Of a stretch of DNA of 64,000 nt, positions 1-64,000 are shown piece after piece (the first letter of the stretch is position 1; the number at the start of each line of letters is the position of its first letter). The position numbers and the translations under genes are program-made. Source of the stretch: Oscillospiraceae bacterium (GTDB lineage Bacteria; Bacillota; Clostridia; Oscillospirales; Oscillospiraceae); NCBI GenBank assembly GCA_021769865.1, contig JAETSB010000004.1, forward strand, positions 62,001-126,000, written 5' to 3'. Below the pieces are notes generated by a model. It made no database searches, was not told the origin of the DNA, and saw only the letters and a list, made by a program, of their open reading frames with translations.

Positions 1-612
1 CTTGCCCGCCACGTGGATGGTGCCCTGGGGCGTGGCGTCGGCAATGACGTGGATGCCCAGGGAGTGGAGCAGCGTCCCCACCAGCGGGCGCATCCGCCCG
101 TTCTTAATGAGGTTGTCGAAGTTCTCCAGGGTGAAGCAGGTCCGCAGCGCCGCCTGGTACAGGCGCAGCTGGGCGCAGATGTCCTCGAAGTCCCCGCCCG
201 CCTCCAGCAGCGCCTTGGCCCGGCGGACAAGAAGGATCATGGCCCCCGCCGTGGCCTTGGAGTCGATGACGCAAATCTCCTTCTCCGGGTGCTCCTCCAG
301 CGCCATGTCCCGGCCCAGGACGGCGGCGTTGTAGGTCCCGGAGAGATTGGCGGAGATGGTGAAGCACACCACCCGGTCTCCCTCCTCAAAGGACTTCGCG
401 AAGGCGGCGGGGGAGGGGCAGGCGGTGGAGGCGGCGGTCTTCTCCTGGGCCATGGCCCCCAAGAGCTGGGGAACCTCCAAAGCGTCATTGTCGAGGAACT
501 CCCGCTCTCCCACCTGGAGCCGCAGGGGTACCGTTTCAAATAAGATGTCCCCGCCGTCAAATTCGCTCATTCGCAGGTCACAGCTGCTGTCGCTCACAAT
601 TTTACAAATCAT
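1..612 (-). CDS. DegV family fatty-acid-binding protein (partial, C-terminus off the left edge)
   Basis: Reading leftward from an ATG at 612 gives 204 codons without a stop up to base 1. The N-terminus starts MICKIVSDSSCDL, as DegV proteins do. It is followed by STACPSP (fatty-acid carboxylate-binding region), TISANLSGTYNAA, SKATAG and NLIKNGRM, all diagnostic of the family. DegV proteins (FakB-like) bind a fatty acid and present it to the FakA kinase; no fakA is visible here. About 70-80 residues of a typical 280-residue protein are missing beyond the edge. A weak GGGGTG ribosome site precedes the start, and a good promoter lies at 657-685 on the same strand. Confidence 0.88.
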   Translation of the reverse strand, partial: MICKIVSDSSCDLRMSEFDGGDILFETVPLRLQVGEREFLDNDALEVPQLLGAMAQEKTAASTACPSPAAFAKSFEEGDRVVCFTISANLSGTYNAAVLGRDMALEEHPEKEICVIDSKATAGAMILLVRRAKALLEAGGDFEDICAQLRLYQAALRTCFTLENFDNLIKNGRMRPLVGTLLHSLGIHVIADATPQGTIHVAGK

Positions 613-656
613 ACGTCACACCCCGCAATGTGGTTTTCAATATCACGTCTTCTGTT

Positions 657-685
657 ATCATACAGGATTCCCGCCGGGTTGTCAA
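657..685 (-). promoter_or_regulatory. promoter for the DegV gene
   Basis: On the minus strand, TTGACA (680-685), a 17-bp spacer, then TATGAT (657-662), 45 bp upstream of the DegV ATG. It fits the vegetative sigma factor consensus. Confidence 0.75.
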
Positions 686-779
686 CCGCAAAAGGAACAT
701 TCCCCCGGGAAATTTTGCCGAGGAGGGAATGGGAATTTTTTTGAGAAATCCACGGTTGACATAACGGCGTGGAAAACTC

Positions 780-788
780 TGTGGATAA
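780..788 (-). other. single DnaA-box-like sequence
   Basis: TGTGGATAA on the plus strand is the exact complement of TTATCCACA. It lies in the 450-bp gap between the DegV gene and the topoisomerase B-subunit gene. A near-match GTGGAAAAC sits just upstream. The rest of the gap (613-926) holds the DegV promoter and a perfect hairpin at about 803-822 (CCCCGGAAG/CTTCCGGGG) but no credible gene. One box does not make an origin. Confidence 0.3.
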
Positions 789-926
789 TGTGCAAAACTC
801 TCTCCCCGGAAGGGCTTCCGGGGGGTGACGGAGCCGTTATGAAAAAGTAACAAAAGTAACATTTTTCAGAAAAACGGCGGGCCGGGCCGGGAAAGGGCGG
901 GAAAAGGCCCCGTTGCCGGGAGGGGG

Positions 927-955
927 TTGAACCTGGGAAATTCTTGTGATATAAT
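927..955 (+). promoter_or_regulatory. promoter for the topoisomerase B-subunit gene
   Basis: TTGAAC (927-932), 17-bp spacer, then TATAAT (950-955) with an extended -10 TG at 947-948. The predicted start of transcription is about 100 bp upstream of the ATG at 1064. Confidence 0.75.
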
Positions 956-1063
956 CGAACCGTTTCAAAATCCTGGGCAAAACCGGGGCTTTTCCCCCTA
1001 TATGCTGTGCCAGGAGGCGAAAAAGAGACATTCCCGGCGGACGCCGCCGGTTTTGGAGGAACT

Positions 1064-3055
1064 ATGGCGAAGAAACAGGATTACGGCAACGAGAGCATTT
1101 CCGCCCTGAAGGGCGCGGACCGGGTGCGGAAGCGGCCCGGCGTCATTTTCGGCTCCGACGGCCTGGACGGCTGCGAGCACGCGGTGTTTGAAATCCTCTC
1201 CAACTCCATCGACGAGGCCCGGGAGGGCCACGGCAGGTCCATCACCGTCACCCGCTTTTTGGACCACAGCGTGGAGGTGGAGGACGCGGGCCGTGGCTGC
1301 CCGGTGGACTGGAACGAGAAGGAGCAGCGGTGGAACTGGGAGCTGGTGTTCTGCGAGCTGTACGCCGGCGGCAAATACGACAACGTGTCCGGGGACAACT
1401 ACGAGTTCTCCCTGGGGCTCAACGGCCTGGGCTCCTGCGCCACCCAGTACGCCTCCCGCTACATGGACGTCACCGTCTGGCGGGACGGCTTCGAGTACCG
1501 CCTCCGCTTCGAGCGGGGGGAGATCGTGGGGGAGCTCCAGAAGACGCCCCTGCCCAGGTCCCAGGCGAAAAAGACCGGCACCCGCACCCGGTGGCTTCCC
1601 GACCTGGACGTGTTCACCGACATCGCCATTCCGGCGGAGTACTTCTCCGGCGTGATGAAGCGCCAGGCGGTGGTGAACGCCGGGATCACCTTCCACTTCC
1701 GCAGCGAGACGGAGCCGGGACAGTTTGAGGAGACGGAGTTCGTCTATGAAAACGGCATCGCCGACTACGTCGCCGAGCTGGCGGGGGAGACCAGCCTGAC
1801 CTCCCCGGCCTTCTGGCAGGCGGAGAAGAGAGGCCGGGACCGGGAGGACAAGCCGGAGTACAAGGTGAAGCTGTCGGCGGCCTTCTGCTTCTCCAACCGG
1901 GTGAACGTGGTGGAGCACTACCACAACTCCAGCTGGCTGGAGCACGGCGGCAGCCCCGAGAAGGCCAGCCGGTCCGCCTTTGTCTCCGCCATCGACAAGT
2001 ATCTCCGGGAGCAGGGAAAGTATCAGAAGAACGAGAGCAAGGTCACCTGGGCGGACGTGGAGGACTGCCTGATTCTGGTCACCAGCAACTTCTCCACCCA
2101 GACCAGCTATGAGAACCAGACGAAAAAGGCCATTACCAACAAGTTTGTCCAGGAGGCCATGACGGAGTTCCTCCGGTCCAACCTGGAGATCTATTTTATC
2201 GAGAACCACTTCGACGCGGAGAAGATCGCGGAGCAGGTGCTGCTGAACAAGCGCAGCCGGGAGAAGGCGGAGGAGGCCCGGCTGAGCATCAAGAAGAAGC
2301 TCAGCGGAAGCGTGGACATCGCCAACCGGGTGCAGAAGTTCGTGGACTGCCGGACGAAGGACGTGGAGCGCCGGGAGATCTACATTGTGGAGGGCGACAG
2401 CGCCCTGGGCAGCGTGAAGCTGGCCCGGGACTCGGAGTATCAGGGCATCATGCCGATTCGAGGCAAGATTTTGAACTGCCTGAAGGCGGACTACGCCCGG
2501 ATTTTCAAGAGTGAAATTATTACGGACCTCATCAAGGTCCTGGGCTGCGGCGTGGAGGTGCAGAACAAGCACGTGAAGGACGTGTCGTCGTTTGACCTGG
2601 GGAACCTCCGCTGGAGCAAGGTGGTCATCTGCACCGACGGCGACGTGGACGGCTTTCAGATTCGGACCCTGGTGCTGACCATGCTGTACCGGCTGACCCC
2701 GACGCTGATCCGGGAGGGGTATGTGTATATCGCGGAGACGCCGCTCTTTGAGATCAACTGCGGGGAGAAGACCTGGTTTGCTTACTCCGACAAGGAAAAG
2801 AATGACATTGTGAAGGACCTGGAGGGGAAGAAGTACAAGATCGACCGCTCCAAGGGCCTGGGCGAGAATGACCCGGACATGATGTGGCTGACAACGATGA
2901 ATCCGGAGACCCGGCGGCTGATCCGGGTGATGCCGGAGGACGTGGAGCGGACGGCGGCGGTGTTTGACCTCCTGCTGGGGGACAACCTCCAGGGGCGGAA
3001 GGACCATATCGCGGAGAATGGGTATAAGTATCTGGAGATGGCGGACATCTCCTAG
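1064..3055 (+). CDS. parE: type II DNA topoisomerase subunit B (ParE/GyrB-like, divergent)
   Basis: 663 aa. The GHKL ATPase domain comes first, with NSIDE near residue 47, DAGRG near 74 (usual DNGRG) and a lid region YAGGKYDN...GLNGLGS. The transducer domain follows. The TOPRIM domain has EGDSALGS (usual EGDSAGGS) near residue 442 and TDGDVDG (usual TDADVDG) near 524. The acidic metal-binding residues are kept, so the enzyme should be active, but the altered motifs mark it as a divergent second topoisomerase rather than housekeeping GyrB. The ATG at 1064 has GGAGGA 4 bp upstream and fits the family N-terminus; an in-frame upstream start at 1007 is less likely. Its partner subunit lies at 3673, past two small genes. 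The symbol is by similarity. Confidence 0.85.
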   Translation: MAKKQDYGNESISALKGADRVRKRPGVIFGSDGLDGCEHAVFEILSNSIDEAREGHGRSITVTRFLDHSVEVEDAGRGCPVDWNEKEQRWNWELVFCELYAGGKYDNVSGDNYEFSLGLNGLGSCATQYASRYMDVTVWRDGFEYRLRFERGEIVGELQKTPLPRSQAKKTGTRTRWLPDLDVFTDIAIPAEYFSGVMKRQAVVNAGITFHFRSETEPGQFEETEFVYENGIADYVAELAGETSLTSPAFWQAEKRGRDREDKPEYKVKLSAAFCFSNRVNVVEHYHNSSWLEHGGSPEKASRSAFVSAIDKYLREQGKYQKNESKVTWADVEDCLILVTSNFSTQTSYENQTKKAITNKFVQEAMTEFLRSNLEIYFIENHFDAEKIAEQVLLNKRSREKAEEARLSIKKKLSGSVDIANRVQKFVDCRTKDVERREIYIVEGDSALGSVKLARDSEYQGIMPIRGKILNCLKADYARIFKSEIITDLIKVLGCGVEVQNKHVKDVSSFDLGNLRWSKVVICTDGDVDGFQIRTLVLTMLYRLTPTLIREGYVYIAETPLFEINCGEKTWFAYSDKEKNDIVKDLEGKKYKIDRSKGLGENDPDMMWLTTMNPETRRLIRVMPEDVERTAAVFDLLLGDNLQGRKDHIAENGYKYLEMADIS

Positions 3056-3057
3056 GA

Positions 3058-3137
3058 AACCGGGCTCTGCCCGGACCCGCCAGAGGGCGCTTGCCCTCTG
3101 GACTCCCGCCAGGGGAACCCAGGTTTCCCTGGACCCC
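3058..3137. repeat. array of three GC-rich hairpins after parE (repeat-like, possible terminator)
   Basis: Three consecutive stem-loops: GGGCTCTGCCC, then CCAGAGGGC...GCCCTCTGG, then CCAGGG...CCCTGG. This is the style of dispersed intergenic repeat found between genes in GC-rich gut Clostridia. There is no clean T-run, but it separates parE from the convergent small gene at 3140. Only this copy was recognised in the window. Confidence 0.45.
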
Positions 3138-3139
3138 TC

Positions 3140-3310
3140 TCATTTATTTTTGTGATAAATTCCTCGTTCCATGAAATCTTGATACAAAAGCCACCTCATA
3201 TAACCGGACCGGGTACGCAGGGTTTCATGTGCCAACCGGGTTAAATACTCATGGTCCTGCTCGGTCATGGTCACGCAAACGCGTTTGCTTTCATGTTTCC
3301 TTTCGGTCAT
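3140..3310 (-). CDS. small ribbon-helix-helix type DNA-binding protein
   Basis: 56 aa, starting MTERKHESKRVCVTMTEQ. A short beta-strand (KRVCVTMT) followed by two helices (EQDHEYLTRLAHETL and RSGYMRWLLYQDF) fits a MetJ/Arc-type ribbon-helix-helix fold. The ATG at 3310 has AGGGGAG 13 bp upstream; a GTG at 3322 would be too close to that site. It is divergent from the XRE gene at 3435, with a shared control region, and lies between the two topoisomerase subunits. Lower GC than its neighbours suggests acquisition. The target is unknown; antitoxin or plasmid-type regulator are both possible. Confidence 0.55.
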   Translation of the reverse strand: MTERKHESKRVCVTMTEQDHEYLTRLAHETLRTRSGYMRWLLYQDFMERGIYHKNK

Positions 3311-3351
3311 ATCGTTCAGCACACTCCCCTAAGGTAGAATAAGATGCTCTT

Positions 3352-3380
3352 AGTATATCTGAATTTTTTCAGGAAGTCAA
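3352..3380 (-). promoter_or_regulatory. promoter with an internal palindrome (RHH/XRE control region)
   Basis: On the minus strand, TTGACT (3375-3380), 17-bp spacer, TATACT (3352-3357). The spacer contains the palindrome CTGAATTTTTTCAG (3359-3372), a natural operator for one of the flanking regulators. A plus-strand -10 TATGAT at 3408-3413 probably serves the XRE gene. Confidence 0.6.
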
Positions 3381-3434
3381 TACCTGAATGCTTTCATATT
3401 TCTTTGTTATGATATCCACCAGGAAGGGACCATT

Positions 3435-3656
3435 ATGGAACATACAGAAAGAATCCTGAACATCCTGAAAGAGCGGAACATTGTTCCAAATCATGTAGCA
3501 ACTGCCATCGGAATTTCGGACAGCCTGTTCAGCAAATGGCGGGTAAAGCCCTCATCAAAAGTATCCTCCGAAATTCTTGTCGCAATCGCCGATTATCTGG
3601 ACTGCTCGGTCGATTACCTTCTTGGCCGGACCGATAATCCCGAAATGAATAAATAG
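3435..3656 (+). CDS. XRE-family helix-turn-helix regulator
   Basis: 73 aa. A complete Cro/C1-type HTH spans about residues 8-66 (ILKERNIVPNHVATAIGISDSLFSKWR), ending in the usual DYLLGRTDNP motif. AGGAAGGGA precedes the ATG. It is divergent from the small RHH gene at 3140-3310 and stops 16 bp before the ParC-like gene, so it may be co-transcribed with it. Regulator of its own divergent promoter region is the most likely role. Confidence 0.8.
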   Translation: MEHTERILNILKERNIVPNHVATAIGISDSLFSKWRVKPSSKVSSEILVAIADYLDCSVDYLLGRTDNPEMNK

Positions 3657-3672
3657 TTGAAGGGGCAGAATC

Positions 3673-5931
3673 ATGCCAAAGAAGAAAACACCCGACGCCG
3701 GCAAGCCCAAGACCGGCAACCCAAATGTTCTCGGCCTCCACGCCGCGGTGGTGGAACAGCCCATCACCGATACCCTGGAGACCAACTACATGCCCTATGC
3801 CATGAGCGTCATCGTCTCCCGGGCCATCCCGGAGATCGACGGCTTCAAGCCCTCCCATCGCAAGCTCCTCTACACCATGTACAAGATGGGCCTCCTGACG
3901 GGGGCCCGCACGAAATCCGCCAACATCGTGGGCCAGACCATGCGCCTGAACCCCCACGGCGACGCGGCCATTTACGACACCATGGTCCGCCTCTCCCGGG
4001 GCTACGGGGCGTTGCTGACCCCCTTCGTGGACTCCAAGGGCAACTTCGGCAAGCACTACTCCCGGGACATGTCCTGCGCCGCTCCCCGGTACACCGAGGC
4101 CAAGCTGACCCCTATCTGTCAGGAACTCTTCCGGGACATCGACAGCGACACGGTGGACTTTGTCGACAACTACGACAACACCATGAAGGAGCCCGCCCTC
4201 CTGCCCACCACCTTCCCCAACATCCTGGTCTCCGCCAACATGGGCATCGCCGTGGGCATGGCCTCCCAGTTCTGCGGCTTCAACCTGAAAGAGGTCTGCG
4301 ACACCACGGCGGCCTATTTGAAGAATCCCAACTGTGACCTGCTGGAGACCCTGCTGGCCCCGGACTTTCCCACCGGCGGGGAGCTGATCTGCGACCGGGA
4401 CGCCCTGCGGGATATCTATGAGACCGGCCGGGGCGGCGTAAAGGTCCGGGCGAAATGGCGCTATGTGAAAGAGGAAAACCTCATCGAGATCACGGAGATT
4501 CCCTACTCCACCTCCACCGAGGCCATCCTGGACAAGGTGGCGGAGCTCATCAAGGCGGGCAAGGCCAAGGAGATCGCCGACATGCGGGACGAGACGGACC
4601 TCTCGGGCCTCAAGCTCACCATCGACCTCAAGCGGGGAGCGGACCCGGAGAAGCTCATGGCCCGCCTCTTCAAGCAGACGCCCCTGGAGGACGCGTTTTC
4701 CTGCAACTTCAACGTCCTCATCGGCGGGCAGCCGCGGGTGCTGGGGGTCCGGCAGATTCTGGAGGAGTGGACCGCCTGGCGGACGGAGTCCGTCCGGCGG
4801 CGGGTGTACTTCGTCCTGGGAAAGCGGAAGGAAAAGCTCCACCTGCTCAAGGGCTTGAAGCGCATCCTGCTGGACATCGATAAGGCCATCAAGATCATCC
4901 GGGAGACGGAGGAGGAGTCCGAGGTCATCCCCAATTTGATGATCGGCTTCGGCATCGACCAGATCCAGGCGGAGTACGTGGCGGAGATCAAACTCCGCAA
5001 CATCAATAAAGAGTATATCCTGAAACGGGTCAAGGAGACGGAAGCCCTCCAGGACGAGATCGACGACCTGGAGGACATCCTCCAGGACCCCCGCCGGGTG
5101 AAGAAGATCATTCTGGAGGAGCTGAAGGAGGCGGCAAAAAAGTACGGCGAGTCCCGCCGGACCGCCATCATCTACGCCCACGAGCTCCCGGACCCGGAGG
5201 AGGACGAGGGCCCGGAGGAGTATCCGGTCCATGTGTTCCTCTCCAAGGAGGGGTACTTCAAAAAGATCACCCCCCAGAGCCTCCGCATGAGCGGGGCCCA
5301 GAAGTACAAGGAGGGGGACGGCCTCCGGCAGACCTTCGAGACCACCAGCCGCGCGGAGGTCATGTTCTTTACGGACCAGTGCCAGGTCTACAAGACCCGC
5401 CTCAGCGAGTTTGACGACTCCAAGGCCAGCGTCCTGGGGGACTACCTCCCGGCGAAGCTGGGGATGGACCCGGGGGAGAGCGTGATCTTCATGGTCCTCC
5501 CCGGGGACTACTCCGGCGGACTGCTGTTCTTCTTTGAGAACGGCAAGGCGGCCCGGGTGGAGATCAAGGCGTATCAGACCTCCTCCAACCGGCGGAAGCT
5601 CACCGGGGCCTACTCGGACAAGTCGCCTCTCAAGGCCATCCTCCGGGTGGACGCGGAGACGGAGCTGGCGGTCTACTCCACGGAGCCCCGGTGCCTGATC
5701 TTCCACACGGCTTTGCTTGCCCCCAAGACCACCCGCTCCACCCAGGGCGTGGCGGTGATGACCCTGAAGCCCAAGTATCAATTGGAATCCGTCCGTCCCC
5801 TGGCGGAAACGGCCATTGCGAACCGGAGCCGCTACCGGGTCCGGGCGGTCCCCGCCGCCGGCGCGTTGCTGCGGCAGGAGGACACGGGAGAGGTCCAGCT
5901 GGGCCTGCTGGACGAGGAACCGAAAACCTGA
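3673..5931 (+). CDS. parC: type II DNA topoisomerase subunit A (ParC/GyrA-like)
   Basis: 752 aa. The winged-helix/tower breakage-reunion domain occupies about residues 30-480, with catalytic Tyr140 in APRYTEAK. The C-terminal part is a short beta-pinwheel region with no recognisable GyrA-box (QRRGGKG), arguing for decatenase/relaxase (Topo IV-like) activity rather than negative supercoiling. The quinolone-determining loop reads GDAAIYD: the residue aligning with E. coli GyrA Ser83 is Ala98, while the Asp87 equivalent (Asp102) is kept. It pairs with the B subunit at 1064. An AAGGGG site precedes the ATG. yitT, a LUD gene and a lipoprotein gene follow with gaps of 16-33 bp. Confidence 0.86.
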   Translation: MPKKKTPDAGKPKTGNPNVLGLHAAVVEQPITDTLETNYMPYAMSVIVSRAIPEIDGFKPSHRKLLYTMYKMGLLTGARTKSANIVGQTMRLNPHGDAAIYDTMVRLSRGYGALLTPFVDSKGNFGKHYSRDMSCAAPRYTEAKLTPICQELFRDIDSDTVDFVDNYDNTMKEPALLPTTFPNILVSANMGIAVGMASQFCGFNLKEVCDTTAAYLKNPNCDLLETLLAPDFPTGGELICDRDALRDIYETGRGGVKVRAKWRYVKEENLIEITEIPYSTSTEAILDKVAELIKAGKAKEIADMRDETDLSGLKLTIDLKRGADPEKLMARLFKQTPLEDAFSCNFNVLIGGQPRVLGVRQILEEWTAWRTESVRRRVYFVLGKRKEKLHLLKGLKRILLDIDKAIKIIRETEEESEVIPNLMIGFGIDQIQAEYVAEIKLRNINKEYILKRVKETEALQDEIDDLEDILQDPRRVKKIILEELKEAAKKYGESRRTAIIYAHELPDPEEDEGPEEYPVHVFLSKEGYFKKITPQSLRMSGAQKYKEGDGLRQTFETTSRAEVMFFTDQCQVYKTRLSEFDDSKASVLGDYLPAKLGMDPGESVIFMVLPGDYSGGLLFFFENGKAARVEIKAYQTSSNRRKLTGAYSDKSPLKAILRVDAETELAVYSTEPRCLIFHTALLAPKTTRSTQGVAVMTLKPKYQLESVRPLAETAIANRSRYRVRAVPAAGALLRQEDTGEVQLGLLDEEPKT

Positions 5932-5952
5932 CGAAACGACAAGGAGGCGGCA

Positions 5953-6810
5953 GTGAAACAGTATTTGAAAACCTATGCCATCATCACCCTGGGATCGGTG
6001 ATCTACGCCCTGTCCTTCGACTGGTTCGTGGCGCCCAATCACTTTGCTATGGGCGGCGTCACCGGCCTGGCCCAGATTCTGCACTACCTGTTTCCCGCCC
6101 TCACCGTGGGCGTAGCCTCGGCGCTGATGAACGTGCCGCTGTTCCTCATCGGCTGGAAAAAAATCGGAGGCCATCTGCTGGTCAGCAGCCTGTACGCCAT
6201 GGTGGTGAGCAATGCCGCCATTGACGGGCTGAACCTCCTCTTTGACTTCCAGCCCATGGACCCCATCCTGGCGGCCATCTTCGGCGGCGGGGTCATGGGC
6301 GTGGGCCTGGGGCTGGTGTTCGCCCAGGGGGCCACCACCGGCGGGACCGACATCATCGCCAAGCTCTTGAAGCTGAAATGGCCCTGGCTGCCCATCGGGA
6401 AGCTGGTGGCGATCCCGGATACCGCCGTCATGCTGCTGGTGGCCCTGACCTTCGGGCAGCTCAGCGCCATGCTGTACGGCTTCATCAAGCTCTACGCCTG
6501 CTCCAAAGCCATGGACGCGGTGCTGTACGGGACGGTGGACTCCCGGGTGGCCTACATCATCTCCGAACGGTGGCGGGAGCTCTCCGACACGCTGCTCCGG
6601 GACCAGCGCCGAGGGGTGACGCTCCTCCAGGCCCAGGGGGCCTATACGGGGGCGGAGAAGCAGGTGCTGATGATCGCCTTCAAGCAAAAGGAGATCGTGG
6701 ACTTAAAGCGCCGGGTCTACGAGCTGGACCCGGAGGTGTTCCTGATCGTCTGCGACGCCAGGGACGTGCTGGGGAATGGATTTTCCGCCTACCGGCGGGA
6801 AGAGATATAA
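5953..6810 (+). CDS. YitT family membrane protein
   Basis: 285 aa, GTG start with AAGGAGG 5 bp upstream. About five to six hydrophobic segments in residues 1-190 contain the family hallmark GLVFAQGATTGGTDIIAK. A cytoplasmic C-terminal DUF2179 domain (residues about 205-280, RRGVTLLQAQGAYTG...LIVCDARDVLGNGF) completes the YitT architecture. The transport substrate is not established for the family. It starts 21 bp after parC, so probably shares its transcript. Confidence 0.88.
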   Translation: MKQYLKTYAIITLGSVIYALSFDWFVAPNHFAMGGVTGLAQILHYLFPALTVGVASALMNVPLFLIGWKKIGGHLLVSSLYAMVVSNAAIDGLNLLFDFQPMDPILAAIFGGGVMGVGLGLVFAQGATTGGTDIIAKLLKLKWPWLPIGKLVAIPDTAVMLLVALTFGQLSAMLYGFIKLYACSKAMDAVLYGTVDSRVAYIISERWRELSDTLLRDQRRGVTLLQAQGAYTGAEKQVLMIAFKQKEIVDLKRRVYELDPEVFLIVCDARDVLGNGFSAYRREEI

Positions 6811-6826
6811 AACAGGGGAGGATACC

Positions 6827-7426
6827 ATGATGAAGTTCGACACCGTAAAGAAAAATCTGGAGGCCCGGGGCTACGCCGTCCGGGTGTTCTCCACCGGGAA
6901 AGAGGCGGCGGACTACCTGGACGCCAACCTGGACGGGAAGTCCGTGGGCTTCGGCGGGTCCGTCACGCTGGATGCCCTGGGGCTCTATGAGCGGCTGGGA
7001 ACCCACAACAAGGTTATGTGGCATTGGAAGTGGGAGGACAAGAACGCCGCCCGGCGGGAGGCGACGACCGCGGACGTGTATCTCACCTCCGTCAACGGCC
7101 TGGCGGAGACGGGGGAGCTGGTAAACATCGACGGCGCGGGAAACCGGGTGGCCGCCACACTGTTCGGCCATGAGAAGGTGTATTTCGTCATCGGCCGGAA
7201 CAAGCTGGCCCCTACTTACGACGAGGCGGTCTGGCGGGCCCGGAATATCGCATCTCCCCAAAACGCCCGGCGGCTGGGGAAGAAGACCCCCTGCGCCGTC
7301 AAGGGCGACCGCTGCTACGACTGCAAGAGTCCCGAGCGCATCTGCCGGGGGCTGGTAACCCTCTGGGGCCCCATGATGGGTATGGAGGCCGAGGTCCTGC
7401 TGATCGACGAGGATCTGGGAATGTAA
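6827..7426 (+). CDS. LUD-domain protein (LutC/YkgG-like)
   Basis: 199 aa from the first of two adjacent ATGs (6827, 6830), with GGGGAGGA just upstream. The LUD fold is indicated by VGFGGSVTLDALGLYE near the start, the central YLTSVNGLAETGELVNIDG and the late VYFVIGRNKLAPTYDEAVWRARN. Family members act with LutA/LutB in lactate oxidation, but no lutAB lies here, so this stand-alone copy has unclear chemistry. A Cys-rich stretch CYDCKSPERIC near the C-terminus resembles a metal-binding knuckle. Likely in an operon with yitT. Confidence 0.8.
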   Translation: MMKFDTVKKNLEARGYAVRVFSTGKEAADYLDANLDGKSVGFGGSVTLDALGLYERLGTHNKVMWHWKWEDKNAARREATTADVYLTSVNGLAETGELVNIDGAGNRVAATLFGHEKVYFVIGRNKLAPTYDEAVWRARNIASPQNARRLGKKTPCAVKGDRCYDCKSPERICRGLVTLWGPMMGMEAEVLLIDEDLGM

Positions 7427-7459
7427 GCCTGGTATTTATTGAGAGAGGGGGTCCGCTCC

Positions 7460-8338
7460 ATGGGCTGGAAGATATTCGCCGTATTGCTGGCGCTCTGTCT
7501 TTTGACGGGCTGCTCGGCCCTGCTGGAGCGGACCTACGCCACCGCCGAGCCCCACAGCAGCAAGTTCTGGGAGAGCGAGGCCGCCGGCACCCTCCGGGCG
7601 GAGAATCACCAGGATGTGGTGAATGACCTGTTGCTACTGGTGGGCCAGCACCGGGAGACGGCGACGCTGCGGCTGTATGACTTCAAGAGCGACCTGGCCG
7701 TGGCGGACACCCTGGAGAAGGCGGCGGCGGAGGTCCAGCAGGAGACCCCCATGGGGGCCTACGCCGTGGAGTTCATTACCACCTCCAGCCACGCCCAGCG
7801 GGGCTATTACGAGGTGGCGGTCCGCATCGGCTACCGCCGGACCCTGGAGCAGCTCCAGGCGGTGGTGAACGCCACCAGCCCGGAGGCGCTGTACAGCCTC
7901 CTGGCGGCGGCCCTGGACGAGGGGAAAACGGAGCTGGCGGTCCGCATGGGCTATTGGGGGGAGAACGGCCAGACCCGGGTGGAAGAGGCCATGGCGCAGC
8001 TTCGGGAGGAGCGGGAGCTGACGGAGAGCATCCCTTGGGTGGTGAACTATTACCCGGCGGCGGAAAATCCCGGCCTGGTGGAGTTCCTTCTGGACCCGCC
8101 GGAGCCCGAGGAGGGCTGGCCGCCCCCGGAGGGTGAAGAGGACGAGACGCCTCCCGGCGAGGAGGGGGAAGAGCCCCCGGAAAAAGCCCCCGAAGAGGGC
8201 GGGGCCTTGGAGCCCGGCGGGGAGGCCAAAGAGCCGCCGCCGGAGGACGGCGGCGGCTCGGAGAACGGCGAGGAGCCCCAGGAGGGGGAAGGCCCCGCCG
8301 CCCCGGCGGAGCCTGAAGAGAGCGGAGGAGCGGCTTAG
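7460..8338 (+). CDS. lipoprotein with an acidic Pro/Glu/Gly-rich tail
   Basis: 292 aa. The signal peptide ends in lipobox LLTGC with Cys18, so it should be lipidated and anchored outside the membrane. Residues about 20-210 are a globular region without a recognised family. Residues about 215-292 are a low-complexity run of Glu, Pro and Gly that may span the cell wall. The ATG at 7460 has GAGAGAGGGGG 9 bp upstream; an earlier in-frame start (7439) would spoil the signal peptide. Last gene of the parC-yitT-LUD run. Function unknown. Confidence 0.75.
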   Translation: MGWKIFAVLLALCLLTGCSALLERTYATAEPHSSKFWESEAAGTLRAENHQDVVNDLLLLVGQHRETATLRLYDFKSDLAVADTLEKAAAEVQQETPMGAYAVEFITTSSHAQRGYYEVAVRIGYRRTLEQLQAVVNATSPEALYSLLAAALDEGKTELAVRMGYWGENGQTRVEEAMAQLREERELTESIPWVVNYYPAAENPGLVEFLLDPPEPEEGWPPPEGEEDETPPGEEGEEPPEKAPEEGGALEPGGEAKEPPPEDGGGSENGEEPQEGEGPAAPAEPEESGGAA

Positions 8339-8361
8339 AGGAAATTTTTTCAGCCGGGGAC

Positions 8362-8390
8362 TTGACAAGGAGAGAAAGCTCTGCTAAAAT
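8362..8390 (+). promoter_or_regulatory. promoter of tRNA-Gly
   Basis: TTGACA (8362-8367), 17-bp spacer, TAAAAT (8385-8390) with TG at 8382-8383. The tRNA starts about 64 bp downstream of the predicted start. Confidence 0.75.
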
Positions 8391-8460
8391 ACTCCTTGTT
8401 CTCGCGGGCACTGCGCAGCCGTTGGCGGCTTTGCCGCTTACGGATGCGGCGTACCCCTAT

Positions 8461-8536
8461 GCGGGCATAGCTCATCTGGTAGAGCGCCACCTTGCCAAGG
8501 TGGAGGTAGCGAGTTCGAGCCTCGTTGCCCGCTCCA
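8461..8536 (+). tRNA. tRNA-Gly (anticodon GCC)
   Basis: A 76-nt cloverleaf: acceptor GCGGGCA pairs with TGCCCGC, the D-arm is AGCTCATCTGGTAGAGC, the anticodon stem CCACC/GGTGG encloses TTGCCAA, and the T-loop is GTTCGAGCC. The 3-prime CCA is encoded. Confidence 0.96.
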
Positions 8537-8542
8537 GCTCGG

Positions 8543-8583
8543 AAAAAGCCCTAAGGCGATGAAAAAAGCCTTAGGGCTTTTTT
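8543..8583 (+). terminator. terminator after tRNA-Gly
   Basis: Stem AAAAAGCCCTAAGGC / GCCTTAGGGCTTTTTT with a short A-rich loop and T-run. Confidence 0.85.
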
Positions 8584-8613
8584 CATGCGCCGGACGGGCT
8601 TTTTCCTCGCTTT

Positions 8614-8652
8614 CAGCCGTGAACCACGTTGTTGGGTTCACGGCTGATTTTT
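8614..8652 (+). terminator. second hairpin terminator
   Basis: Stem CAGCCGTGAACC / GGGTTCACGGCTG followed by ATTTTTTT. It isolates the tRNA from the toxin-like element that starts at 8679. Confidence 0.7.
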
Positions 8653-8678
8653 TTGCGGGGGACGAGGGACGGGGGTGT

Positions 8679-8707
8679 TTGACAAAAAACGGCGTCCCTG
8701 GTATGAT
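8679..8707 (+). promoter_or_regulatory. left promoter of the toxin-like element
   Basis: TTGACA (8679-8684), 17-bp spacer, TATGAT (8702-8707). Transcription would start near 8714 and run through the short hydrophobic ORF at 8786. Confidence 0.75.
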
Positions 8708-8730
8708 GAACATGGAAGGACGCTGTTACA
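8699..8730 (+). repeat. left arm of a 32-bp inverted repeat
   Basis: Matches the reverse complement of 8935-8966 at 29 of 32 positions. Each arm includes the -10 box and the first ~20 transcribed bases of a promoter pointing inward, so the two opposing transcripts share nearly identical 5-prime ends. Confidence 0.85.
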
Positions 8731-8785
8731 TACAATAGGCGGTTGGCTCATCTCCTGCGATCTCGGTCGAAAGGAGGTGGTGCGG

Positions 8786-8872
8786 ATGTGGAAGAAGCGG
8801 CTGTTTGCCGTGCTGCGCTTTTTGGTGCTTTGCGCCATGTGGGCATGGGTTCTTACCACAAAAGCGTGTTGA
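8786..8872 (+). CDS. 28-aa hydrophobic peptide (type I toxin-like)
   Basis: The peptide begins MWKKRLFAVLRFLVLC and continues AMWAWVLTTKAC. It has a Lys/Arg-rich N-terminus, one membrane-spanning segment and a short polar tail. An exceptionally strong ribosome site, AAAGGAGGTGG, lies 6 bp before the ATG. It is expressed from the promoter at 8679-8707 with a ~70-nt leader. A converging promoter (8958-8985) makes an antisense RNA over its 3-prime end. Size, charge pattern and antisense arrangement resemble membrane-acting type I toxins, but no known family was recognised from the sequence. Toxicity is inference. Confidence 0.6.
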   Translation: MWKKRLFAVLRFLVLCAMWAWVLTTKAC

Positions 8873-8951
8873 CCGTCCGGAGGGCACCCGAACGGTCAAC
8901 GGTCTATGTTGACTTGTAGGTAGGCCAGCCGTCTTGTGACAGCGCCCTTCC
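8858..8951 (-). ncRNA. candidate antisense (antitoxin-like) RNA
   Basis: It starts at the minus-strand promoter 8958-8985 and would end at the hairpin GTTGACCGT/ACGGTCAAC (8868-8876 with 8892-8900), followed on that strand by ACGCTTTTG. The ~95-nt RNA would be complementary to the last codons and the 3-prime region of the 28-aa ORF transcript. Its end is approximate. Confidence 0.5.
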
Positions 8952-8966
8952 ATGTTCATTATACCA
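8935..8966 (-). repeat. right arm of the 32-bp inverted repeat
   Basis: Partner of 8699-8730 (29/32 identical in inverted orientation). It contains the -10 box and start region of the right-hand promoter. Confidence 0.85.
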
Positions 8967-8985
8967 AATCAGGCCGCTTTGTCAA
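8958..8985 (-). promoter_or_regulatory. right (converging) promoter of the toxin-like element
   Basis: On the minus strand, TTGACA (8980-8985), 16-bp spacer, TATAAT (8958-8963). It is near-perfect and stronger on paper than the left promoter. Confidence 0.75.
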
Positions 8986-8999
8986 GAGACTGGGCGGCT

Positions 9000-9212
9000 T
9001 TACCAATGAGGTTGCGGTTCATCTGTTATTCCCGCCAGATAATCAACACTGACATGGTAAAGTCGCGCTAAGGTGATAGCCGCCTGAACACTCAATCTCC
9101 GCTGTCCCCGCTCATAGCGGGAATACGTCTGTTGGGAGACGCCAAGCAGCTCCGCCAGAGCCCGCTGGGATAGTCCCCGCCCCTTTCTCAGCTTTCGCAG
9201 ACGATGGTACAC
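9000..9212 (-). CDS. XRE-family helix-turn-helix regulator
   Basis: 70 aa, covering one full Cro/C1 HTH (RKLRKGRGLSQRALAELLGVSQQTYSRYE) and ending DYLAGITDEPQPHW. GTG at 9212 is preferred because AAGGGGG lies 7 bp upstream; a TTG at 9218 is too close to it. It is divergent from the small RHH gene at 9348 with overlapping face-to-face promoters, so it probably represses both. Lower GC than the flanking genes. Confidence 0.8.
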   Translation of the reverse strand: MYHRLRKLRKGRGLSQRALAELLGVSQQTYSRYERGQRRLSVQAAITLARLYHVSVDYLAGITDEPQPHW

Positions 9213-9235
9213 AGGCAAGCCCCCTTGTCATATTT

Positions 9236-9285
9236 TTGACACCAACATTTTTCAACATTATACTACGTCTTATATTTGGTGTCAA
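9236..9285. promoter_or_regulatory. face-to-face promoters with symmetric half-sites
   Basis: Plus-strand promoter: TTGACA (9236-9241), 17 bp, TATACT (9259-9264). Minus-strand promoter: TTGACA (9280-9285), 17 bp, TATAAT (9257-9262). The two -10 boxes overlap, and each -35 lies in an inverted half-site, TTGACACCAA (9236-9245) and TTGGTGTCAA (9276-9285). Further GGTGTC half-sites occur at 9289-9294 and about 9313-9318. Only one polymerase could open this region at a time. Confidence 0.7.
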
Positions 9286-9347
9286 TAAGGTGTCTTTACT
9301 TTTTTTCTTCGTGGTGTCATAATGTTATCAGAAGGGAGGCTGCCGCC

Positions 9348-9518
9348 ATGAAGAATAAAGATCCGTTCACCAGAGACGACCAAACGCGTTTCACGATGCG
9401 TATTAATTCCGAGCTGCTGGAAAAGATCAAGGCTGAGGCTGAAAAGAACAAGCGGTCAACGGCGAAACAGATTGAATTTATTCTGGAGCAGTATGTTGCC
9501 GCCCTTTCCGCAGAATAA
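9348..9518 (+). CDS. small Arc-type ribbon-helix-helix protein
   Basis: 56 aa. TRFTMRINSELLEKIKAEAEKN is the strand-helix start of an Arc-like RHH, followed by KRSTAKQIEFILEQYVAAL as the second helix. ATG at 9348 has GAAGGGAGG 8 bp upstream; the longer in-frame opening from 9276 overlaps the operator region. It is divergent from the XRE gene at 9000-9212. The likely role is transcriptional autoregulation or an antitoxin-like regulator; no toxin gene is adjacent. Confidence 0.7.
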   Translation: MKNKDPFTRDDQTRFTMRINSELLEKIKAEAEKNKRSTAKQIEFILEQYVAALSAE

Positions 9519-9569
9519 CACCGGCCCCTTGAGCCGATATTGGGACATAATAAAAAGCGTTCCAGACGG

Positions 9570-9597
9570 TTGACAAACCGAAAAAACGTGTTATGAT
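9570..9597 (+). promoter_or_regulatory. ileS promoter
   Basis: TTGACA (9570-9575), 16-bp spacer, TATGAT (9592-9597), followed by the T-box leader. Confidence 0.75.
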
Positions 9598-9603
9598 AAG
9601 TTG

Positions 9604-9885
9604 CAACTGAACATTTGGCGTTGATAAGGACGAGTAACCGGCCACAACCCTGCCAAGAGAGCCGCCGTTTGGTGCGAGGCGGTCAGGAGCGGCGGCGAAT
9701 ATCCCCTTGGAGCCTCCTGCTGAAAGACGACGCGAGTAGGTGTGGACGTGTGATGGGCGTTACTCCATCGGCCCGTATTGGCGGGCGCCGAGGGGCCGTG
9801 TCCCGTGAGGGCGCGGCAAGAAGAGTGGTAACGCAGAGCGCGCAGTACGCGCCCTGTCTCTTGAGGGAGACGGGGCGCGTTTTTG
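9604..9885 (+). promoter_or_regulatory. T-box leader (Ile) controlling ileS
   Basis: A ~280-nt untranslated leader. It opens with AAGGACGAGTAACC, typical of the stem I base (AGTA motif). A candidate Ile specifier ATC lies at 9701-9703 in GAATATCCCC. The T-box core is AGAGTGGTAACGCAGAG at about 9823-9837 (consensus TGGNACCGCG, here TGGTAACGC). It ends in a strong terminator, CGCGCCCTGTCTC / GAGACGGGGCGCG then TTTTT (9848-9884). Uncharged tRNA-Ile should favour the antiterminator and ileS expression. Confidence 0.82.
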
Positions 9886-9952
9886 ATTTCCCGCTGGAAA
9901 ATCAGATACAATTTGTAAGTATTGGCTTAATAAATACAAGGAGGAATCACCC

Positions 9953-12712
9953 ATGGACTACAACAAGACCATCAACCTGCCGAAGACCGACTTCCCCATG
10001 CGGGCGGGCCTGCCCAAGCGGGAGCCGGAGATGCTGAAGCGCTGGGAGGCGGAGGACGTCTACCACGAGCTCCTCAAGAAGAACGAGGGCAAGCCCCTCT
10101 TCAACCTCCACGACGGCCCTCCGTTCTCCAACGGCTCCATCCACATGGGCACCGCCATGAACAAGGCCATCAAGGACATCATCACCCGGTCCTACGCCAT
10201 GCGGGGCTATTACACCCCCTATATCCCCGGCTGGGACAACCACGGCATGCCCATTGAGTCCAACATCATCAAGCAGAACAAGCTGAACCACAAGGCCATG
10301 TCCATCCCCGACTTCCGCTCCGCCTGCCACGACTTCGCCGCCCACTACGTGGACGTCCAGCGGGACGCCTTCAAGCGCATCGGCGTCGTGGGCGACTGGG
10401 ACCACCCCTATCTCACCATGGACCCGGGCTTCGAGGCCGAGGAGGTGAAGGTCTTCGGGGCGATGTACAAGAAGGGCTATATCTACAAGGGCCTCAAGCC
10501 CGTGTATTGGTGCCCCCACGACGAGACCGCCCTGGCGGAGGCCGAGATCGAGTACCAGGACGACCCCGTCACCACCGTCTACGTGAAGTTCCCCATGCAC
10601 GACGACCAAGGGAAGCTTGGGGCCTTTGACAAGAGCAAGCTCTTCTTCGTGATTTGGACTACCACGATTTGGACCCTGCCCGGCAACCTGGCCATCGCCC
10701 TGCACCCCGCCGAGAGCTACGCCATTGTGAAGGCATCCAACGGCGAGTTTTATATCATGGCGGAGGCCCTGACGGAGAAGGTCATGTCCTTGGGCGGCTT
10801 CGATTCCTGGGAGATCGTGGAGACCCACCCCGGCAGCTTCTTCGAGAACATGCTGGCGGACCACCCCTTCCTGCCCAAGACCTCCCGCCTGCTGCTGGCG
10901 GACTACGTGACCATGGACAGCGGCACGGGCTGCGTCCACACCGCCCCCGGCTTCGGCGCGGACGACTACCAGACCTGCAAGCGCTACGGCATGGATATGG
11001 TGGTCCCCGTGGACGACCAGGGCAGGCACACGGACTACGCCGGAAAATACGCCGGCATGACCACCGACGAATCGAACCCCGTGATTCTCGCGGACATGAA
11101 GGAGAGCGGCCTGCTCTTCGCCAGTGAGGACATCGTCCACAGCTACCCCCACTGCTGGCGCTGCAAGAGCCCCATCATCTTCCGGGCCACCCCCCAGTGG
11201 TTCTGCTCCGTGGAGTCCTTCAAGGAGGAGGCCGTGGCCGCCGCCGACGCCGTCCGCTGGGTGCCCAAGTGGGGCATCGACCGGATGAAGTCCATGATCC
11301 GGGAGCGGGCGGACTGGTGCATCAGCCGCCAGCGCCGCTGGGGCCTGCCCATCCCCGTGTTCTACTGCAAGGACTGCGGCAAGCCCGTGGTGACGGACGA
11401 GACCATCGAGACGATTTCCAGGCTCTTCGCCGCCGAGGGCTCCAACGCCTGGTTCGCCAGGGAGGCGGAGGACATCCTCCCCGCCGGCTTCGCCTGTCCC
11501 CACTGCGGGGCCAAGAGCGGCTTTGAGAAGGAGACGGACACCCTGGACGGCTGGTTCGACTCCGGCTCCACCCACTTCGCTTCCATGAAGAAGGACCAGG
11601 GCTTCTGGCCCGCCACCATGTATATGGAGGGCCTGGACCAGTACCGCGGCTGGTTCCAGAGCTCCCTGCTCACCGCCGTGGGCGCCTTCGGCAAGGGCGC
11701 GCCCTTCAAGGAGTGCGTCACCCACGGCTGGACCGTGGACGGCGAGGGCAAGGCCATGCACAAGTCCGCGGGCAACGGCATGGACCCCGCCGAGATCATC
11801 AACCAGTACGGCGCGGACATTCTCCGCCTCTGGGCGGCCAACACGGACTACCACGCTGACGTCCGCTGCTCCCACGAGATTTTCAAGCAGCTGAGCCAGA
11901 ACTACCTGAAGTTCCGCAACACCGCCCGGTACTGCCTGGGGAACCTGGACGGCTTCGACCCCAATCATCTCACCGCCCCCGGCGAGATGGAGGAGCTGGA
12001 CCGCTGGGCGGTGACGAAGCTGAACGCCCTGATGGAAAAGTGCTTCGCCGCCTATGACGAGTATGAGTTCCTGGCGGCCACCCACGCCGTCAACGACTTC
12101 TGCGTGGTGGACATGTCCAACTTCTACCTGGATGTCATCAAGGACCGGCTCTACTGCGACGAGAAGGACGGGGCCCTCCGCCGCAGCGCCCAGACCGCCC
12201 TGTATCTGATTCTGGATACCATGACCCGGATCATGGCCCCCATCCTGTGCTTCACCTGCGACGAGATCTGGCAGGCCATGCCCCACCGGGAGGGGGACGA
12301 CGCCCGGAACGTGCTCTTCAACGACATGCACCAGCCCTTCGCGGACTACGCCCTGGACGCCGCCGCCATGGAGCGCTGGGCGGCGATCGAGGCCCTGCGG
12401 GACAAGGTGAACGCGGCCCTGGAGGCCGCCCGGGCCGAGAAGAGGATCGGCAAGAGCCTGGAGGCGGCGGTGACCCTCACCGTGCCGGAGGCGGACGGGT
12501 GGCTGGCGGAGCTCCCGGAGCTGGCGGACCTGCTGATCGTGTCCCAGGTTACGGTGAAGACCGGCGGGGAGACCGCCGTGGAGGTGGCCAAGGCCCAGGG
12601 CGGCAAGTGCGAGCGGTGCTGGAAGGTGCTGGGCTCTGTGGGCTCCGATGCGGAGCATCCTGCCCTTTGCCCCCGCTGCGCGGCGGCGGTGCGGAAGCTG
12701 CCTCAGTTCTGA
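9953..12712 (+). CDS. ileS: isoleucyl-tRNA synthetase
   Basis: 919 aa class I synthetase that charges tRNA-Ile. The HIGH-type motif is GSIHMGTAMNK near residue 60, followed by the CP1 editing domain. The KMSKS-type loop is present as GKAMHKSAGNGMDP near residue 600, an atypical form seen in clostridial IleS. A C-terminal zinc finger CERCWK...CPRC closes the protein, as in bacterial type IleS. AAGGAGG precedes the ATG. Controlled by the upstream T-box. A single-gene unit followed by inverted repeats. Confidence 0.96.
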   Translation: MDYNKTINLPKTDFPMRAGLPKREPEMLKRWEAEDVYHELLKKNEGKPLFNLHDGPPFSNGSIHMGTAMNKAIKDIITRSYAMRGYYTPYIPGWDNHGMPIESNIIKQNKLNHKAMSIPDFRSACHDFAAHYVDVQRDAFKRIGVVGDWDHPYLTMDPGFEAEEVKVFGAMYKKGYIYKGLKPVYWCPHDETALAEAEIEYQDDPVTTVYVKFPMHDDQGKLGAFDKSKLFFVIWTTTIWTLPGNLAIALHPAESYAIVKASNGEFYIMAEALTEKVMSLGGFDSWEIVETHPGSFFENMLADHPFLPKTSRLLLADYVTMDSGTGCVHTAPGFGADDYQTCKRYGMDMVVPVDDQGRHTDYAGKYAGMTTDESNPVILADMKESGLLFASEDIVHSYPHCWRCKSPIIFRATPQWFCSVESFKEEAVAAADAVRWVPKWGIDRMKSMIRERADWCISRQRRWGLPIPVFYCKDCGKPVVTDETIETISRLFAAEGSNAWFAREAEDILPAGFACPHCGAKSGFEKETDTLDGWFDSGSTHFASMKKDQGFWPATMYMEGLDQYRGWFQSSLLTAVGAFGKGAPFKECVTHGWTVDGEGKAMHKSAGNGMDPAEIINQYGADILRLWAANTDYHADVRCSHEIFKQLSQNYLKFRNTARYCLGNLDGFDPNHLTAPGEMEELDRWAVTKLNALMEKCFAAYDEYEFLAATHAVNDFCVVDMSNFYLDVIKDRLYCDEKDGALRRSAQTALYLILDTMTRIMAPILCFTCDEIWQAMPHREGDDARNVLFNDMHQPFADYALDAAAMERWAAIEALRDKVNAALEAARAEKRIGKSLEAAVTLTVPEADGWLAELPELADLLIVSQVTVKTGGETAVEVAKAQGGKCERCWKVLGSVGSDAEHPALCPRCAAAVRKLPQF

Positions 12713-12719
12713 GGCTGGA

Positions 12720-12845
12720 ACTCGCCCTTCGGGCGGGGAGGATGGCAGCTGGATGCCAGCTGGTCCATTTGCACCCCCCATTCTCTCTTTTTCTCACCGG
12801 AGAAAAAGAGAGAATGCGCCGTGCACGGTGGAAGAGAGAAAAAGA
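12720..12845 (+). repeat. dispersed hairpin-rich repeat, copy A (diverged)
   Basis: Order of parts: CTCGCCCTTCGGGCGGGGAGG, an inverted repeat (GCTGGATGCCAGC), TTTGCACCCCCCATT, a long palindrome (ATTCTCTCTTTTTCTC / GAGAAAAAGAGAGAAT), CCGTGCACGG, then AGAGAGAAAAAGA. Same layout as copies B, C and D but with several substitutions. It forms a facing pair with copy B. Confidence 0.8.
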
Positions 12846-12934
12846 CGGGGACGCGTTACGGGGGCGCGGCATCGTACGGACTTCCTGATACGCAAGTCTC
12901 CAGCCCGCGGCGTAGTGCAAGCGGGAGTTTTGGA

Positions 12935-12983
12935 GGTCGATGTAAGGACTGTCCTCCTGTCCTCGCTGCCGCTAACCTGGCGG
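12935..12983 (+). repeat. 49-bp conserved element, copy 1
   Basis: Matches 49317-49365 at 46 of 49 positions (core GTAAGGACTGTCCTCC...CGCTGCCGCTAACCTGGCGG). It contains a small stem, CCGC...GCGG. In both places it lies downstream of a forward copy of the ~130-bp repeat. The rest of 12713-13192 holds only repeats and a terminator. Confidence 0.8.
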
Positions 12984-12995
12984 TTTAGAAAACAA

Positions 12996-13035
12996 GAGGG
13001 CCTACCGATTTCGCTCGGTAGGCCCTCCGTCTTTT
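12996..13035 (+). terminator. strong terminator between repeat copies A and B
   Basis: Perfect 13-bp stem GAGGGCCTACCGA / TCGGTAGGCCCTC followed by CGTCTTTT. Confidence 0.8.
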
Positions 13036-13053
13036 ATCCCCCCGCAGGGGCTT

Positions 13054-13182
13054 ACTTCTTTTTCTCTTTTGGACCGTGCACGGCCCGTTTTCTCTTTTTC
13101 TTCTGGAAGAAAAAGAGAAAATGGGGGGTGCAATGAACCAGCCATCGCTGGTATCCAATCCACCCCGCCCGTCAGGGCGAGT
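13054..13182 (-). repeat. dispersed hairpin-rich repeat, copy B
   Basis: Inverted relative to copy A. It carries the 16-bp-arm palindrome TTTTCTCTTTTTCTTC / GAAGAAAAAGAGAAAA, the palindrome CCGTGCACGG, CCAGCGATGGCTGG and the terminal CGCCC...GGGCG. Nearly identical to copies C and D. Confidence 0.85.
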
Positions 13183-13192
13183 AAAGCCCCCG

Positions 13193-13453
13193 CTATTCGG
13201 GGAACTCCTCGTAAAAATCCGCCAGCATTTCTTCCACCGTCACGCCCAGGGCGCGGCAAAGGCAGGCTAGTTCATAGTCGGTGACAATGCGGGAATTGTT
13301 TTCAATATTGCTGATTCCCTGCTGTTCGATGTTAATATTCATGACCTGCAATCTTGCGGCAAGCTGTTCCTGGGAAATATTCCGCAACTTGCGAAAATAG
13401 CGGACACGTTTGGAAATGACATTGCTATTATCGTAATAATTAATTTTTCTCAT
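13193..13453 (-). CDS. XRE-family helix-turn-helix regulator
   Basis: 86 aa. The HTH region is KRVRYFRKLRNISQEQLAARLQ...GISNIENNSR, and the C-terminal part, DYELACLCRALGVTVEEML, is typical of clostridial XRE proteins. ATG start with TAGGAAT upstream. It sits directly outside repeat copy B and is AT-richer than its neighbours. No partner gene is recognisable between the repeats, unlike the cassette at 49-50 kb. Confidence 0.78.
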   Translation of the reverse strand: MRKINYYDNSNVISKRVRYFRKLRNISQEQLAARLQVMNINIEQQGISNIENNSRIVTDYELACLCRALGVTVEEMLADFYEEFPE

Positions 13454-13580
13454 AAATATTCCTACGCTTATGTGACGTATTTTTGCTTGACTTTAGCATG
13501 GGCAATTCTTCAAAATACATTACATAAATGTTTGGAAGTTGCATCTGGATTTTTATAAAAATTTTATTCACCCATTCCCC

Positions 13581-13609
13581 TTGCATCCTGCCAGAGAATA
13601 TGCTATACT
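13581..13609 (+). promoter_or_regulatory. promoter for the phospholipase C-like gene
   Basis: TTGCAT (13581-13586), 17-bp spacer, TATACT (13604-13609) with TG at 13601-13602. Confidence 0.7.
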
Positions 13610-13641
13610 AAATTTATTCTCGCGGTTAGGAGGAGCTAACT

Positions 13642-14187
13642 TTGCAGAAACGCACTCACACCCTGCTGGCCCGGACGCTGCTGCGCAGCGAGATGGGCTT
13701 CTCCGCCCGGCGCTTTGAGCTGGCCTTTCTCTTCGGGTCCTTTGAGCCGGACGTGAATCCGTTCAGTTACCTGAAAGGCTCTCTGCACCACAACAAGCTC
13801 AAGGGCCATAACTACACCAACTCCCGGGCCTACATCAACGCCAAGATCATGAAGCTCCAGCGCCGCCGGCGGTGGACCATGTGGCAGTACTATACCCTGG
13901 GCAAGCTGACCCACTACCTGGCCGACGCCTATACATACCCCCACAACCCGGACTACCCCGACACCATGCTGGACCACCACAACTATGAGACGGACTTCCG
14001 CCGCTTCATGCGGGGGTATCTGGCCCACCAGCACCTCCGCCGCCAGCAGGCCCGCCGGGACCTGATCGCCGCCCTGGAGGAGCTCCACGAGCAGTACATG
14101 GCCACCCGCGCCAGCATGGTCCGGGACGCCAGCTATATCCTCAAGGCCACCGGCCTCTTGATGGCGGGCTGCCTCCCGGCCGCCTGA
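13642..14187 (+). CDS. zinc-dependent phospholipase C-like protein
   Basis: 181 aa, TTG start with AGGAGGAG 5-6 bp upstream. His/Asp residues placed as in the zinc-dependent phospholipase C/S1-P1 nuclease fold are visible: LFGSFEPDVNP, KGSLHHNKLKGHNY, YTLGKLTHYLADAYTYPHN and LDHHNYETDF. The family hydrolyses phospholipids, but these short clostridial versions lack signal peptides and their substrate is unproven. A single-gene unit followed by the hairpin GGCCTGAGC/GCTCAGGCC (14205-14226). Confidence 0.75.
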   Translation: MQKRTHTLLARTLLRSEMGFSARRFELAFLFGSFEPDVNPFSYLKGSLHHNKLKGHNYTNSRAYINAKIMKLQRRRRWTMWQYYTLGKLTHYLADAYTYPHNPDYPDTMLDHHNYETDFRRFMRGYLAHQHLRRQQARRDLIAALEELHEQYMATRASMVRDASYILKATGLLMAGCLPAA

Positions 14188-14357
14188 CGCCCGGTGACAG
14201 AAATGGCCTGAGCAGGGGCTCAGGCCCCACGGAATTTATTTAAACCGAACAATAAACCGCCCGTCAAAACGCCTGTATTTGTAAAAACTCACAGTTTCTA
14301 TTTTTGAAGCGTTGTGTTATGCTTTAAACATCTAAAGAGCAAGAGGGGAAGCCGACC

Positions 14358-14459
14358 ATGACCGCCATTGCCCGCACCGCTGAATACGGCTATTTCTACT
14401 TTAGCTTTACCGGTTTTGGTAAGGCTTTTCGTGGTTTGGCTGAAAACGAGCGTGTGTGA
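14358..14459 (+). CDS. aro operon leader peptide (Tyr/Phe-rich)
   Basis: 33 codons with AGAGGGGAAG 6 bp upstream of the ATG. Residues 10-24 read [15 protein letters not shown], giving three Tyr and five Phe in 15 residues. It lies directly upstream of the terminator hairpin at 14495-14525 and the aromatic operon. A ribosome stalled at these codons when Tyr/Phe are scarce would change downstream folding. This is the arrangement of pheL/trpL-type attenuation. An extended -10 (TGTTATGCT, 14315-14323) may be the promoter; the rest of 14188-14357 is unremarkable. Confidence 0.8.
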
Positions 14460-14466
14460 GCTTCCG

Positions 14467-14525
14467 GTCCTGTCTCAGGACACCTGTACGAAGCGGCCCG
14501 CAGCCAGACCGGCTGCGGGCCTTTT
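14467..14525 (+). terminator. aro attenuator (pause hairpin plus terminator)
   Basis: GTCCTG-TCT-CAGGAC (14467-14481) is followed by a perfect 11-bp stem GGCCCGCAGCC / GGCTGCGGGCC (14495-14521) and TTTT. It sits between the leader peptide stop and the first structural gene. Confidence 0.78.
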
Positions 14526-14559
14526 GCGTATCACGAACGATTTTAAGGAGGAATCCGCC

Positions 14560-15576
14560 ATGATTGTCATTTTGAAGCACAACCCCAACCGGGACCAGCT
14601 GGACAGCCTCATCACCTGGCTCCAGGAGAAGGGCGTCACCATCCACACCAGCATCGGCGAGGCCAACACCATCCTGGGGCTGGTGGGGGACACCTCCAAG
14701 CTGGACATCGACCTCATCGCCGCCCTGGACATCGTCCAGGACGTGAAGCGGGTCCAGGAGCCCTACAAGAACGCCAACCGGAAGTTCCACCCGGAGGACA
14801 CCGTCATCCCCGTGGGGAACACCCGGATCGGCGGGGGCACCCTGACCATCATGGCGGGTCCCTGCTCCGTGGAGAGCGAGGAGCAGGTGGTGGCCATCGC
14901 CAAAGCCGTGAAGGCCAGCGGGGCCACCATGCTCCGGGGCGGGGCCTTCAAGCCCCGGACCTCCCCCTACGCCTTCCAGGGCCTGGGGGCCAAGGGTATC
15001 GAGTACCTGAAGGTCGCCCGGCAGGAGACGGGCCTGCCCATCGTGACGGAGCTGATGGACGTGACCCAGCTGCCCCTGTTCGGCGACGTGGACGTCATCC
15101 AGATCGGGGCCCGGAACATGCAGAACTTCGACCTTTTGAAGGCCGTGGGGCACCAGGACAAGCCCGTCATGATCAAGCGGGGCATGTCCGCCACCTACGA
15201 GGAGTGGCTCATGAGCGCCGAGTATGTCATGGCCAGCGGCAACGAAAACGTCATCCTCTGCGAGCGGGGCATCCGCACCTTTGAGAGCTACACCCGGAAC
15301 ACCTTGGACCTGGCGGCCATCCCGGTGCTGCGCCAGCTGACCCATCTGCCCATCATCATCGACCCCAGCCACGCCACGGGCAAGTACTGGCTGGTGGAGC
15401 CCCTGGCCCGGGCCGCCGTGGCCGCCGGGACCGACGGCCTCCAGATCGAGGTCCACAACGACCCGGCCCACGCCCTGTGCGACGGGCCCCAGTCCCTGAA
15501 GCCGGACGTGTTCGACCCCCTGGCGAAGAAGCTCCTGAAGCTCCATGCTTTTATGAAAGAGCTGGACAACGAGTAA
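14560..15576 (+). CDS. aroF: 3-deoxy-7-phosphoheptulonate (DAHP) synthase
   Basis: 338 aa. First enzyme of the shikimate pathway, condensing PEP and erythrose-4-phosphate. This is the type I-beta form: an N-terminal ferredoxin-like regulatory domain (residues 1-~70, [18 protein letters not shown]) precedes the catalytic barrel with [37 protein letters not shown] and [11 protein letters not shown]. Such N-terminal domains allow feedback inhibition by Tyr or Phe. ATG at 14560 has AAGGAGGAAT upstream. First gene of an eight-gene aromatic operon. Confidence 0.95.
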
Positions 15577-15589
15577 AGGAGGGCGCGGA

Positions 15590-16426
15590 ATGAATGTCGG
15601 TATCGTGGGCCTGGGCCTCATCGGCGGGTCCATGGCAAAGAGCGTCAAGGCCCGGACGGCCCACACCGTCTGGGGCGCGGACCTGGACCAGGAGACCATG
15701 TCCCTGGCCCGGATGAGCGGGGCCATCGACGGCCCCCTGACGGAGGAGAACCTTCCGGACTGCGATTTGATTTTGGTGGCCATCTGCCCCGGCGCGGCCA
15801 TCCGGTGGGTCCGGGACCACGCGGAGCACATCTCCAGGTCCGCCATCCTGGTGGACCTCTGCGGCGTGAAGCGGGTGGTGGTGGAGGCCCTGGCCCCCAT
15901 CGCGGAGGCCCACGGCTTCGCCTACATCGGCGGGCACCCCATGGCGGGCCGGGAGCGGGGGGGCTTCACCGCCTCCAGCGAGGACCTGTACGTGGGGGCC
16001 TCCATGATCCTGACCCCGGACAAGCGGACGGACATGCAGCTGCTGGAGACCTTGAAGGCTTTTTTCCTGGACGTCGGCTTCGCGGGGCTGACCTTCTCGG
16101 ACCCGGAGGAGCACGACCGCATCATCGCCTTCACCTCCCAGCTGGCTCACATCACCTCCAGCGCCTACGTGAAGTCGCCGGAGGCCCAGCGCCGCCGGGG
16201 CTTCTCCGCCGGGAGCTTCCAGGACATGACCCGGGTGGCCCGGCTGGACGAGGACATGTGGACGGAGCTGTTTCTGGACGACGCGGACTATCTGGTGAAG
16301 GAGCTGGATATCCTGATTGAAAACCTGACCGCCTATTCCAACGCCCTGAAATCCGGCGACGGGTCGCGGGTCCGGGCCCTCCTGAAGGAGGGCCGGGAGC
16401 TGAAAGCCACCGCCGGAGGAAGCTGA
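15590..16426 (+). CDS. tyrA: prephenate dehydrogenase
   Basis: 278 aa. Oxidises prephenate to 4-hydroxyphenylpyruvate for tyrosine. N-terminal NAD-binding motif GIVGLGLIGGS, then the substrate-binding GGHPMAGRERGGF with its His, and the helical dimerisation half (LAHITSSAYVKSPEAQRRRGFSAG split around it). There is no ACT domain, so regulation must come from elsewhere. It starts 13 bp after aroF with AAAGGAGGG upstream. Confidence 0.93.
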   Translation: MNVGIVGLGLIGGSMAKSVKARTAHTVWGADLDQETMSLARMSGAIDGPLTEENLPDCDLILVAICPGAAIRWVRDHAEHISRSAILVDLCGVKRVVVEALAPIAEAHGFAYIGGHPMAGRERGGFTASSEDLYVGASMILTPDKRTDMQLLETLKAFFLDVGFAGLTFSDPEEHDRIIAFTSQLAHITSSAYVKSPEAQRRRGFSAGSFQDMTRVARLDEDMWTELFLDDADYLVKELDILIENLTAYSNALKSGDGSRVRALLKEGRELKATAGGS

Positions 16427-16441
16427 GAAGGAGGGACGGCG

Positions 16442-17500
16442 ATGCAGACCATACCGGTCAACACGAACCCGCCCTACGGGGTTGCCATCGGCCCCGGCCT
16501 TTTGAAGGACTGCGGGCGGCGGCTGCGGGAGATCATTCCCCCCTGCCATATGGCGGTGGTCACCGATTCCATCGTGGGGCCGCTGTACCTGGAGACGGTG
16601 ACGGAGAGCTTGAAGACAGCGGGCTATACCGTCAGCGCGTATACCTTCCCCGCCGGGGAGGGCAGCAAGAACTTTACCACCTTGTCCGCCATTCTGGAGT
16701 TCCTGGCGGAGGAGCATTTGACCCGCACGGACTGCCTGATTGCCCTGGGCGGCGGAGTTGTGGGGGACATGGCGGGCTTCGCCGCCGCCTGCTACCTCCG
16801 GGGCATCCGTTGTGTCCAAATGCCCACCACGCTGCTGTCCGCCGTGGACTCTTCCGTAGGGGGCAAGACCGCTATTGATTTGAAGGCCGGGAAGAACCTG
16901 GCCGGAGCCTTCCTCCAGCCCGCCGCCGTCCTCTGCGACACGGACTGCTTGAAGACCCTCCCCCCTGCCGTCTTCGCCGACGGGGCGGCGGAGGCTGTCA
17001 AGACCGGCGTCCTCTGCGACGAGACCCTGTTTGCCCTCTTCGAGGACGGCACGCTGAAAGCCGACCCGGCGGAGGTCATCGCCCGGTGCGTGGCCTACAA
17101 GGCCGGCGTGGTGGAGCGGGACGAGAGGGAGCAGGGGGAGCGGAAGTTCCTGAACCTGGGCCACACCGTGGGCCACGCCATTGAGAAGTGCAGCGGGTAT
17201 ACGATTCCCCACGGCCACGCCGTGGCGGCGGGGCTGGCGGTTATCGCCCGGGCCTCCGAGGCCCTGGGCTGGGCGGAGGAGCCCCTGGCGGCGTGGATCT
17301 GCGCCTGCCTCCGCAAGAACGCCCTGCCCGTTTCCGCGGAGTACGCCCCCGAGGCCCTGGCGGAGGCGGCCCTGGCGGACAAGAAGCGGGCCGGGGGGAA
17401 CATCACCCTGGTCATTCCGAAGAAGATCGGCCTGTGCGAATTGAAAACCGTGCCCGTGACGGAGCTGCTGCCCGTCATCCGGGCGGGATGGGAGGCGTAG
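16442..17500 (+). CDS. aroB: 3-dehydroquinate synthase
   Basis: 352 aa, usual length. Converts DAHP to 3-dehydroquinate (NAD- and metal-dependent). Motifs: PAGEGSKNF, ALGGGVVGDMAGF, PTTLLSAVDSSVGGKTAID and the metal-ligand region LNLGHTVGHAIEK...PHGHAV. It begins 15 bp after tyrA with AAGGAGGGACGG upstream. Confidence 0.95.
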   Translation: MQTIPVNTNPPYGVAIGPGLLKDCGRRLREIIPPCHMAVVTDSIVGPLYLETVTESLKTAGYTVSAYTFPAGEGSKNFTTLSAILEFLAEEHLTRTDCLIALGGGVVGDMAGFAAACYLRGIRCVQMPTTLLSAVDSSVGGKTAIDLKAGKNLAGAFLQPAAVLCDTDCLKTLPPAVFADGAAEAVKTGVLCDETLFALFEDGTLKADPAEVIARCVAYKAGVVERDEREQGERKFLNLGHTVGHAIEKCSGYTIPHGHAVAAGLAVIARASEALGWAEEPLAAWICACLRKNALPVSAEYAPEALAEAALADKKRAGGNITLVIPKKIGLCELKTVPVTELLPVIRAGWEA

Positions 17501-18727
17501 ATGGACGTCAAAATCACCCCCCGTCGCCTTTCCGGGGTCGTCACGCCGCCCCCCAGCAAGTCCCTGGCCCACCGGTACGTCATCGCCGCCGCCTTGGCGG
17601 CAGGGACCAGCGTCATCAAAAACGTGTCCTTCTCCGAGGACGTGGAGGCCACCCTCCGCTGCATGGAGACCCTGGGGGCCCGGTGGGAGGCGGCGGAGGA
17701 CGGCCTGCGGATCGCCGGGATCGGCGGCCAGCGCCGTCCCTTTGGGGGGAATTTGCCCCGGTTCGACTGCGGGGAGTCCGGGTCCACCCTCCGTTTTTTG
17801 ATTCCTCTTGCCCTGACGGTGGACCAGGGGGGAATCTTCACGGGCCGGGGGCGGCTGATGGAGCGGCCCCAGCAGCCCTACTTTGACCTCTTTGACCAGA
17901 GGGGCATTTCCCATACCCAGGAGGACGGCGTCCTCACCGTCCGGGGGAGCCTGTCTCCCGGCGAGTACCGCCTCCGGGGGGACGTGTCCAGCCAGTTTTT
18001 CACCGGGCTGCTCCTGGCCCTGCCCCTGCTGGAAGGGCCCAGCGTGGTGATCAGCACCACGAAGCTGGAGTCCGCCTCCTACACCGCCATGACCATGGGG
18101 GTGCTGGAGCGCTGCGGCGTCCGGGTGCGCTGGTCTCCCGCTCTCAATGGCTTCGGCGTGGAGCCGGGGATCTACAGCCCCTTTGAGGAGACCGTAGAGG
18201 CCGACTGGTCTCAGGCGGCCTTCTGGTACGCCGCCATCGCCCTGGGGAGCAACCTGCGGCTCCGGGGCCTCAAGGGCCAGTCCCCCCAGGGGGACGCGGC
18301 GGTGGTGACCCATTCCAAGAAGCTGTCCCTCACCGGAGAGGTGAAGATCGACCTCTCCGACTGCCCGGACCTGCTGCCGCCCCTGGCCGTCATGGCCGCC
18401 GTCCGGCGGGGGACCACCCATTTCACCCACGCCGCCCGCCTCCGGCTGAAGGAGAGCGACCGGCTGGAAACCGTCTCCCGGATGCTCAAGGCCATCGGGG
18501 GCGCGGTGACCGAGGAGGAGGACGGATTGACGGTCTACGGCGTGTCCACCCTTCCCGGCGGAACGGTGGACGGGGCCAACGACCACCGCATCGTCATGGC
18601 CGCCGCCGTGGCGGCCACCCGCTGCCAGGGACCGGTGACCATCCGGGGAGCGGAGGCGGTGAAGAAGTCCTACCCCCATTTCTGGCGGGACTATGAAAAC
18701 CTGGGAGGTGCGGTCCATGTCCTCTGA
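17501..18727 (+). CDS. aroA: 3-phosphoshikimate 1-carboxyvinyltransferase (EPSP synthase)
   Basis: 408 aa, slightly short for the family. PPPSKSLAHRYVIAAALA near the N-terminus binds shikimate-3-phosphate. The PEP loop is CGESGSTLRFL, and the second-domain signature LRLKESDRLET is present. The ATG immediately follows the aroB stop (no gap), implying translational coupling. Its 3-prime end overlaps aroC by 11 bp. Confidence 0.94.
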   Translation: MDVKITPRRLSGVVTPPPSKSLAHRYVIAAALAAGTSVIKNVSFSEDVEATLRCMETLGARWEAAEDGLRIAGIGGQRRPFGGNLPRFDCGESGSTLRFLIPLALTVDQGGIFTGRGRLMERPQQPYFDLFDQRGISHTQEDGVLTVRGSLSPGEYRLRGDVSSQFFTGLLLALPLLEGPSVVISTTKLESASYTAMTMGVLERCGVRVRWSPALNGFGVEPGIYSPFEETVEADWSQAAFWYAAIALGSNLRLRGLKGQSPQGDAAVVTHSKKLSLTGEVKIDLSDCPDLLPPLAVMAAVRRGTTHFTHAARLRLKESDRLETVSRMLKAIGGAVTEEEDGLTVYGVSTLPGGTVDGANDHRIVMAAAVAATRCQGPVTIRGAEAVKKSYPHFWRDYENLGGAVHVL

Positions 18728-19808
18728 GTTTGGAAACCTGCTCCATGTCAGCGTGTTCGGCCAGTCCCACGGAAAGGCCGTCGGCGTCGTGGTGGACGGC
18801 CTGCCCGCCGGGGAGGAGATCGACCTGGAGGAGTTACAGCGCTTCCTGGACCGCCGGAGGCCCGGGACCGGCCCCCTGTCCACCGCCCGGAAGGAAACCG
18901 ACATTCCGGAGTTCCTCTCGGGTCTGGAGGGGGGAAAGACCTGCGGCGCGCCGCTGTGCGCCGTCATTCCAAACGCCGACCAGCACTCGAAAGACTACGG
19001 CGAGCTCCAGGACAAGCCCCGCCCCGGTCACGCGGACTACACCGCCTGGGCCAAGTGGGGCGGCCGCGCCGACATGCGGGGCGGCGGGCACTTCTCCGGC
19101 CGCCTGACGGCCCCTCTCTGCGTGGCCGGGGGGATCGCCAAACAGATCCTGGCCCGCCGGGGAGTGTTCGTGGGGGCTCATCTGGCTTCCGTGGCGGGCA
19201 TCCCCGACCAGCCGTTTCCCCTGCGCCCCACGGCGGAGCTCTTTGACGAGGTTGCCGCCAGGCCCTTCCCCGTCCTGGACGAGGCGGCGGGGGAGCGGAT
19301 GCGCTCCGCGATCCTGGCGGCAAAGAGCGACCTGGACAGCGTGGGCGGCGTGATTGAATGCGCCGCCATTGGACTTCCCGCCGGGCTGGGGGACCCCATG
19401 TTCGGCGGCGTGGAAAACCGCCTGGCCGCCGCCCTCTTTGGCGTCCCGGCGGTGAAGGGCGTGGAGTTCGGCGAGGGCTTCCGGGCCGCCGCCCTTAGGG
19501 GCTCCGAGAACAACGACCCCTTTACCGTGGAGGGCGGCCAAATCCAAGCGGTCACCAACCATGCCGGGGGCATTCTGGGGGGCATCACCACGGGCATGCC
19601 CCTGGTCCTCCGGGCGGCGGTGAAGCCCACGCCGTCCATCGGGAGACCCCAGAGAACCGTCCGTCTTTCCGCCATGGAGAACGCGGACCTGACGATTCAC
19701 GGGCGGCATGACCCCTGTGTGGCCCACCGGGCGGTCCCGGTGGTGGAGGCGGTGACCGCCGCCGTACTTCTGGATATGCTATTGGAGGGAAACCATGGAA
19801 CTTTCTGA
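18717..19808 (+). CDS. aroC: chorismate synthase
   Basis: 363 aa. FMN-dependent final step to chorismate. SSEFGNLLHVSVFGQSHG opens the protein, with DRRRPGTGPLSTARKE and RPGHADYTAWAK following. The late motif RHDPCVAHRAVPVVEAVTA is also present. ATG at 18717 has GGGAGGTG 6 bp upstream, inside the aroA coding sequence. It overlaps pheA at its 3-prime end by 14 bp. Confidence 0.95.
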   Translation: MSSEFGNLLHVSVFGQSHGKAVGVVVDGLPAGEEIDLEELQRFLDRRRPGTGPLSTARKETDIPEFLSGLEGGKTCGAPLCAVIPNADQHSKDYGELQDKPRPGHADYTAWAKWGGRADMRGGGHFSGRLTAPLCVAGGIAKQILARRGVFVGAHLASVAGIPDQPFPLRPTAELFDEVAARPFPVLDEAAGERMRSAILAAKSDLDSVGGVIECAAIGLPAGLGDPMFGGVENRLAAALFGVPAVKGVEFGEGFRAAALRGSENNDPFTVEGGQIQAVTNHAGGILGGITTGMPLVLRAAVKPTPSIGRPQRTVRLSAMENADLTIHGRHDPCVAHRAVPVVEAVTAAVLLDMLLEGNHGTF

Positions 19809-20931
19809 CATCCGCGCCAAGATCGACGCCGTCGACGACCAACTGCTGGCGCTCTTCCTGGAGCGCATGGACCTGGCGGAGGAAGTCGCCGCCTATAAAA
19901 ACGAGCACCACCTCCCCATTTTGAACAAGGAGCGGGAGCGGGCCGTGCTGGCCCGGGTGACGGAGAAAGCCGGGGCCCGGGAGCGCTGCGCCTATCACCT
20001 CTTCTCCACCCTCTTCGAGCTGGCCCGGTCCCGCCAGGCGGAGCTCATCGACGCGCCCACCAAGGTGGGGGCCCGGGTCCGGGCGTGCCTTGAAAATCGG
20101 GACCAGCTGTTCCCCCAGACGGGATTGGTTGCCTGCCAGGGGGTGGAGGGGGCCAACTCCCAGGCGGCCTGCGACCGCCTCTTCCCCCGGGGGAACATCA
20201 TGTACGTCAAGACCTTCGACGCGGTGGTCTCCGCCGTGGAGGCGGGCTTCTGCAGGTTCGGCGTGCTGCCCATTGAGAACAGCTCCAACGGCTCCGTCCG
20301 GGCGGTGTACGAGCTGCTGCAGGAGCACAGCCTCACCATCGTCCGCTCCACCCGCCTGTGCATACGCCACGAGCTGCTGGCCCTGCCGGGGGTGAAGCTG
20401 GAGGACGTGACGGAAATCTACTCCCACCAGCAGGCCATCGGCCAGTGCAGCCGCTTCCTGGAGGGGCTCAAGGGGGTCAAGGTCATCCCCTGCGACAACA
20501 CCGCCGCGGCGGCGAAAATGGTGGCCGAGTCCGGGAACCGCCATGCCGCCGCCATCTCCTCCCACGCCTGCGCGGCGCTGTACGGCCTGGAGTGCGTCGG
20601 GGATCAGATCCAAAACAGCGACAACAACTACACCCGCTTCATCTGCGTGGCCAAGGACCCGGTCATCTACGCCGGCGCCAACCGGGTCAGCCTCATCATC
20701 GCCTTTGAGAACAGGCCCGGCGCGCTGTACGAGATGCTCTCCAAGCTGGCGGCCCTGGACATCAACATGACGAAACTGGAGTCCTGCCCCGTCAGCGGCA
20801 GCGACTTCGAGTTCATCTTCTTCATCGAGCTGGAGGCGGACCTCCGGGACCCCAGCGTCCGGGCCTGCCTGGAGGAGATGGAGCGGAGCTGCGCCCGGTT
20901 CCACTTCCTGGGGAACTACGCGGAAGTGTAA
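19795..20931 (+). CDS. pheA: bifunctional chorismate mutase / prephenate dehydratase (P-protein)
   Basis: 378 aa. Residues about 1-85 are an AroQ chorismate mutase (IRAKIDAVDDQLLALFLERM). Residues about 105-285 are the prephenate dehydratase with QGVEGANSQAA, LPIENSSNGSV and the catalytic NYTRF. An ACT domain (about 290-370) contains GALYEMLSKLAALDINMTKLE. The usual Phe-binding ESRP is ESCP here and GALV is GALY, so feedback by Phe may be altered. Overlaps aroC. Confidence 0.94.
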   Translation: MELSDIRAKIDAVDDQLLALFLERMDLAEEVAAYKNEHHLPILNKERERAVLARVTEKAGARERCAYHLFSTLFELARSRQAELIDAPTKVGARVRACLENRDQLFPQTGLVACQGVEGANSQAACDRLFPRGNIMYVKTFDAVVSAVEAGFCRFGVLPIENSSNGSVRAVYELLQEHSLTIVRSTRLCIRHELLALPGVKLEDVTEIYSHQQAIGQCSRFLEGLKGVKVIPCDNTAAAAKMVAESGNRHAAAISSHACAALYGLECVGDQIQNSDNNYTRFICVAKDPVIYAGANRVSLIIAFENRPGALYEMLSKLAALDINMTKLESCPVSGSDFEFIFFIELEADLRDPSVRACLEEMERSCARFHFLGNYAEV

Positions 20932-20935
20932 GGCC

Positions 20936-22183
20936 ATGGAAAAGATTTACGGCCTTCTGGGCCGGACTCTGGGCCACAGCTGGTCCGCGCCCATTCACAA
21001 GGCCCTGGGCTGCGAGGGCTACCGCCTCATCGAGCTGGAGCGGTCGGAGCTGGAGGGCTTCCTCCGCCGGGAGGACATCGGCGGGCTGAACGTCACGATT
21101 CCCTACAAACGGGACGTGATGAAGTTCTGTGACGAGATCGACCCGGCGGCGGAGGCCATCGGCAGCGTGAACACCCTGGTCCGCCGGGGCGGGAAGCTCT
21201 GCGGGTACAACACGGACATTGACGGCTTCCTCTACATGCTCCGCCGGGCGGGCATCACCCTGACGGGGAAAAAGGCGCTGATCCTGGGCAGCGGCGGGGC
21301 CTCCCTGACGGCCCAGGCGGCGGCAAGACAGGAGGGGGCCCGGGAAATCGCGGTTCTCTCCCACCGCGACCTGGACAACTGCGAGTTTATCAACCACAGA
21401 GACGCGGAGGCCCTCGTCAATACGACCCCTGTCGGCATGTGGCCGGATTTGGAAGGGCTGAGCATGAATCTGCGAAACCTGCCGGCCGTAACGGACGTGG
21501 CGGATGTGATCTACAACCCCGGGCGGACCAGTCTGCTGCTTCAGGCGGAGGAGATGGACCGGGAGCCCCGTTATCACCGGCATCTCCGCTGGACCGGGGG
21601 GCTGCCCATGCTGGTCCAGCAGGCCAAGCGGGCGGAGGAGCTGTTTTTCGACCGCTCCATCCCCGACGCGGAGACGGAGAAGATCATCGCGCGGCTCTGG
21701 CGGAAGATGACCAACCTCGTCCTGATCGGGATGCCCGGCAGCGGCAAGACCACCGTGGGCCGCTGTCTGGCGGGCCTGTCCGGCAAAGCCTTCGTGGACG
21801 TGGACGAGGAGATCGTCCGGGCGGCGGGCAAGCCGATTCCGGAAATCTTCGCCCAGGAGGGCGAGGAGGCGTTCCGGATGCTGGAGAACCAGGTTTTGAA
21901 GGAGGTCTGCGCCCAGAGCGGCCGGGTCATCGCCACCGGCGGCGGAGTCGTTCTTCATATGGAAAACTGGAACACCATGCGCCGCACCGGCCGGGTGTAC
22001 CGGCTGAAGCGAAGGCTGGAGGACCTGGCCACGGAGGGGCGTCCGCTGTCCAGGTCAGGGAATTTGGCGAAAATGGAGCAAACCCGGGGGCCGCTGTACG
22101 ACGGGGCGGCGGATGCCTCCGCTTGGAATACGGGCAGCCCGGAGGAAACCGCCGGAACGATTTGGAGGGATTTTTGTGAGTGA
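20936..22183 (+). CDS. aroE-aroK: fused shikimate dehydrogenase-shikimate kinase
   Basis: 415 aa, two enzymes in one chain. Residues 1-~255 are shikimate dehydrogenase: LGHSWSAPIHKAL, NVTIPYK with the catalytic Lys, GYNTDIDGF, and a nucleotide-binding LGSGGAS. Residues ~258-415 are shikimate kinase: Walker A GMPGSGKTTVG, DVDEEIVRAAGK, ATGGGVV and the lid EGRPLSRS. The fusion performs dehydroshikimate to shikimate to shikimate-3-phosphate. It starts 4 bp after pheA and overlaps aroQ by 8 bp. The single polypeptide is open throughout, so this is not an assembly join. Confidence 0.92.
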   Translation: MEKIYGLLGRTLGHSWSAPIHKALGCEGYRLIELERSELEGFLRREDIGGLNVTIPYKRDVMKFCDEIDPAAEAIGSVNTLVRRGGKLCGYNTDIDGFLYMLRRAGITLTGKKALILGSGGASLTAQAAARQEGAREIAVLSHRDLDNCEFINHRDAEALVNTTPVGMWPDLEGLSMNLRNLPAVTDVADVIYNPGRTSLLLQAEEMDREPRYHRHLRWTGGLPMLVQQAKRAEELFFDRSIPDAETEKIIARLWRKMTNLVLIGMPGSGKTTVGRCLAGLSGKAFVDVDEEIVRAAGKPIPEIFAQEGEEAFRMLENQVLKEVCAQSGRVIATGGGVVLHMENWNTMRRTGRVYRLKRRLEDLATEGRPLSRSGNLAKMEQTRGPLYDGAADASAWNTGSPEETAGTIWRDFCE

Positions 22184-22619
22184 GAAAAAGCAGAGCATTC
22201 TGGTCATCAACGGCCCCAACATGAATTTGCTTGGCATCCGCCAGCCGGAGATTTACGGCCACACGGACTACGTGGACCTGGAGAACCTGATCACCGCCGA
22301 GGCGGAGCGCCTGGGGGTGTCCGTCTCCTTCTTCCAGTCCAACCACGAGGGGGATCTGGTGGACGCCATCCAGCAGGCGTACTTCGACAAGGTGGACGGC
22401 ATCCTCATCAACCCGGGGGCCTACACCCACACCAGCATCGCCCTGCTGGACGCGGTGAAGTCCGTGGGCATCCCCACGGTGGAGATCCACATCTCCGACC
22501 CGGACAAGCGGGAGGAGTTCCGCCACGTGTCCTACATCCGGGAGGCGTGCATCGCCAGCATCCGGGGCCACGGCGTCCAGGGCTATCTGGAGGGACTGAA
22601 GCTCCTCGCCGAGCAGTGA
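22176..22619 (+). CDS. aroQ: 3-dehydroquinate dehydratase, type II
   Basis: 147 aa from a GTG at 22176 with TTGGAGGGA upstream. ILVINGPNMNLLGIRQPEIYG carries the active-site Asn/Tyr region, cut short here; QSNHEGDLVDAIQ, ILINPGAYTHTSIALLDA and VEIHISDP...REEFRHVSYI follow, as in dodecameric type II enzymes. Last gene of the operon, followed by a strong terminator. Confidence 0.94.
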   Translation: MSEKKQSILVINGPNMNLLGIRQPEIYGHTDYVDLENLITAEAERLGVSVSFFQSNHEGDLVDAIQQAYFDKVDGILINPGAYTHTSIALLDAVKSVGIPTVEIHISDPDKREEFRHVSYIREACIASIRGHGVQGYLEGLKLLAEQ

Positions 22620-22621
22620 GA

Positions 22622-22656
22622 AAAAGCGCTCAGCTGTGAAACAGCTGAGCGCTTTT
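22622..22656 (+). terminator. terminator of the aro operon
   Basis: Perfect 15-bp stem AAAAGCGCTCAGCTG / CAGCTGAGCGCTTTT with loop TGAAA. It would also work for the opposing gene at 22669. Confidence 0.9.
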
Positions 22657-22668
22657 CATCTGCCTGTT

Positions 22669-23019
22669 TCAGCCCTTGCAGCCGCAGGGAGAGCAGGGTC
22701 CGCAGGAGCCGCCCTCGGCGCAGGAGATGGTGGGGTCGCCGGTGTTCATGCTGACGTCGTAGCGCACGGGAATGGTGACGCAGACCCGCTGGGTGACGGT
22801 GATGGTGCTGGAGGTCCCGCAGGGGTCGGCGGTGCAGTTCACCACCGGCATGCCCTGGCAGGCGACCGTGACGGTGCCCAGGCAGGCGGTGGGAACCAGG
22901 GTCACCGGGGCGGTGACGTCCACGCACTGTGTAACGATCTTATTGCAATTGCAGCCGCCGGTCTCGTCCCCCGGGCCGGGGAGGATGGGGGCGTGCTCAT
23001 AGGCCTCGTTGATACGCAA
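22669..23019 (-). CDS. small cysteine-rich protein (possible spore-surface protein)
   Basis: 116 aa, TTG start with GAGGGA 6 bp upstream. Cys is abundant: GGCNCNKIVTQC, PTACLGTVTVAC, NCTADPCG and a C-terminal GSCGPCSPCGCKG. The middle is rich in Thr and Val, suggesting beta structure. No signal peptide is seen. Cys-rich, disulfide-crosslinkable proteins of this kind occur in spore coats and exosporium, but no specific family was recognised. A single gene between two opposing units. Confidence 0.6.
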   Translation of the reverse strand: MRINEAYEHAPILPGPGDETGGCNCNKIVTQCVDVTAPVTLVPTACLGTVTVACQGMPVVNCTADPCGTSSTITVTQRVCVTIPVRYDVSMNTGDPTISCAEGGSCGPCSPCGCKG

Positions 23020-23193
23020 AGGAATCCCTCGTTTCCTGGAAATTGGTCCCGGTCTTCCGGGACCTAGCCCATTCTATGCGGCGGGGCCGTCCGCCGTCCC
23101 TGCCCGAAAAATTCAAAATTCCGCTTCCGTTCCCGGACAAACCGTGTTATACTATCAGAATATGACGAAAAGACAGAGAAAGGCGGAGCCGCT

Positions 23194-24573
23194 ATGGACG
23201 AGCATATGGACGAAAAGCAGGAACAAAAATTTCATCAGATGACGGAAACTCCCGTCAGCCGCTTGATCTGCCGGCTGGCCCTGCCCTGTATCATCAGCAT
23301 GCTGGTCACGTCGTTTTACAACATGGCCGACACCTTTTTTGTGGGCATGCTGAAAAGCAACAGCGCCACCGGCGCGGTGGGCGTGGTCTTCTCCCTCATG
23401 GCCATCATCCAGGCCGTGGGCTTCTTCTTTGGCCACGGCAGCGGCAACTTTATCTCCCGGGAACTGGGAAAGCAGAATTATGAGGAAGCGTCCAACATGG
23501 CCGCCACCGGCTTTTTCACCGCCCTGGCGGCGGGTGTGCTGATTTGCGTTCTGGGCCAAATGTTCCTGGAGCCCCTGGCCATGCTCCTGGGCTCCACCGC
23601 CACCATCCTGCCCTATACGAAGGCATACCTCCAAGTCATCCTCCTGGGGGCCCCCTGGATGACCTCCTCCCTGGTGCTGAACAACCAGCTGCGCTACCAG
23701 GGCTCTGCGGCCTATGCCATGGTGGGGATTACCAGCGGGGCGGTTTTGAACATCGCCCTGGACCCGCTTTTGATTTTCACCTTCCGCCTGGGCGTGGCCG
23801 GGGCGGCCTGGGCCACCATCATCAGTCAGTTTGTCAGCTTCTGCCTTCTCCTGGCGGGCTGCGCCAGGGGCGGCAACCTCCACATCCATATCTCCCGCGT
23901 CCAGCTGAAGCTGCCCTATTACGTCCAGATCGTCCGGGGGGGTCTGCCTTCCCTGGCCCGGCAGGGCCTGGCCAGCGTGGCCACCATCTGTCTGAACCGG
24001 GCCGCCGGGCCTTACGGTGACGCGGCCATCGCCGCCATGGGCGTAGTGCAGCGGATCATGATGTTCGGCGGCTCCGCCATGATCGGCTTCGGCCAGGGCT
24101 TCCAGCCGGTGTGCGGCTTCAACTACGGCGCGAAGCTCTACTGCCGGGTGAAAGAGGGCTTCTGGTTCTGCGTGAAATCCTCCACGCTCTTTTTGGCGGC
24201 CGTCGCCGCCCTGGGGGCCTTCTCCGCGCCCCAGCTCATCGCCCTGTTCCGGGATGACCCCGAGGTCATCGAGATCGGGACCATGGCCCTGCGCTTTCAG
24301 TGCGCAACCCTGTGCCTCTCCGGGTGGATCGTCATGAGCAACATGATGCTTCAGACCATCGGCAAGACCGCCGGGGCCACTTTCCTGGCTATGTCCCGCC
24401 AGGGCATTTTCTTCATCCCCATGGTCTATCTCCTCTCCGCTGCCCTGGGCCTGACGGGGGTAGAGATGACCCAGTCGGCGGCGGACCTTCTGACCCTCCT
24501 GTGCGCGGTGCCCATCCAGCTGAGGGCCCTGCGGGAGCTGGACGCGCTGGAGAAGACGCAAGGGGGCCGTTAA
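23194..24573 (+). CDS. MATE-family multidrug/sodium exporter
   Basis: 459 aa with about 12 hydrophobic segments. LALPCIISMLVTSFYNMADTFFVGML in the first helix pair, split here across two copies of the MatE domain, GSGNFISRELGKQN after helix 3, and GFQPVCGFNYGA in the second half, are typical of the DinF/NorM group. It should export cationic compounds with Na+ or H+. The ATG at 23194 follows AGAAAGG; an extended -10 TGTTATACT at 23145-23153 is the likely promoter. Single gene. Confidence 0.9.
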   Translation: MDEHMDEKQEQKFHQMTETPVSRLICRLALPCIISMLVTSFYNMADTFFVGMLKSNSATGAVGVVFSLMAIIQAVGFFFGHGSGNFISRELGKQNYEEASNMAATGFFTALAAGVLICVLGQMFLEPLAMLLGSTATILPYTKAYLQVILLGAPWMTSSLVLNNQLRYQGSAAYAMVGITSGAVLNIALDPLLIFTFRLGVAGAAWATIISQFVSFCLLLAGCARGGNLHIHISRVQLKLPYYVQIVRGGLPSLARQGLASVATICLNRAAGPYGDAAIAAMGVVQRIMMFGGSAMIGFGQGFQPVCGFNYGAKLYCRVKEGFWFCVKSSTLFLAAVAALGAFSAPQLIALFRDDPEVIEIGTMALRFQCATLCLSGWIVMSNMMLQTIGKTAGATFLAMSRQGIFFIPMVYLLSAALGLTGVEMTQSAADLLTLLCAVPIQLRALRELDALEKTQGGR

Positions 24574-24628
24574 AAGCATTGGAAACCGCTTATAATCCAT
24601 GGGGGAAAACGCAAGGGAAAAAAGAGAC

Positions 24629-24658
24629 TGGACGGCGGGCGGCGGAGTGTGGTATAAT
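24629..24658 (+). promoter_or_regulatory. promoter of tRNA-Leu
   Basis: TGGACG (24629-24634), 18-bp spacer, perfect TATAAT (24653-24658), 17 bp before the mature tRNA. Confidence 0.6.
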
Positions 24659-24675
24659 AACACCGGTTTCTATAC

Positions 24676-24760
24676 GCGCCCGTGGTGAAATTGGCAGACA
24701 CGATGGATTTAGGTTCCATTCCGGCAACGGGTAGGGGTTCAAGTCCCCTCGGGCGTACCA
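24676..24760 (+). tRNA. tRNA-Leu (anticodon TAG)
   Basis: An 85-nt class II tRNA with a long variable arm. Acceptor GCGCCCG pairs with CGGGCGT (first pair G-U), the anticodon arm ATGGA-TTTAGGT-TCCAT gives TAG, the T-arm is GGGGTTCAAGTCCCC, and CCA is encoded. Confidence 0.95.
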
Positions 24761-24765
24761 GCTCA

Positions 24766-24827
24766 GAAATTCTCACCACCGTTCCGTTTCCGGCTTCGCC
24801 GAAAACTGCACTACGGTGAGAATTTCT
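24766..24827. repeat. inverted repeat after tRNA-Leu
   Basis: GAAATTCTCACC (24766-24777) pairs with GGTGAGAATTTC (24816-24827) around a 38-nt loop. It could act as a processing or termination structure for the tRNA transcript. Confidence 0.5.
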
Positions 24828-24941
24828 TCGCGTTTCACCGCGACTCGCTTCGCTGGACTCGCGGCGGAGCGAGGGGCCGCGGAGCTTGATGCTGAAAAAT
24901 TGATTTTACCGCTTACTCCACAAGGAAAAGAGGGCTCGATT

Positions 24942-25796
24942 ATGCCGACTCCCCGCGCCGCCGTCATCCACGACCTCTCCGGCTTCGGCCGCTGCTCCCT
25001 GACCGAGGTCATCCCCATCCTCTCCGTCATGGGCGTCCAGTGCTGCCCCCTGCCCACCGCCTTCCTCTCCACTCACACCGGGGGCTTTACCGGCTTCACC
25101 TTCCTGGACATGACGGAGGAGCTGCCGAAGGCGGCGGAGCATTGGAAATCCCTGGGCCTGCAATTCCAGGCCATCTACAGCGGCTTCCTGGGCAGCGAGC
25201 GCCAAATCGGCATCGTGGCGGACTTCATCCGCCAGTTCCGAGGGCCGGATACCCTGGTGGTCGTCGATCCGGTGATGGGGGACGACGGGAAGCCCTACCA
25301 GACCTACACCCCCGCCATGTGCGCCGGCATGGAGCGCCTGGCGGAGCTGGCGGACGTGATCACCCCCAACTTGACCGAGGCCGCGTTCCTCTTGGGCCGG
25401 GACTATGACAGCCTCCTGGACGGGGGCCGGGCCCTCCACGACGAGGCCGCCCTCCGCCGCCTGGCGGAGGAGCTGAGCCTGGGAGGGAGGCGCTCTGTGG
25501 CTCTCACCGGGGCGGCGCTGTCCCCGGGGCGGACCGGGGCCATGTGCTTTGACGCCCGGACGGGAACGGCGGAGGCGGTCCAGACGGACTTTGTGGCCCA
25601 TCCCCTCCACGGGACCGGGGATATCTTTGCCAGCGTCCTGACGGGGGGGCTGATGCGGGGAGACGCCCTCCGGGACGCCGCCGCCCTGGCGGTGGATTTC
25701 ATCCACGAATGCGCCGTGCGGACCGTGGAGCAGGGACTTTCCCTCCGGGAGGGCGTGGACTTTGAGCCCCTGCTGGGTCGGCTGCTTCCCCAGTGA
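24942..25796 (+). CDS. pyridoxamine/pyridoxal kinase family protein
   Basis: 284 aa, ribokinase-like fold. ATP-dependent phosphorylation of B6 vitamers in the salvage route to PLP. VIHDLSGFGRCSLTEVIPILSVMG is the typical start (split here), DPVMGDDGKPYQTYTP the central motif, VITPNLTEAAFLLG the metal site, and LHGTGDIFASVLTGGL holds the catalytic Asp with the anion hole. It aligns best with the pyridoxamine kinase (PdxY-like) subgroup. AAGGAAAAGAGGG upstream of the ATG. Single gene. Confidence 0.85.
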   Translation: MPTPRAAVIHDLSGFGRCSLTEVIPILSVMGVQCCPLPTAFLSTHTGGFTGFTFLDMTEELPKAAEHWKSLGLQFQAIYSGFLGSERQIGIVADFIRQFRGPDTLVVVDPVMGDDGKPYQTYTPAMCAGMERLAELADVITPNLTEAAFLLGRDYDSLLDGGRALHDEAALRRLAEELSLGGRRSVALTGAALSPGRTGAMCFDARTGTAEAVQTDFVAHPLHGTGDIFASVLTGGLMRGDALRDAAALAVDFIHECAVRTVEQGLSLREGVDFEPLLGRLLPQ

Positions 25797-25851
25797 CTGT
25801 CCCTCTATCCATAGAGCACTCTGCGGGGCCCGGTCAGGGGACCGGCCCCAC

Positions 25852-25889
25852 AAAAAAGGCGCTCAGAGCATCGCTCTGAGCGCCTTTTT
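25852..25889. terminator. bidirectional terminator
   Basis: 12-bp perfect stem GGCGCTCAGAGC / GCTCTGAGCGCC with A-run before and T-run after, between converging genes. A second hairpin, GGGGCCCGGTC/GACCGGCCCC, lies just upstream (about 25825-25850). Confidence 0.88.
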
Positions 25890-25926
25890 GACTAAGGCAG
25901 TTCGGAATGTCAGGAAGCCGGGCCGC

Positions 25927-27888
25927 TTACGCCGCAGGGATCACCAGGACCTGGCCGACCCGCAGGTCGTTGGGGTTCTTGATGCTGTCCTTGTTGGCGT
26001 TGTAGATCACCTGCCACTGGCGGCCGGTGCCGTAGGCTTTCTGAGCGATGCTCCACAGGCAGTCGCCGGACTTGACCACATAGTCGCCCTCAGCAGCGGC
26101 GGGGGCGGCAGGGGCGGGCTCCGGCTCGGGGGCGGGAGCGGGTTCCGGAGCGGGCTCGGGAACCGGCTCGGGAGCGGGGGCGGGCTCTTCCGCGGGAGCG
26201 GGTTCCTCGACAGGCTCCTCGGCGGGGGCGGCTTCGATGGTGATGCGGCCGGCGGGCTCGCCGTAGGCTTCCTCAGTGACGACGCCCTTGAGCTCTTCCT
26301 TGATGTAGTCCATCAGGACCTCGTCCATGGGCAGGCCCAGGTCGTAGTTGGTCTTAGCGGCGGAGAAGGCGTAGTAGGTGTCGCCGCCGGCGGCCATAAA
26401 GTCGTTGGTGGCGATGGAGTAGGTGGCCTTGGCGTCAAAATCCTTGCCGCCCACGGAGGTGATGGTCACCCGGTTGATGGAGGCGGGCTTGTGATAGGTG
26501 GAGCCGGGGTACAGGTCGCCCTCGGCAAATTCCTTGCCGGTGTCCACGGTGAACTCGATGCCGCTGACCTGGGGGAAGCCGCCGATGGCGGTGGGGGTGC
26601 AGTGGGTGGAGGCTTCCAGGGCCTCCAGCAGCTCGGCGCCGGTGACCTTGACGATGCTCAGGGTATTGCCGAAGGGCAGGACGGTGTTCACGTCCTTCTT
26701 GGTGATGTCTCCGGCGGCGATGGGGGCGCGGATGCCGCCGCCGTTGGTGACGGCCGCGTCCACGGATTCCCCGTTCTTCTCCGCGCCCCAGACCAGGGCG
26801 TCGGTGATCAGGTCGCCCAGGTTCGTCTCCTCAGTGCGGTTGCCGGGGTCCTTTTCGCCGTTGAGGAGGACTTCGGTCTTGGCGAAGGTCGCGCCGTAGT
26901 CGTCGTCGATCTGCTTCTGGATGGCGGCGGCCCGGTCGGCGATCTCCTTCACGCCGTCCAGGGCGATGGACTCCACGGGGATGTTCCGGGCGAAGGTGAC
27001 CTCTTCAGAGAGGACGACCGCGCCCACGTTTTGAAGCTTCGTGCCGGTGGAGGTAACCAGGGTCTTGCCTTCCTCGCGGTAAATAACGGAGGTCTCGGTG
27101 GAAATGGCCGCGCCCTGGGGCTCCATGGTCTCCACGGTCTCGCCGGCGGCCTCGGCCACCTTGTCGATGGTGGAGTGGGAGTGTCCGTCGATCAGCACGT
27201 CGATGCCCTCCACCGCCTCCAGCAGGTCGATGGAACGGTTGCCCTTGGACTCGTCGTCAATGCCCAGGTGGCTGAGACACACGATGTAATCGCAGCCCTC
27301 GTCCTTCAGGGCCTTGACCTCGGCCTCGGCGATGGCAAACATGTCCTTGCCGGCGGGGAAGGTCACGCCCTGGATCTTGGCGGGGTGGGCCTTGGTGCCG
27401 CTCTCGGGGGTGGTCAGGCCGAAGACGCCGATCTTCTCGCCGCCGGGGGCGGTGAAGACGGTGTGGGCGTTCTCCGCCTTGCCGTTGTAGAGCACGTTGG
27501 CGGAGACCACGGGGAACTTGGCGTCCTTGGTGACTTCCTTGAAGTTGGGATAGCCGTAGTCAAACTCGTGGTTTCCGATGGTGGCCGCGTCATAGCCCGC
27601 CAGGTTCATCAGCTCGATGGCGGTCTTGCCCTGGCTGACGCTGACGGTGGGGTCGCCCTGGATGTAGTCGCCCGCGTCCAGCAGCAGGGTGTAGGCCCCC
27701 GCGTCCTGGAAGGACTGCTTCAGGGCGGCCACCTTGGCGTAATTGCCAATGGCGCCGTGGACGTCGTTGGTGTGGAGGATGACGATCTGGCCCTCCAGGG
27801 GCTTCTCCTCCTCGGCGCTGGCGGTGACGGCCAGGGAGAACATCATCGCAAGCGCCAGCAGCAGGGACAGGAACTTCTTAGTCTGCAT
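25927..27888 (-). CDS. secreted 5-prime-nucleotidase family protein with C-terminal LysM
   Basis: 653 aa. Signal peptide (MQTKKFLSLLLALAMMFSLA, cleavage after VTASA). A metallophosphatase domain follows: ILHTNDVHGAI, LLDAGDYIQG, IGNHEFDYG and DGHSHS supply the two-metal ligands. The 5_nucleotid_C domain has NLGDLITDALVW and NGGGIRAP. A ~50-residue Glu/Pro/Ala linker leads to a LysM module (YVVKSGDCLWSIAQKAYG) that should hold the enzyme on peptidoglycan. It likely releases phosphate and nucleosides from external nucleotides. The start at 27888 has GGAGGT upstream. Confidence 0.92.
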   Translation of the reverse strand: MQTKKFLSLLLALAMMFSLAVTASAEEEKPLEGQIVILHTNDVHGAIGNYAKVAALKQSFQDAGAYTLLLDAGDYIQGDPTVSVSQGKTAIELMNLAGYDAATIGNHEFDYGYPNFKEVTKDAKFPVVSANVLYNGKAENAHTVFTAPGGEKIGVFGLTTPESGTKAHPAKIQGVTFPAGKDMFAIAEAEVKALKDEGCDYIVCLSHLGIDDESKGNRSIDLLEAVEGIDVLIDGHSHSTIDKVAEAAGETVETMEPQGAAISTETSVIYREEGKTLVTSTGTKLQNVGAVVLSEEVTFARNIPVESIALDGVKEIADRAAAIQKQIDDDYGATFAKTEVLLNGEKDPGNRTEETNLGDLITDALVWGAEKNGESVDAAVTNGGGIRAPIAAGDITKKDVNTVLPFGNTLSIVKVTGAELLEALEASTHCTPTAIGGFPQVSGIEFTVDTGKEFAEGDLYPGSTYHKPASINRVTITSVGGKDFDAKATYSIATNDFMAAGGDTYYAFSAAKTNYDLGLPMDEVLMDYIKEELKGVVTEEAYGEPAGRITIEAAPAEEPVEEPAPAEEPAPAPEPVPEPAPEPAPAPEPEPAPAAPAAAEGDYVVKSGDCLWSIAQKAYGTGRQWQVIYNANKDSIKNPNDLRVGQVLVIPAA

Positions 27889-27942
27889 TCTTTTACCTCC
27901 TCTTCTTTCAGGGGCGGATTGGCCTCCGCCCTTCCTGAGGCC

Positions 27943-27951
27943 ATTATAGCA
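27943..27951 (-). promoter_or_regulatory. extended -10 promoter of the nucleotidase gene
   Basis: On the minus strand, TGCTATAAT (TGN plus perfect -10). The -35 region is weak. Confidence 0.55.
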
Positions 27952-28040
27952 CACTTTTTCCAAATAGAAAGCGCAAAATCTCCTGGCGGAGAAATTTTTT
28001 TCGCCGGGCGCCCCCGCCGCTGGAAATCCGGCAAAACCTA

Positions 28041-28049
28041 TGATATACT
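28041..28049 (+). promoter_or_regulatory. extended -10 promoter of the hydantoinase-like gene
   Basis: TGATATACT (TGN plus TATACT). No clear -35, typical of extended -10 promoters. Confidence 0.5.
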
Positions 28050-28085
28050 GTCCCCATCAACACACCGAGAACGGAGGGAACGGAT

Positions 28086-29462
28086 ATGCGCACACTGTTC
28101 AAGGGCGGCAGCGTGGTCGACCGCAAGGGCGTCCGGCGGGCGGACCTGCTGGTGGAGGGGGAGAAGGTGGTCTCCCTGGGCCGGGGGCTCAAGGCGGAGG
28201 CGGACCGGATCATCGACGTGGCGGGCTGCGTCCTCTTCCCCGGCTTCATCGACGCCCACACCCATTTCGACCTGGAGGTGGCGGGCACCGTCACCGCCGA
28301 CGGCTTCGCCTCGGGAAGCCGGGCGGCCCTCCGGGGGGGCACCACCACCGTCATCGACTTCGCCTGCCCCGACAAGGGGGAGACCCTGGCCTCGGGCCTG
28401 GGCCGCTGGCGGGAGAAGGCCGTGGGAAAGACCTTCTGCGACTACGGCTTCCACATGACCATCGACGACTGGAACGAGGGCATCCGGACGGAGCTGCCCG
28501 CCATGTTCGCCCAGGGCATCTCCTCGTTTAAAATGTACATGACCTACCCCGCCATGCTGCTGGGGGACCGGGACCTCTACTGGGCCCTGGAGGAGCTGAA
28601 GGCCCTGGGGGGCGTCTGCGGCGTCCACTGCGAAAACGCCGGGGTCATCGACGGCATGATCGCCGAGAAGAAGGCGGCGGGAGAGCTGTCCCCCGCCAGC
28701 CACCCGGAGACCCGCCCGCCCTATCTGGAGGCGGAGGCGGTGGGGCGGCTGCTCCGCATCGCCCAGGCGGCCCAGGCCCCGGTCATCATCGTCCACCTCA
28801 CCAACGGCGAGGCCCTCGGCGAGGTCCTCCGGGCCCGGAAGCGGGGCCAGACGGTCTATGTGGAGACCTGCCCCCAGTACTTAGCCCTGGACGAGAGCCT
28901 CTATTATCAGGAGGACTTCTCCGACGCGGCCCGCTACGTCTGCGCCCCGCCCCTGCGGGACAGGAAGGAGCAGGACATTCTCTGGAAGGCCCTGCGCCGG
29001 GGAGAAATTCAGACGGTCTCCACGGACCACTGCTCCTTCACCCTGGAGCAGAAGGCGCAGGGATTGGAGGACTTCACGAAGATCCCCGGCGGCCTTCCCG
29101 GCGTGGAAACCCGGGGGGAGCTGATGTGGTCCCTGGGCGTCGCCCGGCGGAAGCTCAGCGTGGCCCAGATGTGCCGGGTTCTCAGCGAAAACCCGGCGAA
29201 GCTGTACGGCCTCTTCCCCCGGAAGGGGACCCTCCAGCCGGGGAGCGACGCGGACATCGTGGTCTACGACCCCAGCGGCGGCCATGTGATCCGGGCGGAG
29301 GACTGCGAGTCCGCCGCCGGGTACAGCCCCTACGAGGGCTTCGCCACCGACGGCGGCGTCCGGCAGGTGTGGCTCCGGGGACGCCTGGCGGTGGAGAGCG
29401 GGAATGTGCTGGAGACGGACCCCAGGGGCAAGTACCTGGCCCGGGGGAAGTGCATGCTGTAA
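28086..29462 (+). CDS. dihydropyrimidinase / D-hydantoinase family amidohydrolase
   Basis: 458 aa, cyclic amidohydrolase. FPGFIDAHTHFDLE gives the first metal ligands (HxH), ISSFKMYMTYP the carboxylated bridging Lys (~residue 153), GVHCENAGVIDG another His ligand, VHLTNGEA the next, and TVSTDHCSF the catalytic Asp. It would open hydantoin or dihydropyrimidine rings (reductive pyrimidine degradation or D-amino-acid routes). No companion dihydropyrimidine dehydrogenase or carbamoylase is in the window, so the physiological substrate is unknown. GGAGGG precedes the ATG. Confidence 0.88.
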   Translation: MRTLFKGGSVVDRKGVRRADLLVEGEKVVSLGRGLKAEADRIIDVAGCVLFPGFIDAHTHFDLEVAGTVTADGFASGSRAALRGGTTTVIDFACPDKGETLASGLGRWREKAVGKTFCDYGFHMTIDDWNEGIRTELPAMFAQGISSFKMYMTYPAMLLGDRDLYWALEELKALGGVCGVHCENAGVIDGMIAEKKAAGELSPASHPETRPPYLEAEAVGRLLRIAQAAQAPVIIVHLTNGEALGEVLRARKRGQTVYVETCPQYLALDESLYYQEDFSDAARYVCAPPLRDRKEQDILWKALRRGEIQTVSTDHCSFTLEQKAQGLEDFTKIPGGLPGVETRGELMWSLGVARRKLSVAQMCRVLSENPAKLYGLFPRKGTLQPGSDADIVVYDPSGGHVIRAEDCESAAGYSPYEGFATDGGVRQVWLRGRLAVESGNVLETDPRGKYLARGKCML

Positions 29463-29469
29463 AAAAGAG

Positions 29470-29497
29470 CGGCGGACCCGGAAGGGTCCGCCGTTTT
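29470..29497. terminator. terminator between convergent genes
   Basis: CGGCGGACCC-GGAA-GGGTCCGCCG followed by TTTT; preceded by an A-run, so possibly bidirectional. Confidence 0.8.
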
Positions 29498-29504
29498 CCG
29501 CTGT

Positions 29505-30116
29505 TCAGGAAAGGGGCTCCTGGCTGAAGGTCACCGTCAGGGCATAGACGTGCTCATAGCCCAGCTCCGCGTACCGCTCCGGCTCAAAGAAAGATTCCGG
29601 GTCATAGGAGTGGACCTCATTTTTCGTGGTGTTGATCTGGATGGCGATGGGAATCTCTTTCTCATAGACGATCTCCGCGCGGCCAGCTAGAAAGCTGGTC
29701 GTCCGGCCCATGCCCTCGGGGTCGTCCAGGTCCTCCGTGCCCTCCCAGCTGGTGGCCGTATAGCCTCTTCCGTCAAATTGGGCCGCCTCCCGGAAGTCCT
29801 TCCGCAGGTCCTCAAAGCCGAAGCAGAGCCGGCCCTCCTTCGCCTTCTCATCCAGGGCCATTCCGGACCCGCCGCCGCCAATCCAGGGTTCCCATGTTCC
29901 GTCCGCCAGCTCATAGGCCGTCACGGACATTTTCTTCGCCGTGCCGTCCAGCACCACGTCAAAGAGGTGCTGGTCCGTATCCGCCCCCAGGAGCTTGGCC
30001 ACGGCCTCTTCCTCCTCGTTCAGCTCCGCGGGCTGGATGTACATAGAGGGCGCGGCTTCAGCGGAGCACCCCGCCAGCAGGGCCAGCAGGGTCAGAAGGG
30101 CAAAAATCTTCTTCAT
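29505..30116 (-). CDS. lipoprotein of unknown function
   Basis: 203 aa. MKKIFALLTLLALLAGC is a classic lipoprotein signal with Cys17. The mature part is acidic, with no recognised family. It is directly downstream of the DUF4330-like gene (ATG 1 bp past its TGA), so the two are translated together and may form a membrane-associated pair. Confidence 0.75.
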   Translation of the reverse strand: MKKIFALLTLLALLAGCSAEAAPSMYIQPAELNEEEEAVAKLLGADTDQHLFDVVLDGTAKKMSVTAYELADGTWEPWIGGGGSGMALDEKAKEGRLCFGFEDLRKDFREAAQFDGRGYTATSWEGTEDLDDPEGMGRTTSFLAGRAEIVYEKEIPIAIQINTTKNEVHSYDPESFFEPERYAELGYEHVYALTVTFSQEPLS

Positions 30117-30117
30117 C

Positions 30118-30603
30118 TCATTCTCCCCAGGTTACGTCAATGACCGTCCCGTTCTGGAACTCCACGGTCTCGCTCTTCATAATGTAGTCCGTCTTTCCGA
30201 TCCGGACCTCCTGCTCGCCCACCTTGGTGGTCATGACCTCCTCCTTGGGCACCGTGGCGGTACAGGTGAAGTACAGGTTCACATGGTCCGGGTCCTCGTG
30301 CCACTCCCCGTCGGGCCCCAGCTCCAGCCAGGGGGTGGCCTCCACGGACTCGATCCGCCCGTTCAGCCGGGCCCCGGAGGCCATCAGCGGAGAGGGCAGG
30401 TTTTCCTTGGAATTCTCGTACAGCTCCGCGGCCACGTTCTGGACCCGGACCACGTAAGTGATCTCCATGGTGGGGACCTCGATGGTGCCGCCCCGGTTCA
30501 AAACCCGGACCGCGCCGTAGACCGCCACGGCCAGAATCAGGGCCGCGGCGATGATGTCGATGATGTTGAATTTCCCAATGCGGAATGACTTCTTTTGTTC
30601 CAT
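30118..30603 (-). CDS. DUF4330-like membrane-anchored protein
   Basis: 161 aa. A short cytoplasmic N-terminus (MEQKKSFRIGKFNIIDIIAA), one transmembrane helix (ALILAVAVYGAVRVL) and an extracytoplasmic beta-rich domain match DUF4330 proteins. ATG at 30603 has GGAGGT 7 bp upstream. Divergent from the glycosyltransferase-CsaB gene and co-transcribed with the lipoprotein at 29505. DUF4330 genes are often near cell-surface polysaccharide genes, which fits the context. Function unknown. Confidence 0.75.
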   Translation of the reverse strand: MEQKKSFRIGKFNIIDIIAAALILAVAVYGAVRVLNRGGTIEVPTMEITYVVRVQNVAAELYENSKENLPSPLMASGARLNGRIESVEATPWLELGPDGEWHEDPDHVNLYFTCTATVPKEEVMTTKVGEQEVRIGKTDYIMKSETVEFQNGTVIDVTWGE

Positions 30604-30657
30604 GCCAGACCTCCGTAGCGGGCGCATGCCCGCTTCCTTTCGATTGATAGAGCCTTA

Positions 30658-30686
30658 TGGACAAGGCACGGAAAATATTATATAAT
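30658..30686 (+). promoter_or_regulatory. promoter of the glycosyltransferase-CsaB gene
   Basis: TGGACA (30658-30663), 17-bp spacer, perfect TATAAT (30681-30686), 32 bp before the ATG. Confidence 0.75.
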
Positions 30687-30717
30687 ACGTTTCACAAAAT
30701 CACAAGGGGTATTTGCC

Positions 30718-32949
30718 ATGAAGGTCATTCATCTCATCAGCGGCGGCGACTCCGGCGGGGCCAAGACCCACGTGCTGAGCCTGCTGAAACACTTAAACGA
30801 GACCATCACCGCCCAGCTGGTCTGCTTCCGGGACGGCCCCTTCGCCGGCGAGGCCCGCTCCCTGGGCATCCCCACCATGATCTGCGGGGGCAACCACATA
30901 TTTAAAATCCGCCGCCAACTGGCGGACCATATCCGCCGGGAAGGCTTCCAGCTCATCCACTGCCACGGGGCCCGGGCCAACATGATCGGGGCCCTGCTCC
31001 GGGGGGTCACCGGCCTGCCGGTGGTTACCACCATCCACAGCGACTACAAGATCGACTACATGGGCCGCCCCCTGGCCCGGTGCACCTTCGGCGTCATCAA
31101 CACCTGGGCCCTGCGGCGGCTGGACTACCGCATCGGCGTGTCCGACGCCATGGTGGACCTGCTCATCTCCCGGGGCTTCCCGGCGGACCGCTTCTACGCC
31201 ATCTACAACGGCATCGACTTCACCCCCGCCCCCGATCAGGGGGACCGCCTCCCCTACCTCCGCTCCCTGGGGGCGGACGTGGAGGCGGATTCCGTGGTGG
31301 TGGGCATCGCCGCCCGGCTGAATCCGGTGAAGGACATGTCCACCCTCATCCGAGGCTTCGCCGAAGCGTATAAATTCTGCGATAAATTACGATTAGTAAT
31401 CGCCGGAGACGGCGAGGAGCGGGAAAAGCTGGGCGCTCTCGCCCGGGAATTGGGCGTGGAGCGGCAGGTCACCTTCGCCGGATGGATCAGCGGGGGCATG
31501 GACCGCTTTTACAGCGCCTTGGATATCAACGTCCTGACCAGCCTGTCCGAGACCTTCTCCTACGCCCTCACCGAGGGGGCCCGGTTCCACCTGGCCACGA
31601 TTTCCACCGCCGTAGGGGGCATCCCCTACCTCATCGACCAGGGGGCCAACGGCTATCTCTTCCAGCCCCGGGACTTCATGACCCTGGGGAAGCACCTGGC
31701 GGCCCTGGGGAACGACCCGGCCCTCCGGCATGAGATGGGGGAAAAGCTCTTTGAGAAGGCGTCCACCCAGTTCTCCATTGAGAAGACCGTGGAGACCCAG
31801 CTCCACATTTACGGCGAGATCCTCCGCCGCCACGCCCGCCCCAAGCGGGACCGGGACGGCGTGGTGATCTGCGGGGCCTACGGCCGGGGCAACGCCGGGG
31901 ACGACGCGATTCTGGAGGCCATTCTGGAGGAGATGCGGTCCATCGACCCCGACATGCCCGTGACGGTGATCTCCAAGGACCCCAGGTCCACCCGCCTCAG
32001 CTACCGGGTCCGCGCCGTCGGCCGGGTGGACCTCCCCGGCTGGCTGGGGGCCATGGGGCGGGCGAAGCTCTATATCAACGGCGGCGGCAGCCTGATTCAG
32101 GACGTGACCTCCCGCCGGTCCCTCTGGTTTTACCTCATGAACATCCGGGCCGCCAAGCGGGCGGGCTGCAAGGTGCAGATGTACGGTTGCGGCATCGGCC
32201 CCGTCACCCGGCCGAACCACCGGAAGCTGGCGGCCAAGGTGCTGAACCGGAACGTGGACGTCATCACCCTCCGGGAGCCGGACTCCCTGGAGGAGCTGAA
32301 GTCCATGGGCGTGGACCGGCCGGAGATTCACCTGACCGCGGACCCGGCCCTGACCCTGTCCCCGGCGGCGGAGGAAAAGACGGACAGCGTCCTCCTCCGG
32401 GCGGGCGTCCCGCCCCATGGGGAGCGGCTGATCTGCTTCGCCCTCCGGCCCTGGCCGGGCTTCCGGGAGAAGGCCCCCCTCTTCGGGGCGGCGGCCCGGT
32501 ACGCCTGGGAGCGCTACGGCCTGTCCCCCGTCTTCACGGCGGTGGAGAAGGGCCAGGACCCCTCCGCCGCCCGGCTGGCGGCTCAGAGCCTGGGGGATGT
32601 GCCCCATTATTTCCTGGACGACGCCGGGGCCGCCGGGACCATCATCGGGTCCCTGTCCCGGATGGAGATCGTGGTGTCCATGCGGCTCCACGCCCTGATC
32701 TTCGCCGCCGGGCAGGGGATTCCCCTGGCAGGGGTGGTGTACGACCCGAAGGTCTCCTCCTTCCTACGGTATATCGGGCAGGAGAATTTCACGGACCTGG
32801 AGGACCTAACAGAGGAGACCCTCAAGGCCATGATCGACCGGGCCACCGCCCAGGCCGGGGACAAGCGGGCCCAGGCGGAGGCGGTCCGGAGGCTCCGGGA
32901 GCTGGAGCGGGGAAATGTCGAGATCGCGAAGCGCCTGCTGGAGCGTTAG
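30718..32949 (+). CDS. csaB: fused GT4 glycosyltransferase and CsaB-type polysaccharide pyruvyl transferase
   Basis: 743 aa. Residues 1-~370 form a GT-B, family 4 glycosyltransferase: HLISGGDSGGAKTHVLSLL, HCHGARAN, and the nucleotide-sugar site SETFSYALTEGA. Residues ~380-743 match CsaB: ICGAYGRGNAGDDAILEAIL, YINGGGSLIQDVTS, MYGCGIGPV, and the C-terminal SMRLHALIFAAGQGIPLAGV. CsaB adds pyruvate ketals to the secondary cell-wall polymer recognised by SLH domains. Both modules are intact in one frame, so one protein may add a sugar and then pyruvylate the polymer. AAGGGG upstream of ATG. Three SLH proteins are encoded at 44-57 kb. Confidence 0.9.
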   Translation: MKVIHLISGGDSGGAKTHVLSLLKHLNETITAQLVCFRDGPFAGEARSLGIPTMICGGNHIFKIRRQLADHIRREGFQLIHCHGARANMIGALLRGVTGLPVVTTIHSDYKIDYMGRPLARCTFGVINTWALRRLDYRIGVSDAMVDLLISRGFPADRFYAIYNGIDFTPAPDQGDRLPYLRSLGADVEADSVVVGIAARLNPVKDMSTLIRGFAEAYKFCDKLRLVIAGDGEEREKLGALARELGVERQVTFAGWISGGMDRFYSALDINVLTSLSETFSYALTEGARFHLATISTAVGGIPYLIDQGANGYLFQPRDFMTLGKHLAALGNDPALRHEMGEKLFEKASTQFSIEKTVETQLHIYGEILRRHARPKRDRDGVVICGAYGRGNAGDDAILEAILEEMRSIDPDMPVTVISKDPRSTRLSYRVRAVGRVDLPGWLGAMGRAKLYINGGGSLIQDVTSRRSLWFYLMNIRAAKRAGCKVQMYGCGIGPVTRPNHRKLAAKVLNRNVDVITLREPDSLEELKSMGVDRPEIHLTADPALTLSPAAEEKTDSVLLRAGVPPHGERLICFALRPWPGFREKAPLFGAAARYAWERYGLSPVFTAVEKGQDPSAARLAAQSLGDVPHYFLDDAGAAGTIIGSLSRMEIVVSMRLHALIFAAGQGIPLAGVVYDPKVSSFLRYIGQENFTDLEDLTEETLKAMIDRATAQAGDKRAQAEAVRRLRELERGNVEIAKRLLER

Positions 32950-32950
32950 G

Positions 32951-33124
32951 TCAGCGGGAACAGATTTCCCGCTGGGCGGCGATGGTCTCCAGGGTGTCCC
33001 CCAGCTGGGTCAGGATGGCCCCCACCAGCCCCAGCTCCTCGTCGTTCAATTGACCCGCGATGGCCACCGCCAGGGAGTTCACCGTGGTGGTCAGGGCCAG
33101 GGGGTCGCAGTTCGGGTTTCTCAT
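32951..33124 (-). CDS. small conserved protein (DUF6774-like)
   Basis: 57 aa. MRNPNCDPLALTTTVNSLAV then two predicted helices with LNDEELGLVGAILTQLGDTL, a pattern seen in small clostridial DUF6774-type proteins. The ATG at 33124 has GGGTGAT close upstream; an ATG at 33136 lacks a ribosome site. It ends 1 bp from the convergent csaB stop. Function unknown. Confidence 0.6.
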   Translation of the reverse strand: MRNPNCDPLALTTTVNSLAVAIAGQLNDEELGLVGAILTQLGDTLETIAAQREICSR

Positions 33125-33173
33125 GTTATCACCCATGGCATTCTATGAAAGGCAAGGGCGGGCCGTTCCCCCC

Positions 33174-33202
33174 TTGCCTTTCTCCCCCGTTTGCGGTACA
33201 AT
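33174..33202 (+). promoter_or_regulatory. promoter of the alpha-hydroxyacid oxidase-like gene
   Basis: TTGCCT (33174-33179), 17-bp spacer, TACAAT (33197-33202). It overlaps a hairpin, GGCAAGGG...CCCTTGCC (about 33150-33178). Confidence 0.6.
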
Positions 33203-33252
33203 CAAAGCATTCCCATAACCTGAAAATTTTGACATATTTGGAGGAATCCGAC

Positions 33253-34275
33253 ATGACCTATCAGGAAGTCCTGGAAAACGCCCGCACGTGCATGGGTCCC
33301 CACTGCAAGTCCTGCCCCACCTGCAACGGCCTGGGCTGCCGGAACACGATCCCCGGCCCCGGCGCCAAGGGCGTCGGCACCGGCTTCATCCGCAACTACC
33401 AGAAGTGGCAGGAGCTCTGCGTCAACATGGACACCATCTGCGAGAACAAGCCCGTGGACACCTCCTTTACCCTCTTCGGGCAGACGGTGGACCTGCCGGT
33501 GTTCGCCGCCCCCGTGGGGGCCATGCAGCTCCACTATGGGGACAAGTACGACGACCTGGCCTATAACGACATCTTGGTCGCCGCCTGCGCCCAGGCGGGC
33601 GTCGCCGCCTTCACCGGCGACGGGACCAACCCCGCCGTCATGGAGGCCGCCGCCAAGGCCCTGAAGAAGCAGAACGGCCGGGGCGTGCCCACGGTCAAGC
33701 CCTGGAACCTTGAGACCATCCGGGAGAAGCTGGCCCTCCTCAAGCCCGCGAAGCCCTTTGCCGTGGCCATGGACATCGACGCGGCGGGCCTGCCTTTCTT
33801 GAAAAACCTCCAGCCCCCGGCGGGCAGCAAGACCGTGGCGGAGCTCCGGGAGATCGTGGACATGATGGAGGGCACCCCCTTCATCCTCAAGGGGATCATG
33901 ACCGTCCGGGGGGCGGAGAAGGCCCTGGAGGCCGGGGCCAGCGGCATCGTGGTCTCCAACCACGGCGGGCGGGTCCTGGACCAGTGCCCCGCCACGGCGG
34001 AGGTCCTCCCCGCCATCGTGGACGCCGTAGGCGGCAAAATGACCGTCCTGGTGGACGGCGGCATTCGCTCCGGCCTGGACGTGTTCAAGGCCCTGGCCCT
34101 GGGGGCGGACGCGGTGCTGATCGGCCGGCCCTTCGTGAACATGGTCTACGGCGGCGGCGCCGAGGGCGTCCAGGTCTACGTGGACAAGCTGAAGGCCGAG
34201 CTGGCGGACGCCATGGCCATGTGCGGGGCCCACTCCCTGGCGGAGATCCGCCGGGACATGATGTTCGGATACTGA
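33253..34275 (+). CDS. FMN-dependent alpha-hydroxy-acid oxidizing protein
   Basis: 340 aa TIM barrel of the lactate oxidase/IPP isomerase-2-like family. LPVFAAPVGAMQLHYG, FILKGIMTVRGAEKALEAGA with the conserved Lys, VVSNHGGRVLD with the His-Gly-Gly-Arg FMN site, and LVDGGIRSGLDVFKALALGA are all present. The N-terminus has a Cys cluster, CMGPHCKSCPTCNGLGC, not present in ordinary lactate oxidases and able to bind a metal or FeS centre. GGAGGAATCC precedes the ATG. Substrate not assignable. Confidence 0.85.
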   Translation: MTYQEVLENARTCMGPHCKSCPTCNGLGCRNTIPGPGAKGVGTGFIRNYQKWQELCVNMDTICENKPVDTSFTLFGQTVDLPVFAAPVGAMQLHYGDKYDDLAYNDILVAACAQAGVAAFTGDGTNPAVMEAAAKALKKQNGRGVPTVKPWNLETIREKLALLKPAKPFAVAMDIDAAGLPFLKNLQPPAGSKTVAELREIVDMMEGTPFILKGIMTVRGAEKALEAGASGIVVSNHGGRVLDQCPATAEVLPAIVDAVGGKMTVLVDGGIRSGLDVFKALALGADAVLIGRPFVNMVYGGGAEGVQVYVDKLKAELADAMAMCGAHSLAEIRRDMMFGY

Positions 34276-34280
34276 GGTCC

Positions 34281-34317
34281 AGCGCCGCCGAGGGTTCCCC
34301 TCGACGGCGCTTTTTTG
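34281..34317 (+). terminator. terminator
   Basis: GCGCCGCCGAGGG-TTCC-CCTCGACGGCGC followed by TTTTTT. Confidence 0.85.
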
Positions 34318-34340
34318 TCCCGCAAAGCGCAAAAAAGGGC

Positions 34341-34369
34341 TTGCGTTTCTGGGGGGATATTGATATACT
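34341..34369 (+). promoter_or_regulatory. promoter of the putative metalloprotease gene
   Basis: TTGCGT (34341-34346), 17-bp spacer, TATACT (34364-34369) with TG at 34361-34362. Confidence 0.7.
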
Positions 34370-34418
34370 GTATTTGTAAAATTATCTCTGCGGAGCAATT
34401 GAGATATGAGGTGATCGT

Positions 34419-35390
34419 ATGATCGGCGGAATTTCCGGTATCGGCGGCTTCGGGATGAGCGCGGTAGGGAGCTTCTACCAGTCCCGGCTGTCGGAGAATA
34501 TTCGGAACACGCGGAGCGCCCAGCAGGCGCAGAAGGGCGGCCAGGTCTGGGCGGCCCGGAAGACCCCCTCCCTGGAAACGCCGGTGGAGCCGGTGAAGGC
34601 CGTGCGTCCCGTCTCCCGGGACGAGGCGTCCCTGCCGGAGCTGACGGCCCGGCTGGAGAACGACCCGGCGGCCATGGCCGGGCGGATGCGGACCCGGTAC
34701 GGAGAGGTGAACGGCGAGGGCCTCTTTGTGGAGACCGGAAAGGAGGGGCTGTCCGCCGTGGACGGGTCCCGGAAGAACGCCCTGGAGGGCCAATTATTCC
34801 AGGCGGAGGAAGCCCTGAACCGCAATGATCTGGAGGGCGCGGAGGACGTATTGAACAACGGCGCGCCGGAGGCGGAGGAAGGCGGCCTCCCCGGCCTGCC
34901 GGGCCAGAAGGATGAGGAGACGCTCCCCGGCCTCCCGGGCCAGAAGGACGAGGAGAAGCTTCCCGGCCTCCCCGGGCAGGACGATGAGGAGGACGGCGAG
35001 CCCGCCCAGGGGGCCGAGAGCGCCCAGGAGGCCGTGGAGGAGGGCAAGTGCGAGACCTGTGAGAAGCGGAAGTACCAGGACGGGTCCGACGACATGGGCG
35101 TCTCCTTCAAAACGCCCACCAACGTCAAGCCCGAGCAGGCGGCCTCTGCCGTCCGAGGCCATGAGATGGAGCACGTGGTCCGGGAGCAGGCCAAGGCCAA
35201 GCGGGAGGGCCGGGAAGTGGTCAGCCAGAGCGTGACCATGCACACCGGCATCTGCCCGGAGTGCGGCAAGACCTATGTCTCCGGCGGCACCACCCACACC
35301 GTCACCAGGGCGGCGCCGGAGAACGACTACGCCCAGCAGGAGCGGGAGGCCCAGAGGCCCACGCTGCCGGAGAAGCTGCAATTGCAGTAA
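34419..35390 (+). CDS. putative zinc metalloprotease (SprA-related, HEMEH)
   Basis: 323 aa. The N-terminal half is flexible, including three copies of LPGLPGQ(K/D)DEE (about residues 157-192). The C-terminal domain has CETCEKRKYQDGSDD, VSFKTPTNV, then the zinc-protease helix RGHEMEHVVREQAKA and CPECGKTYVSGGTTHTVT. HExxH is intact, and two CxxC pairs could bind another metal. No signal peptide; the glycine-rich start MIGGISGIGGFGMS recurs in this group. GAGGTGATC is a near-perfect ribosome site. The protease role is inference. Confidence 0.7.
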   Translation: MIGGISGIGGFGMSAVGSFYQSRLSENIRNTRSAQQAQKGGQVWAARKTPSLETPVEPVKAVRPVSRDEASLPELTARLENDPAAMAGRMRTRYGEVNGEGLFVETGKEGLSAVDGSRKNALEGQLFQAEEALNRNDLEGAEDVLNNGAPEAEEGGLPGLPGQKDEETLPGLPGQKDEEKLPGLPGQDDEEDGEPAQGAESAQEAVEEGKCETCEKRKYQDGSDDMGVSFKTPTNVKPEQAASAVRGHEMEHVVREQAKAKREGREVVSQSVTMHTGICPECGKTYVSGGTTHTVTRAAPENDYAQQEREAQRPTLPEKLQLQ

Positions 35391-35416
35391 GCGGGTGATT
35401 TACATCATGAGGGAAA

Positions 35417-35444
35417 CAGGGCCCGCCGGCGGGCCCTGTTTTTG
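35417..35444 (+). terminator. terminator
   Basis: Perfect palindrome CAGGGCCCGCC / GGCGGGCCCTG followed by TTTTT. Confidence 0.85.
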
Positions 35445-35535
35445 TTCCGGAAACGCGGAACCTTTTCCCAGGAAAAACCGTCTATATAGATAACAGCCCC
35501 GCTTGGAAGACGGGGCGGATAAGGAGGATGAACGG

Positions 35536-36564
35536 ATGAAAAGAGGACTTGCCCTGTTTCTGGCCGCGCTGCTGACGGCCCTGGCCCTCACCGCCTGCGG
35601 AGGAGACGGCTACAGCGGGGGGAGCGCAAGCGATTCCAGCGCCCCCGCCGCCAGCGAAAACCAGACGGCCTATGACACCGGCGGCGGAGACGAGTGGAAA
35701 AGCAAAACGATGGAGTTCGGCTTCGACGCCGACACTCCCGCCGAGGTCCCTGCCGAGGCGCAGGAGGCCGAGGACGGGACGGAGGACCGCCTGGCCAACG
35801 CCAAGATGGTCTACACCGCCAGCGTAGAGGCGGAGACCCAGGACTTTGATACCTGCACCGCCTCCCTGGAGGAGCTGGTGGAGAAGCTGGGGGGCTACCT
35901 GGAGTACGCCTCCATGGGCAGCTACGGCGACGGCAGCCGGAACGCCAGCTATACGGTCCGCATCCCCTCCGCCCGGTTCAAGGAGTTCCTGGCCAGCGTG
36001 GGGGAGATCGGCCATGTGATCAGCCAGGACCAGAACGCGGACAACATCAGCGAGAGGTACTACGACACGGAGAGCCGCCTCACCACCCAGCGGACCAAAA
36101 TGGAGCGTCTCCAGGCGCTGCTGGCCAAGGCGGAGAACATGGAGGACATCATCACCCTGGAGACCGCCATCAGCGAGACGGAGCTCCAGATCGAGCAGCT
36201 CACCGGGTCCCTGCGGCACTACGACGCCCTGGTGGACTACGCCACCGTGGAGCTCCGCCTCCGGGAGGTCCTGCGCCTCTCCACGGTGGAGGAGGCGCCG
36301 CCCACCTTTGGAAACCGCCTGGGCAACGCCTTTACGGACGGCCTCCGCAGCTTCGGGGACTTCCTCCAGGGCCTGGCCATCTTCCTGGCCTACAACTGGA
36401 TCTGGCTGCTGGTCCTGGCGCTGATCCTGCTGCTGGTGATCAAGCTGTCCAAGTGCAGCCAGGCCAGGCGGACGGAGACCTTCCGCCAGGCCCGGGAACG
36501 GGGAAGCGGCTTCTTCAAGCGGAAGAAGGACGAACCGAAAAACCCGGATGACAAACAGCCGTAA
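35536..36564 (+). CDS. DUF4349 lipoprotein
   Basis: 342 aa. The signal peptide ends with lipobox LTACGG (Cys21). A Ser/Ala/Glu-rich stretch follows, then the DUF4349 region (about residues 88-300): MVYTASVEAETQDFD, LGGYLEYASM, VRIPSARFKEFL and a coiled-coil ISERYYDTESRLTTQR. A C-terminal transmembrane helix (WIWLLVLALILLLVIKL) and a basic tail end the protein. AAGGAGG precedes the ATG. The family resembles periplasmic adaptor-like, membrane-tethered coiled coils; function unknown. Confidence 0.85.
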   Translation: MKRGLALFLAALLTALALTACGGDGYSGGSASDSSAPAASENQTAYDTGGGDEWKSKTMEFGFDADTPAEVPAEAQEAEDGTEDRLANAKMVYTASVEAETQDFDTCTASLEELVEKLGGYLEYASMGSYGDGSRNASYTVRIPSARFKEFLASVGEIGHVISQDQNADNISERYYDTESRLTTQRTKMERLQALLAKAENMEDIITLETAISETELQIEQLTGSLRHYDALVDYATVELRLREVLRLSTVEEAPPTFGNRLGNAFTDGLRSFGDFLQGLAIFLAYNWIWLLVLALILLLVIKLSKCSQARRTETFRQARERGSGFFKRKKDEPKNPDDKQP

Positions 36565-36576
36565 AACTGCTATACT
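36548..36576 (+). promoter_or_regulatory. promoter of the metal-dependent hydrolase gene
   Basis: ATGACA (36548-36553), 17-bp spacer, TATACT (36571-36576) with TG at 36568-36569. It sits over the end of the DUF4349 gene, just before a terminator. Confidence 0.6.
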
Positions 36577-36578
36577 AA

Positions 36579-36608
36579 GGGGGCGGACAGATGTCCGCCC
36601 CCGTTTTT
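36579..36608 (+). terminator. terminator of the DUF4349 gene
   Basis: Perfect 11-bp stem GGGGGCGGACA / TGTCCGCCCCC followed by GTTTTT. The predicted start of the next transcript falls inside its left arm. Confidence 0.82.
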
Positions 36609-36634
36609 CAAATTTTCATAAGGAGGACATTCCG

Positions 36635-37264
36635 ATGAAGCTCACCTGGCTGGGCCACGCCTGCTTCCTGATGGAGCAGGACGGCTATACGATCCTGCTG
36701 GACCCCTACACCGGCGTGGAGGGCTATCCGCCCCTGACGGAGCGGAAGCTCCGCGTCAACAAGATTTTGTGCAGCCACGGCCACCACGACCACAGCGCCG
36801 CGGACCAGGCGGAGGCGGTCCCCTTCCAGGGAGACTGTCCCTTTGCGGTCCGCACGGTGAAGACCTGCCACGACGACCAGGGCGGGGCCCTCCGGGGAGA
36901 GAACACGGTCCACATTCTCTCGGCGGGCGGCGTGACCATCGCTCACCTGGGGGACCTGGGCCACCAGCTGACGGCGGAGCAGGTGAGGGCCATCGGCCCC
37001 CTGGACGCGGTCCTGATTCCCGTGGGCGGCTATTACACCGTGGACGCGAAGGGGGCCAAGGCCGTCTGCGAGGCGCTCGATCCCAGGTGCGTCATCCCCA
37101 TGCACTACCGTCACGCCCCCTACGGCCTGCCGGTGGTCGGCGGCGTGGAGGACTTCCTGGCCCTGTGGCCCCAGGCGGAGGTCCGGCGGCTGGAGGGCCC
37201 GTCCCTGGAGCTGGACGGAACCGCCCGGGGCGTGATGGTCCCCAAGTTCTGTGAGGAGGCCTGA
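36635..37264 (+). CDS. UPF0173-type metal-dependent hydrolase (MBL fold)
   Basis: 209 aa metallo-beta-lactamase fold. The metal site CSHGHHDHSA is near residue 46, with the later ligands in AHLGDLGH and PMHYRHAPYG. These match the small UPF0173/YtkL-like hydrolases. AGGAGGACA lies 4 bp from the ATG. It abuts the HAD gene (1-bp gap), so the pair is co-translated. Substrate unknown. Confidence 0.88.
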   Translation: MKLTWLGHACFLMEQDGYTILLDPYTGVEGYPPLTERKLRVNKILCSHGHHDHSAADQAEAVPFQGDCPFAVRTVKTCHDDQGGALRGENTVHILSAGGVTIAHLGDLGHQLTAEQVRAIGPLDAVLIPVGGYYTVDAKGAKAVCEALDPRCVIPMHYRHAPYGLPVVGGVEDFLALWPQAEVRRLEGPSLELDGTARGVMVPKFCEEA

Positions 37265-37265
37265 T

Positions 37266-37922
37266 ATGTACCGCTATATCCTTTTCGACCTGGACGGCAC
37301 CCTGACGGACTCCCGGGAGGGCATCGTCCACTGCGTCCGGGAGACCATCCTGAGTTACGGCGACCCGATTCCGGAGGAGGGAGTTCTTCTCCGCTTCATC
37401 GGCCCGCCCCTCCAGGACTCCTTCATCCGCTTCTGCGGCTACAGCGCCGAAAAGGCGGCGGAGGCCGTGGAGCGCTTCCGCCTGCTCTACGAGCCCGTGG
37501 GCCAGTACGAGAACCGGGCGGCCCCCGGCATGGCGGAGGTCATGGGCCGCTTGAGGGAACAGGGCCGCGTGCTGGCCCTGGCGTCCTCCAAGCCGGAGAA
37601 TCTCTGCGTCTCCATCTGCGCCCGGTTCGGCTTCACGCCCCACCTCTCCGCCCTGGTGGGCAGCCCGCCCCACGGGGACTGGGAGAAGGAGGACGTGGTC
37701 CGGGAGGTCCTGCGCCAGTTAGGGCTGACGGAAGAGGACCTCCCCCAGGCGCTGATGGTGGGAGACCGGAAATTCGACGTGCTGGGAGCCCGGGCCTGCG
37801 GCGTGGACTGCGCCGGGGTGGAGTTCTTCGGCTACGCCCCGCCGGGAGAGCTGGAGGAGGCCGGGGCCGTGGCGGTGGTGAAGACGCCGGAGGAGCTGGA
37901 GGAATTCATCCTCACTCACTGA
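37266..37922 (+). CDS. HAD-family phosphatase (phosphoglycolate phosphatase-like)
   Basis: 218 aa. Motif I ILFDLDGTLTDS, motif II ASSKPE, motif III Lys in the WEKEDVV region and motif IV MVGDRKFDVLGA define a HAD subclass IA phosphatase. Most like Gph/PgmB-type enzymes; the substrate cannot be set from sequence. ATG at 37266 has GAGGAGG 7 bp upstream, inside the previous gene. Its last 7 bp overlap the convergent DUF421 gene. Confidence 0.87.
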   Translation: MYRYILFDLDGTLTDSREGIVHCVRETILSYGDPIPEEGVLLRFIGPPLQDSFIRFCGYSAEKAAEAVERFRLLYEPVGQYENRAAPGMAEVMGRLREQGRVLALASSKPENLCVSICARFGFTPHLSALVGSPPHGDWEKEDVVREVLRQLGLTEEDLPQALMVGDRKFDVLGARACGVDCAGVEFFGYAPPGELEEAGAVAVVKTPEELEEFILTH

Positions 37923-38635
37923 CCGGAAACGTCCGATTTCCGCCTCGGGTCCATGGGAAAGACGGTCAGCTCCTCTCCCCCGCCCCAGAGGGCCAGAAAG
38001 ACCTCCCCCTCGTCCCGGTAGCCCTGGCGGAGGAGGCCGCGGCGGACCCACTCGTCCTCCTTCCCCGCCTGGCGGAGGTTGCCGTGAAGCAGCTTCCCGT
38101 CCATGACGAAGGGGGTCTGGACCTGGGACTGGGAAGGGTTCTTGTTCAGGTCCGCCGGAGTGGCGGGGCGGTCCGTTTCTTTCGGCAGGAAGCTGACGGT
38201 ACCGTTGTGCTCAAAGACCGCCGTCTGGAGCTGGCTCAGGTCGAACCAGCCGCCGATGCGGCAGTAGGTCAGAAACTCGCTCAGGTCCAGCTTGGCCTTT
38301 TTCAGGTTCTCCCGGTAGATGACGCCGTCCTCCAGCAGCACCAGGGGCCGCCCGGTGACAAGGGCCCGGGCCTTCAGGGACTTGCTGGTCAGCAGGGAGA
38401 TGCCCGCGGCCACCAGGCCGTAGACAATGAGGGCGGCGAGAGGCTTGTGGGGCGCCTCCAATTCGGTTGCCAGCTCCGCCGCGACAGAGCCGATGGTGAT
38501 GCCCACCACGTAGTCGAACATGGTCATCTGGGACACCTGCTTGGCCCCCATCAGCTTGGTGAGGAGAAACAGCGCCAGGATGGACAGCAGGGCGGTCAGG
38601 ATGGTCATGCCGGTGTCCTGCAGAATTTGGGTCAT
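37916..38635 (-). CDS. DUF421 (YetF/YrbG-like) membrane protein
   Basis: 239 aa. Three N-terminal transmembrane helices (TILTALLSILALFLLTKLMG, then two more) are followed by the cytoplasmic DUF421 part: MTMFDYVVGITIGSVAAELAT, VLLEDGVIYRENLKKAKL, FLTYCRIGGWFDLSQLQTAV. Related proteins in Bacillus occur with spore membrane functions; exact role unclear. An ATG at 38635 with GGAGGC upstream. Convergent with the HAD gene. Confidence 0.85.
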   Translation of the reverse strand: MTQILQDTGMTILTALLSILALFLLTKLMGAKQVSQMTMFDYVVGITIGSVAAELATELEAPHKPLAALIVYGLVAAGISLLTSKSLKARALVTGRPLVLLEDGVIYRENLKKAKLDLSEFLTYCRIGGWFDLSQLQTAVFEHNGTVSFLPKETDRPATPADLNKNPSQSQVQTPFVMDGKLLHGNLRQAGKEDEWVRRGLLRQGYRDEGEVFLALWGGGEELTVFPMDPRRKSDVSGQ

Positions 38636-38701
38636 AAAGAACGCCTCCCGTGGTAACTGTCAGTTGGTGACAGTATGCCGCGGGGGGCGCGTTTTATACG
38701 A

Positions 38702-40034
38702 TTATACGGTTTCTTTTGCGGAGGCGTGCTCTTGTGCCGCGGCGGTGCGCTCCACGGCCTGGTCGTTGGTATGTACGTTGATATACCGCCCCTTCAGCTT
38801 CGAGTGGAGAATGGTCTGGCTGGAGTAGAGCCCCCCGTAGCCGGAGAGGACGTAGCTGACGCAGCAGGCCAGGGCGAAGTACAAAAGCCCGCCGCTGCCA
38901 AACAGTTCGATGGCCAGGGCGATGGAGGCCAGGGGGCAGTTGGTGGCCCCGCAGAACACGGACACCAGCCCCAGGGCGGCGGCGAAGCCCGCCGGAAGCC
39001 CCAGCAGCGGCCCCGCCGCGCAGCCGAAGGCCGCCCCCACGAAGAAGGAGGGCACCACCTCCCCGCCCTTGAAGCCCGCGGCCAGGGTGACGGCGGTGAA
39101 GAGGATCTTCCACAAAAAGGCGGAGGGACGGACGCTCCCCTCCTCCACGGCGGCGGCGATGACCTGCATCCCCGCGCCGTTGTAGTCCGTGGTCCCGCAG
39201 AGGAAGGTCAGCGCGATCACGGCGCAGCCCCCGGCGAAGGCCCGGAGCCAGGGATTGGGAAGGCGCTTGTGGAGCTGGTGCTCTGTGAAGCGGATGGTCC
39301 CGCAGAACACCACGGATAACAGCCCGCACAGAGCCGCCAGAATCCCCGCCCGGACCAGCAGCCCCGCCGCCAGCTCGGGAGCTTCCACGGCGAAGGCGGT
39401 GGGGGCCACCCCCAGCAGGCGGGAGATGCCGTAGGCCTCCAGCGCCCCGATGAGGGCGGGGAAAAAGGCGGCGTGGTAAAAGGAGTCCACGCTGACCACG
39501 GCGATGGAGAACACCGCCGCCGCCAGGGGCGTGCCGAAGAGGGCGGTGAAGAAAGCCGCCATGCCGGTGGTGGTGGCGACGCGGAGGTCCCGCTCGTCAA
39601 AGCCGAAGAGCCGCCCGGCCCGGTAGCCCAGGGCCCCGCCCATTTGCAAAGCCGCCCCCTCCCGCCCGGCGGAGCCGCCGCACAGGTGAGTCAGCACCGT
39701 CCCCAGGAAGATGGCGGGGACCAGCAGGATGGAGATGCTCCCTCCGGCGTGGACCTCGTTGAAGATGTCGTTGGTGCCCTGGCCCTCGGTGCCCAGCAGC
39801 TTGTAGAGCCCCACGATCCCAAGGCCCGCCAGGGGCAGGCCATAGAGCAGCCAGGGGTACTCCCCCCGGAGCTCCGTCACGAGTTCCACCGCCACGTGAA
39901 ACGCCGTTCCCACCAGACCGCAGGAGACGCCCGCCGCCGTGGCCAGCAGCAGCCACTTCCCCAGGGCCCTGCCGTAGAGCAGGACCAGGCCCCAGCGGGC
40001 CCGGAGGTCCCGCTTGATGTTGTCCAATGTCATG
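38702..40034 (-). CDS. CLC-family chloride/fluoride transporter
   Basis: 443 aa from the ATG at 40034, which has GGAGGGA upstream. About ten to eleven hydrophobic segments. GGSAGREGAALQMGG carries the gating Glu (GREG). The third pore motif is FKGGEVVPSFFVGAAFG, rather than the chloride-type GGIFAP. KGGEV(T/V)P together with GREGxxxQMG is more like the fluoride-exporting CLC-F group than ClC-ec1. No fluoride riboswitch was recognised upstream. In-frame sequence upstream of 40034 is not needed. Confidence 0.82.
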
Positions 40035-40089
40035 TCGTCCCTCCGCCTTTCCCCGCCGGGACGGGGACTTCTTAACACGTTCTTGATAC

Positions 40090-40117
40090 AGTATATCAAT
40101 TTTTTTGCGGAATGCAA
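40090..40117 (-). promoter_or_regulatory. promoter of the CLC gene with an overlapping palindrome
   Basis: On the minus strand, TTGCAT (40112-40117), 16-bp spacer, TATACT (40090-40095). The -10 lies within the inverted repeat TTGATA...TATCAA (40083-40099), a possible operator. Confidence 0.6.
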
Positions 40118-40171
40118 GCGGCGGGGGCGGAAAGAAAGGTACACCTTTTTATAGAAAATTTAGGAAGACGG

Positions 40172-40200
40172 TTGATTCCGGTAAAAAAATCCTGTATACT
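40172..40200 (+). promoter_or_regulatory. promoter of serC
   Basis: TTGATT (40172-40177), 17-bp spacer, TATACT (40195-40200). Confidence 0.7.
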
Positions 40201-40265
40201 ATAGCCAGGAAAGCGGCCCCCAAGGGGGCGAAAATTGTGAAATTTCTTGAATGGAGGAACGCGCT

Positions 40266-41354
40266 ATGAAATACGGCCGCACCTACAACTTCTCCGCCGG
40301 ACCCGCCATGATGCCGGAGCCTGTCCTGGAGGAGATCGCCGCCGAGATGATGAACTACCGCGGGAGCGGCATGTGCGTCATGGAGATGAGCCACCGGAGC
40401 AAGGTGTTCCAGCAGATCCGGGACGAGGCGGAGGCGGACCTGCGCAAGCTCATGGGTATTCCCGACAACTACAAGGTCCTCTTCATCCAGGGCGGCGGCA
40501 CGGTCCAGTTCGCCATGGTGGCCATGAACCTGATGAAAAACGGGGTGGCCTGCTACGTGGAGACCGGCGCCTGGTCCAAGAAGGCCATCGCCGAGGCGAA
40601 GAAGTACGGCGAGGTCAAGATCGTGGCCTCCTCCGCAGACAAGAACTTCTCCTATATCCCCGACTGCTCGGACCTGGACATCCCCGACAACGCGGACTAT
40701 GTCTATATCTGCGAAAACGAGACCATCAACGGCACCACCTACTTCAACCTACCCAATACCAAGGGCAAGGTTCTGGTGTCCGACCAGTCCAGCATGTTCC
40801 TCTCCCGGCCCTGCGACGTTGAGAAGTACGGCCTCATCTGGGGCGGCGTGCAGAAGAACGTGGGCCCGGCGGGCATGGCGGTGGTCATCATCCGGGAGGA
40901 CCTGCTGCGGGACGACCTGCCAAAATTTGTCCCCACCTATATGAGCTACAAGACCCACGCGGACAACGACTCTCTCTACAACACCCCCAACTGCTGGGCC
41001 ATCTACTGCTGCGGGAAGGTCTTCAAGTACCTGCTGGACAACGGCGGCCTGGAGGCGATGAACCGGCGCAACGAGGAGAAGGCGAAGATCCTCTACGACT
41101 TCCTGGACCAGAGCAAGCTCTTCACCGGGGCCGTGCGGAAGGAGGACCGCTCCCTCATGAACGTGCCTTTCGTCACCCCCAGCAAGGAGCAGGATGCCGA
41201 CGTGGTGGCCGCCAGCAAGGCGGCGGGCTTCGACAACCTCAAGGGCCACAAGAGCGTGGGCGGCCTCCGGGCCTCCATCTACAACGCCATGCCCAAGGAG
41301 GGCGTGGAGGCTCTGGTGGAGTTCCTGAAAAAATACGAGCAAGAGCACGCGTAA
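40266..41354 (+). CDS. serC: phosphoserine aminotransferase
   Basis: 362 aa, class V PLP enzyme converting 3-phosphohydroxypyruvate to phosphoserine. It opens with YNFSAGPAMMPEPVLEE. GGGTVQFAMVAMNLM is the PLP-phosphate region, DQSSMFLSRP contains the PLP-ring Asp/Ser, and GGVQKNVGPAGM holds the Schiff-base Lys. It ends with GHKSVGGLRASIYNAMPKEG. ATG at 40266 has GGAGGA 7 bp upstream, inside the alternative start at 40251. First gene of a serC-serA-sdaA run. Confidence 0.93.
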   Translation: MKYGRTYNFSAGPAMMPEPVLEEIAAEMMNYRGSGMCVMEMSHRSKVFQQIRDEAEADLRKLMGIPDNYKVLFIQGGGTVQFAMVAMNLMKNGVACYVETGAWSKKAIAEAKKYGEVKIVASSADKNFSYIPDCSDLDIPDNADYVYICENETINGTTYFNLPNTKGKVLVSDQSSMFLSRPCDVEKYGLIWGGVQKNVGPAGMAVVIIREDLLRDDLPKFVPTYMSYKTHADNDSLYNTPNCWAIYCCGKVFKYLLDNGGLEAMNRRNEEKAKILYDFLDQSKLFTGAVRKEDRSLMNVPFVTPSKEQDADVVAASKAAGFDNLKGHKSVGGLRASIYNAMPKEGVEALVEFLKKYEQEHA

Positions 41355-41448
41355 GCGTGTGCTCCCGCCCATCCCCCATTGGGCGGTACCCTTGCGCTGT
41401 CGATGCCCCTGGGGTGCATCGAGAACGAATGAAAGGGGTACTATAATT

Positions 41449-42363
41449 ATGTTGAAACGCGTATTGGTCACCGATGGAATGGACGCCTCCGCCGTGGAGA
41501 AGCTGCGCTCGGACGGCTATGAGGTGGTGGAGCAGTTCTATGAGCCCGACGCCCTGGGCCCCGCCCTGCGGGACTTCGACGCCGTCATCATCCGCTCCGC
41601 CACCAAGATCAAGGAGCCTCAGATCGACGCCGCCCGGGGCGGCCGGCTGAAGCTCATCATCCGGGCCGGGGTGGGCATGGACAACATCGCCATCCCCTAC
41701 GCCGAGGCGGCGGGCATCGCTGTGCGGAACACCCCCCGGGCCTCCTCCAACGCCGTGGCGGAGCTGGCTCTGGCCCTGCTCTTCTCCTGCGCCCGGAGCA
41801 TCTCCATTGCCGGGCACACCATGCGGGAGAACAAGTGGGAGAAGAAGGCCTACTCCAAGGGCTTTGAGCTGGTGGGAAAGACCGCCGGGATCATCGGCTA
41901 TGGCCGCATCGGCCGGCTGGTGGGGGACAAGTGCCAGGCTTTGGGCATGAAGGTCCTCTCCACCGTCCACCGCAACAAGCCGGAGGGCTGCGAGTGCGAG
42001 ACCATGAAATTCGTCTCCATGGACGAGCTGCTGGCGGGGGCCGACGTGCTGATCCTCTGCGCCCCCGGCGGGGAGAAGGCCCTGGTGGACGCCGAGTCTC
42101 TGGCGAAGATGAAGGACGGCGTGGTGATCGTCAACGTCTCCCGGGGCAGCAACGTGGACGAGGCCGCCCTTCTGGAGGCTCTGAACTCCGGCAAGGTCCG
42201 GGCGGCGGGCCTGGACGTTTGGCTCAGCGAGAAGGATCCCAACTGGGCCCTGGCCACACACGCGGCGGTCTCCTGTACGCCCCACATCGGCGCGGGCACC
42301 AGGGAGGCCCAGAAGCGCATTGGCCAGGAGCTGGTGGACATCGTGGAGGGCTTTGCCCTCTGA
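41449..42363 (+). CDS. serA: D-3-phosphoglycerate dehydrogenase (short form)
   Basis: 304 aa. NAD-dependent first step of serine synthesis. NAD motif GIIGYGRIGRLV, substrate Arg in RAGVGMDNI, catalytic Arg in VNVSRGSNVDE and the His in TPHIGAGT. It lacks the C-terminal ACT (serine-sensing) domain, so it is probably not feedback-inhibited by serine. The 94-bp gap after serC contains the hairpin CGATGCCCCTGGGGTGCATCG, with AAAGGGGT before the ATG. Confidence 0.92.
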   Translation: MLKRVLVTDGMDASAVEKLRSDGYEVVEQFYEPDALGPALRDFDAVIIRSATKIKEPQIDAARGGRLKLIIRAGVGMDNIAIPYAEAAGIAVRNTPRASSNAVAELALALLFSCARSISIAGHTMRENKWEKKAYSKGFELVGKTAGIIGYGRIGRLVGDKCQALGMKVLSTVHRNKPEGCECETMKFVSMDELLAGADVLILCAPGGEKALVDAESLAKMKDGVVIVNVSRGSNVDEAALLEALNSGKVRAAGLDVWLSEKDPNWALATHAAVSCTPHIGAGTREAQKRIGQELVDIVEGFAL

Positions 42364-42394
42364 GGGCGAACACGCCGGGGGGTAATTGAACGCC

Positions 42395-43600
42395 ATGAGA
42401 TCGATTCGTGACATCTACAAGGTGGGCCGCGGCCCGTCCAGCTCTCACACCATGGGTCCCGCCCGGGCCGCCGCCATGTTCCGGGAGGAGACGCCGGAGG
42501 CGGACGCCTACCGGGCGGTGCTGTACGGCTCTTTGTCCAAGACGGGAAAGGGCCACGGCACGGACCGCATTCTGACGGAGACCTTCGCCCCTCTTCCCAC
42601 GGAGATCGTCTTTTCCAAGGAGACCGTGGAAAAGCATCCCAACACCCTGGACCTGACCGCCTTTCAGGGCGGGCGGGAGCTGTGTACCCGTCGGGTGTAC
42701 AGCGTCGGCGGCGGGGACCTGGAGTGGGAAGGGGGCCCCGCCCCCCAACAGGAGCAGGAGACCTATTTTGAAAACTCCTTTGCGGAGATCAAGGAGTTCT
42801 GTGAGTTCCGCTATATCAGTCTCACCGACTATGTGGAGTTGAACGAGGGGGCGGACATCTGGGACGACCTGCTGGAGATCTGGGCGGTGATGCAGGCTTC
42901 CATTCAAGAGGGCCTCGCCGCCTCCGGGGAGCTGCCCGGAGGGCTCCGCATTGAGCGGAAGGCCAAGTCCATCCACGACCATATCCTGGTCAACAAGCAC
43001 CCGGAAATCATCGAGTGCCAGCAGGTGTGCTCCTACGCCTACGCCGTCTCGGAGCAGAACGCCGGAAACGGCGTCGTGGTCACCGCCCCCACCTGCGGCT
43101 CCTGCGGCGTGCTCCCGGCGGTTCTCTATTACTTCAAAGACAAGCGGGGCCTCAGCGATCTGGACATTGCCCACGCCCTGGGAGTGGCGGGGCTGTTCGG
43201 CGCGCTGGCGAAGCGCAACGCCTCCGTCTCGGGGGCGGAGTGCGGCTGCCAGGCGGAGATCGGCGTGGCTTGCGCCATGGCCGCCGCCGCCCTGGGGCAG
43301 CTCTTCGGGTACTCCGTCAAGCGCATCGAGTACGCCGCCGAGGTGGCCCTGGAGCACCACCTGGGTCTGACCTGCGACCCCATCTGCGGTCTGGTCCAGA
43401 TTCCCTGCATTGAGCGCAACGCCGTGGCGGCCATGCGGGCCATCAACTCCGCCAACCTGGCGTATTTTCTGGCGGAGACCCGGCGCATCAGCTACGATAT
43501 GGTGCTCAAGACCATGTACGAGACCGGCATCCACCTGAACCGGGGCTACCGGGAGACCTCCGAGGGGGGTCTGGCCCGGCTGTACTCCCGGCGGGGGTGA
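42395..43600 (+). CDS. sdaA: L-serine ammonia-lyase (single-chain, iron-sulfur)
   Basis: 401 aa. Deaminates serine to pyruvate and ammonia. Residues 1-~145 are the beta part (IRDIYKVGRGPSSSHTMGP, with the serine-binding SSSHTMGP). The alpha part has VTAPTCGSCGVLPAVL, SGAECGCQAEIGVACAMAAA and LTCDPICGLVQIPCIERNA, whose Cys residues carry the 4Fe-4S cluster. Both parts are in one chain. ATG at 42395 is preferred; a TTG at 42386 is possible. It directly follows serA (31 bp), putting serine breakdown in line with synthesis. Confidence 0.92.
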   Translation: MRSIRDIYKVGRGPSSSHTMGPARAAAMFREETPEADAYRAVLYGSLSKTGKGHGTDRILTETFAPLPTEIVFSKETVEKHPNTLDLTAFQGGRELCTRRVYSVGGGDLEWEGGPAPQQEQETYFENSFAEIKEFCEFRYISLTDYVELNEGADIWDDLLEIWAVMQASIQEGLAASGELPGGLRIERKAKSIHDHILVNKHPEIIECQQVCSYAYAVSEQNAGNGVVVTAPTCGSCGVLPAVLYYFKDKRGLSDLDIAHALGVAGLFGALAKRNASVSGAECGCQAEIGVACAMAAAALGQLFGYSVKRIEYAAEVALEHHLGLTCDPICGLVQIPCIERNAVAAMRAINSANLAYFLAETRRISYDMVLKTMYETGIHLNRGYRETSEGGLARLYSRRG

Positions 43601-43621
43601 GCCCGAAATCGCGAACGGAGA

Positions 43622-43657
43622 GCCCCGCCCGTCCAAAGGGACGGGCGGGGCATTTTT
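43622..43657 (+). terminator. terminator of the ser cluster
   Basis: Perfect 13-bp stem GCCCCGCCCGTCC / GGACGGGCGGGGC, loop AAAG, then ATTTTT. Confidence 0.9.
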
Positions 43658-43677
43658 GGGACTTTGCGGAAAACCCC

Positions 43678-43706
43678 TTGCAATTTGGGGAAATCGGGGT
43701 TACAAT
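43678..43706 (+). promoter_or_regulatory. promoter of a noncoding transcript
   Basis: TTGCAA (43678-43683), 17-bp spacer, TACAAT (43701-43706). No credible ORF follows. Confidence 0.65.
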
Positions 43707-43712
43707 GAAAGC

Positions 43713-43940
43713 CGGAAACATGAATGCGGCAGGCCGCCGGGCACCTGCAGAGCGCCCAGCGGCCCTGTACGAGTGACAGACCCACTCAGCACAGCAGTTT
43801 GAACTGCACCACGGGCTTATTATACCCATTCCCCCACTCTTTTGCAAGGGTGGATCGCAAGGACGCCGGAATGGGCCGGAAGCCGTGTGTTCGCATGCTC
43901 TTAGGCGGCGCTGAGTTCCCGGGACTCGGCGCCGCTTTTA
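43713..43940 (+). ncRNA. structured ncRNA, ~225 nt (possibly 6S-like)
   Basis: Bounded by the promoter at 43678-43706 and a strong terminator (GCGGCGCTGAGT / ACTCGGCGCCGC, then TTTT, about 43905-43939). Internal stems: GAGTG/CACTC (43771-43787), GCAGTT/AACTGC (43795-43806), CCACTCTT/AAGGGTGG (43834-43853), and possible long-range pairs ATGCG/CGCAT (43724 with 43891 region). A long rod closed by end-to-end pairing with a central loop would fit 6S RNA, but the key sequence was not confirmed. No ORF with a ribosome site is present. The remainder of 43601-44256 holds terminators only. Confidence 0.5.
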
Positions 43941-44066
43941 TGTTTCCGGCGGACGCCCAACCGGAGGGGGAGGTCCCACACACACGGCGGCTCTCCCGTC
44001 ATCCCTTTCCTCCCTCCCCGGCGGCGCGCCCCGCCGGAGGTCCCCCCGGGGACCGGCTCGATCCGC

Positions 44067-44099
44067 AAAAGGCCCCGCGCCGCGAGCGCGGGGCCTTTT
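44067..44099. terminator. symmetrical terminator
   Basis: AAAAGGCCCCGCGC-CGCGA-GCGCGGGGCCTTTT, usable in both directions; it separates the ncRNA region from the SLH gene. Confidence 0.85.
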
Positions 44100-44166
44100 C
44101 GCAAACAAACGCGAAACTATCGTAAAAGCACACAATGCGGGCGTTTGCATTTTGGCGGCGGGCGAA

Positions 44167-44195
44167 TTGAAACTTCCAGATCCTGGTGGTATACT
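44167..44195 (+). promoter_or_regulatory. promoter of SLH protein 1
   Basis: TTGAAA (44167-44172), 17-bp spacer, TATACT (44190-44195). Confidence 0.72.
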
Positions 44196-44256
44196 AAACA
44201 CACCGAACCACTGGGCTGGCGGAGGAACGCCGCCCAAATCGAATGGAGGCATACGA

Positions 44257-45789
44257 ATGAAAAAATTCCTTTCCCTGTTCCTCGCGCTGGCCATGATCTG
44301 CGCCATGATCCCTGCGGCGTCCGCCAGCACTATCTACCAAGCCAAGGAGATGAAGGTCAAGCACGACTTCCAGACGGAGGGCGTGGACGACGGAAAGGGA
44401 ACCGCCACCTATGTGGACGTAGAGGGCGGCTACTACATCTCCCCCTGGAAGTACGACGTGGAAAACATCAGCCTCACCGTCACCTACAAAGGCGAGGACT
44501 ACAAGGTCAAAACCGAGGACCTGAAGCTGGACGGCCTGAAGGACGTGAAGGTCAGCGTCTTTGAGCTGGACGGAAAGGTGGAGACCAGCACCGAGAGCGC
44601 CCCCGACGAGGCGAAAAAGGTCGCCAAGTTCAAGGTGGACCTGGAAAACTGGACCGTCATCGCCATGCCTAAGACCGAGGACCTGGAGATGGCCGTAAAG
44701 TTCCAGTACAAGGACGCCAAGCCCGCCGACGCCAATAACGTGGACGCCTTCCCCCTGAACGCCGCCGCCCAGGAGCAGGCGGAGGCCCCCGCGGGCTCCG
44801 TCCAGCTGATTCAGGACTTCAAGGACTGCAAGGGCGTTACGGATGAGACCAAAGAGATCCGCACCATGCTCAAGCCCGACGAAAACGGCGTGTACTTCGC
44901 CTCCCGCTGGGATTACAAGATGGCCACCAAGGAAGGCGAGGCCGGCGTAGGCCCCAACATTGACTGCAAAGTGGTTTACAATGGGGCCAACAAGAAGATG
45001 AAGGGCGAGGACATCAAGGCCGACGCCAACAACTGCGGGACCATGTACTTCTTTGAGAAGGACGGCAAGCTGGACGTGGACGCCCAGGTTCCCGAGGGCG
45101 CCACGGAGCTGGCGGAGTGCACCATGAGCCTGGACGGGGCCATTTGGTTCACCCCCAAGAGCGACAAGATCACCACGGAGCTGGAGTTCAACTACGACGC
45201 CTCCGAAACCTATGACGCCAAGAAAAACGTGGACCAGGTCCAGAACGTGAAGCCCGGCGCCAAAGAAGAAAAGCCCGCCGAAGCTCCAGCCGCCTCCAAG
45301 TTCACCGACGTGGCCCCCACCTCCCCCTTTGCCGCCGCCATTGACTGGGCCGTGGCCGAGGGCATCACCCTGGGCACCACCGAGACCACCTTCGGGCCTT
45401 CCAACACCTGCTCCATCTCTAACATCATCACCTTCCTGTGGCGCGCCAACGGCAAGCCCGGCGCCGCCGAGGGCGTGTCCGACCGGGACGGCGCCCGCGC
45501 GTGGGCGATTGAGCAGAAGCTGATCGGCGAGGACGAGGACGTCAGTGCCCCCTGCACCCGCGTGATGGCCGTCGCGTACATGTGGCGTGTGGCCGGGAAT
45601 CCCGAGTCCACGGCGGAGCTCAGCTTTACCGACGTGGACAAAGAGGCGGATTACGCCGGCGCCGTGGCCTGGGCCGTGGAGAACGGCGTGACCTCCGGCA
45701 CCACCGATACCACCTTCTCCCCCGACAACACCTGCACCCGGGGCCAGATCGTGACCTTCCTGTACCGGGCCGAACAGGCTGCTCAGTAA
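44257..45789 (+). CDS. secreted protein with C-terminal S-layer-homology modules (SLH 1)
   Basis: 510 aa. A signal peptide (MKKFLSLFLALAMICAMIPA, cleavage near ASA) is followed by two related beta-rich halves of unknown type (residues about 25-180 and 190-335). From about 345 there are SLH-like modules: KFTDVAPTSPFAAAIDWAVA with LGTTETTFGPSNTCSISN, a degenerate middle one, and SFTDVDKEADYAGAVAWAVE ending DNTCTRGQIVTFLYRA. These should bind the pyruvylated cell-wall polymer (see csaB). The start has ATGGAGGC upstream. The SLH region is almost identical in DNA to that of the next gene. Confidence 0.85.
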   Translation: MKKFLSLFLALAMICAMIPAASASTIYQAKEMKVKHDFQTEGVDDGKGTATYVDVEGGYYISPWKYDVENISLTVTYKGEDYKVKTEDLKLDGLKDVKVSVFELDGKVETSTESAPDEAKKVAKFKVDLENWTVIAMPKTEDLEMAVKFQYKDAKPADANNVDAFPLNAAAQEQAEAPAGSVQLIQDFKDCKGVTDETKEIRTMLKPDENGVYFASRWDYKMATKEGEAGVGPNIDCKVVYNGANKKMKGEDIKADANNCGTMYFFEKDGKLDVDAQVPEGATELAECTMSLDGAIWFTPKSDKITTELEFNYDASETYDAKKNVDQVQNVKPGAKEEKPAEAPAASKFTDVAPTSPFAAAIDWAVAEGITLGTTETTFGPSNTCSISNIITFLWRANGKPGAAEGVSDRDGARAWAIEQKLIGEDEDVSAPCTRVMAVAYMWRVAGNPESTAELSFTDVDKEADYAGAVAWAVENGVTSGTTDTTFSPDNTCTRGQIVTFLYRAEQAAQ

Positions 45790-45862
45790 TTTCCCTTGCG
45801 GATGCGGCGTCCCCCCTGCGGGGACTGCCCTTCCCGCCTTTGACGGAAAAGTTCTTCGTTTT

Positions 45863-45902
45863 CAGCTGCGGACCGCTTCGCTGGGTCCGCAGTTGATTTT
45901 TT
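45863..45902 (+). terminator. terminator after SLH 1
   Basis: CAGCTGCGGACC / GGGTCCGCAGTTG then ATTTTTT. The preceding bases (about 45797-45825) resemble the leader of tRNA-Gly at 8437-8467. Confidence 0.8.
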
Positions 45903-45912
45903 ACGGGTGAGG

Positions 45913-45951
45913 AAAAGAGCTCCGCCGTTTGAAACGGCGGGGCTCTTTTTT
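45913..45951. terminator. second terminator
   Basis: AAAAGAGC-TCCGCCGTTT/GAAACGGCGG-GGCTCTTTTTT. Confidence 0.82.
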
Positions 45952-45972
45952 GCTTTGCTGTGATAAAAACAC

Positions 45973-46001
45973 TTGCATTTTTTGACAAAAAGGAGTACAA
46001 T
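45973..46001 (+). promoter_or_regulatory. promoter of SLH protein 2
   Basis: TTGCAT (45973-45978), 17-bp spacer, TACAAT (45996-46001). Confidence 0.7.
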
Positions 46002-46057
46002 GCGCTCTAATATCTCCGCCGCCGCGCGGCGGGCCGAAAAATTTAGGAGGAACCAAG

Positions 46058-47341
46058 ATGAAGAAAAAGCTGTTATCCCTGGCGCTGGCCCTGGTACTGT
46101 GCCTTGGCCTGACCGTCCCCGCCTTTGCGGCCGAGAACCCGGAGGACTGGTGGAAGAACGCCAAAGAAGTCAAGAACTATGACGAGTTCGTCGCCGCCCT
46201 GGAGGATGAGAAGGTCGAGGAGATCAAGATCGTCGGCGAGGTCACCATCCCCCAGAGGGACGAGGCCCTCCATGCCGACAAGCCGGTTCTGGTGGGCAGT
46301 GAGGGAAAGCTGAAGCTGGACAAGGACGCCATGTTGTATAGCGGTGTGCCCATGGGCCGCTTCAACTTCGAGGACGCGGAGCACACCTGGGACCTGGTTG
46401 CCGAGATGTGCGAGACCTTCCTGATGTGGAATGACGAGCCGGGCGTGTATAACCGGGACATCTTCGGCGCCCAGCCGGATGATGTTGTCTCCTATATCGC
46501 CGGGGTTATAAAGGACGAGAAGGTTCCTCTGGCTACCGCCGTGTTCAGCGGCGCGGACGTGACCCTGACCGATGATCTCAGTATGGAGGGCACTCTCCAG
46601 GTTCACGGCCACAATCTCACCATCGGCAAGGACGTGAAGGTGGAGGCCGGTTCCCTGTATGTGGACGGTGACCTGACCCTGGAAGAGGGCGCGTCCCTGA
46701 CCCTGACCGGCGAGGGCTCCAGCATTACCGGCAAGGCCACCTTCGCCGACGAGAAGCAGAAGCCTGAGAACCTGGAGATCCCCGAGGCCGCCGCCGAGCC
46801 CGAGGCCCCCGAGACGCCCGCCGCCACCCCCAAGTTCACCGACGTGGCCGCCGACTCCCCCTTCGCCGCCGCCATTGACTGGGCCGTGGCCGAGGGCATC
46901 ACCCTGGGCACCACCGAGACCACCTTCGGGCCCACCAACCCCTGCTCCGTCTCCAACATCCTCACCTTCCTGTGGCGCGCCAACGGCAAGCCCGGCGCCG
47001 CCGAGGGCGTCGCGGACCGGGACAGCGCCCGGACGTGGGGCATCGAGAAGCGGATGGTCGGAGAGGACCAGGACCTCAGCGCCCCCTGCACCCGCATCAT
47101 GGCGGTGAGCTTCATGTGGATCGCCGCCGAGGAGCCCGAGACGGAGACCGAGGTCAGCTTCACGGACCTGGTTGAGGGAGCGGACTATCTTCCCGCCGTG
47201 GCCTGGGCCGTGGAGAACGGCGTTACCAACGGCACCAGCGATACCACCTTCTCCCCCGACAACACCTGCACCCGGGGCCAGATCGTGACCTTCCTGTACC
47301 GGGCGGCCAACGCTGCCGCTCCCGCCGAAGCCGCTGAGTAA
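46058..47341 (+). CDS. secreted protein with C-terminal S-layer-homology modules (SLH 2)
   Basis: 427 aa. Signal peptide MKKKLLSLALALVLCLGLTV, cleavage after AFA. The N-terminal half is unique, with a beta-helix-like stretch (ATAVFSGADVTLTDDLSM, GTLQVHGHNLTIGKDVKV). A Pro/Glu/Ala linker follows, then SLH modules from about residue 260: FTDVAADSPFAAAIDWAVAE through the last CTRGQIVTFLYRA. GGAGGAACC precedes the ATG. It shares its SLH region with the gene at 44257, but the front halves are unrelated. Confidence 0.85.
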   Translation: MKKKLLSLALALVLCLGLTVPAFAAENPEDWWKNAKEVKNYDEFVAALEDEKVEEIKIVGEVTIPQRDEALHADKPVLVGSEGKLKLDKDAMLYSGVPMGRFNFEDAEHTWDLVAEMCETFLMWNDEPGVYNRDIFGAQPDDVVSYIAGVIKDEKVPLATAVFSGADVTLTDDLSMEGTLQVHGHNLTIGKDVKVEAGSLYVDGDLTLEEGASLTLTGEGSSITGKATFADEKQKPENLEIPEAAAEPEAPETPAATPKFTDVAADSPFAAAIDWAVAEGITLGTTETTFGPTNPCSVSNILTFLWRANGKPGAAEGVADRDSARTWGIEKRMVGEDQDLSAPCTRIMAVSFMWIAAEEPETETEVSFTDLVEGADYLPAVAWAVENGVTNGTSDTTFSPDNTCTRGQIVTFLYRAANAAAPAEAAE

Positions 47342-47355
47342 GCACCATCCGCATA

Positions 47356-47388
47356 AAAAACCCCGCCGTTTCATACGGCGGGGTTTTT
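47356..47388. terminator. terminator after SLH 2
   Basis: AAAAAACCCCGCCGT / ACGGCGGGGTTTTT hairpin with A- and T-runs. Confidence 0.88.
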
Positions 47389-47430
47389 CCCTGCTCAGGC
47401 GACGGGTAAAAAAAGGGTCCCTTTCCCCGA

Positions 47431-47459
47431 TTGACATTTTCCCTCCGGGGAAGCATAAT
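47431..47459 (+). promoter_or_regulatory. promoter of the pyrophosphatase gene
   Basis: TTGACA (47431-47436), 17-bp spacer, CATAAT (47454-47459). Confidence 0.72.
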
Positions 47460-47490
47460 GGGAACAGAACGCGAAAGGAGCCATTCTTCC

Positions 47491-49104
47491 ATGGATACGA
47501 TTTATATCACCGGGCATCGGAACCCGGACACGGACTCCATCGTCTCCGCCATGGCCTACGCCGCCCTCCAGAACGCCCTGGGCAACCGGCAGTACCAGGC
47601 CGCCCGACTGGGCCAGGTCAGCGACGAGACCCAGATCGTCCTGGACCGCTTCGGCTTCCAGCCCCCCAAGCTCATCGACAACGTGCGCACCCAGGTCCGG
47701 GACCTGGACTACGACACGCCCCCCACCCTCTCCGCCGCCGCCACCGTCAGCCGGGGCTGGACCACCATGCAGGGGGGAAAGATCTCCATTCTCCCCGTGG
47801 CCAACGAGGACGGGACCCTCTACGGCACCCTCTCCGCCGGGGACGTGGCCAACTACGACATGACCACCGTCCACAATCCCCGGGTGGAGGAGATCCCGGT
47901 GTACAATCTGATCTCCGTGCTGGAGGGGAAGCTCCTCCACGAGAGCGCCGACACGCCGGACCTGGTCTCCGGCGAGGTGACCATCGCCCTGCCCGCCAGC
48001 CGGGAGAACCTGCTCTTCTCCAGCCGGGACAGCGTGGTCATCTGCGGCGACCAGCCGGACATGGTCCAGCGGGCCCTGGACCTCCAGGTGAACTGCGTGA
48101 TCATCTGCCAGGGGGAGGTCCCCCCGGAGATGCTGGACCGGGCGGGGAACACCTGCGTTATCTCCACCCCCATCGACGCCTATCAGGCCCTGCGGCTGAT
48201 CTTCCACGCCCTGCCCATCGCCCGGGTGTGCAAGAGCCGGGACCTGGTCTGCTTCCACCTGGACGACTACATTGACGACGTGCAGAACGCCGTGCTGGAG
48301 AGCCGCTTCCGGGCCTACCCCATTCTGGATGAGGAGGAGAAGGTGGTGGGCATGCTGTCCCGCTTCCACCTGCTCCGCCCCCGGCGGAAGCGGGTGGTGC
48401 TGGTGGACCACAACGAGAAGTCCCAGTCCGTCACGGGGCTGGACCAGGCGGACATCCTGGAGATCATCGACCACCACCGCCTGGCGGACATCGAGACGAA
48501 AAACCCCATCCACGTCCGGAACGAGGCCGTGGGCAGCACCAACACCATCATCGCCGAGATGTACCAGGAGAAGGGCCTGATGCCCACCGCCAACATGGCG
48601 GGCCTCATGGCGGCGGCCATCGTGTCGGATACGGTCATGTTCAAGTCCCCCACCTGTACCCAGCGGGACATTGACATCGCCAACCGCATGGCCCGCATTG
48701 CAAGCGTCCGGCTGGAGGACCTGGGACAGGCCATCTTCTCCGCCGCCTGCGGGGACGACAAGACCGCCGAGGCCATGCTGAAAACGGACTACAAGGAGTT
48801 CCACATCGCCGGGCACAACCTGGCGGTGAGCCAGATCACCACCATGGACTCCGAGCGGCTTTTGAAGCGGCTGGACGAGTTCCTCAAGATCATGACCGAG
48901 ACCCGGGAGAAGCGGGGGCTCCAGAGCGTGGTGCTGATGATCACCGACGTGCTGCTGGAGGGGACGCAGCTTTTGTTCGTCGGCGACGAGGACACGATCC
49001 GGCAGGCGTTTGGCATCAAGGGGGAGGAGAATTTTGCTTTCCTGCCCAAGATCATGTCCCGGAAGAAGCAGGTCATTCCTATGCTGTCCGCATTGTGGGG
49101 GTGA
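47491..49104 (+). CDS. ppaC: manganese-dependent inorganic pyrophosphatase with CBS/DRTGG insert
   Basis: 537 aa, family II PPase (DHH fold). ITGHRNPDTDSIVSAMAYA holds the first metal ligands and the insert splits the catalytic domain. The insert (residues ~60-305) contains CBS-like segments and a DRTGG domain, as in adenine-nucleotide-regulated clostridial PPases. Then VLVDHNEKSQSV, EIIDHHRLADIE with the DHH signature, and the DHHA2 domain with RKKQVIPML. It hydrolyses PPi and is probably inhibited by AMP/ADP via CBS. The ATG at 47491 has AAAGGAG upstream. Confidence 0.9.
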   Translation: MDTIYITGHRNPDTDSIVSAMAYAALQNALGNRQYQAARLGQVSDETQIVLDRFGFQPPKLIDNVRTQVRDLDYDTPPTLSAAATVSRGWTTMQGGKISILPVANEDGTLYGTLSAGDVANYDMTTVHNPRVEEIPVYNLISVLEGKLLHESADTPDLVSGEVTIALPASRENLLFSSRDSVVICGDQPDMVQRALDLQVNCVIICQGEVPPEMLDRAGNTCVISTPIDAYQALRLIFHALPIARVCKSRDLVCFHLDDYIDDVQNAVLESRFRAYPILDEEEKVVGMLSRFHLLRPRRKRVVLVDHNEKSQSVTGLDQADILEIIDHHRLADIETKNPIHVRNEAVGSTNTIIAEMYQEKGLMPTANMAGLMAAAIVSDTVMFKSPTCTQRDIDIANRMARIASVRLEDLGQAIFSAACGDDKTAEAMLKTDYKEFHIAGHNLAVSQITTMDSERLLKRLDEFLKIMTETREKRGLQSVVLMITDVLLEGTQLLFVGDEDTIRQAFGIKGEENFAFLPKIMSRKKQVIPMLSALWG

Positions 49105-49108
49105 TGGT

Positions 49109-49238
49109 ACTCGCCCTTGCGGGCGGGGAGGATTGGAGACCAGCGATGGCTGGTTCATTGCACCCCCCATTTTCTCTTTTTCTTCCAGAAGAAAAAGAGA
49201 AAACGGGCCGTGCACGGTCCAAAAGAGAAAAAGAAGTA
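49109..49238 (+). repeat. dispersed hairpin-rich repeat, copy C
   Basis: Reads CTCGCCCTTGCGGGCGGGGAGG, CCAGCGATGGCTGG, TTCATTGCACCCCCCA, the palindrome TTTTCTCTTTTTCTTC/GAAGAAAAAGAGAAAA, CCGTGCACGG, then AAAAGAGAAAAAGAAG. It faces copy D across the DUF6809-like/XRE pair. A further hairpin, GGCCTGACC/TGGTCAGGCC, follows at about 49271-49291. Confidence 0.88.
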
Positions 49239-49316
49239 ATTAGCCCTTCTATCGGTAGAACACCCTGTGGGGCCTGACCCCCTGGTCAGGCCATTTCCCT
49301 GGGGAGGAAATTCGGT

Positions 49317-49365
49317 GGTCGAAGTAAGGACTGTCCTCCCCTCCTCGCTGCCGCTAACCTGGCGG
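49317..49365 (+). repeat. 49-bp conserved element, copy 2
   Basis: 46 of 49 positions match 12935-12983. In both loci it lies between a forward copy of the ~130-bp repeat and the next gene or terminator. Confidence 0.8.
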
Positions 49366-49390
49366 GCAGGGTGACATTGTGGGAGGAAAA

Positions 49391-49639
49391 TTAAAATCCT
49401 TCTAGCAGCTGCGCCATGAGCTGCGCGCCAAAACAGATGCCGGTATGGAAAGCGGCGTCCCGCTGTTCCAGGGCCAGGACCTGTATTTCTTGCTGGAAAG
49501 CGTCAGCCGCCTTTGGCTCCAGCGCGTGCAGCTGGCGCAGAATGCGCTCTTCTGCAATTGTATAAGGCGCTTCCATGGGACCCTTGCCCCGCAGGCCAGT
49601 GAGTTCACCATATTGAAGTGCAGTCAAGATATCAAACAT
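49391..49639 (-). CDS. small helical protein (DUF6809-like)
   Basis: 82 aa. MFDILTALQYGEL then helices ending in FHTGICFGAQLMAQLLEGF, the pattern of DUF6809 proteins (final FxxGxxxGxxLM helix). AGGAGGGAG precedes the ATG. Divergent from the XRE gene at 49720 with a shared 80-bp control region, and enclosed by facing repeat copies C and D. Function unknown; the recurring XRE partner suggests a two-gene module. Confidence 0.65.
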   Translation of the reverse strand: MFDILTALQYGELTGLRGKGPMEAPYTIAEERILRQLHALEPKAADAFQQEIQVLALEQRDAAFHTGICFGAQLMAQLLEGF

Positions 49640-49682
49640 GACTGATTCTCCCTCCTAAAGCTATTGCATCCGTTGCACACTT

Positions 49683-49711
49683 ATAGTAACATACTTAAAG
49701 TGCTAAGTCAA
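49683..49711 (-). promoter_or_regulatory. promoter of the DUF6809-like gene
   Basis: On the minus strand, TTGACT (49706-49711), 17-bp spacer, TACTAT (49683-49688). The imperfect dyad CACTTA...TAAAGTG (49678-49702) overlaps it and may be the XRE operator. Confidence 0.62.
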
Positions 49712-49719
49712 GAGGTTAT

Positions 49720-49968
49720 ATGGAAACTAAAAAGATTTTTGGCGAACGGCTCCGTGAGCTGCGCAATCGTCAGTCTGTCAGCCAGATGGAGCTTGCCAAC
49801 GCATTAGGGCTGACGCAAAATTCGATTGGCATGATGGAACGAGGATACCGGGGGACCACGATTGAAAAGGTGGTCCTGCTGGCGAAGTATTTTCACGTAT
49901 CGGCGGACTATCTGCTAGGCATCACGGACGACCCCACGTGGCGGGGAGCGGAGGAAAAGGCAGACTAA
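49720..49968 (+). CDS. XRE-family helix-turn-helix regulator
   Basis: 82 aa. GERLRELRNRQSVSQMELAN with LGLTQNSIGMMERGYRG forms the HTH; it ends DYLLGITDDPTWRGAEEKAD. AGAGG 5 bp before the ATG. Divergent from the DUF6809-like gene. The pair lies between repeat copies C and D, AT-richer than the rest of the window. Confidence 0.8.
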   Translation: METKKIFGERLRELRNRQSVSQMELANALGLTQNSIGMMERGYRGTTIEKVVLLAKYFHVSADYLLGITDDPTWRGAEEKAD

Positions 49969-50001
49969 TCGAAGGCAAAAAAATGGCCCGAAGGGCCGAT
50001 C

Positions 50002-50129
50002 CTTCTTTTTCTCTTTTGGACCGTGCACGGCCCGTTTTCTCTTTTTCTTCTGGAAGAAAAAGAGAAAATGGGGGGTGCAATGGACCAGCCATCGCTGGCC
50101 ACCAATCCGCCCCGCCCGCAAGGGCGAGA
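50002..50129 (-). repeat. dispersed hairpin-rich repeat, copy D
   Basis: Inverted partner of copy C, with the same sequence of parts and nearly identical to copies B and C. It ends 43 bp before the sigma-54 activator gene. Confidence 0.88.
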
Positions 50130-50172
50130 ACAAATCCCCCCCTTTCAGGGGAGAAAGTAAGGAGGCCCCGCC

Positions 50173-51588
50173 ATGCCGCAGGCATCGGACATCACCACCC
50201 TCTTTGACGACGACATCAACCTCCGGGGCCTCTTCGACATTCTCAGCCCGGAGAACAACCTGGTCCTCGCCGACGACATGATGCTCTCCGACGCCAAGGG
50301 CGTCATCCTCCGTGTCAGCGAGAGCTACGAGAAAAACTTCGGCTTCGTCCACGACTCCATCGTGGGCCGCTCCGCCTTCGACCTGGAGGCCGACGGCACC
50401 TTCTCCCCCTGCGTCACCGCCGAGGTCATCCGCCAGCGGCGGAAGATCACCGCCACTCAAACCATCAACCATGTCCACAAAAACGTCATGACCGTGGGCA
50501 TTCCCCTCTTCGACCGGGCCGGGGAGCTGAAATTCGCCGTCTGCTTCAACACCGTCTCCATGGAGCAGATCAACGCCATCCAGCGGAACTACCGCCACCT
50601 CCAGGACTCCCTCCAGCAGTACTCCCAGGAGATCGCCGAGCTGCGCACCCGGGCCACCTCCACCAGTCTCATCTTTAAAAGCGCCTCCATGCAGCGGCTC
50701 TGGACCCTGATGCAGAACACCGCCAACACGAAGGCCAACATCCTTATCACCGGGGAGACCGGCGTGGGGAAAAGCGCCGTGGCCAAGGCCATCCACGCCA
50801 TGAGCAGCCGGGCCGACGGGCCCTTCATTGAGGTCAACTGCGCCGTGCTCCACGAGAACCTCATCGAGTCCGAGCTCTTCGGCTATGAGAAGGGGGCCTT
50901 CACCGGGGCCGCCAGCGGCGGTAAGATCGGCAAGATCGAGCTGGCCAACAACGGCACCCTCTTCCTGGACGAGATCGGCGAGCTGCCCCCCCATATCCAG
51001 TCCAAGCTCCTCCAGCTCATCCAGGAGAAGACCATTGAGCGCCTCTCCGGCAACAAGCGCATCGAGCTGGACTTCCGCCTTTTAGTCGCTACAAATCGGA
51101 ATTTGGAGGAGGCGGTCCAGCGGGGCCTCTTCCGTTCCGACCTCTTCTACCGGCTCAACGTCATCCGCATCCACATTCCGCCCCTGCGGCAGCGGCGGGA
51201 GGACATCCTCCCCCTGGCCCACCAGTTCCTGGCCCGGTTCTGCGGGGAGTACGGCAAGGCCCTCACCTTCAGCCCCCGGCTTTTGACCTTCCTGGAGCGC
51301 TTCGACTGGCCGGGAAACGTCCGCCAGCTGGAAAACCTGGTGGAGCGGCTGGTCATCACCGGCCAGGACCCCATCATTGACCTGGGGCACCTTCCGCCGG
51401 AGTACGACGCTACTTCCGCCGCCCCTTCGCCCTCCCGGGAGGGCACGCTGGCGGAGCGGATGGACGCTTACGAGGGTCAGATCATCCGGGAGTCCTACCG
51501 CCGCTGGGGCACCACCGTGGCCGTGGCCAAGGAGCTGGGCATCTCCCAGGCCACCGCGGCCCGGAAGGTGGCCAAGTATGTGAAATAG
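50173..51588 (+). CDS. sigma-54-dependent transcriptional activator (PAS-AAA-HTH)
   Basis: 471 aa. A PAS-like sensor domain (residues ~28-130) is followed by a coiled linker and the AAA+ sigma-54 interaction domain (~163-390). Walker A is GETGVGKS (194-201), the sigma-54 loop GAFTGA is intact (241-246), and Walker B is GTLFLDEIGE (261-270). The C-terminal Fis/TyrR-type HTH (~445-471) reads TTVAVAKELGISQATAARK. AAGGAGG precedes the ATG. It is 18 bp upstream of rpoN, so activator and sigma factor are made together. The signal and target promoters are unknown. Confidence 0.92.
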   Translation: MPQASDITTLFDDDINLRGLFDILSPENNLVLADDMMLSDAKGVILRVSESYEKNFGFVHDSIVGRSAFDLEADGTFSPCVTAEVIRQRRKITATQTINHVHKNVMTVGIPLFDRAGELKFAVCFNTVSMEQINAIQRNYRHLQDSLQQYSQEIAELRTRATSTSLIFKSASMQRLWTLMQNTANTKANILITGETGVGKSAVAKAIHAMSSRADGPFIEVNCAVLHENLIESELFGYEKGAFTGAASGGKIGKIELANNGTLFLDEIGELPPHIQSKLLQLIQEKTIERLSGNKRIELDFRLLVATNRNLEEAVQRGLFRSDLFYRLNVIRIHIPPLRQRREDILPLAHQFLARFCGEYGKALTFSPRLLTFLERFDWPGNVRQLENLVERLVITGQDPIIDLGHLPPEYDATSAAPSPSREGTLAERMDAYEGQIIRESYRRWGTTVAVAKELGISQATAARKVAKYVK

Positions 51589-51606
51589 GGACCATAGGAG
51601 GAACCC

Positions 51607-52932
51607 ATGAGCCTTGTCCAGTTAAAAACCGAACTGCGCCAGGAGCTGAAGCTGACCCCGCAGCTGATGCAGTCCATGGAGGTTTTGCAGATGACCTCCC
51701 AGGAGCTGCTGGAATACCTCTCCCGCCAGGCGGAGGAGAACCCTCTGCTGGATCAGTCCGACCCGCCGGAGCGGGCCTATGAGGAGCTCCGCCGTCAGGC
51801 GGGGTGGATCGACGGCGGCGTCCGGCCCACCTTCGCCCACGAGGAGACCGCCATGGAGGCCGGGCGGGAGGACAGCCGCCTGGAGAGCCTGTCCGCCTTC
51901 CTCCGGGACCAGATCCACCGCCTCCGGCTGTCCAAGCCCCTGGCGGCCCTGTGCGGCTACCTTGCCGAGCTGGTGGACGAGGACGGGTACCTTGCCCAGG
52001 AGGACCTGGACGGCCTGGCCTCCATGAAGATCCCCCAGGCCCTTACGGACCAGGCCCTGGATACCCTCCAGAGCCTGGACCCCCCGGGGGTAGGGGCCCG
52101 GTCCCTGTCGGAGTGCCTGCTGCTCCAGCTGAGCCGCCGGGGCGGCGCGGACCCCGTGGCCATGGACGTCGCCGCCCGTTTCCTCCCGGAGCTGGGGCGG
52201 AAGCACTATGCCGCCATCGCCCAGAAGCTGGGGACCACGGTGGAGGCCGTCCGGGCGGCGGAGGCCGTCATCGCCTCCCTGGAGCCCCATCCCGGCCGGG
52301 CCTTTCAGCCCGCCGAGCCCACGGTCTACGTCCGGCCCGACGTGTTCGTCGCCCAGCTGGAGGGGGAGTGGAAGGTCATTTTAAACGAGTACTACCTCCC
52401 CCGGGTCTCTGTGAACGACTACTACCTCCGGCTTTTGAAGAGCTCCGACGAGAAGGAGACGAAGGACTACCTCCGCCGGAAGCTCCAGCAGGCCAAGTGG
52501 CTGCTGGAGAGCCTGGAGCGCCGGGGGAGCACCCTCCGCCGCTGCGCGGAGGCGGTGCTGGAGGCCCAGCGGCCTTTTTTCACCGGCGAAACCCAGGCCC
52601 TGGCGCCCATGACCCTCTCCACCCTGGCGGAGGGGCTGACCCTCCACCCCTCCACGGTCTCCCGTGCCGTCCGGGGGAAATACCTCCAGTGCCGCCAGGG
52701 TACATATCCCCTCCGGTATTTTTTCAGCCTTCCCGTCAGCGGCGGCGTGTCCCGCCAGGCGGCGAAGCAGTCCTTGCTGTCCCTCATCCGGGAGGAGGAC
52801 CGGCGGCGGCCCTACAGCGACCAGGACCTGTGCCGCCTGCTGGCGGAGCGGGGCGTCCAGGTGGCCCGGCGGACGGTGACGAAATACCGCCTGGAGCTGG
52901 GCCTGGGGTCCTCGGCGGCCCGGAGAAAATGA
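51607..52932 (+). CDS. rpoN: RNA polymerase sigma-54 factor
   Basis: 441 aa. Region I is the Gln/Leu-rich start (LRQELKLTPQLMQSMEVLQM), then the core-binding domain (SLDPPGVGARSLSECLLLQL), an HTH (STVSRAVRGKYLQ) and the C-terminal RpoN box ARRTVTKYRLELG, which reads the -24 element. All regions are present. TAGGAGGAACCC precedes the ATG. Co-transcribed with the activator at 50173. Confidence 0.95.
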   Translation: MSLVQLKTELRQELKLTPQLMQSMEVLQMTSQELLEYLSRQAEENPLLDQSDPPERAYEELRRQAGWIDGGVRPTFAHEETAMEAGREDSRLESLSAFLRDQIHRLRLSKPLAALCGYLAELVDEDGYLAQEDLDGLASMKIPQALTDQALDTLQSLDPPGVGARSLSECLLLQLSRRGGADPVAMDVAARFLPELGRKHYAAIAQKLGTTVEAVRAAEAVIASLEPHPGRAFQPAEPTVYVRPDVFVAQLEGEWKVILNEYYLPRVSVNDYYLRLLKSSDEKETKDYLRRKLQQAKWLLESLERRGSTLRRCAEAVLEAQRPFFTGETQALAPMTLSTLAEGLTLHPSTVSRAVRGKYLQCRQGTYPLRYFFSLPVSGGVSRQAAKQSLLSLIREEDRRRPYSDQDLCRLLAERGVQVARRTVTKYRLELGLGSSAARRK

Positions 52933-52983
52933 GGAAATGGGGCCTCGGACGGGAAAAAATCCGGGGGATTTGTTAAAATCCCC

Positions 52984-53012
52984 TTGCATTGGAAATACTG
53001 CTGTGGTATGAT
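52984..53012 (+). promoter_or_regulatory. promoter of rpsB-tsf
   Basis: TTGCAT (52984-52989), 17-bp spacer, TATGAT (53007-53012). Confidence 0.75.
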
Positions 53013-53018
53013 ATTTCA

Positions 53019-53134
53019 GCATTCCGCACGGCGCGTCGACTTTCCGTCTGTGCCCGGGCCCTGAAAACCCGGGTTGGCGGGAGGGATGAAGCCGCCGGAG
53101 GGTAAACTAAATTTGATTTGGAGGAACAAACACA
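53019..53134 (+). promoter_or_regulatory. structured rpsB leader (possible S2 autoregulation)
   Basis: ~115-nt untranslated leader with two stems, CCCGGG...CCCGGG (53056-53076) and GGCGG...CCGCC, before GGAGG and the ATG. Ribosomal-protein leaders of this kind often bind the encoded protein; specific S2-leader sequence was not verified. Confidence 0.45.
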
Positions 53135-53872
53135 ATGGCAAATTCCAGCGTCGTATCCATGAAGGCCCTGCTTGAGGCGGGCGTCCACTTCGGCCACCAG
53201 ACCCGCCGGTGGAACCCCAAGATGGCTCCCTACATCTACACGGAGCGCAACGGCATCTATATTGTCGACCTGCAGAAGACCGTCCGCAAGCTGGAGGAGG
53301 CGTACAACTTCGTCCGCGAGCTCTCCGAGTCCGGCCAGTCCCTGCTGTTTGTGGGCACCAAGAAGCAGGCCCAGGACGCCATCCGCGAGGAGGCGGGGCG
53401 TTGCGGCCAGTACTACGTCAACGCCCGTTGGCTGGGCGGCATGATGACGAACTTCAAGACCATGCGCACCCGCGTGGACCGGCTGAACCAGCTGAAGGCC
53501 ATGCAGGAGGACGGCACCTTCGACATGCTGCCCAAGAAGGAAGTCATGAAGCACCTGGGCGAGATCGCCAAGCTCGAGAAGTACCTCGGCGGCGTGAAGG
53601 AGATGAAGAAGCTCCCCGGCGCCCTGTTCATCGTGGACACCCGGAAGGAGCGCAACGCCATCGCCGAGGCCCACAAGCTGGGCATCCCCGTGGTGGCCAT
53701 CGCGGACACCAACTGCGACCCCGATGAGATCGACTATGTGATCCCCGGCAACGACGACGCCATCCGGGCCATCAAGCTGATCTCCTCCATCATGGCCAAC
53801 GCCGTGCTGGAGGGCCGCCAGGGCGAGCAGACCGAGGAGGCCGCCCCCGCCGAGGCTCCCGCCGCCGAATAA
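53135..53872 (+). CDS. rpsB: 30S ribosomal protein S2
   Basis: 245 aa. [61 protein letters not shown] and [20 protein letters not shown] are S2 signatures. A short Glu/Ala-rich tail extends beyond the core. GGAGGAACAAACACA precedes the ATG. Followed by tsf, the standard bacterial order. Confidence 0.98.
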
Positions 53873-53907
53873 TACGACGATACGAATAGATTTGGAGGAA
53901 AGCAATT

Positions 53908-54825
53908 ATGGCTTTTACCGCGACTGATGTAAAAAACCTGCGCGAGATGACCGGCGTGGGCATGATGGACTGCAAGAAGGCCCTGGTGGCCACCGACGGC
54001 GACATGGACAAAGCCGTGGAATGGCTCCGGGAGAAGGGCATGGCCGCCTCCGTGAAGAAGGCGGGACGCATCGCCGCCGAGGGCATGGCCTACGCCGCCG
54101 TCATCGACGGCGTGGGCGTAGTGGTCGAGGTCAACGCCGAGACCGACTTCGTGGGCAAGAACGAGAAGTTTGTGGACTTCGTGAAGGGCGTGGCCGCCAC
54201 GGCCGCCAAGGAGAATCCCGCCGACCTGGACGCCCTGATGGCGTGCAAGTACAACGGGACGGACCTCACCGTCACCCAGCAGCAGCAGGAGATGGTCCTG
54301 GTCATCGGCGAGAACATCAAGGTCCGCCGCTTCGCCCGCTACGCCGAGGGCGTGTCCGTGCCCTACGTCCACGCCGGCGGCAAAATCGGCGTGCTGGTGA
54401 ACCTGGAGACCGACCTGGACGCCGAAAAGGTCCAGGAGGCCGGCAAGGACGTGGCCATGCAGATCGCCGCCCTGAACCCCCGCTTCTGGGATAAGTCCCA
54501 GGTGACCCAGGAGGTGCTGGACGAGGAGAAGAAGGTCATGATGGCCCAGATGGAGAACGACCCGAAGATGGCCGGCAAGCCCGAGCAGGTCCGGGAGAAG
54601 ATCGTCATGGGCAAGCTGAACAAGTTCTACGCCGAGAACTGCCTGCTGCAGCAGGAGTTCGTGAAGGACGGCGATATGACCGTGGAGAAGTACCTGGCCT
54701 CCGCCGCCAAGGCCCTGGGCGGAAGCATTACCTTCAAAACCGCCGTGCGCTTTGAAAAGGGCGAGGGCATCGAGAAGAAGCAGGAGAACTTCGCCGACGA
54801 GATCGCCTCTCTGGTCAAGGGTTAA
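53908..54825 (+). CDS. tsf: elongation factor Ts
   Basis: 305 aa. Nucleotide exchange factor for EF-Tu. The N-terminal module VKNLREMTGVGMMDCKKAL and core contacts VVVEVNAETDFVGKNEKF are intact; length is normal. GGAGGAAAGCAATT precedes the ATG, 35 bp after rpsB. Confidence 0.98.
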   Translation: MAFTATDVKNLREMTGVGMMDCKKALVATDGDMDKAVEWLREKGMAASVKKAGRIAAEGMAYAAVIDGVGVVVEVNAETDFVGKNEKFVDFVKGVAATAAKENPADLDALMACKYNGTDLTVTQQQQEMVLVIGENIKVRRFARYAEGVSVPYVHAGGKIGVLVNLETDLDAEKVQEAGKDVAMQIAALNPRFWDKSQVTQEVLDEEKKVMMAQMENDPKMAGKPEQVREKIVMGKLNKFYAENCLLQQEFVKDGDMTVEKYLASAAKALGGSITFKTAVRFEKGEGIEKKQENFADEIASLVKG

Positions 54826-54850
54826 ATCTCGGCTTTCCCGCATAGAATCT

Positions 54851-54887
54851 AAAAAAGGACCTCCGCCAGAAGGCGGAGGTCCTTTTT
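54851..54887. terminator. bidirectional terminator after tsf
   Basis: AAAAAAGGACCTCCGCC-AGAA-GGCGGAGGTCCTTTTT, shared with the convergent SLH gene. Confidence 0.9.
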
Positions 54888-54897
54888 GGTTCCCTGG

Positions 54898-56820
54898 TTA
54901 TTGTTCGTAGGCCCGATAGAGGAAGGTCACGATTTGGCCCCGGGTGCAGGGATTGTCGGGAGAGAAGGTGGTGCCGTCTCCGGTGCCGTTGGTCACGCCC
55001 TGCCCCACGGCCCAGAGCACCGCGTCATAGTAGAGGCTGTCCTTGTTCAGGTCCGTGAAGTGCGGGGCGGACCCGGCGGAAGAAGCGCCGGCCCGGGCCT
55101 TCCAGATGAAGTACATCGCCTGGCCCCGGGTGCAGGGATCGCTGGGCTTGAAGGTTCCGGACTCCTCCATGCCCATTTCCGCCGCCCACTGGACGGCCTT
55201 GTAGAAATAGGCGTCCTTGTTGGTCACGTCCGCGTACTCGCCCTCCAGGGTCTTGGGCTCCGGGGACCCGGCGGCCCGCCAGAGGAAGGTGACGATCTGG
55301 GCCCGGGTGCAGGGATCGCCGGGGCCGAAGGTGGTGGCGGTCTTTCCGTTGGTGATCCCCTTCTCCACCGCCCAGGAAATGGCCGGGGCAAAAGGAGACG
55401 TGGCCGCCACGTCGGTAAAGGCAGGGGCGGCGGGGGTCTCGGGCTTGGCGGTCTCGGCGGGCTTTTGGGTCTCGACGGGCTTGGCGTCAATGGCCTGGCC
55501 GTTCTTGACCACGGTGCCCTTTTTCACCCAGCCGGCGTAGAGGGTCATGTCGGCGGTGACGGGGTTCGTCTCCTTCCAGGGGTAGAGCTTGCCGTCCTTC
55601 CCCTCGACGCACCAGGCGTAAAACTCGTAGTTGCTGGCGGGGGGCGTCAGCTTGCTTCCGTCGGGCAGGCCGCAGACGTCGCCCTTGGTCACGGTCTTTT
55701 CCTTGGGGATCTCGTCCTGCTTGGGGTCCTTGTAGTTCAGATCGAACTTCACGGTGAAGGGGCCGTCCTTGGAGCTGGACTTCTCGGTCCACTTGGCGGC
55801 CAGGAGGGCGTCGGAGGTAAACACGGTGGACAGATCCGCCTTTTTGGCGCTGGAGGGGATGTCCACCTCTTTTCCGGCGTAGGCGTTGCTCTGCGCGCTC
55901 TTGCCCACAAGATACCAGCCGTCCAGGACGTAGCCCTCCCGCTCGATCTCAGGGAAATCGTCCAGGCGGCCGTCGGCCCCGGTCATCATCATGCCGATGC
56001 CGCTGTTCCGGTCCACAAAGATGTTGTTTTTCGTGGCCTGCTCGCTTCCGGCGACGATGTCCTTGGCCGGGATGCCCCGGATGCTGGTAATCGTTCCGCC
56101 GTTGGGGATGAAGTCCACCCGGGCGGGGTCCTGGGCGCCGGCCTTGGACCACTTGGCCACGGCGGTCTCATTTCCGCCGGAGGCGAAGCCGGCCTTCACT
56201 TCCCGGTCGCCCACGAACCAGCCTTCGAAGGTGTAGCCCTCTCGGGTGGGAGTGGGCAGCGCCTCTTCCAGGGTGGGGGCGGTGTGGCCGTCCATGCTCA
56301 GCTTCACGCCTTCCTTGGAGCAGGTTCCCCCGTTGGGGTCCAGCTTCAAAACGTATTCTCCGGAAGGCGCCTGGGCCTCCCACTCTCCGAACAGCTTGGT
56401 GTCGCCTGTAAAGACATGGTCTTTTGTAATAGCGGGACCCCCTTGCGTTTCGACCCATTTGACGAAGACATAGCCGTCCCTTGTGGGCGGCGTGGGGAAG
56501 CTGTCCAGCTTGCCCTGGGCGTTTACGGCCAGGTTCGCGTAACCCTGTCCGCCGCTGAGGTCCACATAAAAGACAACCCGGTACCTGGCGGCCTGATTCC
56601 CAGGTTCCCCATCGGTCCTGGATCCCGTGACATCGGTGATGACTTCTACGTGTTCTAGACCGCCTCCGCCTGCATTCACGCCCGTAGTATCGGTGATGAC
56701 TTCTACGTGTTCTAGATCGCCTTTGCTCGTCTCGCTCGCCATGGCCGCCATGGGCAGAAGGCCCAGGCAAAGCACCAGAGCGAGCAGCAGGGTCAGGGCC
56801 CGTTTGGTTTGTCTCCTCAT
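54898..56820 (-). CDS. secreted SLH protein with InlB-type repeats (SLH 3)
   Basis: 640 aa. Signal peptide MRRQTKRALTLLLALVLCLG, cleavage after AMA. Two near-identical short repeats, LEHVEVITD(T/V)TG, follow at about residues 37-66. Four or more InlB/Flg_new-type beta modules come next (DGYVFVKWVET, REGYTFEGWFV, REGYVLDGWYL, NYEFYAWCVEG), then a Lys/Pro/Glu linker. The last ~190 residues are three SLH modules ending CTRGQIVTFLYRAYEQ. ATG at 56820 has AAGGAGAG upstream. It should sit on the cell wall via the CsaB-modified polymer; ligand unknown. Confidence 0.88.
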   Translation of the reverse strand: MRRQTKRALTLLLALVLCLGLLPMAAMASETSKGDLEHVEVITDTTGVNAGGGGLEHVEVITDVTGSRTDGEPGNQAARYRVVFYVDLSGGQGYANLAVNAQGKLDSFPTPPTRDGYVFVKWVETQGGPAITKDHVFTGDTKLFGEWEAQAPSGEYVLKLDPNGGTCSKEGVKLSMDGHTAPTLEEALPTPTREGYTFEGWFVGDREVKAGFASGGNETAVAKWSKAGAQDPARVDFIPNGGTITSIRGIPAKDIVAGSEQATKNNIFVDRNSGIGMMMTGADGRLDDFPEIEREGYVLDGWYLVGKSAQSNAYAGKEVDIPSSAKKADLSTVFTSDALLAAKWTEKSSSKDGPFTVKFDLNYKDPKQDEIPKEKTVTKGDVCGLPDGSKLTPPASNYEFYAWCVEGKDGKLYPWKETNPVTADMTLYAGWVKKGTVVKNGQAIDAKPVETQKPAETAKPETPAAPAFTDVAATSPFAPAISWAVEKGITNGKTATTFGPGDPCTRAQIVTFLWRAAGSPEPKTLEGEYADVTNKDAYFYKAVQWAAEMGMEESGTFKPSDPCTRGQAMYFIWKARAGASSAGSAPHFTDLNKDSLYYDAVLWAVGQGVTNGTGDGTTFSPDNPCTRGQIVTFLYRAYEQ

Positions 56821-56960
56821 AACTTGATCTCTCCTTTTGTTTCTTCGCCGCGCCTCTTGGCGGCGCCGTCTGGCCCTATTATAATCAGCGGGGAAGGGCG
56901 GTGCAAGGGTTTCCCAAAAAATTTCCGCAAAAAAGCCGCCCATCCGGCGGCGAAACAGGC

Positions 56961-57290
56961 AAAAAACATCCCCCCATCCGCTCCGTCGGCGAATGGGGGG
57001 CTCAACCATTGATCGGATTGTCCATTGGTCTCGTTACCTCGTGCTTTCTTGATTTAAGCCGTTCGTGGGAAAACTGCGGGGGTGTGGGTGATCTGTGGGA
57101 TTTCCAATCCATGAAACCGTTTTTTGCGCCGACCTGTTGGTCCCGCGGGCTCATCATAGTGAGTGGTGTTTCGTCTTTGGGAATTGCCTGTGATCACGCT
57201 GTCGCTGGGGCGCGCTGGGGAGTTCCGAACGGCGCTTGGAAGACGTGGGTTTCCGTGTCTGAGTCGTACACTGGACTCACCTCTTTCTGT
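56961..57290 (-). ncRNA. ~330-nt noncoding transcript or long leader upstream of SLH 3
   Basis: Transcribed from the promoter at 57297-57325 and ending in a 12-bp hairpin (56970-56981 with 56989-57000, one mismatch) followed on that strand by ATGTTTTTT. It contains small stems such as GAGTC/GACTC, GACC-AACA-GGTC and GGATT/AATCC. It ends 140 bp before SLH 3. It could be a stand-alone RNA or a terminator-controlled leader. No tmRNA, RNase P or SRP signature was found. An 83-codon opening inside (57054-57305) looks like chance. Confidence 0.5.
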
Positions 57291-57296
57291 AGCTAA

Positions 57297-57325
57297 AATA
57301 TACAATAATTCCGAAGAGATGTCAA
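57297..57325 (-). promoter_or_regulatory. strong promoter of the noncoding transcript
   Basis: On the minus strand, TTGACA (57320-57325), 17-bp spacer, TATATT (57297-57302). Confidence 0.75.
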
Positions 57326-57418
57326 GTGGTTTTGTAAGATTTTACGTTTTTGACAAAGGTAAACCGATTACCTCCGGCGAAAGGCACAAAACGGAAGGCG
57401 TGCGATCGGGATTTTTCC

Positions 57419-57447
57419 TTGTGCTTTCCGGGCATTTCTGGTATGAT
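57419..57447 (+). promoter_or_regulatory. promoter of miaB
   Basis: TTGTGC (57419-57424), 17-bp spacer, TATGAT (57442-57447). Confidence 0.7.
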
Positions 57448-57494
57448 ATCCTCGTTGAACTAGGAACATCATCCCGACAGATGGAGGAAACGTT

Positions 57495-58907
57495 TTGAAG
57501 CGAGAGGAAATCATCGTCCCGGAGGCGGAAATTGTCCGCCAGCGGGACTTTCAGAAAAAAATTCGGGGCATGTTCGCCGCCCGGGGGGCCCATCCCCTGG
57601 CCTGCGTGGAGACCTTCGGCTGCCAGCAGAACGTGGCCGACGGCCAGCGGATCATGGGGATGCTGGAGGAAATGGGCTTCGCCTTTACGGAAAACGCCGG
57701 GGAGGCGGACCTGGCCCTGTTGAACACCTGCGCCGTCCGGGAGCACGCGGAGCAGCGGGTCTTCGGGAATCTGGGCATTCTGACCCACTCGAAGAAGCAG
57801 AACCCGGAGCAGGTCATCGTCCTCTGCGGCTGCATGGCCCAGGAGGCGCGGGTGGCGAAGCGGGTGAAGGAGTCCTACCGGCACGTGGACCTGGTGTTTG
57901 GGCCCCAGGCCCTCTGGCGCTTCCCGGAGCTTTTGTGGCAGGTCTATGAGACCCGGAAGCGGGTCTTTTCCACAGCGGACGAGCACGGGTCCATCGCCGA
58001 GGGCCTGCCGGTGGTCCGGGAACGGGGCGTGAAGGCCTGGGTTTCCATCATGTACGGGTGCAACAACTTCTGCTCCTACTGCATCGTGCCCTACGTCCGG
58101 GGCCGGGAGCGGAGCCGGGAGCCCGCCGCCGTGCTGGCGGAGGTCCGGGAGCTGGTGGAGGCCGGGTACAAGGACATCACCCTGCTGGGGCAGAACGTGA
58201 ACTCCTACGGAAACGACCTGAACAGCGGCTATCACTTCCCGGACCTGCTGGAGGATATCGACCGGATTCCGGGGGACTACTGGATTCGCTTTATGTCCAG
58301 CCACCCCAAGGACGCCACTCCCCGGCTCTTCGACGTGATGGCGAAATGTACCCACGTGGCCAGGCAGCTCCACCTCCCCTTCCAGTCCGGAAACAACCGG
58401 GTGCTGGGGGAGATGAACCGGCGGTACACCCGGGAACAGTACTTGGAGCTGATCCGGTACGCCCGGTCCGTCATGCCGGGGCTGGTATTGACCTCCGACG
58501 TGATCATCGGCTTTCCCGGGGAAACGGAGGCGGAAGCCATGGACACTGTGTTCCTGGTGGAGGAGGTGGGCTTCGACGCGTTGTTCACCTTCCTCTACTC
58601 CCCCCGCCCCGGCACGAAGGCGGCGGAGCTGCCGGACCCGGCCTCCCGGGAGGACAAGCAGAGGTGGTTCGACCGCCTGCTGGAGGTCCAGAACGCCCGC
58701 TCGGCGGAGATCCACGCCGGGTATGTGGGCCGGACGGTCCGGGTGCTGGTGGACGGCGAGAGCGAGGACGAGGCGTTTCCCCTCTCCTCCCGGACGGAGG
58801 GAAATCGCCTGGTGCGCCTGACCGGGGACAAGTCCCTCATCGGGCGGTTCCTGGAGGTGAAAATCACCGGAAGCAACACCTGGGCGCTGTACGGGAAGCC
58901 GGTCTAA
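57495..58907 (+). CDS. miaB: tRNA-2-methylthio-N6-dimethylallyladenosine synthase
   Basis: 470 aa radical-SAM methylthiotransferase acting on A37 of tRNAs reading UNN codons. The N-terminal UPF0004 domain has three cluster-binding Cys: ETFGCQQN, LNTCAVRE and LCGCMAQ. The radical-SAM motif is MYGCNNFCSYCIVPYVRG (CxxxCxxC), and a C-terminal TRAM domain (GYVGRTVRVLVDGE) binds tRNA. TTG start with GGAGGA 6 bp upstream. The last 4 bp overlap the convergent gene at 58904. Confidence 0.95.
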   Translation: MKREEIIVPEAEIVRQRDFQKKIRGMFAARGAHPLACVETFGCQQNVADGQRIMGMLEEMGFAFTENAGEADLALLNTCAVREHAEQRVFGNLGILTHSKKQNPEQVIVLCGCMAQEARVAKRVKESYRHVDLVFGPQALWRFPELLWQVYETRKRVFSTADEHGSIAEGLPVVRERGVKAWVSIMYGCNNFCSYCIVPYVRGRERSREPAAVLAEVRELVEAGYKDITLLGQNVNSYGNDLNSGYHFPDLLEDIDRIPGDYWIRFMSSHPKDATPRLFDVMAKCTHVARQLHLPFQSGNNRVLGEMNRRYTREQYLELIRYARSVMPGLVLTSDVIIGFPGETEAEAMDTVFLVEEVGFDALFTFLYSPRPGTKAAELPDPASREDKQRWFDRLLEVQNARSAEIHAGYVGRTVRVLVDGESEDEAFPLSSRTEGNRLVRLTGDKSLIGRFLEVKITGSNTWALYGKPV

Positions 58908-59161
58908 GCCCGGGCCATCCGCTTGCCCAGGGTCACGGCCTTTTGGAACAGGAGCTGGTCCTCCAGAAAACGCTTGCCGCTACAGGCGGAGGTGTAATCC
59001 TCCACCAGCCTCAGCTGGTCCGGGGTCAGCGCCGCTTTCAGAGCGGCCCACGCAGTATCTTGGCATTCATTCCAGCGGTTGTAGTCGATGAGGTCCAGGC
59101 GGGCGTCCAGAAGCAGGTTCTCCGAAACGTACTGGAACAGGCATTGGAGATAGTCGTCCAT
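58904..59161 (-). CDS. small helical protein (DUF6809-like), partner of an XRE gene
   Basis: 85 aa from ATG 59161 (MDDYLQCLFQYVSE), chosen because GGGAGG lies 8 bp upstream; in-frame ATGs at 59200 and 59212 have weaker sites. The layout is all-helical, ending in FLEDQLLFQKAVTLGKRMARA, like the DUF6809-like protein at 49391. Divergent from the XRE gene at 59252. Function unknown. Confidence 0.6.
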   Translation of the reverse strand: MDDYLQCLFQYVSENLLLDARLDLIDYNRWNECQDTAWAALKAALTPDQLRLVEDYTSACSGKRFLEDQLLFQKAVTLGKRMARA

Positions 59162-59251
59162 GGCGCGGTCCTCCCAAGGTAAAAATTCCAAATCTGTCAT
59201 CTTATAAGTCATTATAACATTCCTGTTTTGTCATGTCAAGAGGGGCGCTGT

Positions 59252-59470
59252 ATGGATTTTCAGGAAAAGCTCGTTCAGCTCAGAAATATAAACGGCATTC
59301 TGCAAAAGGATTTGGCGGAAAAGTTGGGGATAAATCTGCATACCTATCAGCGGTTTGAGTATGGGCAGCAGGAACCCCGCATGTCCACCCTCATCGCCCT
59401 GGCGGACTTTTACGACATCTCCCTGGACGAGCTGGTCTGCCGGGACTGGCCCAAAGAGCCGGAGGCGTAA
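59252..59470 (+). CDS. XRE-family helix-turn-helix regulator
   Basis: 72 aa. FQEKLVQLRNINGILQKDLAE with LGINLHTYQRFEYGQQEPRM forms the HTH, ending in LIALADFYDISLDELV. AAGAGGGG precedes the ATG. Divergent from the DUF6809-like gene at 58904, repeating the 49.4-50 kb arrangement. Confidence 0.8.
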   Translation: MDFQEKLVQLRNINGILQKDLAEKLGINLHTYQRFEYGQQEPRMSTLIALADFYDISLDELVCRDWPKEPEA

Positions 59471-59472
59471 AA

Positions 59473-59500
59473 AAAGGCCCCGCGCACGGCGCGGGGTCTT
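59473..59500 (+). terminator. terminator after the XRE gene
   Basis: GGCCCCGCGC-ACG-GCGCGGGGTC followed by TT; the A-run before it makes it usable both ways. Confidence 0.75.
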
Positions 59501-59572
59501 AAAGGAACTTATTGACAAATGTGGTATAATGAAAAACAGCAGGATGTGCGTTCCACCCGTCTCCCGCGTGAA

Positions 59573-59725
59573 TTACTTCTGCTCCGCAGTTGTGATATAC
59601 GTCCGAATGATTTTCTTGATTTCCTCTACCGTGTAAGACGTCTGCTCCGGTTTTGCCTCCAGAATACCGACCAGATCATAGGCCATCGCCTTCCTGGTGT
59701 CCTGCCGCTCAGCTTCAGTGCCCAT
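59573..59725 (-). CDS. 50-aa conserved-looking small protein
   Basis: Begins MGTEAERQDTRKAMAYDLVG and ends with YTVEEIKKIIRTYITTAEQK. It is predicted to be two short helices, without Cys or membrane segment. It has a textbook ribosome site (AAAGGAGGT, 7 bp from ATG) and a near-perfect promoter at 59780-59808. Codon-phase GC fits a real gene. No family recognised; the rest of 59471-59841 is otherwise unremarkable. Confidence 0.7.
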   Translation of the reverse strand: MGTEAERQDTRKAMAYDLVGILEAKPEQTSYTVEEIKKIIRTYITTAEQK

Positions 59726-59779
59726 GGTACCTACCTCCTTTCCAGATAGGGAAGCCCGTTTGCCTTTTGTACCACTTAA

Positions 59780-59808
59780 ATTATACCTACCCCCGCCCGG
59801 TCTGTCAA
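59780..59808 (-). promoter_or_regulatory. promoter of the 50-aa gene
   Basis: On the minus strand, TTGACA (59803-59808), 17-bp spacer, TATAAT (59780-59785). Confidence 0.8.
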
Positions 59809-59841
59809 GGGCGGCTTTGATACGAAACCTGGAGGTGCCCC

Positions 59842-60669
59842 ATGAAAATCGTCACGCTGCTGGAAAACACGTCCCGCCGCCCTGGTCTTGCCGCCGCCCG
59901 GGGGCTGTCCCTCTATGTGGAGACGGCGGAGCGCAGGGTCCTCTTCGACATGGGCCCCGACGCCTCCTTCCTGGAAAACGCCCGGGCCCTGGGGGTGGAC
60001 CTCTCCGCCGTGGATGTCGCCGTGTTGTCCCACGGCCACTCCGACCACGGCGGCGGCCTGGCGGCGTTTTGTGAGATCAATCAAACGGCGAAGATTTACC
60101 TCCGCCGGGAGGCCCTGGGGGCTTATTACGCCGTGCTGCCGGGGCAGGAGCCCGGCTACATCGGCCTGCCGCCGGAGGCGAAGAATCCGGCGGAGCGGTT
60201 TGTCTACACCGGGGACCGGGAAGTTCTGGGCGGGGGGCTGACGCTGTTCTCCGCCGTGGAGGACGACCGGTCTCTCCGGGCCGTGGCCCCCAAGCTCCAG
60301 GAGAAAACCGGGGCGGGCTTCCGCCCCGACGGCTTCGCCCACGAGCAGCACCTGATCGTCGAGGAGAACGGCAAGGCGGCTCTCCTGGCCGGGTGCGGGC
60401 ATTTGGGCATCGTGAACACCCTCCGGGCGGCGGAGCGGCTTTTGGGCCGCCGGCCCGACGTGATCTTCGGCGGCTTCCACCTCTTCGAGCTGAAGCCGGA
60501 CGCGCCGGAGTCCGGGGCGCTGATGGCCGCCACGGCGGCGGAGCTTCAAAAGGGGACCACGGTTTATTATACCGGCCACTGCACCGGGGACTGGGCCTAC
60601 GAGCGGCTGAGGGAGACCCTGGGGGATCGGCTGCGGCCCATGGACTGCGGCGCGTCGGCGGAGCTGTAA
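59842..60669 (+). CDS. MBL-fold metallohydrolase
   Basis: 275 aa. The zinc site LSHGHSDHGGG is near residue 64; further ligands are in AGCGHLGIVNT and YYTGHCTGDW. The layout matches the subgroup annotated as dihydropterin/RFA-P synthase-like metallohydrolases, but substrate assignment is not safe. GGAGGTGCCCC precedes the ATG. Single gene upstream of mutS (45-bp gap), possibly co-transcribed. Confidence 0.82.
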   Translation: MKIVTLLENTSRRPGLAAARGLSLYVETAERRVLFDMGPDASFLENARALGVDLSAVDVAVLSHGHSDHGGGLAAFCEINQTAKIYLRREALGAYYAVLPGQEPGYIGLPPEAKNPAERFVYTGDREVLGGGLTLFSAVEDDRSLRAVAPKLQEKTGAGFRPDGFAHEQHLIVEENGKAALLAGCGHLGIVNTLRAAERLLGRRPDVIFGGFHLFELKPDAPESGALMAATAAELQKGTTVYYTGHCTGDWAYERLRETLGDRLRPMDCGASAEL

Positions 60670-60714
60670 ACGCGGATGTTGGTTGATCATATATAGAGAG
60701 AAGCGAGGGATTCC

Positions 60715-63321
60715 ATGGCAGAGCTGACCCCCATGATGAAGCAGTACCTGGAGATCAAGGAGCAGAACCCGGACTCCATCTTGTTTTTCCGCCTGGGCGA
60801 TTTCTACGAGATGTTCGCCGAGGACGCGAAGCTGGCCTCCCGGGAGCTGGACCTGACCCTGACCAGCCGGGACAAGGGCAAGCACGCGAAGCCCGCCGAA
60901 GAGCAGGTACCCATGTGCGGCATCCCCTACCACGCCAGCGAGAGCTACATTGCCCGCCTCATCGCCAAGGGCTACAAGGTGGCCATCTGCGAGCAGATGG
61001 AGGACCCGGCCCTGGCCAAGGGGCTGGTGAAGCGGGACATCATCCGGGTGGTGACCCCGGGGACGGTCACCGACGCGGGCTGTCTGGACGAGAAGTCCAG
61101 CAACTTCCTCTGCGCCGTGTACGCCGACTCCCGGTCCGCCGGGATTGCCTTCTGCGACATCACCACCGGCCGGGCCCACCTGACGGCCTTTACTGGGAAG
61201 GACCGGATGGAGCACGTGGTCAACGAGCTGGGCCGCTTCTCCCCCGCCGAGGCGGTGCTGAACGACGGGGCCTGGTCCGAAACGGCCCTGGTGACGGCCC
61301 TCCGGGAGAAATTCCGCTGCCGGGTGGAGAACGCCGGGGAGCGGCGCTTCCTTCTGCCCGAGGCGGAGCGGAGCATCCGGAAGCAGTTCGGGGAGGACGC
61401 CTGGAACCGCCTCCCGGCGGCGGTGCCCGCCGCCGCCATGGCCCTGGGGGGCCTGCTGAGCTACTTATACGAGACCCAGAAGACGGACCTCTCCTACATC
61501 AACGACCTGGACTACTACGAGCAGGGCCGGTTCATGGAGCTGGACCTGGCGGCCCGGCGGAATCTGGAGCTGACCCAGACTTTGCGGGGCAAGGAGAAGA
61601 AGGGCAGCCTCCTCTGGGTGCTGGACCGGACCCAGACCCCCATGGGGGGGCGGTGCCTCCGGAACTGGCTGGAGCGGCCGCTTCTGAACGTGGCCGCCAT
61701 CACCCGCCGGAACGGGGCCGTGGCCGCCCTGGTGGACGGAACCATCGACCGGGAGGAGCTCATCGCCGCCCTCTCGGGCCTGGGGGACATGGAGCGGCTC
61801 ATCGGCCGCATCGTCTACGGCACCGCCGGGGGGCGGGATTTGTCCGCCCTCCGCGCCGCCATCCAAAAGCTGCCGGAGATTAAGGGGCGGCTGGCGGCTT
61901 TTTCGGACCGCCGCCTCTCGGAGCTCTCCGAGGAGCTGGACGCCCTGGAGGACCTGGGGAAGCGCATCGCCGGGACCATCTGCGACGAGCCCCCCTTCTC
62001 CGTCCGGGAGGGGGACCTGATCCGGGACGGGTTCCACCCGGAGGTGGACCGCCTGCGGCATATTTTGAAAAGCGGCAAGGGGGTCATCCCCGAGATGGAG
62101 GCCCGGGAGCGGGAGCGCACCGGCATCCGGACGCTGAAAATACGCTATAACAAGGTCTTCGGCTACTACATCGAGGTCTCCAACAGCTACAAGGGCGAAG
62201 TCCCGGAGACCTATGTCCGCAAGCAGACCCTGGCGGGGGCGGAGCGGTACGTCACCCAGGAGCTGAAGGAGCTGGAAAACTCCATCCTCACCGCCTCCGA
62301 CCGGGTGGTGGCCCTGGAGTACGAGCTGTTCACCCAGCTCCGCCAGGAGATTTCCGCCGCCTCCGGCCGGGTGCTGAAGACCGCCGCCGCCGTGGCCGAG
62401 GCGGACGCCCTGGCGTCCCTGGCCGCCGTGGCGGCCCGAAACGGCTACTGCCGCCCGGACGTGGACGAGTCCGGGGTGATTGAAATTAAAGAGGGCCGCC
62501 ACCCGGTGGTGGAGCGGGTCCTCAAGGACAGCCTCTTCGTCCCCAACGACACCTTTCTGGGGGAAAAGGAAAACCGGGTGGCCATCATCACGGGGCCCAA
62601 CATGGCGGGCAAGTCCACCTACATGCGCCAGGTGGCCCTGACGGTCCTCATGGCCCAGATGGGCAGCTTCGTCCCGGCGGCCCACGCCCGGATCGGCGTG
62701 GTGGACCGGATCTTCACCCGGGTGGGGGCCAGCGACGACCTCTCCGCCGGGCAGTCCACCTTTATGGTGGAGATGACGGAGGTGGCGGACATCCTCCGCA
62801 GCGCCACGAAACGGTCTCTTTTAATCCTGGACGAGATCGGCCGGGGCACCTCCACCTTCGACGGCATGAGCATCGCCCGGGCGGTGCTGGAGCACTGCGC
62901 GAACCCCAAGACCCTGGGGGCCAAGACGCTGTTTGCCACTCACTACCACGAGCTGACGGAGCTGGAGAACTCCCTCCCGGGAACCGTCAATTACAACATC
63001 GCCGTCAAGGCCCGGGGAGAGGAAATCATCTTCCTGAGGAAAATCCTCCCCGGCGGGGCGGACCGGAGCTACGGCATCGAGGTCGCCAAGCTGGCGGGCC
63101 TGCCGGACAAGGTGCTCCAGCGGGCCCGGCAGGTGTTGGAGGAGCTGGAGAAGGAGCACGGGGTCCAGTATGCCGCCCCCCGGCGGGAGGCGGAGCAGGT
63201 CTCCCTGGGCTCCCTCAGCGAGGGAGAGGTGCTGGACGCCCTCCGCCGCTGCCAGCCGGACACGCTGACGCCCATCGAGGCCATGAGCCTTCTGTATGAG
63301 CTGAAACAAAAATTGAAGTGA
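60715..63321 (+). CDS. mutS: DNA mismatch repair protein MutS
   Basis: 868 aa. The mismatch-recognition motif FYE (residues 30-32 in LGDFYEMF) is intact. Connector, core and clamp domains follow, then the ATPase: Walker A GPNMAGKST near residue 628, Walker B LILDEIGRGTSTFDG near 703, and the composite-site THYHELTELE. A C-terminal helix-turn-helix dimer region ends with LSLLYELKQKLK. GCGAGGGA precedes the ATG. No mutL in the window, although the next gene could continue the operon. Confidence 0.97.
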   Translation: MAELTPMMKQYLEIKEQNPDSILFFRLGDFYEMFAEDAKLASRELDLTLTSRDKGKHAKPAEEQVPMCGIPYHASESYIARLIAKGYKVAICEQMEDPALAKGLVKRDIIRVVTPGTVTDAGCLDEKSSNFLCAVYADSRSAGIAFCDITTGRAHLTAFTGKDRMEHVVNELGRFSPAEAVLNDGAWSETALVTALREKFRCRVENAGERRFLLPEAERSIRKQFGEDAWNRLPAAVPAAAMALGGLLSYLYETQKTDLSYINDLDYYEQGRFMELDLAARRNLELTQTLRGKEKKGSLLWVLDRTQTPMGGRCLRNWLERPLLNVAAITRRNGAVAALVDGTIDREELIAALSGLGDMERLIGRIVYGTAGGRDLSALRAAIQKLPEIKGRLAAFSDRRLSELSEELDALEDLGKRIAGTICDEPPFSVREGDLIRDGFHPEVDRLRHILKSGKGVIPEMEARERERTGIRTLKIRYNKVFGYYIEVSNSYKGEVPETYVRKQTLAGAERYVTQELKELENSILTASDRVVALEYELFTQLRQEISAASGRVLKTAAAVAEADALASLAAVAARNGYCRPDVDESGVIEIKEGRHPVVERVLKDSLFVPNDTFLGEKENRVAIITGPNMAGKSTYMRQVALTVLMAQMGSFVPAAHARIGVVDRIFTRVGASDDLSAGQSTFMVEMTEVADILRSATKRSLLILDEIGRGTSTFDGMSIARAVLEHCANPKTLGAKTLFATHYHELTELENSLPGTVNYNIAVKARGEEIIFLRKILPGGADRSYGIEVAKLAGLPDKVLQRARQVLEELEKEHGVQYAAPRREAEQVSLGSLSEGEVLDALRRCQPDTLTPIEAMSLLYELKQKLK

Positions 63322-63331
63322 AGGGGCGGCT

Positions 63332-64000
63332 ATGGCTAAGAAAAAACCCTCCGCCGGGCTGACGAACCTGGAGCGCTTCGGGGGGACCATCTTCTTCGTG
63401 TTTTACCTGCTCCTCCTCCCCCTGGCGGCGGGGCCCACCCGGCGCCTGGCGGAGGAGCTGCTGGACCGCCGGATTTCGGAGGAGCTGTACGGCGCGGTGT
63501 ATTACTACGCCCTGTTCGCCGTGACGGCCATCCTGTTTCACCACCTGCTGGGGACCTCCACCCGCCGCTTTCTGGACGATCCCGCCGGGGTTTTCAAAAC
63601 GGCGGGGGTGGGCGTCGTGGCCCATTACGGCCTCTGCGAGCTGGCGGCCCGGCTGGGCCGGGTGTTCGTGGACCGCGCCGGGAATCTGAACGACTCCGCC
63701 ATCTCCGCCCGGACCGGCAGCGCCCCCCACATGACGCTGCTGATTCTGGTGTTTCTGGCCCCCTTTGTGGAGGAGACCTTGTTCCGGGGGCTGGTCTTTG
63801 GAGGGTTGAAGGAGAAGAGCCGCCTGCTGGCCTATGCCGTCAGCTGCGCCCTCTTCGCCCTGGTTCACGTGTGGCAGTTCGCCGTGGCGAACCGGGACCC
63901 GGCCTATTTTCTGCTGATGGTCCAGTATCTGATTCCCGGCCTGGTGCTGGCCTGGGCCTATGACCACTCGGGGACCCTCTGGGCCTCCATCGGTCTCCAC
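63332..64000 (+). CDS. CPBP-family intramembrane metalloprotease (partial, cut by the right edge)
   Basis: 223 codons to the window edge, no stop. Several hydrophobic segments surround the CPBP/Abi motifs: motif 1 EETLFRGLVFG (EExxxR), motif 2 FALVHVWQF, and motif 3 ASIGLH at the very end, normally followed by N. The protein therefore lacks only its C-terminal tail here. It starts 10 bp after mutS with AAGGGG upstream. The family includes bacteriocin self-immunity and CAAX-type proteases; substrate unknown. Confidence 0.82.
   Translation, partial: MAKKKPSAGLTNLERFGGTIFFVFYLLLLPLAAGPTRRLAEELLDRRISEELYGAVYYYALFAVTAILFHHLLGTSTRRFLDDPAGVFKTAGVGVVAHYGLCELAARLGRVFVDRAGNLNDSAISARTGSAPHMTLLILVFLAPFVEETLFRGLVFGGLKEKSRLLAYAVSCALFALVHVWQFAVANRDPAYFLLMVQYLIPGLVLAWAYDHSGTLWASIGLH

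Follow-up and report, generated by a model that had tools for sequence, protein, structure and literature searches.

The aromatic operon in the window, by which we mean the whole stretch of 64,000 nucleotides of Oscillospiraceae DNA that was analysed (GCA_021769865.1, contig JAETSB010000004.1, positions 62,001 to 126,000), is very probably controlled by a ribosome-mediated transcription attenuator that would sense charged tRNA-Tyr and tRNA-Phe. This is the best explanation of the sequence comparisons and folding models, and we infer the amino-acid response from them. At the level of sequence, the comparisons establish a short leader ORF, its cluster of aromatic codons, a terminator, the complementarity of an arm within the ORF (C) to the 5' side of the terminator (D), and the co-evolution of this complementarity between families. 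The sequence-only reading of the window had proposed the Tyr/Phe leader as an attenuator, which is supported by the conserved aromatic codons and by co-varying, competing stems.

Leader region and operon

A short ORF with a start codon and a Shine-Dalgarno sequence is expected of a ribosome-mediated attenuator, and the putative leader at 14358-14459 possesses both. The sequence-only reading had described 33 codons with eight aromatic residues, a good ribosome site and a stop 35 bp before a perfect 11-bp hairpin, and all of these were confirmed in the sequence (Table 1). Tyrosine is encoded by codons 10, 12 and 14, and phenylalanine by codons 13, 15, 17, 20 and 24. The hairpin provides an intrinsic terminator that separates the leader from the first gene; its stem pairs 14495-14505 with 14511-14521 around a five-base loop, and the run of T behind it numbers just four in the window, as against five or six in many relatives. 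The fold of 14325-14535 is better than that of all 200 shuffled sequences (z -4.33).

A likely promoter element precedes the leader, and its conserved form was found in 48 of the 54 same-genus aroF upstream regions as against 0 of 54 reverse complements. A consensus promoter scan picked up no promoter at the leader region. Between this element and the Shine-Dalgarno sequence lies an inverted repeat (14322-14337, CTTTA-AACATC-TAAAG) that is retained in many relatives. Further upstream, at 14202-14230, a 29-base inverted-repeat element (GGCCTGAGC..GCTCAGGCC) looks like a repeated hairpin terminator; the genome holds 11 further copies with 88-100% identity. The source assembly comprises 2.13 Mb in 39 contigs and was judged 81% complete.

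Beyond the hairpin, the complete aromatic operon claimed by the sequence-only reading was recovered, with matches for aroF, a tyrA-like gene, aroB, aroA, aroC, pheA, aroE-aroK and aroQ. These genes were called with NCBIfam models, whose cut-offs were passed by aroF, aroB, aroA, aroC and aroQ; the tyrA, pheA, aroE and aroK parts matched the right families with scores under the cut-offs.

Table 1. Features of the leader region and the aromatic operon (positions in the window)
Feature	Position	Strand	Remarks
Likely extended -10 promoter element, TGTTATGCT	14315..14323	+	conserved as TGNTATNCT in relatives
Shine-Dalgarno sequence of leader ORF, AGGGG	14344..14348	+	
Leader peptide ORF, 33 codons	14358..14459	+	ATG 14358, TGA 14459; homologous leader in most same-genus aroF genomes
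Aromatic control codons 10-24 (3 Tyr, 5 Phe)	14385..14429	+	Tyr/Phe-rich columns in relatives
Leader hairpin 5' arm (A), GCTTTACC	14404..14411	+	pairs with B, 384/384 cells, 48 sequences
Leader hairpin 3' arm (B), GGTAAGGC	14418..14425	+	pairs with A
Antiterminator 5' arm (C), GGTTTGGCTG, within ORF	14433..14442	+	complementary to D, 461/474 cells, 48 sequences; rare synonyms frozen
Small spacer hairpin GTCCTG-TCT-CAGGAC, between both antiterminator arms	14468..14482	+	from folding
Intrinsic terminator, 11-bp stem + TTTT	14495..14525	+	6/11 pairs with two-sided changes, 48 sequences
Antiterminator 3' arm (D), CAGCCAGACC in the window, terminator 5' arm and loop	14501..14510	+	pairs with C
aroF, DAHP synthase	14560..15576	+	NF006421 489.8 bits, cut-off 335 passed
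tyrA-like prephenate dehydrogenase	15590..16426	+	best NF006307 156.8 bits, below cut-off 295
aroB	16442..17500	+	TIGR01357 341 bits, cut-off 305
aroA	17501..18727	+	TIGR01356 291.7 bits, cut-off 287.25
aroC	18693..19808	+	NF003793 403.2 bits, cut-off 321; true start probably slightly downstream
pheA, chorismate mutase-prephenate dehydratase	19795..20931	+	NF008866 219 bits, NF007910 210.8 bits; both below cut-offs
aroE-aroK fusion	20936..22183	+	shikimate dehydrogenase 3-239, shikimate kinase 258-413; both below cut-offs
aroQ, type II dehydroquinase	22113..22619	+	NF003806 188.9 bits, cut-off 171; true start inside
Inverted repeat + TTTT, probable operon end	22625..22656	+	by eye, no tool score

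Conservation of the leader in the genus

Of 61 same-genus genomes, 54 contain a detected aroF, the window's own counted, and a leader was scored where an ATG-initiated ORF with a Shine-Dalgarno sequence contained at least six Tyr/Phe within 12 codons. Such a leader was present in 52 of the 54 upstream regions (window included), in none of the 54 reverse complements, and never in 20 shuffles of each. The two loci without it are L055, for which only 200 bases upstream exist, and L061. Fifty-one of these leaders align as one family with the typical sequence MTNIARAAEYRYFSFTYFYGKAYFGLAESxRV; the aromatic leader of L062 was left out of this alignment. A leader pattern occurred as one copy in 49 of the 61 genus genomes and never as two, diverged copies being able to escape this search. 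A pattern search of named genomes returned 93 stretches, and 61 of the 80 titles listed are from Oscillibacter, Dysosmobacter or Oscillospiraceae; Oscillibacter valericigenes Sjm18-20 is among the matching genomes.

The cluster of codons for the end products of the operon is thus conserved, as attenuation demands: the aromatic codons are kept in the genus, and in other families their density is retained as most other sequence changes. The sequence-only reading had asked for this comparison with relatives and for co-varying stems, and the latter were found as well, with two-sided changes at 6 of the 11 terminator pairs in the genus (48 sequences), above all 500 shuffles, and with an antiterminator pairing that co-varies between families.

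The proposed antiterminator and its codons

We think that the leader codons GGTTTGGCTG and the terminator 5' arm with its loop form the antiterminator, in which the sequence-only reading had left the arm within the ORF unnamed. As judged from complementarity and modelled folds, the C:D helix would exclude the terminator, and stalling would expose arm C. A further helix, A:B, is located within and behind the aromatic codons. Six genomes have a D that is shortened by one base, with which C can still pair through a bulge or one pair fewer; in three of these six, C has changed as well, according to our reading of the aligned rows. The covariation of C:D in the genus is small, as there is one two-sided change and 36-81 of 500 shuffles are equally good. 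Because the variation in the genus is too low, covariation within it was dropped as proof of C:D, and a swap test between families was used instead.

The non-aromatic leader residues GKA-x-x-GLA are almost invariant in the genus. A comparison of codon usage in 30 aroF genes with 50 leaders revealed that, in the codons of B and C, GGT is used in 50/50 leaders at two sites (aroF usage 10%), GCT in 50/50 (aroF usage 5%) and the leucine codon TTG in 46/46 (aroF usage 7%), and that some tyrosine and arginine codons outside the stems vary among synonyms. The codons of B and C are thus locked into synonyms mostly avoided by aroF genes, and the conserved GKA-xx-GLA is explained by RNA pairing.

A separate observation concerns the phenylalanine codons. 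Three leader columns (14394-14429 and relatives) have TTT in 112 of 114 cases as against 16% in aroF, where TTC makes up 84%; two of these columns fall outside the stems, and a fourth phenylalanine column is TTC in 27 of 28 cases. A conserved Tyr/Phe position is also found directly before arm C (14427-14429 and relatives, codon columns +3/+4).

Co-evolution between families

For the swap test, 40 representatives were used, one per family label and one for the genus, and the duplex energy of the 3' part of each leader with its own or a swapped terminator 5' arm was calculated. The native pairings summed to -546.6 and the swapped ones to -405.7 (sd 15.3), which corresponds to a z of -9.18 and was attained in 0 of 20,000 permutations. 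As a control, the region before the ORF gave a z of -0.17, and base composition therefore does not account for the result. The own arm came first for 5 of 40 leaders and among the top three for 14 of 40, the single cases not each being decisive. Families f9 (L166), f6 (L169), f36 (L351) and f55 (L316) have kept the complementarity with differing sequence. The best-site duplex energies are modest when compared with shuffles of each leader, with p <=0.05 in 18/51, 26/61 and 16/35.

The median distance from the last aromatic codon of the cluster to the antiterminator arm is 17 nt in the order, 24 nt in the class and 6 nt in the genus, the last being counted from a later aromatic codon. The 17 nt of the order set are about the distance to the leading edge of a ribosome on stalling.

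Proposed mechanism

In the mechanism that we propose, RNA polymerase would start some 30 nt ahead of the leader ORF, at the likely promoter, and a ribosome would translate the leader. When tyrosine or phenylalanine is short, the ribosome would stall at aromatic codons 10-20 and open the leader hairpin A:B, and arm C would become free just ahead of it. C could then pair with the freshly made arm D before the 3' arm of the terminator exists, and the resulting read-through would reach aroF-tyrA-aroB-aroA-aroC-pheA-aroEK-aroQ. With plentiful tyrosine and phenylalanine, the ribosome would cover C, D would pair with its own 3' arm and transcription would stop near 14525. If no ribosome is present, C of the window would be mostly occupied by upstream leader RNA.

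The folding models are consistent with this order of events, in which the stalling, the sequence of folding and the amino-acid response are inferred. Before the terminator 3' arm is made, the free RNA of the leader region in the window is predicted to fold into C:D when a ribosome occupies codon 13 or 20, and into leader hairpins with no ribosome. For the 51 genus leaders at the same stage, the modelled mean probability of C:D amounts to 0.92 when the ribosome stands on the aromatic codons preceding GK and to 0.16 when it stands on those following GK; it is 0.28 without a ribosome, and zero by construction with a ribosome past C. A stall at the Tyr/Phe position right before C would, in the model, hide C and favour termination, which counts against the model. 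The predicted probability of C:D without a ribosome is 0.08 in the window and 0.89 in two of the nine leaders listed; the A:B hairpin can be drawn in 48/48 rows. As C:D is already likely without a ribosome in some relatives, a protector structure is probably not general. With the terminator fully transcribed, the minimum-energy fold contains its 11-bp stem for each of the seven ribosome positions modelled. The finished terminator outcompetes the antiterminator in equilibrium folds, and the model therefore needs co-transcriptional trapping.

Leaders and T-boxes in the order and class

The survey of the order covered 147 genomes, 97 of which have a detected aroF, and 109 upstream regions; that of the class covered 146 genomes, 107 of them with aroF, and 87 upstream regions. 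The filter used here accepted ORFs 12-45 codons long in which some stretch of 12 codons held six or more Tyr/Phe, and made no Shine-Dalgarno demand. A stricter filter with that demand (38/109 in the order) was discarded, as it missed leaders that are plainly present. Tyr/Phe-rich ORFs occur in 63 of the 109 order upstream regions, as against 1 reverse complement and 3.0% of shuffles, and in 38 of the 87 class regions, with 0 reverse complements; by this filter, 46 order loci and 49 class loci have no leader. A terminator follows the leader at 52/52 genus, 61/63 order and 36/38 class loci, and is found at 1/2, 28/46 and 27/49 of the respective loci without leader. Chance ORFs probably account for at least two of the 38 in the class, L376 and L378, because neither has a terminator and L376 is a T-box. 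Leaders are rare by the filter in f12 (1/10 genomes), f2 (2/8), f5 (0/2) and f22 (1/7), and five further f22 genomes have an ORF holding five Tyr/Phe.

The f22 leaders L209, L212, L216 and L218 contain phenylalanine, tyrosine and tryptophan spread out, as for example in RFTSFGYPRFFWAWDF, and possibly read all three aromatic amino acids. It was also considered whether leader Trp codons track tryptophan biosynthesis, for which 80 of the 102 leader-bearing genomes were searched. trpA exceeded its cut-off in 31 of these 80, namely in 9/16 with a Trp codon and 22/64 without one (Fisher p 0.15), which does not support the idea.

Firmicutes usually sense amino acids by T-boxes. The ileS T-box noted in the sequence-only reading is present at 9612-9864 (87 bits, E 1.9e-19, just below the Rfam gathering score of 93), but its occurrence beside a leader peptide, which had been regarded as noteworthy, is usual in the genus: T-box matches were found in 13 of 13 genomes searched, the window's genome having 13 such matches and its 12 relatives 7 to 19 each. 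Among 20 order loci mostly without leader, 10 have a T-box, one in f2 (79.8 bits, below the gathering score) and nine in f12 (99-127 bits; L246, L248, L249, L251, L253, L254, L255, L257 and L258), which belong to a second aroF copy in eight genomes and to the sole copy in G071. Among 20 class loci, 8 have a T-box (families f41, f44 and f68), and two of these T-boxes score below the gathering score.

trpE was found in 5 of 15 genus genomes, with two of the matches scoring less than the family cut-off; the incomplete genome of the window gave no match. Four genomes were common to both searches (G008, G017, G024 and G029), and in each of them about 100-175 bases separate the end of a T-box from the trpE match. 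For this reason, tryptophan is probably read by a T-box in the genus, and tyrosine and phenylalanine by the leader peptide. Weak three-Trp ORFs precede trpE at two of the 5 loci. No His-rich ORF was found before hisG at 14 genus loci, a weak test in that hisG is maybe not the first gene; the T-box word pattern used in the trpE/hisG test missed known T-boxes.

We lean by a narrow margin towards a class-wide lineage of aromatic leader attenuators on the Clostridia DAHP synthase operon, which would have repeatedly traded places with aroF T-boxes. The Tyr/Phe cluster of some families also includes a Trp codon, so that a single peptide may respond to all three aromatic amino acids.

Alternative explanations

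A conserved peptide could also bind free tyrosine or phenylalanine in the ribosome and stall it at a fixed place, as in TnaC. The near-invariance of GKA-x-x-GLA in the genus would fit such a nascent-peptide arrest, as would the recurrence of AEY and GKA in the leaders of several other families. Peptide selection, however, does not demand the freezing of rare synonyms, and the leaders of f3, f9, f36, f55 and f57 retain their aromatic density without GKA. Arrest residues kept regardless of codon choice were not found, there being no non-aromatic residue common to all families, and we regard such an arrest as very improbable. The strong conservation of the peptide in the genus could likewise suggest that the released leader peptide also acts in trans, as reported for Sinorhizobium peTrpL; this conservation is accounted for by RNA pairing, and we give an additional role of this kind an even smaller chance.

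Two explanations that dispense with the leader peptide as a sensor are similarly far-fetched. About half of the aroF upstream regions without leader also have terminators, which would be compatible with constitutive attenuation, or with the terminator of an upstream gene and a chance ORF, in the absence of any sensing; against this stand the enrichment of leaders over shuffles and reverse strands and the stronger pairing of native than of swapped arms. That a T-box or another tRNA- or ligand-binding riboswitch controls aroF here might be supposed from the T-boxes that lie upstream of ileS in the window and, among relatives, of trpE and aroF. Yet a search of 14190-14600 against Rfam, T-box (RF00230) included, gave nothing better than E 0.97, none of 20 leader loci matched a family at E 0.01, and the leader had no Rfam match at gathering or relaxed thresholds. 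Ribosome-mediated attenuation hence remains our preferred explanation.

Relation to known attenuators

In E. coli, trpL and pheL are ribosome-mediated attenuators. The leader of the window is like them in architecture, with a short ORF rich in codons for the product, a mutually exclusive antiterminator and terminator, and a matching biosynthetic operon. It is unlike them in combining tyrosine and phenylalanine in one clostridial peptide, and in that the antiterminator arm lies within the ORF in the genus and ends past the stop codon in some other families. T-box leaders (RF00230) serve the same purpose at the same gene in other families and differ by direct binding of tRNA without translation. 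The work of Lopatovskaya et al. on attenuation in bacteria may predict some such leaders.

The sequence-only reading overstated the rarity of leader-peptide attenuators in Firmicutes, several of which have been published (PMC2965389, PMC5794164, PMC9413887, PMC8632094). The ilv-leu operon of S. aureus has a Leu-rich attenuator peptide backed by mutants, where B. subtilis uses a T-box, according to PMC5794164; it shares leader-peptide attenuation in a Firmicute with the proposed clostridial attenuator, and the amino acid, operon and sequence differ. His attenuators of the his operon are listed for 17 Firmicutes genomes of the Bacillus cereus group, Eubacteriales and Erysipelotrichales in PMC9413887, and a His leader of hisS/hisZ is described for bacilli in PMC2965389, whose authors state that, ermC aside, leader peptides were unknown to them outside Proteobacteria and Actinobacteria. 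The His attenuators resemble the clostridial leader in having a leader peptide with terminator and antiterminator and in alternating with T-boxes, but they have His codons and his genes. Closest in its gene is the uORFC-13-1 motif of Acholeplasma, a Phe-coding uORF that adjoins a terminator and, according to PMC8632094, occurs exclusively upstream of aroF. The likeness, which is one of description, lies in an aroF uORF by a terminator; the motif differs in being given there for Acholeplasma and environmental sequences only, and for phenylalanine. No report of a clostridial aroF leader peptide was found in the open-licence papers searched. As far as could be searched, leader-peptide attenuation in Firmicutes is thus already known, and the clostridial aroF member, its breadth and its pairing are undescribed.

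In a wide range of clostridia, the aromatic pathway seems to be controlled through ribosome stalling and not through a T-box. The element lies outside all Rfam families and illustrates clearly how one gene can be served by different sensors; its natural variants form a collection of attenuators whose distance between control codons and antiterminator is readable from the sequence.
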